Assembly (NCBI GenBank): GCA_005843805.1
Contig: SZXY01000123.1
Location: 1-41,979 of the forward strand
Length of the DNA: 41,979 nt
DNA from: Chlorobium sp.
Lineage (GTDB): Bacteria > Bacteroidota > Chlorobiia > Chlorobiales > Chlorobiaceae
Reading direction: 5' to 3'
Both the position numbers and the translations under genes were made by a program. Below, one piece after another: positions 1 to 41,979 of this stretch. The notes beneath the pieces are model-generated. The model was given only the letters and a program-made list of their open reading frames with translations. It searched no databases and had not been told where the DNA came from. Position 1 is the stretch's first letter. Every line of letters begins with the position of its first letter.

Positions 1-20
1 ATGAAATGCTAAAACATCTT

Positions 21-350
21 TTATACCTGGCTCCCCCCGGAAAATAACTTCAGCCCTATCACACCGCTGAGAATCAGCAGAAGGCAAATAATGCGGGCAA
101 TATCACGCGGTTCGTCGAAGAGAATCATGCCGAAAATGGCAACCCCGAGGGCGCCGATTCCTGTCCAGACAGCGTAGGCTGTGCCGACAGGAATGGTTTT
201 CATGGCAAGTGAGAGGAACCAGAAGCTCGCTATCATGACCACGGCCGTCATGAGGGATGGGAGAGGCTTTGAGAAACCATCGGTATATTTCAGGCTCAAT
301 GCCCAGCCGCACTCAAGGCAACCGGCAATGACGAGGTAGATCCAGGACAT
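21..350 (-). CDS. gdx: SMR-family exporter, Gdx/SugE type (guanidinium exporter)
   Basis: A 109-residue, four-helix small multidrug resistance protein. The family works as dual-topology dimers in the inner membrane and exchanges protons for cations. The essential glutamate is Glu13, in helix 1 within GCLECGWA. The stretch [16 protein letters not shown] in helix 3 and the KYTDGFS loop match the Gdx (SugE) branch, which exports guanidinium, better than the EmrE drug branch. It starts 11 nt after the stop of the upstream oxidoreductase gene on the same strand, so the two are probably cotranscribed. The substrate is inferred from subfamily resemblance. I saw no obvious guanidine riboswitch in the short gap ahead of the operon. 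Confidence 0.88.
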
Positions 351-361
351 GGCTCCCCTGT

Positions 362-1495
362 TTATATTTTTACCCAGGTGCGAAGTCGGCTGGAATCTGC
401 GCCGGCCTGCAGTACTTTCTGGATCATGAGACCGTCGGAAAAACCTGCGGCATCGTGAAAGGTTTTATTCTTTCGACGTAGCGCCTTGACAATCCGGTGG
501 GCCAGAAAGGCAAAGCCAACGGCAAAAATGCCATGCACGGCAATCGAGGAGTGCATGATTTTTTCCTTCAGTACAAGCTCGTCCCACGGCAAAATAGGCT
601 CAATCAGCTTCCATCGGGGTGCATCGATCAAACTGCGCCCTCCTTTTGCCAGGGTATTGTCAACCTCCCAGAGGCGTCCTGCTCCGTCAAGCCTTATGGT
701 TTTCAGACTGCCAACCACCTCAAACGATAGCCAGGTGTAGGCTCCCACAGTGGTGACATGCATCAGCGAAGAGCTTCCGAGAGCTACGGATGAGGGACCG
801 AACTTCATCATCATGGCAAAACTGTCGTCCGAAGTGACTGCGCAGGGTTTGCCCGATGAGTCTGGGCGGTATGGAATAGAGGTCGAGAGGTTGCATGAGA
901 CTTCTGATATTTCTCCAATAAGGTAACGGTTGAGATCGATCAGGTGAGAACCTATTGCGCCGAGTGCGCCGCCTCCTTTTGACGTGTCACACCACCATGA
1001 CCAGGGCTGGTCGGGCCGGTTGCGGGTAGCAAGATTGACAACGGAACGCACTTCATAGACCTTGCCAATTTCTCCGCCATCGATCATCTGCTTCATGTGG
1101 CGTACCGCCGGATGAAACCTGAGCTGGTGGTCAAGAAGCGCAATACCTGGTGAGCGTGAGGCTAAATCGACCATCGCCGCTGCATCAGCGACGTTGAGCA
1201 CAAAGGGTTTTTCGCAGAGCACGCTTTTACCACTTTGAAGAATTCCAGCCACCATCTCCGCATGAAGAAAGGGAGGCGTGGTGACGCAAACCAGATCGAG
1301 ATCACACTGGAGCATGTCGCGCCAGTCAGCAAATCCCTTGCTGATACCGAACATCTTCATAAATTTCTGCCGGTGCTCTGCGGTGGGACTTGCCACAGCG
1401 GAGAGTTCGACATTGTCCATCAGTGAAAAAGCGGGGGCTTGCGCTATTCGAGCCCAGCCACTTCCAAGAAATCCTATTTTTATTGTTTTTTTCAT
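362..1495 (-). CDS. Gfo/Idh/MocA-family NAD(P)-dependent oxidoreductase
   Basis: A 377-residue two-domain dehydrogenase. The N-terminal Rossmann fold opens with [13 protein letters not shown], and the family CEKPF motif, whose lysine is catalytic, lies near residue 110. The C-terminal alpha/beta domain has [19 protein letters not shown], carrying the active-site histidine and aspartate. Members oxidise or reduce sugars, inositols or related polyols, and the sequence does not tell me the substrate. It lies downstream of hemN but is separated from it by a strong terminator, so it probably has its own promoter in the 60-bp gap. It is followed closely by the Gdx-type exporter gene. Confidence 0.85.
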
Positions 1496-1506
1496 AAAAA
1501 GGACAT

Positions 1507-1533
1507 AAAAAAAGGGTGACCAAGATCACCCTT
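1507..1533 (-). terminator. Rho-independent terminator of hemN
   Basis: On the minus strand an 8-bp perfect stem (AAGGGTGA/TCACCCTT, 1512-1533) with a 6-nt loop is followed by a run of T (A tract 1507-1513 on the plus strand). It lies between the hemN stop and the next minus-strand gene. Confidence 0.88.
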
Positions 1534-1555
1534 CAAATTGTACTGAACCAAACAC

Positions 1556-2974
1556 TCAGTTAAGCTGTTGAGCTTTTGCCAATCGGGCTTTCTCGATATA
1601 GGTCTTCTGGATATCCCGCGACACGTTGTATGCCTTTGAGAGGCTGTCGGAGCTCCAGAGCCTTGCGTCGAAGGCCATACAGATATTTCTGAGGAAAGGG
1701 ATACCTGCTTCGGTTACCCGAACGCTTTTGTCGCCGAGGACAACAATACCATCGTTCTCCATATCTTCAAGACGGTAAAGTGCGATATCGAGTTCTTCAG
1801 TGTAGAGTTTCGGGTCTTCCCATGAGGTTTCCTGCTTGCACATCAGGTTGAGAATATGGCGGCGAAGCACAAGATCCTCTTCGGTAAGCAGATGACCGCG
1901 ATGCAGCGGGAAGCGGCCTTCGTTGACAACCCTGATATAGTCTATATCGTCGCGTTCGTTCTGTGCGAAAGCATACCAGGTGTCACTTATGGATGATGAG
2001 CCAAGCGCAAGCATCATCTGTGTTGTGTTTTCGGTATAGCCCATGAAGTTACGGTGCAGTGTGCCGTTTTTCGCCGCAATATAGAGAGCATCGCCCTCGA
2101 TGGCAAAATGGTCCATGCCGATCTCGTGATAACCAATGGACTCAAGCATGGCGCTGCCTTTGTCGTAAAGCTCCTGCTTTACATCGCCGACAGGCAGATC
2201 CTCTTCCTTGAACTTCCGCTGACCTTCGTACATGTGAGGGTTGTGACCGTAGGCATAAAAGGCAAGACGATCAGGCTTGAGCGCCATAACCTTCTGGATG
2301 GTATCGGTAATTGTGGCAAGCGTCTGCTTCGGAAGGCCGTAGACAAGATCGAAATTGACCGAGGTAAAGCCGATCTCGCGGGCAAGATCAACCTTTTCCT
2401 TGACCAGTTCAAATGACTGGAGACGGTTGATCTCCTGCTGAACTATCGGATCGAAATCCTGGATTCCGAAACTCATACGGCGGAACCCGACACTGTAGAG
2501 CGCTTCGAGATGCTCTCGGGATGTGGAGCGGGGATTGGTCTCGAAGCTGAACATATAGTTGTCCATCTTGTTGACATTCTTGCAGATACCGTCAATGAGC
2601 GTCACAAGGTTTTCAGGGCTGAAAAATGTCGGGGTACCGCCACCAATGTGCAGCTCCTTGACATTGAGTCTGCCTGGAAAAACATCGGTGTACATCTGCC
2701 ACTCCTTGAGCAAGGCTTCAAGATAGGGCTTTTCGTAAGAGTGATCCTGGGTACGGTGAGCGTTACATCCGCAGAAATAGCAGTGATTCTCACAGTATGG
2801 AATGTGAATATACAGGCTGATACCGGTTGTCTCATTACTGTCATTGAAACCTTTGACCATCGCCTCTTTCCACTGCTCCTGGGTAACGCCATCGGTACTC
2901 CACGAAGGAATGGTGGGATAACTGGTATAACGAGGGCCGGGATTACTGTACTTTACTGCGAGATTAGTTGCCAT
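1556..2974 (-). CDS. hemN: Oxygen-independent coproporphyrinogen III oxidase (radical SAM)
   Basis: HemN oxidatively decarboxylates two propionates of coproporphyrinogen III to give protoporphyrinogen IX without oxygen. This suits an anaerobe that makes heme and bacteriochlorophyll. About 472 residues, normal for the family. The radical-SAM cluster motif is [10 protein letters not shown] (CX3CX2CXC), preceded by YIHIPY. The N-terminal GPRYTSYPT motif and GGGTPTF, a SAM-binding segment, are present, and the C-terminal HemN domain is complete. I chose the ATG at 2974 because AGGAAG sits about 7 nt upstream and the family N-terminus fits. A TTG at 2992 would add six residues but overlaps that ribosome site. 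Divergent from purE. Confidence 0.95.
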
Positions 2975-3105
2975 TGTTATCTTCCTCAACAAGTATTATT
3001 TTTTTAAATTCATTCACGGGAAAATACATAAAACTCGGCAATTTCATAAATCATTGGTCGATAAACAGGCCGCCGCAAAACGTGTGGCACAATTTTCTTT
3101 TATTT

Positions 3106-3633
3106 ATGGCAAAAGAACCTTCCGCTAAAAACGCTCCTTTGGTCGGCATTCTCATGGGCTCTGACTCGGATTTCGACATCATGAAAGAGGCGGCAATTGT
3201 GCTGGACGAGTTTGGTATTGCGTTCGAAATCTCCGTGATTTCAGCACACAGAACCCCGCAAGACCTTGAAGAGTATGCCTCTTCAGCAATTGGACGCGGC
3301 CTTAAAGTCATTATTGCCGGAGCTGGCGGAGCCGCCCACCTTCCCGGTGTCACGGCAGCCATGACCGTCCTGCCGGTTATTGGCGTCCCTATTTTCAACA
3401 GCAAACTTAGCGGCCAGGACGCTCTCTTTGCCATCGTGCAGATGCCTGCAGGCATTCCGGTTGCCACCGTCGGTATTGACAATGCACGCAATGCCGCACT
3501 GCTTGCCGTTCAGATTCTTGCGCTTTCAAGTGAACCCCTCATGGCTGCCATTTTAGAGTTCCGCAAAAAAATCGCCGAGGCATCACGCCTGAAAACCGGT
3601 AAAATCCGCGAGAAGCTCTATGCAAAAAGCTGA
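3106..3633 (+). CDS. purE: N5-carboxyaminoimidazole ribonucleotide mutase
   Basis: PurE moves the carboxyl group of N5-CAIR to carbon 4 of the imidazole ring in purine synthesis. The 175 residues include GILMGSDSD near the N-terminus, SAHRTP and the [12 protein letters not shown] loop, all parts of the class I PurE active site. The frame stays open upstream to 2968, but those residues are unlike the family, so the ATG at 3106 (MAKEPSAK) is preferred. No clear Shine-Dalgarno sequence precedes it. No purK is adjacent. The last 14 nt overlap the start of the cupin gene, which implies translational coupling. Confidence 0.95.
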
Positions 3634-4120
3634 ATTCTGGATCGAACGGCTCCAGCTTCAGCCGCATCCGGAAGGAGGCTACTACCGGGAAACCTACAGG
3701 AGCAAGGGTGCATACCCCTTCAATGAGGATACTCCATTCAAGGGCCCGCGCTCCTGGGCAACCTCCATCTTTTACCTCCTCAAGGGTTCGGAGCGATCGA
3801 TGCTCCACAGGATTCATTCCGACGAGATCTGGTTCTTTCACGCCGGAGCGCCCCTGACGGTTCACATTTTTCCCGGCAAAGGTGAACCATCAAGCTTCAC
3901 CCTCGGACTCCCCGGCAATAACCACTATCTCCTGCAGGAAACCGTCCCTGCCGGAAGCTGGTTTGGCGCCTCACTTGAAGAGCCTGACGAGAACAATTTT
4001 GCACTGGTAAGCTGCGTTGTCGCTCCGGGTTTTGATTTCAGGGATTTTGCCTTTGCGGAAAAAGAGAGACTTCTGCTACAATTTCCCATGCACTCGGCAC
4101 TTATCGAACACCTCACCTGA
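3620..4120 (+). CDS. Cupin-superfamily protein, DUF985 (Cupin_5)
   Basis: A 166-residue single-domain protein. The N-terminal [16 protein letters not shown] block and the [17 protein letters not shown] segment are hallmarks of the DUF985/YML079w-like cupins. These are beta-barrel proteins, often dimeric, of unsettled enzymatic role. The HRIHSDE part lies where cupins bind metal or ligand. It overlaps purE by 14 nt and so is probably in the same transcript. The overlap says nothing specific about purines, since DUF985 genes occur in many contexts. Confidence 0.85.
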
Positions 4121-4363
4121 ACAGTAGACCTCCCTGTCCGGATAACCCGATATCTCTTGCAATGATTAAGTTGTGCATCATGAAAAGATCGCAAGTCGCG
4201 GGAATTTCCATCTTTTTTTTACATTAACCCGGTTTTGAATCGCAAGAACAACTATTTTGCAGAAACGAAACAAAAAAAAAGGACAAAATAAGATTCAAGG
4301 TGAAGAGAAACACTATCTCCCCCGAAAGCTAACGATGTATCACAGGAAAGAATAAAAGCTGTA

Positions 4364-5665
4364 ATGAAAAAAAGAGTTGTAATTGTAGGCGGAGGATTTG
4401 CAGGGCTCAATGCCGCAAGGGTACTGGGCAACAAAGTGGATATAGAAATTACCCTTATCGACCGGAAGAACTATCACCTCTTTCAACCGCTCCTCTACCA
4501 GGTCGCCATGGCTGCACTGGGTGAAGGTGATATTGCCGCACCGCTCAGGAACATGCTTGCGCACTTCAGAAACATCACTGTGTTCAAGGGTATTGTAAAA
4601 AACATCGACACCGTCAACAAAATCGTCAAGACTGATTTCAGTGACATCCCCTACGACTACCTCATCCTTGGCTGCGGTGTACAGCACCACTATTTCGGAC
4701 ACAACGAGTGGGAGGAGTTCGCTCCCGGTCTTAAAACCCTTGCGCAGGCAAAGGAGATACGCCGGAGGGTAATGGAGGCCTATGAACGGGCCGAACGGAC
4801 AACAGACCCGGTAGAGCGCAAGAAACTGCTGACCTTCGTTATAGTCGGAGGCGGACCGACCGGTGTGGAACTTGCCGGATCGATCGGCGAAATGAGCCGT
4901 TACACCCTTTCGAAATTCTATCGAAACATCGACCCGAAACTTACACGAATATTTATCGTTGAAGCTGCGCCGCGAATTCTCGGCTCTTTTTCTCCCGACC
5001 TTGCCAGCAAGGCAACCCGGTCGCTTGAAAAACTCGGCGTGCAGGTCTGGACAAACAGCATGGTCAGCGATGTCGATGCTGACGGAGTCCAGATTGGCAA
5101 TGAACGCATTGAGGCTGCAACAGTGCTTTGGGCTGCGGGCGTTACAGCCATTGAGATCGGCAGAACAATGGGAGTGGAAACCGACCACATCGGTCGCATT
5201 ATTGTCGCCGAAGACCTCAGCATTCCAGGCTACCCTGAAATATTTGTCGGCGGAGATCTTGCCTGTTTTGTCACCGAAAACGGAAAAACACTTCCCGGCC
5301 TTGCACCCGTTGCTCTGCAGCAGGGACGCGCAATCGGCAAAAACATTCTGCTTGACCTGAAAACCAAAGCAAGAAAAGTCTTCCGCTATCGGGACAAGGG
5401 CCAGATGGCCACCATCGGAAAAAACAAGGCAATCGTTGAATTCGGCAGCCTGAAGTTTGACGGCATTTTTGCCTGGTTCACCTGGCTTCTGGTGCACATC
5501 TATTTTCTCACCAGCTTCCGCCACAGGGTCTTTGTGCTGCTGCAATGGGGATGGTCTTACTTCACCTTCAGCTATGGCGCCCGCCTCATTGTCAACAGGG
5601 AGTGGCGATTCTATCCTGACGCCGACACCTGCGTCAACCACCAGGGGAAAGAGGACGAGGAATGA
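4364..5665 (+). CDS. ndh: Type II NADH:quinone dehydrogenase-like FAD oxidoreductase
   Basis: A 433-residue flavoprotein. The first dinucleotide fold (VVIVGGGFAGLNAAR, about residues 5-19) binds FAD. The second (FVIVGGGPTGVELAG, about 165-180) binds NAD(P)H. A further FAD contact is FVGGDLA near residue 300. The C-terminal 70 residues are aromatic and hydrophobic (FAWFTWLLVHIYFL), as expected for the membrane-anchoring end of NDH-2 enzymes that pass electrons to quinone without pumping protons. The stop overlaps the ATG of the next gene (ATGA), indicating tight coupling. Acceptor and physiological direction are unknown. In a phototroph it may balance NADH against the menaquinone pool (inference). 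Confidence 0.9.
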   Translation: MKKRVVIVGGGFAGLNAARVLGNKVDIEITLIDRKNYHLFQPLLYQVAMAALGEGDIAAPLRNMLAHFRNITVFKGIVKNIDTVNKIVKTDFSDIPYDYLILGCGVQHHYFGHNEWEEFAPGLKTLAQAKEIRRRVMEAYERAERTTDPVERKKLLTFVIVGGGPTGVELAGSIGEMSRYTLSKFYRNIDPKLTRIFIVEAAPRILGSFSPDLASKATRSLEKLGVQVWTNSMVSDVDADGVQIGNERIEAATVLWAAGVTAIEIGRTMGVETDHIGRIIVAEDLSIPGYPEIFVGGDLACFVTENGKTLPGLAPVALQQGRAIGKNILLDLKTKARKVFRYRDKGQMATIGKNKAIVEFGSLKFDGIFAWFTWLLVHIYFLTSFRHRVFVLLQWGWSYFTFSYGARLIVNREWRFYPDADTCVNHQGKEDEE

Positions 5666-5880
5666 TAAAACAAGGTTCCGCAGCATTGGTCACCGGCCTG
5701 ATTCTGGCCGCCACCTTTACCGGTATTGCGCTGTACATTCTTTTTTCCCCTGGCATGTTTCCTTCCGCAACGAGAGAAGATCTCCGGCTCTATGCACTGC
5801 TGACCGGAGCTTATGGATTGTGGAGGTTTATTCGGGTCTGGCTTGCATGGAGAGAAGGAGAGGAAAACAGTAGCTTATAG
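5662..5880 (+). CDS. Small two-helix membrane protein coupled to NDH-2
   Basis: A 72-residue protein I cannot assign to a family. Two hydrophobic segments are visible, about residues 8-30 and 42-62, with a short charged loop (ATREDLR) between them and an acidic tail. The ATG overlaps the ndh stop by 4 nt, so the product is likely made in proportion to the dehydrogenase. A role as membrane anchor, assembly partner or quinone-site helper for NDH-2 is a guess from position only. Confidence 0.72.
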   Translation: MIKQGSAALVTGLILAATFTGIALYILFSPGMFPSATREDLRLYALLTGAYGLWRFIRVWLAWREGEENSSL

Positions 5881-6129
5881 TATTAGACAAAAAACCTGTA
5901 TACATCAATAAGAACAAAATTACCGAAAAACCATCAAACCTGAACAAATTTTGAAACCGGGACAAATACTGTCGCAAAATGACAATATCGTTTCCCTTTC
6001 TCCATAAATTGATTTTTTCCGTAGATTCACCCTTGTTATCATATCGCTTCATTTAACTGGCGATGGTTGCTGTAGCACATCCGAAGCGCGATGAGTGATT
6101 TTTAGAGAGAATGTTATAAAACGAACAGC

Positions 6130-7356
6130 ATGAAACAACTGCCCATCACACGGGAAACTGAAGAGCATCTTTTTTTTCATAATTATGCCCGGCTTCCCAT
6201 TGCCGTATCTCATGGCGAAGGCGTATGGCTGGTCAGTGATAACGGAACCCGCTACCTCGACATGTTTTCAGGTATCGGCGTCAATGCGCTCGGCTATGGC
6301 GACAAGCGTCTTGCAGAGGCAATCAGCACACAGGCAACAAAGCTGATACACGGCTCAAACCTTTTCATGATGCAGCCGCAGTTCGATCTGGCCGCAAAAC
6401 TGATCAAGCTTTCAGGGCTCTCGAAGGTCTTTTTTGCCAACAGTGGTACAGAAGCAATCGAGGCCGCCATAAAAATCGCACGGAAATGGGCTGGCCAGTC
6501 AGGAGACCAGGAGAAAAAAGAGGTACTGTCGCTAAGCAACTGTTTCCACGGCAGAACCTACGGCTCGATGTCGCTGACAGCCAAAGCAAAATATGTAGAT
6601 GGATTTGAACCGCTGCTGCCCGGAACCGGCATGATTGCCTTCAACGATATTGCAGACCTTGAAGCAAAGGTTTCCGATAAAACTGCGGCAGTTTTCATTG
6701 AGGTTGTCCAGGGTGAAGGTGGAATTCACAAGATTTCACAGCCCTTTATTGACCGGCTCAAAGAGCTGCGTGAGCAATTCAATTTCCTGATTGTAGCCGA
6801 TGAAATCCAGTCGGGATGCGGAAGAACCGGAACCTTTTTCAGTTATACAGATGTTAATGCCGATCCTGATCTGGTCTGCCTTGCCAAACCGCTTGGCGGT
6901 GGTCTGCCACTGGCGGCACTCATCGGTAGCGAAAAGGTGGCCAATGTGCTCACCTACGGCAACCACGGCACTACCTTCGGCGGCAACCCGGTGGCATGCG
7001 CAGCAGGAATTGCCATGATCGAGGCCATCGAAAAGGACAAACTCATGGATAACGCTAATGAAATCGGCGATTATATCAATGAGGAGTTGCAGAAACTGGC
7101 AGCAAGGTATCCACAAATCCTTGAAATCCGGCAATATGGCCTGATGATCGGTATCACCGTCAACAAGGAGGCCAAATATTATGTCGAAAAGGCGCTGCAG
7201 AAAAATGTGCTGATCAACGCCACCAGCGTCAACGTTATCAGGCTTCTTCCCCCGCTGACCATCAGTCGGGCAGAAGCTCAACATTGTATTATCGCACTCG
7301 ATGAAATCCTTGCCGAAGAAACAGCAGAACAAACAGCCACAGAAGCCGCCTGCTGA
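6130..7356 (+). CDS. argD: Acetylornithine aminotransferase (class III PLP aminotransferase)
   Basis: Transfers an amino group from glutamate to N-acetylglutamate semialdehyde to form N-acetylornithine in arginine synthesis, possibly also acting in lysine synthesis. The 408 residues are normal for ArgD. Visible features are [27 protein letters not shown] (PLP phosphate loop), [24 protein letters not shown], and the PLP lysine in [11 protein letters not shown], followed by HGTTFGGNP. The ATG at 6130 gives the usual family N-terminus. A 249-bp gap precedes it, with no gene seen. The 3' end overlaps the next gene by 56 nt if that gene uses its first ATG. Confidence 0.93.
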
Positions 7357-7573
7357 AAAAGCAGTCGTCATGCCCCTTGGAACAGTCAACTATATCATGA
7401 TTGCTCTCGGGGCTCTGGTAATTGCCGCAAGCTACGGAATAATGTTTCTCGAAAGAGAGGTAGACGGCGTGTTTGCCCTTTTTGTAAGCCCTGTAACCCT
7501 GATAGGGGCTTACCTGTGGATTATCTATGCTGTCCTCTACCGGCCAAAAGCCGGAAAAAAGCAGCCGGGATAG
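7301..7573 (+). CDS. DUF3098-like small membrane protein
   Basis: Up to 90 residues: a charged, lysine- and glutamine-rich N-terminus followed by two hydrophobic helices (about residues 32-52 and 56-82). The block [18 protein letters not shown] and the C-terminal [13 protein letters not shown] resemble DUF3098, a family of unknown function found in Bacteroidota and Chlorobiota. Two starts are possible. The ATG at 7301 overlaps argD by 56 nt. The ATG at 7370 lies just after the argD stop and matches the usual family start, giving 67 residues. I slightly favour 7370 but list the longer frame. Confidence 0.7.
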
Positions 7574-7600
7574 TCAAGTTTCAATCGTATCGGAACGACC

Positions 7601-7849
7601 TTAATTTACCAGGATATAATCCTTCTCTTTTGTCGCATCCTCAATTACCGGCAACCCGAAAAAATATTCTGCATCGTCAATACTTTTCGGCGCAAGCACT
7701 TTGGCCTTGAAATCCTCCCTTATCTTCACCATCAGTTCAGGATGAACCGTTACGGATACCGGATTCTTGACGTTACGGAATCCATATAAAATAGCGGCAA
7801 TAACCTTTTCACGAAAAAAATCGCTGCCCACTTCATACTTCTTTTCCAT
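7601..7849 (-). CDS. Conserved-looking small protein of unknown function
   Basis: An 82-residue soluble protein I do not recognise. It is rich in charged residues and mixes predicted helix (REKVIAAILYGF) with beta-like stretches (NPVSVTVHPELM). No signal peptide or membrane helix is visible. The start is well supported: GGGAGGAAA lies directly before the ATG on the minus strand, one of the best ribosome sites in the window. The gene is convergent with the DUF3098 gene, 27 nt away, and is preceded by the gene-poor stretch 7850-8208. Function unknown. Confidence 0.68.
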   Translation of the reverse strand: MEKKYEVGSDFFREKVIAAILYGFRNVKNPVSVTVHPELMVKIREDFKAKVLAPKSIDDAEYFFGLPVIEDATKEKDYILVN

Positions 7850-8208
7850 TTTCCTCCCTATTTTAGTTTAAGAAATATAGCCAATTCAGGACTAAAACAG
7901 CCTCACTTTATCGGCACTCCCTTTTGTTCCGGCCAGTCAAAAAAAAACATGGCGACGCAGGAAATAGTCTTGTAGCCACGACCCTGAATCATCCCCTGCA
8001 ATCCATCAGAATCAAGCAAGATGGCTGAGGCTTGATCCTGCTCCTTTGCATCAATCGAGTCAATCGACTCTCTCGTAAAGATTAAGGCATGTCAGTAGCG
8101 GGATGCGCGGCTGAGGAAAGAACAGCTTCGCGAAGATGGCAGGAAATCACCAAAACTTCGCGAATGTTCAATGGAAAAAGGGAAAGGGAGAATAACGAAT
8201 CACAATGC
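7850..8208. other. 359-bp gap with paired palindromes and an unassigned open frame
   Basis: No gene can be called with confidence. On the plus strand, the 10-bp palindrome CTTCGCGAAG (8126-8135) and a near copy CTTCGCGAAT (8156-8165) start exactly 30 bp apart. On the minus strand, a 62-codon open frame (8091 to 7903) has no ATG near its beginning. Its first usable start is a TTG at 8019, and it ends in a hydrophobic-aromatic stretch (CVAMFFFDWPEQ). It may be a gene remnant. I saw no tRNA-like fold. Confidence 0.5.
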
Positions 8209-9018
8209 TCAGTCGAGCTGGAACCTTATCGGAACGGTAAACCATACCTTGATGGGAGTGCCATTCTGAATGCCGGGATAGTATTTGGAATCCATCACGG
8301 ACTTCAGGGCAACAGCGTCAAAAACATCACAGTCGGCAGGGACACGTTTCATGACTTTGGCCTTGATGGGATGACCATCTTCAGCAATCAGGACACTGAC
8401 AAATACCTTTCCTGTAATTCCGGCAATTCTGGCCATCTCAGGATAAACCGGTTTTTTCTGGTCAAGAAAACCGGGCATTTTTTCACAGGGCACAAACATC
8501 GGTACCTCATCCCCGGAAGAGGCGGTTCCGGCTCCCGACCCCTGAGTCTGGATAGCCTGTTTCATCTCCCTCTGTGTAGCAAAAGTCTGTTCGGGAGGAA
8601 CTTCCGCCTGGCTGACCTGCTTGATCTTTCCGACATTGGGAGGCGGTGGAGCAACAGGAGATGATGGCGTGACAGGAGTTGGCTCGGGGATATCGAGCGG
8701 AGGTGGCGGTGGAAGCTGAGTCACACTGGTAACGACTTCATAACACTCGACCATTGGTTTATCGTCCTTGCCAAACAGTCCGCTCAACCGGGAAAGGGTT
8801 TGCCAGTTGGCTGTGACAAGCCAGAAAACCGACATAATCGCTATGGCGGTAATGACTCCGTGGCTTAAAAAAAGATGGGCCTGACGGCGGAGCACAAGAT
8901 TGCCATAGTGCAGCTTGCGCAAACGGTCAGTATCGAGAAACTCTTCACCGAAAGACCATGAAGAAAGGGCTTTGCGACTGAAAGTCTCCCTGTGGATTTT
9001 ATCAAGTTTTGAAAACAC
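8209..9018 (-). CDS. tonB: TonB-family energy transducer
   Basis: Links the ExbB-ExbD motor in the inner membrane to TonB-dependent receptors in the outer membrane. The 269 residues show an unusually long cytoplasmic N-terminus (about 48 residues), one membrane helix (about 50-70), and a proline-rich periplasmic linker (PPPPPLDIPEPTPV, about 102-128). A C-terminal TonB domain follows (YPEMARIAGITGKVFVSV to the end) with the typical final beta strand VWFTVPIRF. It is the last gene of the exbB-exbD-exbD-tonB operon, 27 nt after exbD2. No receptor gene is in the window, so the substrate (iron, cobalamin or other) cannot be stated. Confidence 0.92.
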   Translation of the reverse strand: MFSKLDKIHRETFSRKALSSWSFGEEFLDTDRLRKLHYGNLVLRRQAHLFLSHGVITAIAIMSVFWLVTANWQTLSRLSGLFGKDDKPMVECYEVVTSVTQLPPPPPLDIPEPTPVTPSSPVAPPPPNVGKIKQVSQAEVPPEQTFATQREMKQAIQTQGSGAGTASSGDEVPMFVPCEKMPGFLDQKKPVYPEMARIAGITGKVFVSVLIAEDGHPIKAKVMKRVPADCDVFDAVALKSVMDSKYYPGIQNGTPIKVWFTVPIRFQLD

Positions 9019-9045
9019 CTGAAAGCACTCCTTTATAATACTCTC

Positions 9046-9570
9046 TTAAACAGCTCTTTTAATTTCCTGCGCATCCTGCTCGGTAAAGTCATCAAGGCTG
9101 AACCGGTCGATTTTCATCAGGTTCAGTTCGTCAATAATATCGACGAGATGCTTGTAATGGGCTTTTTCACTGATTTTAACGACAATCACCAGTTTTTCAT
9201 TTTTAGTCGTCTGCTGGCGCAATATCTGGCGCAACTCTCCGCTTAGTGCCAGTTTGCGGCCATCTCCTGGATCATAGAGGGAAAACCTTCTCGGCGCCTC
9301 ATCTCCAAGAGAACAATAGGCTGTTGCGTCATCAGCAATCCTGAGCGTCATGACATTTGTCGCGGCAACCTTCACCTCCTTTGCTTCTGGAGGAATATTG
9401 ATCTCCATGGTATTGGATTTTGAAAAGGTTGTCGTCAGCATAAAAAAGGTCAGAAGAAGAAATGCGACATCAACCATCGGGGTCATATCGAGATGGAAAC
9501 CGATCCGTTTTGTGCGCCGCTTCCCTTTTTTCTGGCTGCGTCGTCCGTTTTGGGAATCAACCATACCCAT
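9046..9570 (-). CDS. exbD: ExbD/TolR-family biopolymer transport protein (second copy)
   Basis: A 174-residue motor subunit with one N-terminal membrane helix. The proton-carrying aspartate is Asp34 in [16 protein letters not shown]. The roughly 25-residue cytoplasmic tail before the helix is strongly basic ([13 protein letters not shown]), longer than in the upstream ExbD. The periplasmic part follows the ExbD/TolR pattern and ends in the usual (V/I)KIDRFSLDD-like segment. The start overlaps the upstream exbD stop by one base (TGATG), so the two are translated together. Two ExbD paralogues beside one ExbB may form a mixed stator or serve different partners (inference). Confidence 0.9.
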
Positions 9571-10103
9571 CAGCGAACCTCCTTTTCAAGAACGGTCACC
9601 AGATTGAAGGTGAGCATATTTGCCTTTTTGTATACCTTGATGACATGGTTGACCGCTTCATATCCGGCATCGGCATCGGCCCTGATAACAGGGCGGAGCT
9701 TCTGGTCGGCAAAACGTGCCATGACAACAAATTTGTCAAGCTCATCACGCCCAACCAGAAAGTTTTCTGCCAGCCTGAAGTGTTTCAGGGAGTCCTTTTG
9801 AGCAACTGCGGAAAAACCGGCCGATTGCAGTTTTGGCTTCACAACGGAGTTGAAAAGTTTCTCCCTCGTCTGCTGTGAAGAGACTCCCATAAAAAAGGTA
9901 TTGTCGCCGCTAACCGTTACGGTCAGAACATCTGATTCGGGAAGTTTCCGCTCCGAATGAGATGTGGGCAGATCTATCTTGACCACTTCAGGCGGACGAA
10001 ACTTGGTGGTCAGCATGAAAAACGTCAGCAGCAGAAACGCAACGTCCACCATTGGCGTCATATCAATGCGGAACCCAATCCGTTTTGACTTGATCCTCGA
10101 CAT
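9570..10103 (-). CDS. exbD: ExbD/TolR-family biopolymer transport protein (first copy)
   Basis: A 177-residue inner-membrane motor subunit. A short basic N-terminus ([14 protein letters not shown]) leads into a single helix. The essential aspartate is Asp20 in [15 protein letters not shown]. The periplasmic domain of about 135 residues diverges from that of the second ExbD while the helix is almost identical, which suggests an old duplication with changed partner contacts. It overlaps exbB upstream and exbD2 downstream by a single base at TGATG junctions, which points to coupled translation and fixed stoichiometry. Confidence 0.9.
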
Positions 10104-10852
10104 CAGTTGTCCGATTTACCGGTTCCAAGAGTCTGTATGATATAGAATGCTGCCTCATCGATCATGTAACTGAAATGATCGATCCTGCTGGTAAAAATGT
10201 TGTAGGTGACAATACCGAAAATACCACCGACAATACCAAGCGCAGTATTGAAGAGCGCTTCGGAGATGCCAAGCGAAAGCTGTACTGCATCGGGAGCACC
10301 ACTGGTTGCCATGGCGGCAAAAGCGCGGATCATGCCAAGTGTCGTTCCCAGAAGCCCGATCATGGTGGAAATCGAAGCAATGGTGGAAAGCGCCACCAGG
10401 TTTTTTTCAAGAAGCGGCATCTCCATCACCGTTGCCTCCTCGACAGCCTTTTCCATCTCACTGATCTTTTTCTCGCGATCAGTAACATTATAGGATACAA
10501 GTTTTTTGTACCGTTCAAGCACTGTACGCAACACTGCGGCAAGTGAACTCTGATGGTCATCACATTTGGCAATGGCCTGATCGATATAGCCGTTGTCAAT
10601 ATCCAGCTTGAGACTCCTGACAAATTCCGGAATGTTCCCTTTGCCTGAGGCCTTGTTCAGTGCGATGATACGCTCAACCGTGTAGGCAATCACCATAAGA
10701 ATAAGTGCCATAAGCACCGAAACAACCGGCCCACCTTTCCAGACGGCATGGAACATTGAACCCGGAGGAGTCGTACCCATCCAGACATAGAAGCCGAAAG
10801 AAACCGCGTAGGTTACGACAATGAGCAGACCCGTAAAAAAACCCTGTTTCAT
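10103..10852 (-). CDS. exbB: ExbB/TolQ/MotA-family proton channel
   Basis: A 249-residue inner-membrane protein that forms the ring around the ExbD helices and uses the proton gradient to drive TonB. Hydrophobic segments lie near residues 5-25, 38-58, 150-175 and 195-220. The MotA/TolQ/ExbB core motif is seen in STMIGLLGTTLGMIRAFAAM and in ISEALFNTALGIVGGIFGI. The first gene of the exbB-exbD-exbD-tonB operon. Its promoter should lie in the 310-bp region shared with the divergent dnaG. I saw no convincing Fur-type site there. Confidence 0.92.
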   Translation of the reverse strand: MKQGFFTGLLIVVTYAVSFGFYVWMGTTPPGSMFHAVWKGGPVVSVLMALILMVIAYTVERIIALNKASGKGNIPEFVRSLKLDIDNGYIDQAIAKCDDHQSSLAAVLRTVLERYKKLVSYNVTDREKKISEMEKAVEEATVMEMPLLEKNLVALSTIASISTMIGLLGTTLGMIRAFAAMATSGAPDAVQLSLGISEALFNTALGIVGGIFGIVTYNIFTSRIDHFSYMIDEAAFYIIQTLGTGKSDN

Positions 10853-11162
10853 AGACTGTTAATTAATTTTGACTCTCCCGAAAGATAAACGAAGCATGAT
10901 AAACAGCTCTGTAATTTGCTATACTGCTGGACATATTTTTATAATAACAAGAACAACCACCGGCAGCAAGCATGATGAGAAAGCCGGTACTGTTTTACCG
11001 CGACAAGAGAGTGGTTGCAATGCACTAACAATAACCCAAGAAAGCTTCAGAAGCTTCAGTGATGAATTTAGCAAATAACCTTGTGATTTTTCAACAGTAA
11101 TCTATTTTGAAAAGAAATAAACACGTGTTCCCGCAACAATTTCACTGACAAAGCAAAGGCAG
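10853..11162. other. 310-bp divergent regulatory region between exbB and dnaG
   Basis: AT-rich and presumably holding promoters for both flanking operons. A 7-bp word GATAAAC is repeated at 10884-10890 and 10898-10904 near the exbB side, and GAAGCTTCA-like 9-bp units repeat in tandem around 11041-11060. A 69-codon plus-strand frame (10869-11078) has low-complexity, non-family-like content, and I do not consider it a gene. No tRNA or riboswitch fold was recognised. Confidence 0.45.
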
Positions 11163-13058
11163 ATGATTCCTCATACGGCCATTGATGATGTCCGGCAGGC
11201 GGCAGACATTGTTGATATTATCTCCGATTACCTGACGCTTCAGCCTTCAGGACGCAATTATAAGGCACTTTCTCCTTTTACCAAAGAGAAAACTCCGTCG
11301 TTTGTCGTCTCACCCGACAAACAGATCTACAAATGCTTTTCAACAGGCAAGGGTGGAAACGTATTCTCTTTTGTCATGGAAATGGAAAAGGTCTCCTTTC
11401 CCGAAGCAGTTGAACTGGTTGCCAAACGTGCAGGTATCGATATCAGCCGGTTTACCGAAAAAAAAGAGCACAAACCGGATCACGAAGAGAGCCGTACTGA
11501 AACTCTCCGCTGGGCGGCCAAGTTCTTTCACGCAACGCTTGAAAGCCAGGCCGGAAAAACAGGATATAGCTACCTGACTGAAGAGAGGGGCCTGTCGGCA
11601 AAAACCATTGCGAGTTTTGCCCTCGGTTACGCGCCCGAAGCATGGGAAAATCTGCACAATGAGGCAAAACGTGCTGGAATTGCGAAGGAGCATCTGCTTG
11701 AACTCGGACTGATAACGCATCGCAAAGAGAAAAACTCCTTTTATGACACCTTCAGGGGACGGGTGATTTTTCCGGTTTTTTCCATTGGAGGCCAAGTTGT
11801 CGGTTTTGGAGGACGAACCCTGCAGAGTGACCCTCAAACACCAAAATATCTTAACTCCCCGGAAAGCAGCCTCTTTGAAAAGTCCAAACTGCTCTATGGA
11901 CTGCACGCTGCAAAAGATGAAATCCGCCGCAAGGAGAGCGCTATCCTCGTTGAAGGCTACATGGATGTGCTGGCCCTTCACCAGGTTGGCATTACCAATA
12001 CGGTAGCGTCATGCGGCACCTCACTGACACGATACCAGGCAAAAATCCTGAAGCGCTACACCAACCGGGTACTCTTCATGTATGATGGAGACAGTGCCGG
12101 TCAAAAGTCAATGATGAGAGGTATCGACACGCTTCTGGCAGAAGGGCTCACCCCGTTCGTCCTCATGCTTCCTGTTGGTGACGATCCCGACAGCTTTGTT
12201 CGGCGTGAAGGACGGGAGAACTTTCTGCAGTTTGCCGCTGAAAATAAACTGCCGTTTCAGGAGTTTCAAATCCGGTTTTTCATGGAAGAGGGAAATTTCG
12301 ATCAGCCGGAGGTCAAATCAGAAGCGATCAAGGCAATGGCACACTCCATTGCACTGATCCCTGACCGAATCCGCCAGGAGCTTTACCTGCAGGAACTGTC
12401 GGAAAAACTGGCCATCAGCCTGCAGGCGCTCCACGAACTGCTTGGCAAGGAAAAGGTGACAGAGGAAAAGAAGAGAGTCTCAGCCGAAGATCGACTGGTC
12501 GTTCCCTCTCCGCGCCGGGAACAGACAAACTTCTCGGTTCTGGAAAAAACTTTTTTGAAAGCGCTGCTTGAAAGCACCGCGTATGGCAATGCCGTTCTGG
12601 AGTTTGCCGCTTCACATGAAGAGATGCTGGAGTTGCCACACAGGGAGGCGCAGGAGATTTTTACCCACATGATCCGCCGCTACCATGAGATTGCCGCCAA
12701 CCCGGAAGAGAGGATCGACATCACAACCGAAATAAGCATGTTCAGTCATCCGGAATCGAGAGACCTTGCCTCCGGTTTGCTTATCGAGCAACCGGTAAGC
12801 AATAAATGGCTTGAACAATCCGACCTGCACGCTCAAAATGCAAAACGGTGTCTGACAATGTTCCTCGATGCCTTCAAAAACCTTATTCTGGAGCCCCTGA
12901 TCCGCCAGAATGAGGTGATAACGGAAAAGATCCGCCATGAGAGCGATACAAACCGCGAGATCGAGCTGTCGAGGGAAAAGATTCTGCTTGACAAAAAAAT
13001 CAGGAAAACCTCCCGTGACCTTGGTACGATGATAACATCCATTCTCAACAGCCAGTAA
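11163..13058 (+). CDS. dnaG: DNA primase, with degenerate zinc-binding site
   Basis: Makes RNA primers at the replication fork with DnaB helicase. The 631 residues hold an N-terminal CHC2-like domain (1-100), a catalytic core with the TOPRIM region (VEGYMDVLALHQ and FMYDGDSAG, about 260-320), and a C-terminal helicase-binding region. Odd feature: the usual Cys-His-Cys-Cys zinc ligands appear as Ser37, Thr40, Cys58 and Thr61, so three of four are lost while the surrounding framework (EKTPSF, GKGGN) is kept. This is probably lineage-wide and not damage, since the rest of the enzyme is intact. Convergent with glyA. Confidence 0.96.
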   Translation: MIPHTAIDDVRQAADIVDIISDYLTLQPSGRNYKALSPFTKEKTPSFVVSPDKQIYKCFSTGKGGNVFSFVMEMEKVSFPEAVELVAKRAGIDISRFTEKKEHKPDHEESRTETLRWAAKFFHATLESQAGKTGYSYLTEERGLSAKTIASFALGYAPEAWENLHNEAKRAGIAKEHLLELGLITHRKEKNSFYDTFRGRVIFPVFSIGGQVVGFGGRTLQSDPQTPKYLNSPESSLFEKSKLLYGLHAAKDEIRRKESAILVEGYMDVLALHQVGITNTVASCGTSLTRYQAKILKRYTNRVLFMYDGDSAGQKSMMRGIDTLLAEGLTPFVLMLPVGDDPDSFVRREGRENFLQFAAENKLPFQEFQIRFFMEEGNFDQPEVKSEAIKAMAHSIALIPDRIRQELYLQELSEKLAISLQALHELLGKEKVTEEKKRVSAEDRLVVPSPRREQTNFSVLEKTFLKALLESTAYGNAVLEFAASHEEMLELPHREAQEIFTHMIRRYHEIAANPEERIDITTEISMFSHPESRDLASGLLIEQPVSNKWLEQSDLHAQNAKRCLTMFLDAFKNLILEPLIRQNEVITEKIRHESDTNREIELSREKILLDKKIRKTSRDLGTMITSILNSQ

Positions 13059-13074
13059 AAGGCTTTGATGACAC

Positions 13075-13116
13075 AAAAAAAGCCGCCTCCCGGAAAAACT
13101 CCCTGAAGACGGCTTT
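13075..13116 (-). terminator. Rho-independent terminator of glyA (between convergent dnaG and glyA)
   Basis: Arms AAAGCCG (13079-13085) and CGGCTTT (13110-13116) pair perfectly, with partial pairing further in. Read on the minus strand the stem is followed by a long T run (A tract 13075-13081). On the plus strand only three T follow, so it mainly stops glyA transcription. Confidence 0.75.
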
Positions 13117-13140
13117 GCAAACAAAAGAATCAGTATCTTC

Positions 13141-14457
13141 TCAAACGACGTATCCGTCAATCGGATGACTGAGACAAAGCTCCCTGATTTCCGCTCTGAC
13201 ACCACGGCAAATATCTCCAATCTCCGGCTTTTCGGCTGCAGAGATAACTCGGTCGATAAGCTCGGCAATAAGAGTACTGTCGGTTTCTTTCATCCCCCTT
13301 GTGGTCATTGCAGGAGTACCAATACGAATACCACTCGTCACAAAGGGAGACTTGTCGTCAAAAGGCACCATGTTCTTGTTGACGGTAATACCTGCTGAGT
13401 GCAGAAGGTTCTCGGCAACCTTTCCGGTAACGTTCTTGTTGCGAAGATCAAGCAGCATGAGATGGTTTTTGGTACCACCACTAACAATATTGTAACCAAG
13501 AGCCACAAACTTTTCAGCCATCACTGCGGCATTTTTCATGACCTGGATTGCATATTCCCTGAACTCCGGTTTCAGTGCCTCTCCAAAGGCAACTGCCTTG
13601 CCGGCAATAATATGCATGAGCGGGCCGCCCTGTATGCCTGGCATTACCTCGGCATCCATAACCTCGGACATCATTTTTACCCTGGAACCGGTTTTGGTTT
13701 TGATGGTCAGACCCATGGGGTTCTCGAAATCTTTGCCAATCATGATCATGCCACCCCTTGGACCGCGAAGGGTCTTGTGCGTGGTGGTGGTCACAAAATG
13801 GCAGTGAGGCATGGGGTCACCCAGAAGCCCGGCAGCAATAAGACCGGCAGGATGGGCAATATCGGCCATAAGCAACGCTCCTATCTTGTCGGCAATCGCG
13901 CGGAACGCTTTCAAATCAAAACCCTGGGAATAGGCACTTGCGCCGCAAATAATAAGTTTCGGCCTGACCTGCAGAGCAATCTCTTCAACCTTGTTCATGT
14001 CGATGCAGCCGGTTTGACGGTCAACACCGTAGAAATGTGCATCGAACATCTGACCGGAAAAATTGACTGCACTGCCATGGGTGAGATGACCACCATGTGA
14101 GAGGTCAAGACCCATGATACGGTCACCGGGTTTCAGTACCGAAAAAAGCACCGCCATGTTGGCGCTTGAACCAGAGTGCGGCTGCACATTGACATATTCG
14201 CAGCCAAAAAGTTTCTTTGCCCGGTCGCGAGCAAGGTTTTCTGCCACATCGACATACTCACAACCGCCATAATAGCGCTTGCCGGGATAGCCTTCGGCAT
14301 ATTTATTGGTCATCACCGACCCGCAAGCCTGCATGACCGCACGACTGGTGAAATTTTCAGAAGCAATGAGTTCAAGCGTTTCAGTCTGGCGAGTCATTTC
14401 ATTGGCAATGGCCGCAAAAAGCTCTTGATCCTGAACTTGAAGTATGTCGGTATCCAT
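13141..14457 (-). CDS. glyA: Serine hydroxymethyltransferase
   Basis: A PLP enzyme that interconverts serine and glycine and loads one-carbon units onto tetrahydrofolate. The 438 residues are slightly longer than the common 415-420. Key blocks are [10 protein letters not shown] near the N-terminus, [25 protein letters not shown], and the PLP lysine in [15 protein letters not shown]. The gene follows ribBA by 30 nt on the same strand and likely shares its transcript. A terminator lies just past the stop. Confidence 0.96.
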
Positions 14458-14487
14458 CGGTGTCTCTGTCCTTTTCCTGACGGAAGT

Positions 14488-15771
14488 TTACGGGTTGGGA
14501 TGTGTATTTTTTAATTTTTCTGCTGCGATCTGTTCAAGGTAAAGAGCGTCATTGCCACATGAACAACCGATCATGTGACCAAGTTTGTCACGTTTTGTGT
14601 CCAGATAGATCTGGTTCATGGGATTTGGAGCAATTTCGAGCGATATGCGTTCAACAATTTCCAGACCATACCCCTCGAGACCAACCACTTTTTTCGGATT
14701 ATTGGTCATGAGCCTCATTTTGCGAACTCCGAGATCCTCGAGAATCTGGGCTCCAATACCGTAGTCTCGCAAATCAGCCTTGAAACCAAGTTTTTCATTT
14801 GCCTCGACCGTATCGAACCCTTCGTCCTGAAGGTTATAGGCTTTCAGTTTGTTGATGAGCCCAATCCCCCTTCCTTCCTGCATGAGATAGATGAGCACAC
14901 CGCGCCCCTCTTTTTCAATCATGGCAAGCGCTGAATTAAGCTGGTTGCCGCAATCGCAGCGCAGGGAGGCAAAGGTATCGCCGGTAGCACACTGGGAGTG
15001 AACCCTGACAAGAACCGGTTCGTCAGTGGTAACATCCCCTTTGACAAAAGCCATGTGGTTCTGCTGGTCGGTAAATGATTCATAGGCGATAAGGCGGAAC
15101 TCGCCGTGTATGGTCGGCAGTCTCGACTCGACTGCACGCTGCACAAGCTTGTTGCGCTGCATCTGATAGGCAACAAGGGACTTGATGGTAATAAGCTTCA
15201 GTCCGAATTTTTCCTTGATCTTGATCAGTTCAGGGAGGCGGGCCATACTGCCATCATCGTGCAGAATCTCGCAAAGAAGACCAACAGGGCTGAATCCGGC
15301 AAGACGTGCAAGATCAACCGCAGCTTCTGTATGTCCAACTCGGCGAAGCACACCGCCATCCATGGCACGAAGAGGAAAAATATGTCCGGGCCGGGAAAAA
15401 TCGTCCGCCGTAAAGGATGGGTCGCCAAGCATCTTGATGGTCATTGCCCGATCGTAAGCTGAAATCCCGGTCGTGACTCCTTCGGCAATGGCATCGACCG
15501 ATACGGTGAAATTGGTCTCATGCTGGGAGGTATTTCGCTGCACCATCGGATCGAGCTGCAGCTCTTTTGCCCGCTTCATGGTGACAGCAACACAAAGCAA
15601 ACCTCGGGCCTCCTTGGTGATAAAATTGACCATTTCCGTGGTAACACGGTCTGCGGCAGCAATAAAATCACCCTCATCTTCACGATCCTCGTCATCAATG
15701 ACAATAACCAGCTTGCCCAGCCTGATATCTTCAAGAGCAGCTTCGATAGTATCGAAAATCTTTTTGTCCAT
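14488..15771 (-). CDS. ribBA: Bifunctional DHBP synthase / GTP cyclohydrolase II
   Basis: Supplies both precursors of riboflavin. The N-terminal RibB half (about 1-205) makes 3,4-dihydroxy-2-butanone 4-phosphate from ribulose 5-phosphate and shows [11 protein letters not shown], the metal-binding acidic loop, and [12 protein letters not shown]. The C-terminal RibA half opens GTP and has the zinc cysteines in [15 protein letters not shown] plus [11 protein letters not shown] and the YGIGAQIL segment. A full-length fusion of 427 residues. Upstream on the minus strand I saw no FMN riboswitch pattern, only AT-rich sequence shared with the carB promoter region. Probably cotranscribed with glyA. 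Confidence 0.96.
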
Positions 15772-15895
15772 ACGCGTTGTTACACCTTTTTTCGAAAAGA
15801 GATTTTTTCATGAAGACAAAGGTAATGTAAAAAAATCCTGTTCCATTTTCAGGGTGTGGAAAAAGAAGCTTAAAGGAACAACAAAACAGGCAGCT

Positions 15896-15923
15896 TTGAG
15901 AAGCATGAGCATTTTTGTATAAT
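15896..15923 (+). promoter_or_regulatory. Predicted sigma70-type promoter for carB (C-terminal half)
   Basis: TTGAGA (15896-15901, five of six consensus bases) and TATAAT (15918-15923, perfect) are separated by 16 bp. The expected start site near 15930 falls at the first arm of the leader hairpin at 15928-15972. Confidence 0.65.
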
Positions 15924-15927
15924 GCAC

Positions 15928-15972
15928 GGGCTTTATAATAAGAAGGTGAATTGTTACCTTCTCTGACAGCCC
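15928..15972 (+). promoter_or_regulatory. Two-step stem-loop in the carB 5' leader
   Basis: An outer 5-bp stem GGGCT/AGCCC (15928-15932 with 15968-15972) encloses an inner 7-bp stem AGAAGGT/ACCTTCT (15941-15947 with 15956-15962). It lies 36 nt before the carB ATG. With no T run after it on the plus strand, it is not a simple terminator. It could set mRNA stability or regulate carB, but its function is unknown. Confidence 0.45.
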
Positions 15973-16008
15973 TGTATTCTGAAGCTATTTCTAACCTATC
16001 GAGATTGC

Positions 16009-17865
16009 ATGACCATACAAGCTTCCGACCTGCCGCAGGAGGTTATTGACCTTGCCCGGAAATTCCCGAAAGAGATGCTGCTGAAAGCCAAGCAAAACGG
16101 CTTTTCCGATTTTCAGCTTGCCAATATTTTCAACACTGCCGAGCCATCCATAAGGGCTCTGAGAAAACATTACGGTGTTGAATCCGTTTTTAAAACCGTC
16201 GATACCTGCGCAGCGGAGTTCGACGCAAAAACTCCCTACCACTATTCGACCTACGAAGAGGAAAACGAATCCATTGTTTCCGACCGCAAAAAGGTAATTA
16301 TCCTCGGTGGAGGGCCTAACCGCATCGGCCAGGGCATCGAGTTTGACTATTGTTGCGTCCAGGCAGTCTTCGCCCTCAGGGAGGCCGGCTATGAGACCAT
16401 CATGGTAAACTGTAACCCTGAAACTGTTTCCACGGACTACGATATAGCCGACAAACTCTACTTCGAACCGCTCACCTTTGAAGACACCATCCGCATCATA
16501 GAGCACGAAAAGCCGCTCGGTGTCATTGTCAGCTTTGGAGGCCAGACACCGCTGAAGCTCTCAACCAAACTGCATGAAGCTGGAGTAACCATTCTCGGTA
16601 CCTCCTCCAAAGGCATTGACATGGCTGAAGACCGCAAGAAATTCGGGGCTCTGCTTGAACAGCTCGATATCCCGCATCCCGAATACGGCACAGCCATAAA
16701 CCTCGATGAAGCCAAGGAGATAACCCGCAGAATCGGCTACCCTGCCCTTGTCCGGCCAAGCTATGTTCTCGGCGGACGGGCAATGAAAATCGTCTACAAC
16801 GACGATTCGCTCAAGGAGTATATCGACCAGGCGCTCTTTATTACGGAAAAATATCCCCTTCTGATCGACCGTTTTCTGGAAACCGCCGTTGAATTCGATA
16901 TCGACGCCATTGCCGACCGCACTGACTGCGTCATCAGCGGCATCATGCAGCATGTCGAGGCTGCAGGCATTCACAGCGGAGACTCCACCTCCATTCTGCC
17001 CTATCATAACATCAGCCAGAATGTCATTGCCACGATGAAGGAGTATACCCGCAAGCTGGCGGCAAACCTCAAGGTGGTCGGACTGATGAACATTCAGTAT
17101 GCCGTGCAGAACGAGAGTGTCTATGTAATCGAGGTAAACCCGAGAGCCAGCCGTACTGTTCCATTTGTCGGCAAGGCAACCGCCATCCCTGTGGTAAAAA
17201 TTGCAACCAGAGTCATGCTTGGCGAAAAGCTCAGCGACCTGCGCAAGGAGTACGACCTGAAAGATTGCGACGAACTCGGCATGAAGCATCTGGCCATCAA
17301 GGAACCAGTCTTCCCATTCTCAAAATTTGTCAAATCAGGCGTCTACCTCGGCCCTGAAATGCGCTCGACCGGTGAAGCCATGAGCCTTGCTGACGAGTTC
17401 CCCGAAGCCTTTGCCAAAGCATACCAGGCGGCAAACATGCATCTGCCCCTCTCCGGTGCAGTCTTTATCAGTGTCAACGACCAGGACAAAAACCAGAGAA
17501 TTCTTGACATTGCACGAGCGCTCTACCGCATGGACTTCGACCTGATTGCCACAGCAGGCACACACAGCTTCCTGACAGAGCACGGCATTGAGTGCAAAAA
17601 GGTCTTCAAGGTCGGTGAAGAGGGTCGTCCGAACATCTTCGACATCATCAAGCACGGCAAGATCAACTTTGTCATCAATACCCCAAGAGGCGAAAAAGCA
17701 CTGCACGACGAAGAGGCAATCGGCGCTGCATCAGTACTGAGCAACGTCCCCTTTGTCACCACAATAGAGGCCGCCGAAGCATCGGTTCAGGCAATCGACT
17801 GTATCCGCCACCAGGAGTTCGGAGTCAAAAGCCTCCAGGAGTACTCCTCCTACCGCGACAAATAA
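16009..17865 (+). CDS. carB: Carbamoyl-phosphate synthase large subunit, C-terminal half (split CarB)
   Basis: 618 residues, covering only the second half of the roughly 1070-residue CarB. It starts in the oligomerisation domain (LANIFNTAEPSIRALRKHYGV). The second ATP-grasp synthetase domain, which phosphorylates carbamate, follows (VIILGGGPNRIGQGIEFDY, NCNPETVSTDYD, EVNPRASRTVPFVGK). It ends with the MGS-like allosteric domain (ATAGTHSFL, NTPRGEKA). The N-terminal glutaminase-linked half is not in the window. The preceding 236 bp carry no coding remnant of it, so this is a true split gene, as known in some archaea and deep-branching bacteria, not a truncation. It feeds arginine and pyrimidine synthesis. 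A promoter and leader hairpin precede it. Confidence 0.93.
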   Translation: MTIQASDLPQEVIDLARKFPKEMLLKAKQNGFSDFQLANIFNTAEPSIRALRKHYGVESVFKTVDTCAAEFDAKTPYHYSTYEEENESIVSDRKKVIILGGGPNRIGQGIEFDYCCVQAVFALREAGYETIMVNCNPETVSTDYDIADKLYFEPLTFEDTIRIIEHEKPLGVIVSFGGQTPLKLSTKLHEAGVTILGTSSKGIDMAEDRKKFGALLEQLDIPHPEYGTAINLDEAKEITRRIGYPALVRPSYVLGGRAMKIVYNDDSLKEYIDQALFITEKYPLLIDRFLETAVEFDIDAIADRTDCVISGIMQHVEAAGIHSGDSTSILPYHNISQNVIATMKEYTRKLAANLKVVGLMNIQYAVQNESVYVIEVNPRASRTVPFVGKATAIPVVKIATRVMLGEKLSDLRKEYDLKDCDELGMKHLAIKEPVFPFSKFVKSGVYLGPEMRSTGEAMSLADEFPEAFAKAYQAANMHLPLSGAVFISVNDQDKNQRILDIARALYRMDFDLIATAGTHSFLTEHGIECKKVFKVGEEGRPNIFDIIKHGKINFVINTPRGEKALHDEEAIGAASVLSNVPFVTTIEAAEASVQAIDCIRHQEFGVKSLQEYSSYRDK

Positions 17866-17942
17866 AATCCCCGCGTATTTCGATTCCCGCGTGTTCGCCC
17901 GATACCGTTTTTTGGTTGCATGGAAATGATGGGGATATGGAA

Positions 17943-18404
17943 TCAGGGCAGACACGCAGGAATCAGGGCATCAAGAAACCTCCGCGCCACAGCGTAGATA
18001 CCGGGTTCAGAACTGGCTCTCGGCCCGGCAACATTGAGCACTTCAATAGCGTTCGTCTCGATCCATTGACGAACCTGTGCAACTGCTGCCAGATCATCTG
18101 GAGAGACGATCAAAAAAGGCTTGTGAGCTTTTCTGGCGCGCTGCATGGTGTAAAGTGTGCCGCCTTGCAGGGACTTGCGCGCAAGAATCAGGGTGCCGTC
18201 TGAGTCACGGACATTCCAGGCCGTTCTCTGCGGATAGAGGGATTGAGGAGTTTCAACAAGCTGGTAGCTCTCGGCTATTCTTCCATCTTCCGCCCGTCGC
18301 CCCTGCGGGCACCATCCTCCGTGCTGAAGATTGCTGGATATGGCGGCATCGAGCGCTGCCCGGTCAACACCGGTCTGGCCTCCTGAAACAATTTTTTTCA
18401 GCAT
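17943..18404 (-). CDS. YpsA/LOG-like putative molybdenum carrier family protein
   Basis: A 153-residue protein with the N-terminal LKKIVSGGQTGVDRAALDAA motif of the family once called putative molybdenum carrier (cpYpsA, SLOG superfamily Rossmann fold). The GGQTGVDRAALD loop is the expected ligand-binding site, and GTLILARKSLQGGT is the second conserved strand-loop. Family proteins are thought to bind nucleotides or their derivatives, and the molybdenum role is unproven. I place the start at the ATG at 18404, matching the family. A TTG at 18443 would add 13 unrelated residues. Convergent with carB. The upstream side faces the ferritin-like gene. Confidence 0.8.
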   Translation of the reverse strand: MLKKIVSGGQTGVDRAALDAAISSNLQHGGWCPQGRRAEDGRIAESYQLVETPQSLYPQRTAWNVRDSDGTLILARKSLQGGTLYTMQRARKAHKPFLIVSPDDLAAVAQVRQWIETNAIEVLNVAGPRASSEPGIYAVARRFLDALIPACLP

Positions 18405-18568
18405 GAGTGGTTGCCGTGATTGACGGAAATTTTCTGTTGACAAAAAAAATAATCCTCTGGAAAAGATAACTCCCGGTTATATTTGAATGCAAAGGATTGT
18501 GCCCCTTACAGTGCCGCTCTTTGCTTGAGTGGAAAAAGGATCCAACAGCAACCAAAACAGTATTGACC

Positions 18569-19039
18569 ATGCCCGCTATTCCCCAACACCACCTTGACGA
18601 ATCGATAAAACTTGAACTGAACCTTGCCAAGCTCTACACCATCTTTCATGACTCTTTTTCTGACGATGAGGATTTCTGGTGGCAGCTTGCAATGGAGGAA
18701 AGAGGCCACGCTTCACTCCTGCAGCAGGAAAAAAAACAGCCTCAGCCTGAAGAGTTCTTTCCGGATAATCTGCTGGCAAAAGACCTGCAATCCCTGATCG
18801 ATACCAACCAGCGAATTTCAGGGCTTGTAAGCGAATATTCAGCAAAACCGCCTTCAAGAGCTGATGCATTCAAGGCCGCACTCGATATTGAAATGGCTGC
18901 CGGTGAATCCCATTTCCAGCATTTTCTCGACAGTCCCACCAGCTCTTTTTCGGCCAATATTTTCAAGCAGCTCAACCAGGAAGATCGCGACCATGCCGAG
19001 AGAATCCGTGAGTATATGAAAGAGAACAGCATCCTGTAA
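18569..19039 (+). CDS. Ferritin-like (rubrerythrin-type) di-iron protein
   Basis: A 156-residue four-helix-bundle protein. Candidate di-iron ligands come in the usual repeated pattern: Glu16, Glu44 and His47 (MEERGH) in the first helix pair, and Glu108 with Glu138/Asp139 and His142 (QEDRDH) in the second. There is no rubredoxin-like CXXC tail, so it is not a full rubrerythrin. I took the ATG at 18569 because residues before it (from a GTG at 18497) do not fit the fold. It sits 86 nt before ferritin on the same strand, suggesting a shared role in iron or peroxide handling (inference). Confidence 0.75.
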
Positions 19040-19125
19040 GAGAAACTAATTGCCGTTGGAGTTTGTTCTTGATGAGTGATGAAGAGTGTATATATGGCAA
19101 ACAAAAATCATCAGGGAATAACAGT

Positions 19126-19620
19126 ATGTTAAGCAAAGCACTTCAGAAAGCATTCAACGATCAGCTCAACGCGGAATTCTCTTCGGCATATCTCTACCTT
19201 TCAATGGCGGCTTATGCTGAATCGCAGAATTTACCTGGTTTTGCAAACTGGCTCAAACTCCAGAACCGCGAAGAGAGTGGCCATGCCATGAAACTCTACA
19301 AGTTTATCAATGATCGCGGCAGTCGCGTGGAGCTTCAGGAGATCGAAGCGCCCCCCCTTGAGTTCAAGTCTCCAACCGCACTTTTTGAGGAGGTACTAAA
19401 GCACGAACGGAAAATAACCGTGCTCATCAACAAGCTCTATGAAGCTGCCCTCGAAGAGAAAGACTATGCCTCTCAGACTTTTCTGCACTGGTTCATCGAA
19501 GAGCAGGTAGAGGAAGAGGCGGCGGCGTCAGCAATCCTTGAAACCCTGAAAATGGCCGGTGAGAAGGGTCATGCCCTTATCATGATGGATCGTCAGCTCG
19601 CACGAAGAGGCCAGAGCTGA
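19126..19620 (+). CDS. ftnA: Bacterial ferritin (FtnA type)
   Basis: An iron-storage protein whose 24-subunit shell oxidises Fe(II) and stores the mineral. The 164 residues have the ferroxidase ligands Glu17 ([14 protein letters not shown]), Glu50 and His53 (REESGH), a glutamate in the third helix (KHERKI), and the EEQVEEE segment of helix D. The start [14 protein letters not shown] is the family start and has AGGGA about 9 nt upstream. The ATG-like frame reaching back to 19063 is not family-like. A terminator follows. Confidence 0.94.
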
Positions 19621-19648
19621 ACCAATCGGTGTTCCACCGCCACTACAT

Positions 19649-19695
19649 CCCGGCAAGACGGCTCTCTGCAGAGCAGAAGTGTTGCCGGGTTTCTT
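19649..19695 (+). terminator. Rho-independent terminator after ferritin
   Basis: An 8-bp perfect stem CCCGGCAA (19649-19656) with TTGCCGGG (19682-19689), with a smaller GCTCT/AGAGC hairpin inside, followed by TTTCTT. It lies between convergent ferritin and metallophosphoesterase genes. Confidence 0.75.
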
Positions 19696-19701
19696 CGCCG
19701 C

Positions 19702-20553
19702 TCATAGAGAGATAAAACTCTGCCTGAAACTCTCCTTTCCCTCAATGATAAGCTCACTGTAGCATTCAGGAGTGTAACGGAAACTTCCTCCATTGATAAA
19801 GTTTATGCCGCTCACCGTGTAGGTCTGAAAACGGTGAAAATGACCGTGCAGCACCAGCTTTGCCTGCAGGGTCTTCATGACGGCGAGAAACTCTTCACGG
19901 TTTTTCAGCTCCATGGTCCAGTCAAAAGCCTGGTCAATCAGCGAATCTGTGCCGTAGACCTTGTAGGCGTGGTGGCAAAGTCCGATGACAAAGCACTCTT
20001 TAAGTGACGAAACAACATTTGCAGGAGTGAGGGCTTTGAGCTGGCCGGGATTGATAACACCCCTTGCTCCGAGAGGATTATCGGCAGGATACCACGGATA
20101 GACTGAATTGAGCGCCACAATGGCGATCTTCACCGAAGGGTAGTTTATAATCTTGACGAAAGGAAATGCCTTGTCTCCACGCTCTTCACCGGTAATGAGC
20201 TCCTGAAAAAAACTGCAAAAGTGGACGATTTTGCGATTAAATGCTTTTCTGCGCACCCCCGGAAGCGGGTTCAATGCGTTATAGAAACGCATCTCCTCTT
20301 CAAGATTGGTCATATCATGATTACCGGCAATAACTGTTGTCTTCTCCCAGCGATAAAGAGCGTGGCTCCTCAGTTTTTCCCTTACAATCTCCCAATCAGC
20401 GGGATCGGCACTGTTGCTGAGATCGCCTGAAATGACAAGATGATCGAACCCTACTGTGTTGAAATGGGCGAGCATACGATCAAACTCGTCGAGCTGTCGC
20501 CGATCCTGCTTACCGGATAGGTGAAGATCCGATATATGCGCTATTTTTACCAC
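19702..20553 (-). CDS. Calcineurin-like metallophosphoesterase
   Basis: About 283 residues carrying the complete metal-binding set of the family: DLHLSG (Asp and His), ISGDLSNSA, AGNHD, GLCHHAY and LHGHFHR. This resembles class III phosphodiesterases such as CpdA-type enzymes, but the substrate (cyclic nucleotide, nucleotide or phospholipid headgroup) cannot be read from the sequence. Start uncertain: GTG at 20553 gives the compact family start VVKIAHISDLH, while TTG at 20565 would add four residues. Convergent with ferritin, divergent from glgP. Confidence 0.85.
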   Translation of the reverse strand: MVKIAHISDLHLSGKQDRRQLDEFDRMLAHFNTVGFDHLVISGDLSNSADPADWEIVREKLRSHALYRWEKTTVIAGNHDMTNLEEEMRFYNALNPLPGVRRKAFNRKIVHFCSFFQELITGEERGDKAFPFVKIINYPSVKIAIVALNSVYPWYPADNPLGARGVINPGQLKALTPANVVSSLKECFVIGLCHHAYKVYGTDSLIDQAFDWTMELKNREEFLAVMKTLQAKLVLHGHFHRFQTYTVSGINFINGGSFRYTPECYSELIIEGKESFRQSFISL

Positions 20554-20712
20554 TCCAGTAATCAATTTATTAAGACTTGCGGTTTTCGATTCTAAAACAG
20601 TAAATTAGACCTTTTATTCATCAGGCATATCAACAGGATTGCCCAAAAGCTTTTATAATTCTGCCATCCCTCAGGCTGCTGCAGCAAAGAAATCATTATC
20701 CCCGATTCAATT

Positions 20713-22824
20713 ATGCAAAAAAAAATAACTTCCCTTAAAGAACTGACAAGAAATCTCTGGTGGTCATGGGATACGGAAGCTAAACAGATTTTTGAAGAAC
20801 TCTCTCCCCTGCATTGGGAAAGAAACAATCACAATCCTGTAGAGCTTTTGCGGCATATATCCAATGACGAATTGACTGCACGTTGTCACGGCGAATTTGC
20901 CGGAAAAATAGACCGTGCTCATGCGCGTTTTACGAACTACCTCAATTCAAAAGATACCTGGGCGGCAAAAAATGCACCTGAGCTTGTCAAAAATCCGGTA
21001 GCCTATTTCAGCGCTGAATTTGGAATTCATGAAAGCGTCAGGATTTATTCCGGTGGACTTGGAGTCTTGGCGGGAGATCACCTGAAATCTGCCAGCGACC
21101 TCGGCATCAATTTTATTGGAATCACCCTGTTTTACAAGGAGGGATACTTCCGCCAGTACCTGAACCAGGACGGCTGGCAAATGGAAGATTACCCTCTGCA
21201 ATACCCTGAAAGCCTTCCGATAGAAAAAGTTATCGGCCCTGACGGTAAAGATCTCATCATTTCAGTCAATATAGCACAAAGCGAAGTTCTTGCCCAGGCA
21301 TGGAGTCTCAAAGTTGGCCGTGCAACGCTCTACCTTCTTGACACCAATATTCCTACAAACGAATCACACTACCGCGATATCTGCTGCAGAGTCTATGGTG
21401 GCGACCAGAACATGCGCATCAACCAGGAAATTCTCCTCGGTATCGGTGGCGTAAAACTGCTCGAAAAACTTGGCGTACAACCAGCAGTTTATCACATGAA
21501 TGAAGGGCATTCAGCATTTCTCACTCTTGAACTGCTCGCAAAGGAACTTGCTGCAGGTGAGACAAAAGTGGCTGCAATGGAAAAGGTTCGCTCACGCTGT
21601 GTCTTCACGACGCATACGCCGGTTCCTGCTGGCCATGATCGTTTCTCCAGAGACATGATGCATTACACCTTTGACAAGTACCTTGCCGGCATCGGAATGG
21701 ATTTCGATGACCTGATGTTACTCGGTTCCGAAGACAAGAACAATATTTACGGGCTCTTCACCATGACGGTGCTGGCGTTGAACCTTTCACGTTCGGCAAA
21801 CGGCGTATCCAAACTGCACGGAGAGGTCTCACGCACCATGTGGCAACACCTCTACCCTGAGAAAAAGGTTTCTGAAGTGCCAATCGGTCATATTACAAAC
21901 GGAGTACATGCAAACAGTTGGACATGCGGACTTACCGATACCTTCTGGAAGCACTTTGCAGAGAGCATAGATGATTTGACACTCTCACGTGAAACTGCTG
22001 AAGCCGCTCTGGCGAAAGTTACCGATGAAGATCTCTGGTCGTTGCGCTACAGCCTGAAACGCAACCTTGTTGACTTTATCGACCGCTATCTTGCCAACCA
22101 GCTCTTTCACCAGCATATCAATTCGTTCCATAACGAATATGATGCCATGCGTTCCGAGAAAAACACGCTTTCACCCGATGTTCTGACCATAGGATTTGCC
22201 CGCAGGTTTGCCACTTACAAACGCGCACCGCTGATTTTCAGGGATCTTGACCGCCTTAACAGAATCATCAATCATTCTACAATGCCGGTGCAGATTGTCT
22301 TCGCCGGAAAAGCTCATCCTCACGATGATGCAGGAAAAGACTATATCCGTCAGATCGTCGAACACTCCCGCCGTCCGCAGTTTACCGGGAAAGTTATTTT
22401 CCTTGAAAACTACAACCTTGGTGTAGCAAAACGAATGGTTTCAGGCGTTGACATCTGGCTTAATACCCCGGTAAGACCAATGGAGGCCAGTGGTACATCA
22501 GGCGAAAAAACCGTACTGCACGGTGGCCTGAATTTCAGTGTGCTTGACGGATGGTGGCCTGAAGCCTATAACGGCGAAAACGGCTGGGCGATCGGACATG
22601 GCGAATCATTTGAAAATCATGAAGAGCAGGATCGCTTCGATGCCGAAAAACTCTACACGACGCTGGAAAACCAGATCATTCCGACATATTACGAACGCAA
22701 CGAACTGAACATTCCTGTTCGCTGGATCAAAAAAATCAGGAATGCCATTGCTACAATTGCACCGGAATACAACACCCACAGAATGGTACGTGACTATGCG
22801 ACCAAGTACTATCTGAACAGATAA
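20713..22824 (+). CDS. glgP: Alpha-glucan (glycogen) phosphorylase, DUF3417 type
   Basis: Releases glucose 1-phosphate from glycogen or maltodextrin. 703 residues, the compact branch of GT35. The N-terminal DUF3417-like block is LTRNLWWSWDTEAKQIFEEL. Next come YFSAEFGIHES and YSGGLGVLAGDHLKSASDLG. The C-terminal PLP region is PMEASGTSGEKTVLHGGLN followed by LDGWWPEAY, where the lysine anchors PLP (Glu replaces the more usual Met before it). Green sulfur bacteria store polyglucose, so this enzyme fits mobilisation of that store in the dark (known physiology plus inference). Divergent from the metallophosphoesterase. Confidence 0.94.
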   Translation: MQKKITSLKELTRNLWWSWDTEAKQIFEELSPLHWERNNHNPVELLRHISNDELTARCHGEFAGKIDRAHARFTNYLNSKDTWAAKNAPELVKNPVAYFSAEFGIHESVRIYSGGLGVLAGDHLKSASDLGINFIGITLFYKEGYFRQYLNQDGWQMEDYPLQYPESLPIEKVIGPDGKDLIISVNIAQSEVLAQAWSLKVGRATLYLLDTNIPTNESHYRDICCRVYGGDQNMRINQEILLGIGGVKLLEKLGVQPAVYHMNEGHSAFLTLELLAKELAAGETKVAAMEKVRSRCVFTTHTPVPAGHDRFSRDMMHYTFDKYLAGIGMDFDDLMLLGSEDKNNIYGLFTMTVLALNLSRSANGVSKLHGEVSRTMWQHLYPEKKVSEVPIGHITNGVHANSWTCGLTDTFWKHFAESIDDLTLSRETAEAALAKVTDEDLWSLRYSLKRNLVDFIDRYLANQLFHQHINSFHNEYDAMRSEKNTLSPDVLTIGFARRFATYKRAPLIFRDLDRLNRIINHSTMPVQIVFAGKAHPHDDAGKDYIRQIVEHSRRPQFTGKVIFLENYNLGVAKRMVSGVDIWLNTPVRPMEASGTSGEKTVLHGGLNFSVLDGWWPEAYNGENGWAIGHGESFENHEEQDRFDAEKLYTTLENQIIPTYYERNELNIPVRWIKKIRNAIATIAPEYNTHRMVRDYATKYYLNR

Positions 22825-22851
22825 AAGAACTGATCGTTTTTGCTGCAATCA

Positions 22852-22901
22852 TCTTTTTCATGCCTGCAGGATACCCGTTATCCTGTCAAGGCATGAAAAG
22901 A
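22852..22901 (+). promoter_or_regulatory. Long imperfect hairpin in the pyrD 5' leader
   Basis: Left arm 22852-22873 pairs with right arm 22879-22901 around the loop CCCGT. There are about 20 paired bases in three blocks (TCTTTT, CATGCCT, CAGGATA and their complements) with one bulged T and a small asymmetric internal loop. No T run follows, so it does not look like a normal terminator of glgP. It contains the upstream in-frame ATG at 22860, which argues that pyrD begins at 22923. Confidence 0.6.
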
Positions 22902-22922
22902 GCAGTCAAGCACCGTTACAAC

Positions 22923-23867
22923 ATGAGCCAACACGAAACCGCAAAACCATCACCCTCTGCGGCTGTATCTCTCGGCCGGGGGCTTGAACTGAAATCACCG
23001 GTACTGCTTGCATCGGGCACCGTCTCTTATGGCGAAGAACTCAACACCCTTTGTGATCTTTCAAAAATCGGAGGAGTGGTCACCAAGGCTATATCCCTCG
23101 AACCCAGAACAGGCAATCCTCCACAGCGTATCGCAGAGACTCCGTCAGGCATGATCAATGCCATCGGACTGGCAAATGTCGGTCTGGAACGGTTCATTGC
23201 AGAAAAAGTACCCTTTCTGCGCACTCTCGATACAGCGGTCATTGTCAATATTGCTGGACGCTCGATTGACGAATATTGTGAGGTCGTCTCACGACTTGAT
23301 GAGGTAGAAGGTCTCAATGGTTACGAAATAAACCTTTCCTGCCCGAACGTCAAGGGTGAGTGCATGATTATGGGTGTCAGCCGCGAGGCGACCTTTGAGA
23401 TTGTCTCGGAACTGCGCCACATAACCACCCGGCACCTCATGATAAAGCTGACGCCGAACGTTACTTCCATCAGCTCCATCGCCCTGGCGGCGGAAGAAGC
23501 TGGTGCAGATTCGGTTTCACTCATCAACACGGTTGTAGGCATGGCCGTTAATCATAAAACCCGCAGGCCTCTGTTGAAAAACATTACCGGTGGACTTTCC
23601 GGCCCTGCAATCAAACCGATTGCCCTTGCCAAGGTGTGGGAAGTTTACAATGCCGTAAAAATCCCTGTTGTTGGCATGGGTGGTATTGCCGGATTTGGAG
23701 ATGCCATGGAGTTTCTGCTTGTAGGATCAAGCGCTGTACAGATAGGCACCATGAACTTTGTCTATCCAGATATCGGCGAAAAGGTCGCCACTGCCATTGA
23801 AGAACACTTTTCCGCACCAGGAGCAATGCCGCTCATGGAGTACAGGGGAAGTCTGCTTACCCGTTAG
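22923..23867 (+). CDS. pyrD: Dihydroorotate dehydrogenase, class 1B
   Basis: Oxidises dihydroorotate to orotate in pyrimidine synthesis. 314 residues from the ATG at 22923. The catalytic base is Cys140 in EINLSCPNVKGE, which marks class 1 (family 2 enzymes use serine). The FMN-phosphate site is GMGGIAGFGDAMEFLLVGSSAVQIGT. Class 1B partners with the iron-sulfur/FAD subunit PyrK and uses NAD, but no pyrK is adjacent. An ATG at 22860 would add 21 residues, but it lies inside a strong hairpin and the extension is not family-like. The stop overlaps the convergent DUF4407 stop (TTAG). Confidence 0.93.
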   Translation: MSQHETAKPSPSAAVSLGRGLELKSPVLLASGTVSYGEELNTLCDLSKIGGVVTKAISLEPRTGNPPQRIAETPSGMINAIGLANVGLERFIAEKVPFLRTLDTAVIVNIAGRSIDEYCEVVSRLDEVEGLNGYEINLSCPNVKGECMIMGVSREATFEIVSELRHITTRHLMIKLTPNVTSISSIALAAEEAGADSVSLINTVVGMAVNHKTRRPLLKNITGGLSGPAIKPIALAKVWEVYNAVKIPVVGMGGIAGFGDAMEFLLVGSSAVQIGTMNFVYPDIGEKVATAIEEHFSAPGAMPLMEYRGSLLTR

Positions 23868-24976
23868 CCCTGTCGCCCTCCCCCCCTTTTGTTCACGAGA
23901 TATTTCCTCGCTCGCCGTACTCCGATTTTCGAACCCGGAAGACGATATTCCCTCACCGTACGATTTGTTGAGAGAAAAGAGTTATTGGTCAGTTGGGAGA
24001 TAATCCGGGATTCTGTTTCCCTGATATCAACATCTGATGGCCCGACATTGGAGAGCAGCTTGACAATGAGCGGAGCACATTCGAAGGTGATGAAAAGCAG
24101 GGTGATGAAATAAACCGCATTGGCCGACGAACGGCTCACATCGTTCGACGAATGAGTCAACTCACCAAGCGCCCAGTTTCGGTCAGCAAAACCCGCACTG
24201 GCAGCTTTTCTGTCAAGACTCTCATCGCCGAGCATCATCTGGTTGTTGAGCCCCTCAGCGGCTTTCTGGCTGTTCATGTACTGCTGCAGAGAGGCCAGTT
24301 GAGCCGCAAGATATTCAAGCCTTACCTGCTTGGACTTCACAACCTCTTCCTTGTTTTTGGCATAGGTGCCATACCCGGCTACACCGGAAGTGGTTGATGT
24401 ACGTGAACCAAAGACCTCCTGTTTAAGCTCCTCACGCAAACGATTGACATCGCCACTCAACCGGTCATACTCTTCCTGATAGTTTTTTATCTGCTGAAGC
24501 TCAAGGGCGTATTTCTCCCTGAAAGAGTACTGCACCTTGACAATACGCTGCTGCTGATCTGAAAGGTAGCGCGCCCGAAGCTGCTCATGAATCTCCTTGT
24601 CAAATATTTTCAGTTCAAGGGGACGGGCAATGACAATGGCAATGAGCACAGCAAAAACCAGCCGGGGAGAGGCCTGATAGAACTGTTTGAGCCCTTTGGA
24701 GCTTTTGTTGATACTTGAAACGATATATCTGTCGAGATTGAAGATGGCCAGGCCCCAGATAAGGCCGAAGAGCAATGCCCACAATTCCGCAAATGAACTG
24801 CCGGAAAAAACGAAATACAGCGCGTAGCCGCCTGACAGGCCCGCAAACAAAGCGGTAAAAAAGATTGTCGCCCCGATACCGAGATATTTGCTGTGCTCGG
24901 TCGGGTACCTTTCAATCATTGCAACCGGCGTTCCGGCACATACCCAGAAAAAACGCTGAAGTTGAAAAAAAGTCAT
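23864..24976 (-). CDS. DUF4407 multi-pass membrane protein with coiled coil
   Basis: About 370 residues. Hydrophobic segments lie near residues 30-50, 55-80 (LWALLFGLIWGLAIFNLDRY), 100-115 and 285-305. Between the third and fourth is a long charged helical region of about 150 residues rich in Glu, Gln, Lys and Arg (REKYALELQQIKNYQEEYDRL), likely a coiled coil. The NLDRYIVSS motif is typical of DUF4407, a family of unknown function. The ATG at 24976 is preferred because GGGGGGAT stands about 6 nt upstream. An ATG at 24991 lies directly on its own AGAGGGA. It overlaps pyrD at the stop codons, tail to tail. Confidence 0.8.
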   Translation of the reverse strand: MTFFQLQRFFWVCAGTPVAMIERYPTEHSKYLGIGATIFFTALFAGLSGGYALYFVFSGSSFAELWALLFGLIWGLAIFNLDRYIVSSINKSSKGLKQFYQASPRLVFAVLIAIVIARPLELKIFDKEIHEQLRARYLSDQQQRIVKVQYSFREKYALELQQIKNYQEEYDRLSGDVNRLREELKQEVFGSRTSTTSGVAGYGTYAKNKEEVVKSKQVRLEYLAAQLASLQQYMNSQKAAEGLNNQMMLGDESLDRKAASAGFADRNWALGELTHSSNDVSRSSANAVYFITLLFITFECAPLIVKLLSNVGPSDVDIRETESRIISQLTNNSFLSTNRTVREYRLPGSKIGVRRARKYLVNKRGGGRQG

Positions 24977-25185
24977 GCGCGATCCCCCCATTCCCTCTGA
25001 TTACGAAAAAAAACAGAACTTACCCTCTGTTATCCAAAACATTGCCGTAAAATAATCAATCAAAGAAAGTGTGCACTTTTTTCATGATTTTTCCTGACAC
25101 AAAGCTCATCAGGTTCTGATTTTTCCTTATTTATTCTATCTTTTGCTACCTTTTCGGTTATAACTCACAAAAAAACTGTATCAAC

Positions 25186-25659
25186 ATGCGTATTGGAATT
25201 GGTATTGATGTACACCCGTTTGCAGAGGGTCGGAAACTTGTGATCGGAGGCGTTCACATCCCCGGAGACAAAGGACTTGACGGCCACAGTGATGCCGACG
25301 TACTGCTTCATGCCATCAGTGATGCCCTTCTTGGTGCAGCGGCACTGGGAGACATAGGCCTGCACTTTCCCAACACAAGCGAGGATTACAAGGATATCGA
25401 CAGCATGATCCTGCTCAAACATGTCGCAAAACTGCTGGAAAAGAACGGATACCAGACAATGAACGTGGATGCCATGCTGCTGCTCGAAGCACCCAAAATC
25501 GCCTCTTACATTACCGAGATGCGTAAAAACATTGCCCGCTGTCTTGGCGTTGAGATCGGCACCGTATCGGTCAAGGCAACCACCAACGAAAAACTCGGCT
25601 ACATTGGACGGGAAGAGGGTGCTGCCGCCCATGCGGTCTGCATTATCCGCTCCATCTAA
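25186..25659 (+). CDS. ispF: 2-C-methyl-D-erythritol 2,4-cyclodiphosphate synthase
   Basis: The fifth enzyme of the MEP pathway to isoprenoids, which feeds carotenoids, quinones and bacteriochlorophyll tails. The 157 residues have the zinc-binding GIDVHPF motif (Asp and His near residues 8-10), [20 protein letters not shown] with a third ligand histidine, [10 protein letters not shown], and the C-terminal [17 protein letters not shown]. Length is standard. It sits 194 nt from the divergent DUF4407 gene, and its stop overlaps the convergent permease stop. Confidence 0.96.
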
Positions 25660-26930
25660 GCCCCGACTTCACCCCTGAGTATACTGACCGGCATATATCG
25701 CGTCGCTTTTCGTGCCGGGCTCAGGGAGGAAAACACCGCAATCAGGATACCAAACACGATGACAATAAGGTGAGAATCCGCCATTTCGAGCAGGTTGAGT
25801 CGGTCGCTCTTCAGCACTCCGGCAGTACTGGCCTCAAAGCGGATAAGCGAAACAAAATGGCATATAACATGGCCCATCGGACTGCCGACAAGAACCCCGA
25901 GAACACCTATCATGAACCCCTCAAGCATGAAAATACGGGTAATGCTCCCTCGCTGCACACCCATCGAGCGCATGATGGCAATATCCTTGACCTTCTGCAG
26001 TACCACGGTGGTCATGACGGATGAAACTCCGAGACCCGCAACAATAAAGACAAATCCGACCAGCACCAGCGTGATTACAGCGTTACGATTGTAAAATTCG
26101 ATCACGTTGCGATTGGTTTCATCCCAGCTCTCGCTGTGGTAACCGGAAAGTGCCTGAACTTTGGCTGCGGTCTCAGCCGCACGCTCCACATGAGCCGTTC
26201 TCAAACCAATACCAGTCACCGAATTCGAGGCTATCCCCTCCATTCTCTGGGCAAGTGACAGATTCACATAAGCTTCACGCTCATCCTTTGCATTGAATCC
26301 GCTGCTGAAACGACCCACCACCGTGACAGGAAACTCTTCACTGTTCTTTGTGACAAGCACAATCCGGTCACGGTAACCGGCATTGAGTTTTTTTGCCAGA
26401 AGATCGCCGACAAGAATACCATTCGGCGTATAGGCCAGCTCATCGAGGGCGTTTACTTCAATCAGGTTTTTTTTCAGGCCGGCAATATCAGCTTCAAGAT
26501 GAGGAACAACACCACGGGTAACACAGGGAGTAAAGCGGGTTTTGTTACGTGCAATCACTTTGCTGAGCACAAAAGGGGAAATACTCCGAAGCTCCTCAAC
26601 AGGCCGGATACTCTCGACAACTCCGGTATAATTCTTGATAACCTCCTGTTTATCCGGTGTAACGTTTTTGGTCACCATGGCAACCCTGCCACCATTTTGC
26701 ACAATAATATTGTCAGGTACCAGAGGAACAACCCTTTCTGCGCTGATAAGCACATGCGGCGCAGTATCAATCACCTTGGCGATAACATTTGACGAAGAAC
26801 CCCTTGACACAGCAATAGTAGTAACCAGCATGGCCGAACCGACCGCCACACCAAGAGCTGTGAGGGCTGTCTGTCGTTTTCTCTCTCTGAGGTGCACAAA
26901 AGCGATCCTCGCCTGATCCATATAATTCAT
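25656..26930 (-). CDS. ABC transporter permease, FtsX/LolC/MacB-like
   Basis: 424 residues in the four-helix layout of the MacB/LolC superfamily. A cytoplasmic start ([22 protein letters not shown]) with helix 1 is followed by a periplasmic domain of about 230 residues, then three C-terminal helices with the coupling segment [15 protein letters not shown] and the tail [19 protein letters not shown]. Such permeases extrude or release substrates such as lipoproteins by mechanical transmission and need an ATPase partner. No ATPase gene is adjacent, so the partner must be elsewhere. The ATG at 26930 gives the normal start. Divergent from pfk, convergent with ispF. Confidence 0.87.
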
Positions 26931-27019
26931 TCAAAAAAAATCATTTCAGGCATTAGAGGAAGTATAGTCCGCTATTAATTTTAAGGCTGGTCGTTGAAAA
27001 ATCATACAAAAAATCTATC

Positions 27020-27048
27020 TTGACAGCCAGAAGCAGGAACTATTTATT
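27020..27048 (+). promoter_or_regulatory. Possible promoter for pfk
   Basis: A perfect TTGACA (27020-27025), 17-bp spacer, then TTTATT (27043-27048, four of six consensus bases), 64 bp before the GTG start of pfk. Confidence 0.4.
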
Positions 27049-27112
27049 TCCTGACAAATAAATAAATTCGGCCATTAAAAACTAACCTGAGCATTGAAAG
27101 GAGAGCGTAACA

Positions 27113-28318
27113 GTGAAAAAAATCGGAATACTTACCAGCGGCGGCGATTGTGGCGGGCTCAATGCCGTGCTGAAAGGCGCAGCATTGATGGCTCAGTCAA
27201 AAGGCCTTGAGCTCTATATCATCCCTAACGGATATGCCGGATTATACAACCTTCTCGATCAGGAGACTATTGTCCGCCTTGACCAGGAACGTCTTGACCG
27301 GTTTGACGCCAGTTTTGCCGGTTCAGAGGCAGGTCATTCAAGAGTCAAGATCAAAGCCATAAGCAATCCGGAAAAGTACAACCGCATCAAGGCTGGCATG
27401 AAAAAATTTGACCTCGATGCTCTCATTATCAGCGGTGGTGACGATTCGGGCAGCGTTATGGTTGATCTCAACCAGAAAGGGATTCAGTGTATCCACGCAC
27501 CGAAAACCATGGATCTCGACCTGCAGACCTACTCGGTCGGCGGCGACTCCACCATCAACCGCATCGCACAGTTTGTGCACGATCTTAAAACAACCGGCAA
27601 AACCCACAACCGGGTTCTGGTTACCGAAGTATTCGGTCGTTATGCCGGTCATACCGCTTTCCGCAGTGGCGTTGCAGCAGAAGCTGACTGTATTCTCATA
27701 CCGGAAATTCCGGCGGACTGGGATATCGTTTACGAACATCTTGCAGAACGCTTTACCCGCCGGATCAGGGAGAGCGATGTGCATAGCGGCACCTACACCA
27801 TTGTCGTCGCTGAAGGACTGAAAAATGCAGACGGCAGCGATATAGTCGATGAATCTGCAGGAATTGATGCCTTCGGTCACAAAAAACTTGCCGGAGCCGG
27901 AAAATTCACCTGCCAGCAAATCCAGAAAAAAATGAAAGCCGACCCGGCCATGCCTCTTTTCATGAAAGAGACCGGTATGTTCGTCGAAGGCATTTATGAA
28001 ATTCCGGAAGTTCGCGAAGTTCATCCCGGACACCTTGTCCGTTCAGGCAACTCTTCGGCATACGACATCAACTTCGGCTTCGAAGCTGGTGCGGCGGCAA
28101 TACTGCTCCTGCTCGAAGGCAAGACCGGAGTGACAATCTCAAAAGTCAAGGGTCGCAAAGTTGAGTTCATTGAATCCAGCAAGGCAATTGTTCAGCGCCA
28201 CGTGGATCTGGAACATGTCGCCATGTACGAATCTCTCGGCATCTGCTTCGGACGCAAGCCAGGAGTCTACGAGCCGATATTGCGCGAGGTAGAGGGTGTT
28301 TACGAAAGAATCTACTGA
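27113..28318 (+). CDS. pfp: Phosphofructokinase, probably pyrophosphate-dependent
   Basis: 401 residues, phosphofructokinase fold. The phosphoryl-donor determinants point to pyrophosphate: GGDD at 108-111 puts Asp111 where ATP enzymes have glycine (E. coli Gly104), and PKTMDLD puts Lys131 where ATP enzymes have Gly124. The catalytic base is Asp134. PPi enzymes run reversibly, serving both glycolysis and gluconeogenesis, which suits an autotroph. The start is a GTG at 27113 with AGGAGAG about 9 nt upstream, a clear ribosome site. A terminator-like hairpin follows the stop. Donor choice is inferred from the two residues. Confidence 0.88.
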   Translation: MKKIGILTSGGDCGGLNAVLKGAALMAQSKGLELYIIPNGYAGLYNLLDQETIVRLDQERLDRFDASFAGSEAGHSRVKIKAISNPEKYNRIKAGMKKFDLDALIISGGDDSGSVMVDLNQKGIQCIHAPKTMDLDLQTYSVGGDSTINRIAQFVHDLKTTGKTHNRVLVTEVFGRYAGHTAFRSGVAAEADCILIPEIPADWDIVYEHLAERFTRRIRESDVHSGTYTIVVAEGLKNADGSDIVDESAGIDAFGHKKLAGAGKFTCQQIQKKMKADPAMPLFMKETGMFVEGIYEIPEVREVHPGHLVRSGNSSAYDINFGFEAGAAAILLLLEGKTGVTISKVKGRKVEFIESSKAIVQRHVDLEHVAMYESLGICFGRKPGVYEPILREVEGVYERIY

Positions 28319-28336
28319 GCTTTTGAATTAGAACCG

Positions 28337-28370
28337 AAACAACACCCTGCGGCCTGCTGCAGGGTTGTTT
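28337..28370 (+). terminator. Terminator-like hairpin after pfk
   Basis: AAACAAC and CCTGC (28337-28350, with a 2-nt AC bulge) pair with GCAGG and GTTGTTT (28359-28370), giving a 12-bp stem that ends in T-rich sequence before ilvE. Confidence 0.6.
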
Positions 28371-28544
28371 CATCTTCCGCTGCTGACCATATCTTCTCAA
28401 TCAAAACAAATGCTTTGCCTGGGCTCAAAAGAGAACCAATTGCCCGACAACTGCAGAAAAATGCCTGCTTTTACTTTTAAAAAACACAAAACAATATATC
28501 TTGAGTTTTATACTGGTAATGTTTTAACATCCAATACCTGCATC

Positions 28545-29456
28545 ATGAACAAGTCTGCTAAAATATGGATGAACGGAGAGCTCATTGACTGGAATGACGC
28601 AAAAATCCACATTCTGTCACATGTTGTCCACTACGGCTCATCCACCTTTGAAGGAATACGCTGCTATGAAACCCAGAAGGGCTCAGCACTGCTTTTTCTG
28701 GACGAACACATCAAACGGCTCAGAGATTCCTCAAAAATATACCGTATTGAAATTCCATATTCCGAAAAAGAGCTGAAAGAGGCTGTCATCAGCACCATTC
28801 ACGCCAACAGTCACAAATCCTGCTATGTCCGTCCTCTGGTCTACCGTGGACAGGGCGCTTTTGGAGTCAACCCTCACCGGGCTTCAATCGAGGTTGCCAT
28901 CGCTACCTGGGAATGGGGCACCTATCTTGGAGAAGATGTGCTTGAAACCGGCGTTGATGTGCGTGTATCCTCATGGAACAGACCAGCCCCCAACACCCTG
29001 CCTGCATGGGCAAAAGCCGGAGGCAACTATCTCAACTCGCAGCTCATCAAAATGGAAGCCCTGATGGACGACTATGCCGAAGGGCTTGCGCTCGATGTCA
29101 ACGGCTATGTTTCCGAAGGAAGTGGCGAAAACATTTTTGTTGTCCGCGACCGGGTCATCTATACCCCCATGTCGGCCCAGTCAATTTTGCCGGGCTTTAC
29201 CCGCTACGCCGTCATGCATATTGCAAAGGAACTCGGATATGAAGTTCGCGAAACGCTCATTCCCCGCGAAGCACTCTATATTGCCGACGAAGTCTTCCTT
29301 ACCGGTACTGCTGCTGAAATTACCCCGGTCAGAAGCATCGACAAATACCCGATAGGCAATGAAAAACGCGGCCCTATTACCGAAGAGCTGCAGTTCAAAT
29401 ATCTTAAGATTGTCCAGACCGGCGAAGACCCCTACAACTGGCTGACCTTTATCTGA
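28545..29456 (+). CDS. ilvE: Branched-chain amino acid aminotransferase
   Basis: A fold-type IV PLP aminotransferase performing the last step of valine, leucine and isoleucine synthesis. 303 residues from the ATG at 28545, the family start (KIWMNGELIDWNDAKIHILSH). Other blocks are HYGSSTFEGIRCYET, the PLP lysine in WAKAGGNYLNSQ, GYVSEGSGENIFVV, and LTGTAAEITPVRSID. The open frame reaches back to 28365, but that part is intergenic and overlaps the pfk hairpin. holB begins 16 nt downstream and is probably cotranscribed. Confidence 0.95.
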   Translation: MNKSAKIWMNGELIDWNDAKIHILSHVVHYGSSTFEGIRCYETQKGSALLFLDEHIKRLRDSSKIYRIEIPYSEKELKEAVISTIHANSHKSCYVRPLVYRGQGAFGVNPHRASIEVAIATWEWGTYLGEDVLETGVDVRVSSWNRPAPNTLPAWAKAGGNYLNSQLIKMEALMDDYAEGLALDVNGYVSEGSGENIFVVRDRVIYTPMSAQSILPGFTRYAVMHIAKELGYEVRETLIPREALYIADEVFLTGTAAEITPVRSIDKYPIGNEKRGPITEELQFKYLKIVQTGEDPYNWLTFI

Positions 29457-29472
29457 ACGTGACAGAAGAGGC

Positions 29473-30642
29473 ATGAGCTGGCAAAACATTATCGGTCAGA
29501 AACAGCAGATCCGCGTCCTGCAAAAAGCACTTGAAACTGGACGTTTTGCTCATGCCTACCTTTTCACCGGCCCGGAAGGGTCGGGAAAAGAGTCTGTAGC
29601 CTTTGAAATAGCCTCCATCCTCAACTGCTACACCGCCAAAGGGAGCTACACTGAAGGATCATGCCAAACATGTCCTGACTGCCTGCAGGTAGGCTCTTTC
29701 ATGCACCAGAATGTCGAGTACATTTTTCCGGTAGAATCCGCCCTGCTCGATCCCGGTGATTCCGCAAAAAAAGAGAACAAGCGATTTACCGAAGCACGGG
29801 AACGCTACGAAGCGCTGCTTGAGCAAAAACAGCAGAACCCCTATTTCTCCCCTGCCATGGAGCGATCAATGGGTATTCTGACCGAGCAGATTGTCGCCCT
29901 GCAGCATAAAGCCTCGTTTATGCCAAGTGAGGGAAGCAAAAAGATTTTCATTATTTCACAGGCCGAAAGGCTGCACCCCTCAGCCGCCAACAAACTGCTG
30001 AAACTGCTCGAAGAACCGCCAGCGCACGTCATGTTCATTCTTGTCTCATCGAGGCCCGAAGCGCTGCTGCCCACAATCCGCTCACGATGCCAAAGCGTAA
30101 GTTTTTCGAGGGTTACTGCCAAAGAACTCCGGCAATGGCTGCAGGAAAACCGCCCGGACATCATTGAGCCAGAACTGAGCTTTATTGTCAGTTTTTCGAG
30201 AGGAAACCTCCGGCTTGCCTGGGAACTGATCAACAACCGCGACGGTGACCCTGCAGAAACACCCACCATTGTGCTGCGCAACCAGGCACTCGAATACCTG
30301 CGTAAAGTGCTCACACCAAGCCGCTTTCACGAAGCAATAATCGCATGCGAAGAGAACGCCAAAAACATGTCACGCAGTGAACTGACGCTCTTTCTGGCCG
30401 CTCTCCTGCTCTTCTTTCAGGATGCAAACCACCGCCGCATCGATCCCGGATTTCAGGAACTGAACAACCCTGACATCAGCGATGCAATCGACCGTTTTGC
30501 CAAAAACTTCCCAAACCCCGATTTCTTCCGGATTTCGACCATCGCCGAAGATGCCATCCGCGCCATCGAACGCAACGCCAGCCCGCTGCTTGTCATGACC
30601 TCCTTCACCGCTGAGATCAAAGGGTTGCTGCAAAGGGCATGA
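29473..30642 (+). CDS. holB: DNA polymerase III delta' subunit
   Basis: A clamp-loader subunit of the AAA+ family. The 389 residues begin with MSWQNIIGQKQQ and HAYLFTGPEGSGKES. The Walker A motif ends GKE where ATPases have GKS or GKT, fitting the non-hydrolysing delta' role. A zinc module has one Cys in ILNCYT followed by CQTCPDC. The arginine-finger motif IRSRC near residue 205 is kept, and it lets delta' trigger hydrolysis in neighbouring tau/gamma subunits. A linker insert between the zinc module and sensor 1 makes it longer than the E. coli protein (334). Convergent with cutA. Confidence 0.92.
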   Translation: MSWQNIIGQKQQIRVLQKALETGRFAHAYLFTGPEGSGKESVAFEIASILNCYTAKGSYTEGSCQTCPDCLQVGSFMHQNVEYIFPVESALLDPGDSAKKENKRFTEARERYEALLEQKQQNPYFSPAMERSMGILTEQIVALQHKASFMPSEGSKKIFIISQAERLHPSAANKLLKLLEEPPAHVMFILVSSRPEALLPTIRSRCQSVSFSRVTAKELRQWLQENRPDIIEPELSFIVSFSRGNLRLAWELINNRDGDPAETPTIVLRNQALEYLRKVLTPSRFHEAIIACEENAKNMSRSELTLFLAALLLFFQDANHRRIDPGFQELNNPDISDAIDRFAKNFPNPDFFRISTIAEDAIRAIERNASPLLVMTSFTAEIKGLLQRA

Positions 30643-30702
30643 CGTAAAGCTTCATCTCACCCGGCAATCTTGAACCATCTCCGGCGACATCAACTTCCTA
30701 TC

Positions 30703-31065
30703 TTACCGAACAACGTCCCCACTCCCTTTATCGGACGCGGTGGTGGTATCGAGCCAGCCGAGATAACCCGGAAGGCCGCCGGTAATGGGCAGTTTGATGA
30801 TTTCCGGCACATCGTAGGGATGATACTGCTCGATATAGGCTTCGAGCTCTGTGTAGCGGGTTTCGGTGGTCTTGATGCAGAGTGCGACCTCTTCCTCTTT
30901 CTGCAGCGATTTTTCCCAAAGAAAAAAGCTGCGGATATCGGTCATCTGCACACAGGCAGCAAGACGGTTGTTGAGAATTCCTTCAGCGAGATTTTCGGCT
31001 TCCTCGCGGTCAGGAACGGTGGTGATAACCATGCAATAAGCGGTATTGATTGTTTGTTCTGGCAT
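30703..31065 (-). CDS. cutA: CutA1 divalent-cation tolerance protein
   Basis: A 120-residue trimeric protein of the PII-like fold. Signature parts are MVITTVPDREEAENLAEGILNNRLAACVQ near the N-terminus, the CVQMTDIRSFFLWEKSLQKEEE strand pair, and YHPYDVPEIIKLPITGG near the C-terminus. Named for copper tolerance in E. coli, its true molecular role is unsettled. The C-terminus runs about 12 residues past the usual end. It follows the aminopeptidase gene by 10 nt, so the two form an operon. Confidence 0.93.
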   Translation of the reverse strand: MPEQTINTAYCMVITTVPDREEAENLAEGILNNRLAACVQMTDIRSFFLWEKSLQKEEEVALCIKTTETRYTELEAYIEQYHPYDVPEIIKLPITGGLPGYLGWLDTTTASDKGSGDVVR

Positions 31066-31075
31066 TGTTCAATCT

Positions 31076-32170
31076 TTACAATTCAAGAAGCTCTTTGCTG
31101 AAATGCTGCAACGGAATTGCTCCATTCGGACCCATCACCACCGTATCTTCGATGCGCACCCCGAATTTACCGGGCAGGTAGATCCCTGGCTCGATGGTAA
31201 AAACCATCTTTTCCTGCAGCAGATGCTCTCCTTTCGGGCTGATACGAGGCTCTTCGTGTACCTCAAGACCTACACCGTGACCAAGGCCGTGACCAAACTC
31301 ATCGCCATAGCCGTAAGAGGCAATGAAGCTTCGAACCTCGAGGTCAAGCTCTTTGCCGCTCATGCCGCACCTTGCCGAGGCAATACCGAGTTGCTGGGCT
31401 TCCCGGACAATATTATAGACATGACGAGCTTCGTGTGAAACTTTTCCAAGTGCGACCGTTCTTGTCTGGTCAGATGCATATCCTTCATAAACGCACCCCA
31501 TGTCAATCACAATCAGCTCACCCGCCTTGAGTCGGACAGTCGACGGCCTTGCATGGGGCATGGCGGAACGGGCTCCGCTGGCCACAATGGGATCAAAGGA
31601 ATCTTTTTCAGCACCAAGTTTTTTGTGCTGGTAAGAGATCTCTGCAGCAATGTCAAGTTCCGTCACAGATGGTGAAATCAAGGGAAGCACTTTTTCAAGC
31701 GCAAGTTCACTGATTTCAGCCGCACGACGCATCTTTGCAAGCTCTATGTCATTCTTGATCATCCTGAACTCGTCGAAAAAAGAGTCAACCGGCACCACCC
31801 GTTGTTTGTCCAGAATCTGATCGATAAGGCGTGTGGCTTCATGCCAGGTAACCGTATCAGACTGCAGTGCGACAGTTTTACCAAGAGGATAGCGGCCCGA
31901 ACCAAGCTCAAGAGCAAACCCGTCAGTGGCAATAACCGTTTCGGCTACCCTGACCTCACCTGCAGCCTGCTCGCGATAGCGGAAATCAGTAAAAAGCCAG
32001 CTTTTCTCCGGGGTAACAAGCAATCTGGCACTTGAACCACTGAAGCCTGTCAGCCAGCATATAACTGAAAGATCAGTAACAATACAGGCATCGAGAGCCC
32101 GGCTCATCATTTTCTCCAGAACCATCCGCAGGGCATTTTCCCTGCACTTTGTTATCTCTTTACTGTCCAT
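31076..32170 (-). CDS. M24-family Xaa-Pro aminopeptidase/dipeptidase
   Basis: 364 residues: an N-terminal creatinase-like domain (1-130, with WLTGFSGSSARLLV) and a C-terminal pita-bread domain. All five metal ligands are visible: Asp in IDMGCVYEGYASDQTR (two), His in GHGLGHGVGLEVHEEP, Glu in FTIEPGIY and Glu in RIEDTVV. These enzymes remove or cleave at residues next to proline in the cytoplasm. Choice between PepP and PepQ specificity is not possible from sequence alone. Start ATG at 32170. Operon with cutA, divergent from trpD. Confidence 0.92.
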   Translation of the reverse strand: MDSKEITKCRENALRMVLEKMMSRALDACIVTDLSVICWLTGFSGSSARLLVTPEKSWLFTDFRYREQAAGEVRVAETVIATDGFALELGSGRYPLGKTVALQSDTVTWHEATRLIDQILDKQRVVPVDSFFDEFRMIKNDIELAKMRRAAEISELALEKVLPLISPSVTELDIAAEISYQHKKLGAEKDSFDPIVASGARSAMPHARPSTVRLKAGELIVIDMGCVYEGYASDQTRTVALGKVSHEARHVYNIVREAQQLGIASARCGMSGKELDLEVRSFIASYGYGDEFGHGLGHGVGLEVHEEPRISPKGEHLLQEKMVFTIEPGIYLPGKFGVRIEDTVVMGPNGAIPLQHFSKELLEL

Positions 32171-32321
32171 AAGGTTGCAAGAAGTTCATAAAAATAGCAC
32201 GATCACCATGATTTTTCCACGTTCAATACAATCAATTGTTCTTATTATTTACATTTAGATCAATTCTTCTTATTATTTGACTTTACGAATATTCGCGCTC
32301 ATTTGCCAACCAATACGTTTC

Positions 32322-33377
32322 ATGCCCCAAAAGAAGTTACTTCAAAAGCTGCTTGCAGAAGAACATTTTTCACAGGAAGAGATGACCTTCTGCATGAACA
32401 GTATTATGGACGGAGTTTTTTCCGACATTGTCATTGCAGCACTTCTTGCTCTCCTGCAGAAAAAAGGGGTAACCCCGGCTGAAGCTGCTGGTGCATATTA
32501 CAGCCTGATAGCAAAAGCCAACACGATTGTACTGGACGAAGATGCGATCGACACCTGTGGAACTGGAGGAGATCATGCCGGTACCTTTAACATTTCAACG
32601 ACAGCCTCAATTATCGCCAACAGTGCGGGCGTCCCGGTTGCAAAGCATGGAAACCGTTCGGTTACAAGCAGTTGCGGAAGTGCCGACGTTCTTGAAGCAC
32701 TCGGATTTACTATTGATCTGTCGCCGGAAGCGACAACAGAACTTTTCAGGCAAACAGGATTTGCTTTCCTCTTTGCCCCGCTTTACCACCCCTCCATGAA
32801 AAAGGTTGCCCATATCCGCAGGGAACTTGGCATCAGAACCATATTCAACATTCTTGGGCCCCTGATCAATCCAGCAAGGGCAAAGCGACAACTTGTGGGT
32901 GTTTTCAACCCGGAACTCATGGAACTCTACACGGAAGTGCTGGTACAGACCGGTGCCCGTCATGCCCTGATTGTTCATGCCATGACAGAAGAGGGCATTG
33001 CACTCGATGAACCGAGCCTTAACGGGCCTACCCATATTGTCGAGATTCTGAACGGCAGTGTAACCCGCCATACACTCTATCCCGAAGAGTTCGGACTGAC
33101 GCGCCATTCCCTCTTGAGCATCCAAGGAGGAGACCGGAATGAAAACGCCCTCATTATCCGCCGAATCCTTGACGGGAGCGCTCCTGCGGCACATATCGAT
33201 GCGGCACTCTTCACCACCGCAATGGCCTGCTATGTTTCCGGTAAATCCTGCTGTATCAATGAGGGATTCATTTTGGCAAAAGAGGCGCTGGAAAGCGGAC
33301 ATACAAAGAAAAAATTTGACGAAATCCTGAAACTAAACGCTGAACTTGCAGGGAAACAGAGTGTTAGTGGCAACTAA
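32322..33377 (+). CDS. trpD: Anthranilate phosphoribosyltransferase
   Basis: The second step of tryptophan synthesis: anthranilate plus PRPP gives phosphoribosyl anthranilate. 351 residues. The pyrophosphate-binding [15 protein letters not shown] is clear, followed by [21 protein letters not shown] (anthranilate and PRPP sites) and [20 protein letters not shown]. Start at the ATG at 32322 ([11 protein letters not shown]). The frame continues upstream to 32277 without family similarity. No other trp gene is adjacent, so the pathway is scattered here. Confidence 0.95.
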
Positions 33378-33451
33378 ATCTTTATATTTTTGCCAAAAAA
33401 CTTGTATACTATCTGCCTCTGTTTAAGCCGAATCGAGAATCCATTATACCC

Positions 33452-34444
33452 ATGAACGGACGCGACACGCTAAACCCTGAAATGCAGCACAGCATCAGCG
33501 AAAAGCTTCGCTCGTCCGGAATGAGCGATTCCCGCCAGAAGATCATCCAGCAGGCACTTGAAAATGTCAACAAGCCTGGATTCAGGATCGATCCTTCGGC
33601 TATACTTCCGCTGATGAAACCGGTCACCTGGTTCCCTCCCATGTGGGCGTTTGCCTGCGGTGTGGTATCAACAGGCCAGGATATTTCAGCCAACTGGTCT
33701 ATTCTCCTGCGAGGTGTCCTGCTTGCCGGGCCACTCATGTGCGCCATGTCGCAGACCATGAACGACTATTTTGACCGGGAGGTTGATGCTATCAATGAAC
33801 CCGACCGCCCTATCCCGGCAGGAAGAATATCGAAATCGGCCAGTTGGCTGATTACCTTCGGCCTTATCATTACCGGCTTTCTTGTTGCTCTCTCCATTCA
33901 TCCCTATGTGGTCGCCATTGCCTTTGTCGGGGTGCTCATGTCGCATGCCTATTCCGGCCCACCCATCCGGGCAAAAAGAAACGGCTGGTTCGGCAATCTT
34001 ATTGTCGGACTTGCCTATGAGGGTGTAGCCTGGCTTACGGGCAGTTTTTCCATTACACAGGGTATTCCTTCAACCGAGACCATTGCGCTGGCCATTATTT
34101 TCTCTCTTGGAGCACACGGCATCATGACTCTGAACGACTTCAAGTCAATTGTGGGTGACAATATCCGCAAGGTCGCCTCCATTCCTGTGCAGCTTGGAGA
34201 GAAAAAAGCCGCCATCCTTGCTGCAATTGTCATGGATATTGCACAGCTTGCAGCTATTGCGATCCTTGTTGCCAGAGGCTCAATGACAACGACCATCATA
34301 GCCCTTGTACTCCTTGTAGCGCAGTTGCCCATGCAGAAAATCCTGATTGCCCAACCGAGGGAAAAGGCAATCTGGTATAACGCTTTCGGCACACTGCTCT
34401 ATGTTTTGTCCATGATGGTATGCGCTGTCGGCATCCGGCCATAA
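33452..34444 (+). CDS. bchG: Bacteriochlorophyll synthase (UbiA prenyltransferase)
   Basis: Attaches the long-chain alcohol to bacteriochlorophyllide in the membrane. 330 residues with about eight hydrophobic segments. The first aspartate-rich site is [19 protein letters not shown] and the second is [27 protein letters not shown] and [12 protein letters not shown] match the purple-bacterial BchG (bacteriochlorophyll a) type better than ChlG. A 50-residue hydrophilic N-terminus precedes the first helix; the true start could be a later Met. Green sulfur bacteria carry several such synthases, so the exact pigment is inferred. It lies between trpD and rpmB, away from any other bch gene in the window. 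Confidence 0.92.
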
Positions 34445-34517
34445 AACAATATGGTTTCCGGTTTATCAAACTATTGTTATATTCCACTTCGTTTTTTTAA
34501 CACCAATTGATTGCACT

Positions 34518-34736
34518 ATGTCTAAAGTTTGTTTACTGACCGGCAAAAGACCTATATACGGCAACACGGTATCCCATGCGAACAACCACGTCCGTACCCG
34601 TTTTGAGCCAAATCTCCACACCAAAAGAATCTGGATCGAAGAGGAAAAGCGGTTTGTAAAGGTTAAGCTTTCAGCCAAAGCCATGAAAATTATCGCTAAA
34701 ACCGGAACTGCCGAACTCGCCAAACTGATAAAGTAA
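34518..34736 (+). CDS. rpmB: Large ribosomal subunit protein bL28
   Basis: 72 residues, standard for bL28: [23 protein letters not shown] at the N-terminus, then the basic [14 protein letters not shown] segment. Only Cys5 of the possible zinc cysteines is present, so it is the zinc-independent form. A strong terminator follows at 34782. Confidence 0.97.
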
Positions 34737-34781
34737 GGCCCGGCAACCCCGGCTATAAAAGATGTTCACTATCTTGCAAAG

Positions 34782-34812
34782 GCTCAATCATGCGTGGTTG
34801 AGCTTTTTTTTT
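34782..34812 (+). terminator. Strong Rho-independent terminator after rpmB
   Basis: A 9-bp stem (GCTCAATCA/TGGTTGAGC, one T-G pair) with TGCG loop, then nine T residues (34804-34812). The T run ends two bases before the rnhA ATG at 34815. Confidence 0.9.
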
Positions 34813-34814
34813 CG

Positions 34815-35255
34815 ATGCAAAAAAAAATAATCATTTACACCGACGGTGCCTGCAGTGGCAATCCCGGCCCGGGAGGCTGGGGAGCACTCCTGATGTACGG
34901 CTCTTCCACCCGTGAAATGTCGGGCTACTCCCCTGCCACAACCAATAACCGCATGGAGCTGAGCGCCGCAATAGAAGCGCTTGAAGCACTCAGGGAGCCA
35001 TGCACGGTTGAACTCTACAGCGACTCGAGCTATCTCGTCAACGCCATCAATGAGGGGTGGCTGAAACGCTGGACCATCAACAACTGGCAAACCGCAGCAA
35101 AAAAAAATGTGGAAAACATCGATCTTTGGCAAAAAATCCTGAAGTTGATTAAATTGCACAGCGTTACTTTCCACAAGGTAAAGGGTCACAGCGACAATCC
35201 TTACAACAACCGCTGCGATACACTGGCCCGGCTGGCCATAAAAAACAAATCATAA
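34815..35255 (+). CDS. rnhA: Ribonuclease HI
   Basis: Cleaves the RNA strand of RNA-DNA hybrids. 146 residues with all catalytic residues: Asp10 (TDGACSGNPG), Glu (NNRMELSAA), Asp (YSDSSYLVNA) and the C-terminal Asp (NRCDTLAR). The ATG at 34815 puts the first Asp at position 10 as in the family. A GTG at 34794 would add seven residues encoded by the terminator loop and is unlikely. There is no room for a ribosome site between the terminator and the ATG. The unknown protein at 35267 follows 11 nt later. Confidence 0.95.
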   Translation: MQKKIIIYTDGACSGNPGPGGWGALLMYGSSTREMSGYSPATTNNRMELSAAIEALEALREPCTVELYSDSSYLVNAINEGWLKRWTINNWQTAAKKNVENIDLWQKILKLIKLHSVTFHKVKGHSDNPYNNRCDTLARLAIKNKS

Positions 35256-35266
35256 CCAGTTGATGT

Positions 35267-36301
35267 ATGCAGAAGAATGGCCTGACCCAAGAAACACCCG
35301 AAAAACGCTCCCTTAAAAAAGGGTCTGGACTCCTCCTGTCGATCAGCGCAATCAGCATGATCTGCTTTTTTGGCGTTGTTATCTGGATCAATTGGCAAAA
35401 ACCCCGACTCAAGCCTGAACCCTTGAGCCAGGAACTTATATCAATTGTTGAGCGCATTCCGGGAAAATCCGATGCACTGATCTACATCGGCCTTAAAGAT
35501 ATCCGTGAAAGCAGGCTCTGGAAGGAAATCATTCCTGACTCCCTGAAAAAAGCACCACTCTTTCAGCCTGACGGCAGGCTCGACGTGCTCCTGAAAGCTG
35601 CTTCCATCAACCCTTCTCTCGACCTTGACACCCTGCTGATCAGTTTCCGACGCAAGAGCTATACAGAGCAGAGCTTTCTTGGTATTGCCTGCGGACCTTT
35701 TTCAAAAAAACTGCCTGAATCGTTTCTCAAAACAAACAGCAGATCGGTTGAGCAAATCGGTGGCCACACATGCTACGCGCTTGACAGCACACTCTGGCTC
35801 TGTACACTCAGTCCGAGGCGCATAGCCTTGGCAAACAGCAAACAAATGCTTGAAGAGTTCCTCGTCCCGACCGGCAGCTTTTACAAGAGAGACTCACTCA
35901 CCGTATCGCTTATCGACAAAGCCGTCTACAAATCGCACCTCTGGTTTGCCCTGCCCTCAGCTCTCTGGACAACTGGAGCGCTGCAAAGCCTCACCTCGAA
36001 AAATCAGGATGTAAAAAGCCTGGGAAACCTGAACCGAATCCAGAACCTTGCGCTATCCGTAAAATTCAATGACGGAATTGAAGGCCACAGCGAATGGGTC
36101 TACAGCACCCGACGTGCTGCTTATTTCGCATCAACCTTTCTCTGGGGAGCTGTAAAGCTTTCCGAACTCCAGGGCACGAGAACCGCCGAACCGACAAGAC
36201 AACTGCTCAAGAAAATAGAGATCCAGCAGAACCTCGAGTCAGTCATCATTCATACAAAACTTCCCCTGGAGATCTTTCAGCGCGGCAAACAAAAAGAGTA
36301 A
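35267..36301 (+). CDS. Unknown membrane-anchored protein with large periplasmic domain
   Basis: 344 residues I cannot assign. A basic N-terminus (about 22 residues) is followed by one hydrophobic segment (LLLSISAISMICFFGVVIWI, about 23-43). The remainder is soluble and presumably exported. The region after the helix (SDALIYIGLKDIRESRLWKEI) faintly resembles the opening of proteins that start with a 'can be a scalar/transport quantity' repeat such as DUF3352, but the match is too weak to name. Cysteines are few. It follows rnhA by 11 nt and is convergent with tilS. Confidence 0.72.
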   Translation: MQKNGLTQETPEKRSLKKGSGLLLSISAISMICFFGVVIWINWQKPRLKPEPLSQELISIVERIPGKSDALIYIGLKDIRESRLWKEIIPDSLKKAPLFQPDGRLDVLLKAASINPSLDLDTLLISFRRKSYTEQSFLGIACGPFSKKLPESFLKTNSRSVEQIGGHTCYALDSTLWLCTLSPRRIALANSKQMLEEFLVPTGSFYKRDSLTVSLIDKAVYKSHLWFALPSALWTTGALQSLTSKNQDVKSLGNLNRIQNLALSVKFNDGIEGHSEWVYSTRRAAYFASTFLWGAVKLSELQGTRTAEPTRQLLKKIEIQQNLESVIIHTKLPLEIFQRGKQKE

Positions 36302-36312
36302 ATCACGGACAC

Positions 36313-37293
36313 TCAAACCGGCTCCCGGAAAAAACAGAGCTGGTTTCCTTTCCAGAGAACCCGCAACTGTCTGCCAGCCATAACCATCCTTCCTGGCTGG
36401 GTTGAAAGAAGAGCAACCAGCTTCTGAAGAGTTTGTGCATCAACCGATACATCCAGCTCCCGAAGAGCCCTCTTGAAAAGTTCTTTCTGCTCAAACACTG
36501 TAAGCCTCTGAAGAGTCGGCACATCAAGTTTACCATCAGAGAGAGAGAGGCCTGGCTCCCTCTCAGCAAGATTTTCGAAGTAGAGTTCAAGAAACTCTTC
36601 AAGTTCCCCCGCCTGTTCCGAGATACGCTGGAGAGAGGGCATGAGTTTATGGGTAAACCGCTCTTCGATCAGAGGAATAACCCGGTTTCTGATAAAATTC
36701 CTGTCATAGTCGTTGACGATATTACTTGCATCAGTCCGACTGGCAATACCCTTTTCCTTCAGATATTGAGTAATCCCGGTTTTATGCAAGAGAAGCATCG
36801 GACGGATGATTTTTCCATGACTGGCACGGATACCCTTGAGACCAGGAAGAGAAACCCCCCTGAACAAATTGAACAGAATAGTCTCCGCATTATCGTTTAC
36901 ATGATGACCAGTGGCAATCCTGTTAAAATGGTTCTGTTGCATAACCTCTTCGAAAAAACGGTAACGCAAAATCCTGGCGGTTTCCTCAATGGATTTCTTC
37001 CACTCTGCAGCACACTGCAGGGTATCGAACCGTTCGACAAAACACTCAAGAGCAAGCGCCAAAGAGTGCTCTCTCACAAAAGATTCATCCCGGTCACTCT
37101 CAGCACCACGAAGCTTGAAATTACAATGTGCCACAGCAAGAGTGCAGTGCAGGACAGGCTGAACCGCACTCAAGAGAGAAAGCAGCGCCATTGAGTCCGG
37201 TCCTCCGGAAACGGCAACAAGAACCCTGTCACCATCAGCGACAAGTCCTCTTGTCCTGATCTGCTCAAGAAACTTTTTTTCCAATGCATTCAC
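36313..37293 (-). CDS. tilS: tRNA(Ile)-lysidine synthase
   Basis: Modifies the CAU anticodon of tRNA-Ile2 to lysidine so it reads AUA. About 326 residues. The PP-loop SGGPDSMALL binds ATP. HCNFKLRGAESDRDE, TGHHVNDNAETILFNLFRG and RTDASN are family blocks. The C-terminal part ends soon after the TilS substrate-binding domain (LERVSEQAG-like region), making it shorter than E. coli TilS (432), as in several phyla. I chose the GTG at 37293, which has GGGGAT about 7 nt upstream. A GTG at 37335 would add 14 residues. Confidence 0.92.
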   Translation of the reverse strand: MNALEKKFLEQIRTRGLVADGDRVLVAVSGGPDSMALLSLLSAVQPVLHCTLAVAHCNFKLRGAESDRDESFVREHSLALALECFVERFDTLQCAAEWKKSIEETARILRYRFFEEVMQQNHFNRIATGHHVNDNAETILFNLFRGVSLPGLKGIRASHGKIIRPMLLLHKTGITQYLKEKGIASRTDASNIVNDYDRNFIRNRVIPLIEERFTHKLMPSLQRISEQAGELEEFLELYFENLAEREPGLSLSDGKLDVPTLQRLTVFEQKELFKRALRELDVSVDAQTLQKLVALLSTQPGRMVMAGRQLRVLWKGNQLCFFREPV

Positions 37294-37494
37294 TCTTGAT
37301 CCCCGATTAATCGGCAGTTCAGCGCAGAAAATCACACTTCAGCTTTATGCAGAAAATACCGCTTCAGCGTCGTAATCATTTATGCAAGAAGGACAAAAAA
37401 AATTTGAAAAAAATTCCACGATTTTTTCATGTACAAGATAAATAATTATCATAAGGGGGCTTATCATAAAATAACCGATCCTTGACGAAAAAAG

Positions 37495-38133
37495 ATGTTT
37501 ACTTCCTACGGCTCCGGCAGCATAAGAAAAGTTCTTCTCCTCTCTCTTCTCGCAAGCGCAGCCGCCCTGTTTTTTCCTTTTTCCGGAAAAGTAGTCCTCC
37601 TGCTGATCACCCTGACTGCACTCCTCTTCACCCTCTATTTTTTCCGTGACCCAAAGCGAACCATACCTGATGAAAAGCGGATTATTGTAGCCCCTGCTGA
37701 CGGCAAAATCATCCTCGTGCAACAGCAGGAGAACAGCTTTACAGGAAAGTCATCAACACTGGTAAGCATTTTCATGTCACCCTTCAATGTTCACGTCAAC
37801 CGCATACCTATCGACGGAGCGGTGACACACCTCCTCTACCATCCTGGTCAATTCCGAATGGCATTCGACAACCGGAGCATGGAAAGCAATGAAAAAATGG
37901 AAATTGGCATTGACAATGGTGAAATACGAGTGCTCTTCAGCCAGGTATCCGGTTTTTTGGCCAGAAGAATTGTCTGCATGCTTCATATCGACGAGAGTGT
38001 CAAAGCAGGCGAAAAATTCGGCATGATCAAGTTTGGCTCCAGAGTCGATATCATCCTGCCCCATTCAGCATCAGTAGTTGTAAAACCTGGCCAGATCACC
38101 CGCGCTGGCGAAACCATCCTGGGCCGTTACTGA
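37495..38133 (+). CDS. psd: Phosphatidylserine decarboxylase, short (archaeal-type) form
   Basis: Decarboxylates phosphatidylserine to phosphatidylethanolamine. 212 residues: an N-terminal hydrophobic hairpin (about 10-50) then the decarboxylase domain with YFFRDPKRTIP, APADGKI, SIFMSPFNVHVNR and the self-cleavage region MIKFGSRVDIILP. The serine in GSRVD becomes the pyruvoyl group and splits the protein into two chains. This is the compact PSD-A class found in Bacteroidota, Chlorobiota and archaea. No pssA is adjacent. 9-bp repeats TTATCATAA lie just upstream at 37446 and 37461. Confidence 0.93.
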   Translation: MFTSYGSGSIRKVLLLSLLASAAALFFPFSGKVVLLLITLTALLFTLYFFRDPKRTIPDEKRIIVAPADGKIILVQQQENSFTGKSSTLVSIFMSPFNVHVNRIPIDGAVTHLLYHPGQFRMAFDNRSMESNEKMEIGIDNGEIRVLFSQVSGFLARRIVCMLHIDESVKAGEKFGMIKFGSRVDIILPHSASVVVKPGQITRAGETILGRY

Positions 38134-38238
38134 CGCACCTCTTTCCGCTCAAAAAACTTGGTTTAGGAAAGCATATTGATTATATAAATATCATGTAGCC
38201 AAAACATTTCATCATTTTAAATTTCCGGAGGAATACAG

Positions 38239-38448
38239 ATGTTTGGATTAGGTGGTGGGGAGTTAATGCTTATTTTTTTGGCGATTCTGCTATTATTCGG
38301 GGCACAAAAACTTCCGGAACTTGCAAAAGGTATGGGAAAAGGCATAAAGGAGTTCAAAAAAGCCCAACAAGAAATAGATGAGGAGTTTAACAAAGTGGGT
38401 GATGAAACCCCAAAAAAGGAAAAATCATCCTCTTCAAATAAAGGATAA
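38239..38448 (+). CDS. tatA: Sec-independent translocase subunit TatA/TatE
   Basis: 69 residues: a short N-terminal membrane helix (GELMLIFLAILLLFGAQKLPELAKG) followed by an amphipathic helix and a charged tail (KPKKEKSSSS-like). Forms the pore of the twin-arginine export system for folded proteins. The FGAQKLPEL hinge with the Phe-Gly pair is diagnostic. The ribosome site CCGGAGGA ends about 6 nt before the ATG. No tatC is nearby. A terminator follows the stop. Confidence 0.95.
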   Translation: MFGLGGGELMLIFLAILLLFGAQKLPELAKGMGKGIKEFKKAQQEIDEEFNKVGDETPKKEKSSSSNKG

Positions 38449-38460
38449 ACTGCTCAACAT

Positions 38461-38484
38461 AAAAGCCCGCATCCAGGGCTTTTT
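38461..38484 (+). terminator. Rho-independent terminator after tatA
   Basis: An 8-bp stem AAAAGCCC/GGGCTTTT (38461-38468, 38476-38483) with a 7-nt loop and five T at the 3' end. recN must therefore have its own promoter or rely on readthrough. Confidence 0.85.
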
Positions 38485-38526
38485 GTCTGTTCAGGGAGAG
38501 TGAAGCGCACACCAAGATACCCGGCC

Positions 38527-40233
38527 ATGCTTTTCAGCCTTTATATAAAAAATTTTGCACTGATCCAGGAACTCTCGATTGAGTTCAGACCCGGACTGAC
38601 CATTATCACCGGAGAAACTGGGGCCGGCAAATCAATTCTTCTCGGAGCGTTGAGTCTCGTACTTGGTGAGCGTGCAAGTGCCGATCTGGTACGCTCTGGA
38701 ACAACAAAGGCTGTTATCGAAGCACTCTTCAAAGATGTTCTTCCTGACAAGATAAACGCCCTGCTGAATGCGGCAGAGATTGAAACAAGCCCGGAACTCA
38801 TTATCCGCAGGGAACTCTCTGCAAGCGGTCAGTCCCGCTGCTTCATCAACGACTCCCCCTGTACGGCAAGCCTTCTTAAACAGCTTGGAGAGCTTCTGAT
38901 AGACCTGCACGGCCAGCATGAGCACCAGCTCCTGCTGCACGCCGAAACACACGAATCTCTACTCGATGATTTCGCCCAATCCGCACAGGAGGTGACCACC
39001 TATATTTCAGTCCGTTCATCGCTTCAGGAGCTGCAACAACAAGTCAAAAAGCTTCAGCGAGAGGCAGCCGAACTGCGCGAAAAAAAAGAGATGCTCGATT
39101 TCCAGTTGAACGAACTTCGCTCTCTTGACCTGAAACCCGGCGAAGACGAGACAATCGAGACCGAAATAACGCTGCTTGAAAATGCCGAAACCCTTTTCAC
39201 GCTCAGCACCTCTCTCAGCGACCTCCTCTACGACAGCGAACACTCTGTTTACTCCTCCATAAGCTCGGCTCTGCACAGCCTTGAAAAACTTGCCAGCATC
39301 GACAAGCGCTTTGAAAACCATATTGAGGAAGCACGCAGTGCAAAAAGCATTGTCGATGAGCTTTCCCGATTCACACGCAGCTACTCTTCAAACATTGATT
39401 TCAATCCCGGCAGGCTGGAATCACTCAGGGAACGGCAGCTTCAACTCCAGCGCATCTCCAAAAAATACTCCCGCCCGCTCTCCGGGCTGATCGAGCTATG
39501 CCAGGATCTGGATGCAAAAGTCGCTCTTGAAGAGAACCTTGAAGAAGAGATCGCCCTTATCCAGCAGGAGATTGACGTTCGAAAAGCGGAACTTTCCACT
39601 TGCGCCGTCACCCTCTCTCTAAAGCGGGAGAAAGCCGCACACCGCCTGGAAACAACCATCCAGGAAGAGTTAAAAGAGCTTGGCATTCCCCACTCCACCT
39701 TCATCGTCAGCATAACCCACGAAGAAGAGCTCGAAGGAGAGATCACCATCGAAGGAAAAACCTTTACGGCATTTGCCCGTGGGTACGACCGCATCGAGTT
39801 CCTTATTTCCACCAACCCCGGCGAAAAACCAAAACCACTTGTCAAGGTTGCATCGGGAGGAGAAATTTCAAGAGTCATGCTCGCCCTGAAAAGCGCACTT
39901 GCAGAATCCTCAAAGCTGCCTATCCTGATTTTTGACGAAATCGATACCGGCATCAGTGGCCGGGTTGCCGAGTCCGTCGGAAAAAGCCTCAAACGACTCT
40001 CACGACTCCACCAGATCATAGCCATCACCCACCTGCCCCAGATAGCCGCCATGGCCGACCTGCACCTCCAGGTTCAAAAATCCGTGCAGGAAGAGAGAAC
40101 CGTCACTGAAGTAACCCCTCTTGACCATGAGAGCCGCCTGCAAGCCATCGCCAGCCTCATCAGCGGCCACCAGATCTCAGCCTCATCGCTCACTCTCGCT
40201 TCCGAGCTGGTGGAGGGAGCAAGGTCGGTGTAG
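38527..40233 (+). CDS. recN: DNA repair ATPase RecN
   Basis: An SMC-like protein used in double-strand break repair. About 568 residues: Walker A GETGAGKSIL near residue 30, two coiled-coil arms in the middle (long Leu/Glu/Lys-rich helices, about 150-365), the ABC signature VASGGEISRVMLAL, Walker B LPILIFDEIDTGISG, and the C-terminal H-loop AITHLPQIAAMADLH. I chose the ATG at 38527 (MLFSLYIKNFALIQEL), the family start. A GTG at 38500 would add nine unrelated residues. A CGCAAAG repeat copy lies just after the stop. Confidence 0.95.
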   Translation: MLFSLYIKNFALIQELSIEFRPGLTIITGETGAGKSILLGALSLVLGERASADLVRSGTTKAVIEALFKDVLPDKINALLNAAEIETSPELIIRRELSASGQSRCFINDSPCTASLLKQLGELLIDLHGQHEHQLLLHAETHESLLDDFAQSAQEVTTYISVRSSLQELQQQVKKLQREAAELREKKEMLDFQLNELRSLDLKPGEDETIETEITLLENAETLFTLSTSLSDLLYDSEHSVYSSISSALHSLEKLASIDKRFENHIEEARSAKSIVDELSRFTRSYSSNIDFNPGRLESLRERQLQLQRISKKYSRPLSGLIELCQDLDAKVALEENLEEEIALIQQEIDVRKAELSTCAVTLSLKREKAAHRLETTIQEELKELGIPHSTFIVSITHEEELEGEITIEGKTFTAFARGYDRIEFLISTNPGEKPKPLVKVASGGEISRVMLALKSALAESSKLPILIFDEIDTGISGRVAESVGKSLKRLSRLHQIIAITHLPQIAAMADLHLQVQKSVQEERTVTEVTPLDHESRLQAIASLISGHQISASSLTLASELVEGARSV

Positions 40234-40238
40234 CAGAA

Positions 40239-40260
40239 GAAAAGATGACTCACGCAAAGG
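40239..40260 (+). repeat. Single-arm copy of the CGCAAAG repeat
   Basis: 22 bp beginning six bases past the recN stop, matching 40822-40843 at 21 of 22 positions, including the exact 15-mer TGACTCACGCAAAGG. No opposite arm follows it here. Confidence 0.75.
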
Positions 40261-40315
40261 CTCACTCATTTTTTCTATCTTGAGCTACTGACTCAACAAT
40301 TACCATCTGCTTCAC

Positions 40316-40831
40316 ATGCCAAAATTGAAAGCCAACGGATTAAAATGGCTGAAAGGGTTTCATCTGCTTGCCGTTTCCTGCTGGATTGGAGGCGCAGTAT
40401 CGCTGATATCGCTTTACTTCCTGAAAAATCCCGTGACCGACTCTGGTGTTTTGTATGGAATAAACCAAAGCATTCACCATGTCGATATGACGATTGTCGT
40501 CGTTCCAGGCGCCATTGGGTGCCTGCTTACCGGATTGGCCTATTCGCTCTTCAGTAACTGGGGCTTCTTCAAGCACACCTGGCTGACCGTCAAATGGATT
40601 GTGACAGTCAGCGCCATTATATTTGGCACTTTTTTTCTTGGGCCATGGGAAACCGCCATGATGGAGATCTCCGGAAAGATTGGCATCTCATCTTTGGGTG
40701 ATTCCGCATACCTCTACAATCAAACGATGAACCTCTGGTTCGGGACTCTTCAAGTCCTCATCTTGATGGTTACCATATTTGTGTCGATCTTCAAACCATG
40801 GAAATCAAAAAAGGAGAGCAAGAAAAGTTGA
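40316..40831 (+). CDS. Four-helix integral membrane protein (DUF2269-like)
   Basis: 171 residues with four hydrophobic segments, near 10-33, 54-76, 87-110 and 138-162. The first helix begins KWLKGFHLLAVSCWIGGAVSL, a pattern of heme-less DUF2269-like membrane proteins with His in helix 1 and a conserved Trp-Ile-Gly-Gly. His16 and the His pair in SIHHVD could bind a cofactor, but this is speculative. The basic C-terminus (KPWKSKKESKKS) should face the cytoplasm. Function unknown. The repeat at 40822 begins inside the last codons of this gene. Confidence 0.75.
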   Translation: MPKLKANGLKWLKGFHLLAVSCWIGGAVSLISLYFLKNPVTDSGVLYGINQSIHHVDMTIVVVPGAIGCLLTGLAYSLFSNWGFFKHTWLTVKWIVTVSAIIFGTFFLGPWETAMMEISGKIGISSLGDSAYLYNQTMNLWFGTLQVLILMVTIFVSIFKPWKSKKESKKS

Positions 40832-40915
40832 CTCACGCAAAGGGGCGAAGGTGCAAAGAAAAAAGGGACTGGACTATTGAATTGATTTCCTTGGCGACTT
40901 TGCGGCTTTGCGTGA
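40822..40915. repeat. Inverted-repeat element built on the word CGCAAAG
   Basis: Left arm 40833-40858 and right arm 40890-40915 are 26 bp long and match as an inverted repeat at 20 of 26 positions, with the outer 10 bp (TCACGCAAAG) perfect. A 31-bp AT-rich spacer separates them. The first 22 bp (40822-40843) are a near-identical direct copy of 40239-40260. No transposase is nearby. It resembles a miniature non-coding repeat or hairpin unit more than a terminator, since no T run follows. Confidence 0.7.
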
Positions 40916-41071
40916 CACAATTCATCTGTTCATGCTCCGTATGCTCGCTCCAGTTATAAAAAGAAAAATAAATTCAGTTTTACAAATTACCTTTCTCTGT
41001 ATATTCCTGATCATTACGAATATTGATAAGGAATAGCTAACAGGGGCCAATAACAGGGAATTAACAAGAGT

Positions 41072-41965
41072 ATGTCTACACGATACCTTTCAGGGTCTGC
41101 CGTTGCGCTGGTCACTCCTTTCAGGGAGGACAGCTCGGTCGATACCAATACCTTAAGAAAGCTGGTGCAGTTTCATATAGAGGCTGGAACCGATATTATC
41201 ATTCCTTGCGGAACGACGGGTGAGTCGCCGACACTGACTGTGGCTGAACAGTCTGAGATTATCCGCACGGTCAAGGATGAGGCTGACGGCAAAATCATTG
41301 TGGCTGCTGGTGCTGGCACAAATGCTACGTCAGAAGCGGTCGAGCTTGCAAAAAATGCCGAAAAGGCTGGTGCTATGGCCATTCTTTCGGTTGCGCCCTA
41401 TTACAACAAGCCTTCACAGGAGGGTTTCTACCAGCATTATCGGCACATTGCAGAGGCTGTTTCAGTGCCGATTATCATCTACAACGTTCCTGGAAGAACG
41501 GGATGCAATGTGGCTGCATCGACAATTCTGAGGCTTGCCCGGGATTTCGAAAACATTGCCGCTGTCAAGGAGGCTTCGGAGAATATGAGCCAGATATCGG
41601 AACTTCTGGAAGAGAGACCAGATCATTTTTCTGTACTGACAGGCGAGGATTCACTGATTCTGCCTTTCATTGCAATGGGTGGTGACGGGGTGATTTCTGT
41701 TGCGGCTAACGAAATTCCATCGCTGGTCAAAGAGCTGGTCGAAGCAGTCAAACAGGGCAATCTTGAAGAGGCCCGCTCAATAAACCGAACATGCCGGAAC
41801 CTGTTCAAGCTGAACTTTATCGAGAGTAATCCGGTACCTGTTAAATATGCTCTTTCGCGGATGGGCATGATCGAGGAGAACTACCGACTGCCGCTTGTCC
41901 CGCTTTCGGCAAAGCACAAGCAGCTTATCGACCATGAACTGACAGCTCTGGGACTGCTGCAATAA
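41072..41965 (+). CDS. dapA: 4-hydroxy-tetrahydrodipicolinate synthase
   Basis: Condenses pyruvate with aspartate semialdehyde, the first step of the lysine and diaminopimelate branch. The 297-residue TIM barrel has the [11 protein letters not shown] loop (Thr of the catalytic proton relay), [16 protein letters not shown] (catalytic Tyr), [12 protein letters not shown], and the Schiff-base lysine in [10 protein letters not shown]. Complete, ending 14 bp before the window edge. The 240-bp upstream gap holds the CGCAAAG inverted repeat and presumably the promoter. No lysC, asd or dapB is in view. Confidence 0.96.
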
Positions 41966-41979
41966 AAGGCTCTCTAAAA

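Follow-up and report, generated by a model that had tools for sequence, protein, structure and literature searches.

A zinc-ribbon domain without its zinc ligands in the DnaG primase of Chlorobium, and its recurrence in at least two bacterial phyla

The dnaG locus and the ligand positions of its N-terminal domain

The stretch of DNA analysed here as a whole (the window; 41,979 nucleotides, contig SZXY01000123.1 of the Chlorobium sp. assembly GCA_005843805.1) encodes on its forward strand a complete, single-copy dnaG gene for DNA primase (11163..13058; 631 residues), identified from the translated open reading frame with Pfam and TIGR profiles. Its product scores 455.7 bits against the full-length TIGR01391 dnaG profile, above the curated cut-off of 283.6. 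The Pfam matches (Zn_ribbon_DnaG, DNAG_N, Toprim models and DnaB_bind) divide it, all on the forward strand, into an N-terminal zinc-ribbon domain (PF01807; residues 1-96, 11163..11450), the N-terminal part of the RNA polymerase domain (residues 121-251, 11523..11915), a Toprim part (residues 260-345, 11940..12197) and a DnaB-binding region (residues 367-420, 12261..12422). The catalytic EGYMD and DGD motifs of the Toprim part are intact in the translation. With the profile match, a polymerase domain bearing the Toprim motifs and a DnaB-binding region all present, the protein is a bacterial DnaG primase. Its first domain is matched by PF01807 over residues 3-96 with 113.1 bits (gathering cut-off 24.9).

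The source genome (2.38 Mb, 99.95% complete) contains only this one PF01807 match, which makes the protein the sole DnaG-family primase matched there and rules out that it is a stray paralogue; the same profile search found no second, zinc-type DnaG in this genome. The closest named relatives among the matches listed come from Chlorobium and Chlorobiaceae, that of C. ferrooxidans being 96% identical over residues 1-82. Divergent from dnaG, on the reverse strand, lies a row of TonB-like, two ExbD/TolR and one ExbB/TolQ genes (8209-10852). Further downstream, an open reading frame of 618 residues on the forward strand (16009-17865), with a RibBA gene just upstream on the opposite strand, matches only the later part of the carbamoyl phosphate synthase large chain (pre-ATP-grasp, ATP-grasp and MGS domains), and looks like a split carB.

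Alignment with the solved zinc domain of Bacillus stearothermophilus (PDB: 1d0q), whose ligands are Cys, His, Cys and Cys, places LSPFT and YKCFSTG of the window DnaG opposite LCPFH and FHCFGCG. The first Cys ligand is thereby replaced by Ser37 (codon tct, 11271..11273), the His by Thr40 (acc, 11280..11282) and the last Cys by Thr61 (aca, 11343..11345), all on the forward strand like the single ligand position that is kept, Cys58 (tgc, 11334..11336); the equivalent E. coli positions are 40, 43, 61 and 64. A fifth replacement lies in the same knuckle, where the Gly of 1d0q and of most zinc-type primases is Ser60 (tca, 11340..11342, forward strand). The codons and the alignment to 1d0q thus bear out the original prediction, which had assigned the four ligand positions in the same way. 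Since it carries S37, T40, C58 and T61 in place of the three Cys and one His ligands of the CHC2 zinc ribbon (PF01807), the domain is, as read from its sequence, a homologue of that ribbon and not a zinc-site-bearing member of it. Cys or His ligands at shifted positions, which would have spoken for a different alignment, were sought in 50 different Chlorobia sequences and are absent: Cys58 is the sole Cys or His found in more than 60% of the rows over residues 1-110. A shifted-ligand alignment can hence be ruled out, as apart from Cys58 this region of the Chlorobia proteins has no conserved Cys or His.

Distribution and recurrence of the zinc-less form

We searched 98 Chlorobia genomes, and in all 93 with a PF01807 match (five had none) the domain is of the S-x-C-S-[ST] type, which excludes a sequencing error and makes lineage-wide in Chlorobia what the original prediction had raised as an "if". 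The residues at positions 37, 40, 58, 60 and 61 read STCST in 57 genomes, STCSS in 30, SNCST in four, and SKCST and SSCSS in one each. Cys58 is thus retained in 93 of 93 though its partner ligands are gone, and other zinc-less lineages have only Cys or Asp there. Two Chlorobia genomes listed as 99% complete (G014 and G049) show no PF01807 match, probably owing to assembly gaps. Part of the Chlorobia family f4 (L094-L097 and L161) has one or two extra ribbon residues after SPF, e.g. SPFNPSEKTPSF, and in two assemblies (L087 in G232 and L099 in G096) the dnaG frame is broken near the N-terminus, either by error or in reality; L099 was counted as zinc-less from its sequence reading despite the broken frame.

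Beyond Chlorobia, the original suggestion that Bacteroidota primases also lack these residues proved right for 21 and wrong for 86 of 107 genomes, the latter having kept all four ligands; these 107 were our pick from 148 drawn, spread over families and weighted to low scores. The zinc-less genes belong to families f11, f15, f23 and f25 and to parts of f6, f26 and f31, each of the last three being a single GTDB family with both primase types. Family f5, whose zinc-type members stand closest in the trees of the polymerase domain, has CHCC in four of four genomes. A scan of named contigs recovered at least 80 loci, 78 zinc-less and two zinc-type among the matches listed, proportions that carry no meaning as the scan was seeded with zinc-less sequences.

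We then compared DnaG N-termini from all sources, keeping the loci that gave a full-length match at E 1e-40. Removal of 17 identical sequences from a total of 278 left 261 different N-termini, of which 113 have all four ligands, 148 are zinc-less and none is mixed. Position 37 is Ser in every one of the 148 zinc-less rows, as is position 60, which in the 113 zinc-type rows is Gly in 106, Ser in six and Ala in one. Position 58 is Cys in 93 and Asp in 55 of the zinc-less rows, and position 61 is Ser in 81 and Thr in 67. Only the His position varies widely (Thr 95, Ser 19, Lys 13, Val 7, Asn 6, Ala 5, His 2, Ile 1). The absence of intermediates fits two stable states with poor ones between them, and sampling could miss short-lived ones.

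Among the named-contig matches listed, the Actinomycetota are represented by two zinc-less Corynebacterium records (L186 and L217), on which our use of that name rests; three further rows cluster with one of them in the polymerase-domain tree with support 100/98. In the GTDB family of Corynebacterium we read 50 places (the 30 best and 20 lower-scoring, from 81 genomes), which gave 39 zinc-type and 10 zinc-less genes and one, L309, that was left out of the counts as it is cut by a contig end. The zinc-less rows of this family share the pattern LKGLSPF[KT]DE[KR]TPSFHVRP...HCFS[ST]G[EK]GGD. The Corynebacterium type, typically with Lys at the His position, reads LSPFK/HCFSTG where other Mycobacteriaceae have LCPFH/HCFGCG, in near-identical surroundings. 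As the remainder of its domain is 70-82% identical to zinc-type relatives versus 51-57% to zinc-less rows elsewhere, we conclude that the Corynebacterium lineage switched in place. Genome G578 has two DnaG starts (L265 and L300) on separate contigs, one of them zinc-less and the other zinc-type and unlike those of the same family; on its sequence this double DnaG is likely contamination or a foreign element. An exact motif pattern matched in 23 of 296 Actinomycetota genomes; by eye, one of these matches, that of the centre genome itself, is a zinc-less primase, two are zinc-type and the others look like chance, the reversed control pattern being about as frequent. A narrower pattern, blind to an AGY serine at position 61, matched in none of 398 Bacillota genomes.

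To follow the history of the two states we built trees on the polymerase domain only, leaving out the N-terminal ribbon. A tree of 113 Bacteroidota rows, which omitted the frameshifted L087 and all but nine f1 rows, needs five changes of state, four of them forced. A chosen 74-row tree that includes Corynebacterium and named loci needs 12 (11-12 over bootstraps), nine of them forced by supported branches, with a long-branch warning for L163, L167 and L213 and uneven composition flagged too. A 44-row tree needs eight, six forced. On these 44 rows, which were picked after earlier trees had been seen, a one-clade constraint rejects a single origin of the zinc-less rows, whether all of them are taken (p 9.6e-46) or those of Bacteroidota by themselves (p 7.6e-5). 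The zinc-less state therefore arose repeatedly, in at least two phyla, and these change counts say nothing on the direction of the switch.

One Bacteroidota gene points to a second route. In L073 (genome G172, family f6) the polymerase domain is 78% identical to that of its zinc-type relative L115, whereas residues 1-90 are 53-60% identical to L115 versus 67-87% to a zinc-less Flavobacteriales row; other zinc-type f6 rows share 67-93% of these residues with L115. From about residue 106 the closeness flips, and L115 is nearer than the Flavobacteriales row. This pattern suggests that the 5' module of this dnaG was replaced, the alternative being faster change after a switch in place. As a general route, transfer of the domain can be rejected: in the nearest-neighbour comparison, which also took in f26 and f31, it is supported for L073 only and contradicted by the Corynebacterium type.

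Viral contigs yielded at least 80 loci, 59 zinc-less and 21 zinc-type among the matches listed, of which a script parsed 44 (32 zinc-less and 12 zinc-type, without a mixed one) and 36 were read by eye (27 and nine); the scan was seeded with zinc-less queries and these proportions too are without meaning. Two listed loci deviate in having Ala at position 60, and in the zinc-type L459 the last Cys is shifted by one. The zinc-less form is thus present in phages as well. The contigs (L400-L479) encode both ribbon types and are a possible reservoir for exchange with hosts.

Constraint, predicted fold and proposed role of the domain

The ratio of divergence in the N-terminal domain to that in the polymerase domain is 0.69 in Chlorobia, 0.66 in f15 and 0.72 in the Corynebacterium type, as against 0.95, 0.95, 0.74, 0.90, 0.73 and 0.85 in six zinc-type groups; the groups were hand-picked, the five switch columns were excluded, and the zinc-type values of 0.73 and 0.74 nearly touch the zinc-less range. 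The zinc-less domain is thus under purifying selection and no less constrained than the zinc form. It has neither gaps nor truncations, and 34 zinc-less rows show no variation at the glycine, EKTPSF-type and aromatic positions of the framework. An AlphaFold2 model of window residues 1-106, made from 34 zinc-less sequences, has a mean pLDDT of 91.4 (96-97 over residues 31-70), versus 89.3 for a zinc-type control model from 15 sequences. The window model superimposes on 1d0q with TM-scores of 0.89/0.92 and 1.1 A over 100 columns (Z 17.0 in a fold search; 48-49% identity). The fold of the zinc ribbon is hence predicted to be kept, in agreement with the earlier proposal that the domain had kept its shape; as AlphaFold2 leaves metal out and tends to return the family fold, the model says little on whether the fold is stable without zinc.

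We consider it likely that the ribbon is a metal-free version of the zinc-binding domain of primase that still helps to dock the template on the catalytic core, its metal-free state being inferred from the ligands. The four zinc ligands and the neighbouring glycine were replaced together, and the knuckle would probably be held by packing and by side-chain hydrogen bonds in place of zinc, through interactions of Ser/Thr and of Cys or Asp. In work on T7 primase the zinc motif is reportedly needed for template recognition, which counts against a metal-free reading. In B. subtilis DnaG the zinc domain is needed for template binding and yet alone binds no DNA, while the polymerase domain alone forms no stable complex (PMC5429622). 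By analogy with this enzyme, and because the zinc-less domain keeps its predicted fold and is under purifying selection, its task is most likely still to dock onto the RNA polymerase domain and to assist in holding the template at the start site.

As a different cause, lineages short of zinc might have shed structural zinc sites in general, with primase as one of many, like the C- ribosomal proteins. The other zinc proteins of the source genome make this unlikely. RpoC keeps its CxC..CxxC (CYCG..CDRCG), RecR keeps four Cys, and the RibA encoded in the window keeps its Cys triad (C..C-D-C), which we take to be zinc ligands; with three such proteins retaining their ligands, zinc avoidance alone is a weak explanation. 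RecR has four Cys in all 23 genomes read (24 were searched and one was not extracted), 15 of which are zinc-less for DnaG. Loss of the RecR zinc finger in the source genome could be rejected with TIGR00615; the 21-position model PF02132 found no match there though RecR is present, probably because of two extra residues, and in Chlorobia RecR zinc fingers (L326, L318, L322, L324) the spacer from one Cys pair to the next is longer by about two residues. Moreover, both primase types coexist within f6, f26 and f31, and the source genome, with its one PF01807 match, has neither the zinc-binding paralogue that marks the class of zinc-regulated C- spare copies nor a zinc-type DnaG to switch to. In favour of zinc economy, Table 2 of PMC3087516 gives C- forms in Chlorobi for S14, L33, S18, L28 and S4, and in Bacteroidetes for nearly all of the proteins, and zinc-independent ribosomal paralogues are known (PMC5912738); the table of PMC3087516 has Chlorobi as C+ for L32, L36 and L31. 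With Chlorobi zinc-free in that table for five of these eight proteins, a wider historical zinc pressure is possible.

Alternatively, Cys58 or Asp58 of the domain might together with Ser/Thr hydroxyls still bind a metal, which could be magnesium or, weakly, zinc. The restriction of position 58 to Cys or Asp and of positions 37, 60 and 61 to Ser or Ser/Thr in all 148 rows agrees with this, and a weak or different metal site may use the Cys58 kept in all Chlorobia read. We nevertheless regard such binding as improbable, as the residues at the His position, from Thr to Ile and typically Lys in the Corynebacterium type, do not form a conserved ligand, and hydroxyls with one Cys make poor zinc ligands.

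Least probable of all is decay, with the domain a remnant and template choice taken over by the polymerase domain or the helicase. All ligands can indeed go together, and metazoan Twinkle, a fold match here, has a primase-like lobe with primase activity described as lost (PMC3610141), but the zinc-less domain is no less conserved than that of zinc-type relatives, its lower divergence ratios (0.66-0.72 versus 0.73-0.95) argue that it is not decaying, and it is ungapped and full-length with an invariant framework.

Relation to known systems and implications

The window ribbon resembles the solved domains of B. stearothermophilus (1D0Q; whole-domain match E 5e-29, predicted fold within 1.1 A) and Aquifex aeolicus (2AU3; whole-domain sequence match E 6.9e-24), like which it is placed before the polymerase domain; unlike them it lacks three of the four zinc ligands and has the Gly to Ser change in the knuckle. 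The primase-like N-terminal lobe of metazoan Twinkle (7T8C), to our knowledge also without zinc ligands, matches the fold of the window model over 62 residues with Z 8.1. In contrast to Twinkle, reported as inactive in priming (PMC3610141), the window DnaG has intact Toprim motifs, and no other DnaG-family primase is matched in its genome. TtDnaG2 is another DnaG with an unusual zinc domain, which is discussed together with low start-site specificity (PMC5634424); what is described there is a sequestration of the conserved sites from the polymerase domain, and not their loss. Like C- ribosomal proteins such as S4, DnaG is a core information-processing protein that occurs patchily and recurrently in zinc and zinc-free forms, and for the former horizontal transfer is reported (PMC3087516). 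DnaG differs from them in being a replication enzyme with five changes together and little other change, and here in being single-copy, not a zinc-regulated spare paralogue. While the DnaG family is well known, we found no description of a zinc-less DnaG in the open-access library searched, which leaves out most subscription journals. The recurrent, cross-phylum form is thus apparently undescribed there, and others may have noticed it, as it is visible in public sequences.

More generally, and on balance, we favour the view that there are two interchangeable forms of DnaG-type primase in bacteria and phages, one zinc-bound and one metal-free. Between them would lie a concerted switch of five residues, for which no intermediates were seen and which at least two phyla would have made repeatedly, in place in the case of the Corynebacterium lineage and perhaps also by exchange of the whole 5' module of dnaG, as in one Bacteroidota gene. 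The same ribbon could then be built in two interchangeable ways, and zinc, the basis of one of them, would be a dispensable staple with no part in template recognition. A metal long thought essential in the primase ribbon may accordingly not be needed, the removal of its ligands being a natural experiment done many times, and close pairs, such as the Corynebacterium type and other Mycobacteriaceae, allow a direct test of what the metal does. The finding bears on the design of primase drugs aimed at the zinc domain, and offers an example of an essential enzyme that lost a structural metal in a concerted way.
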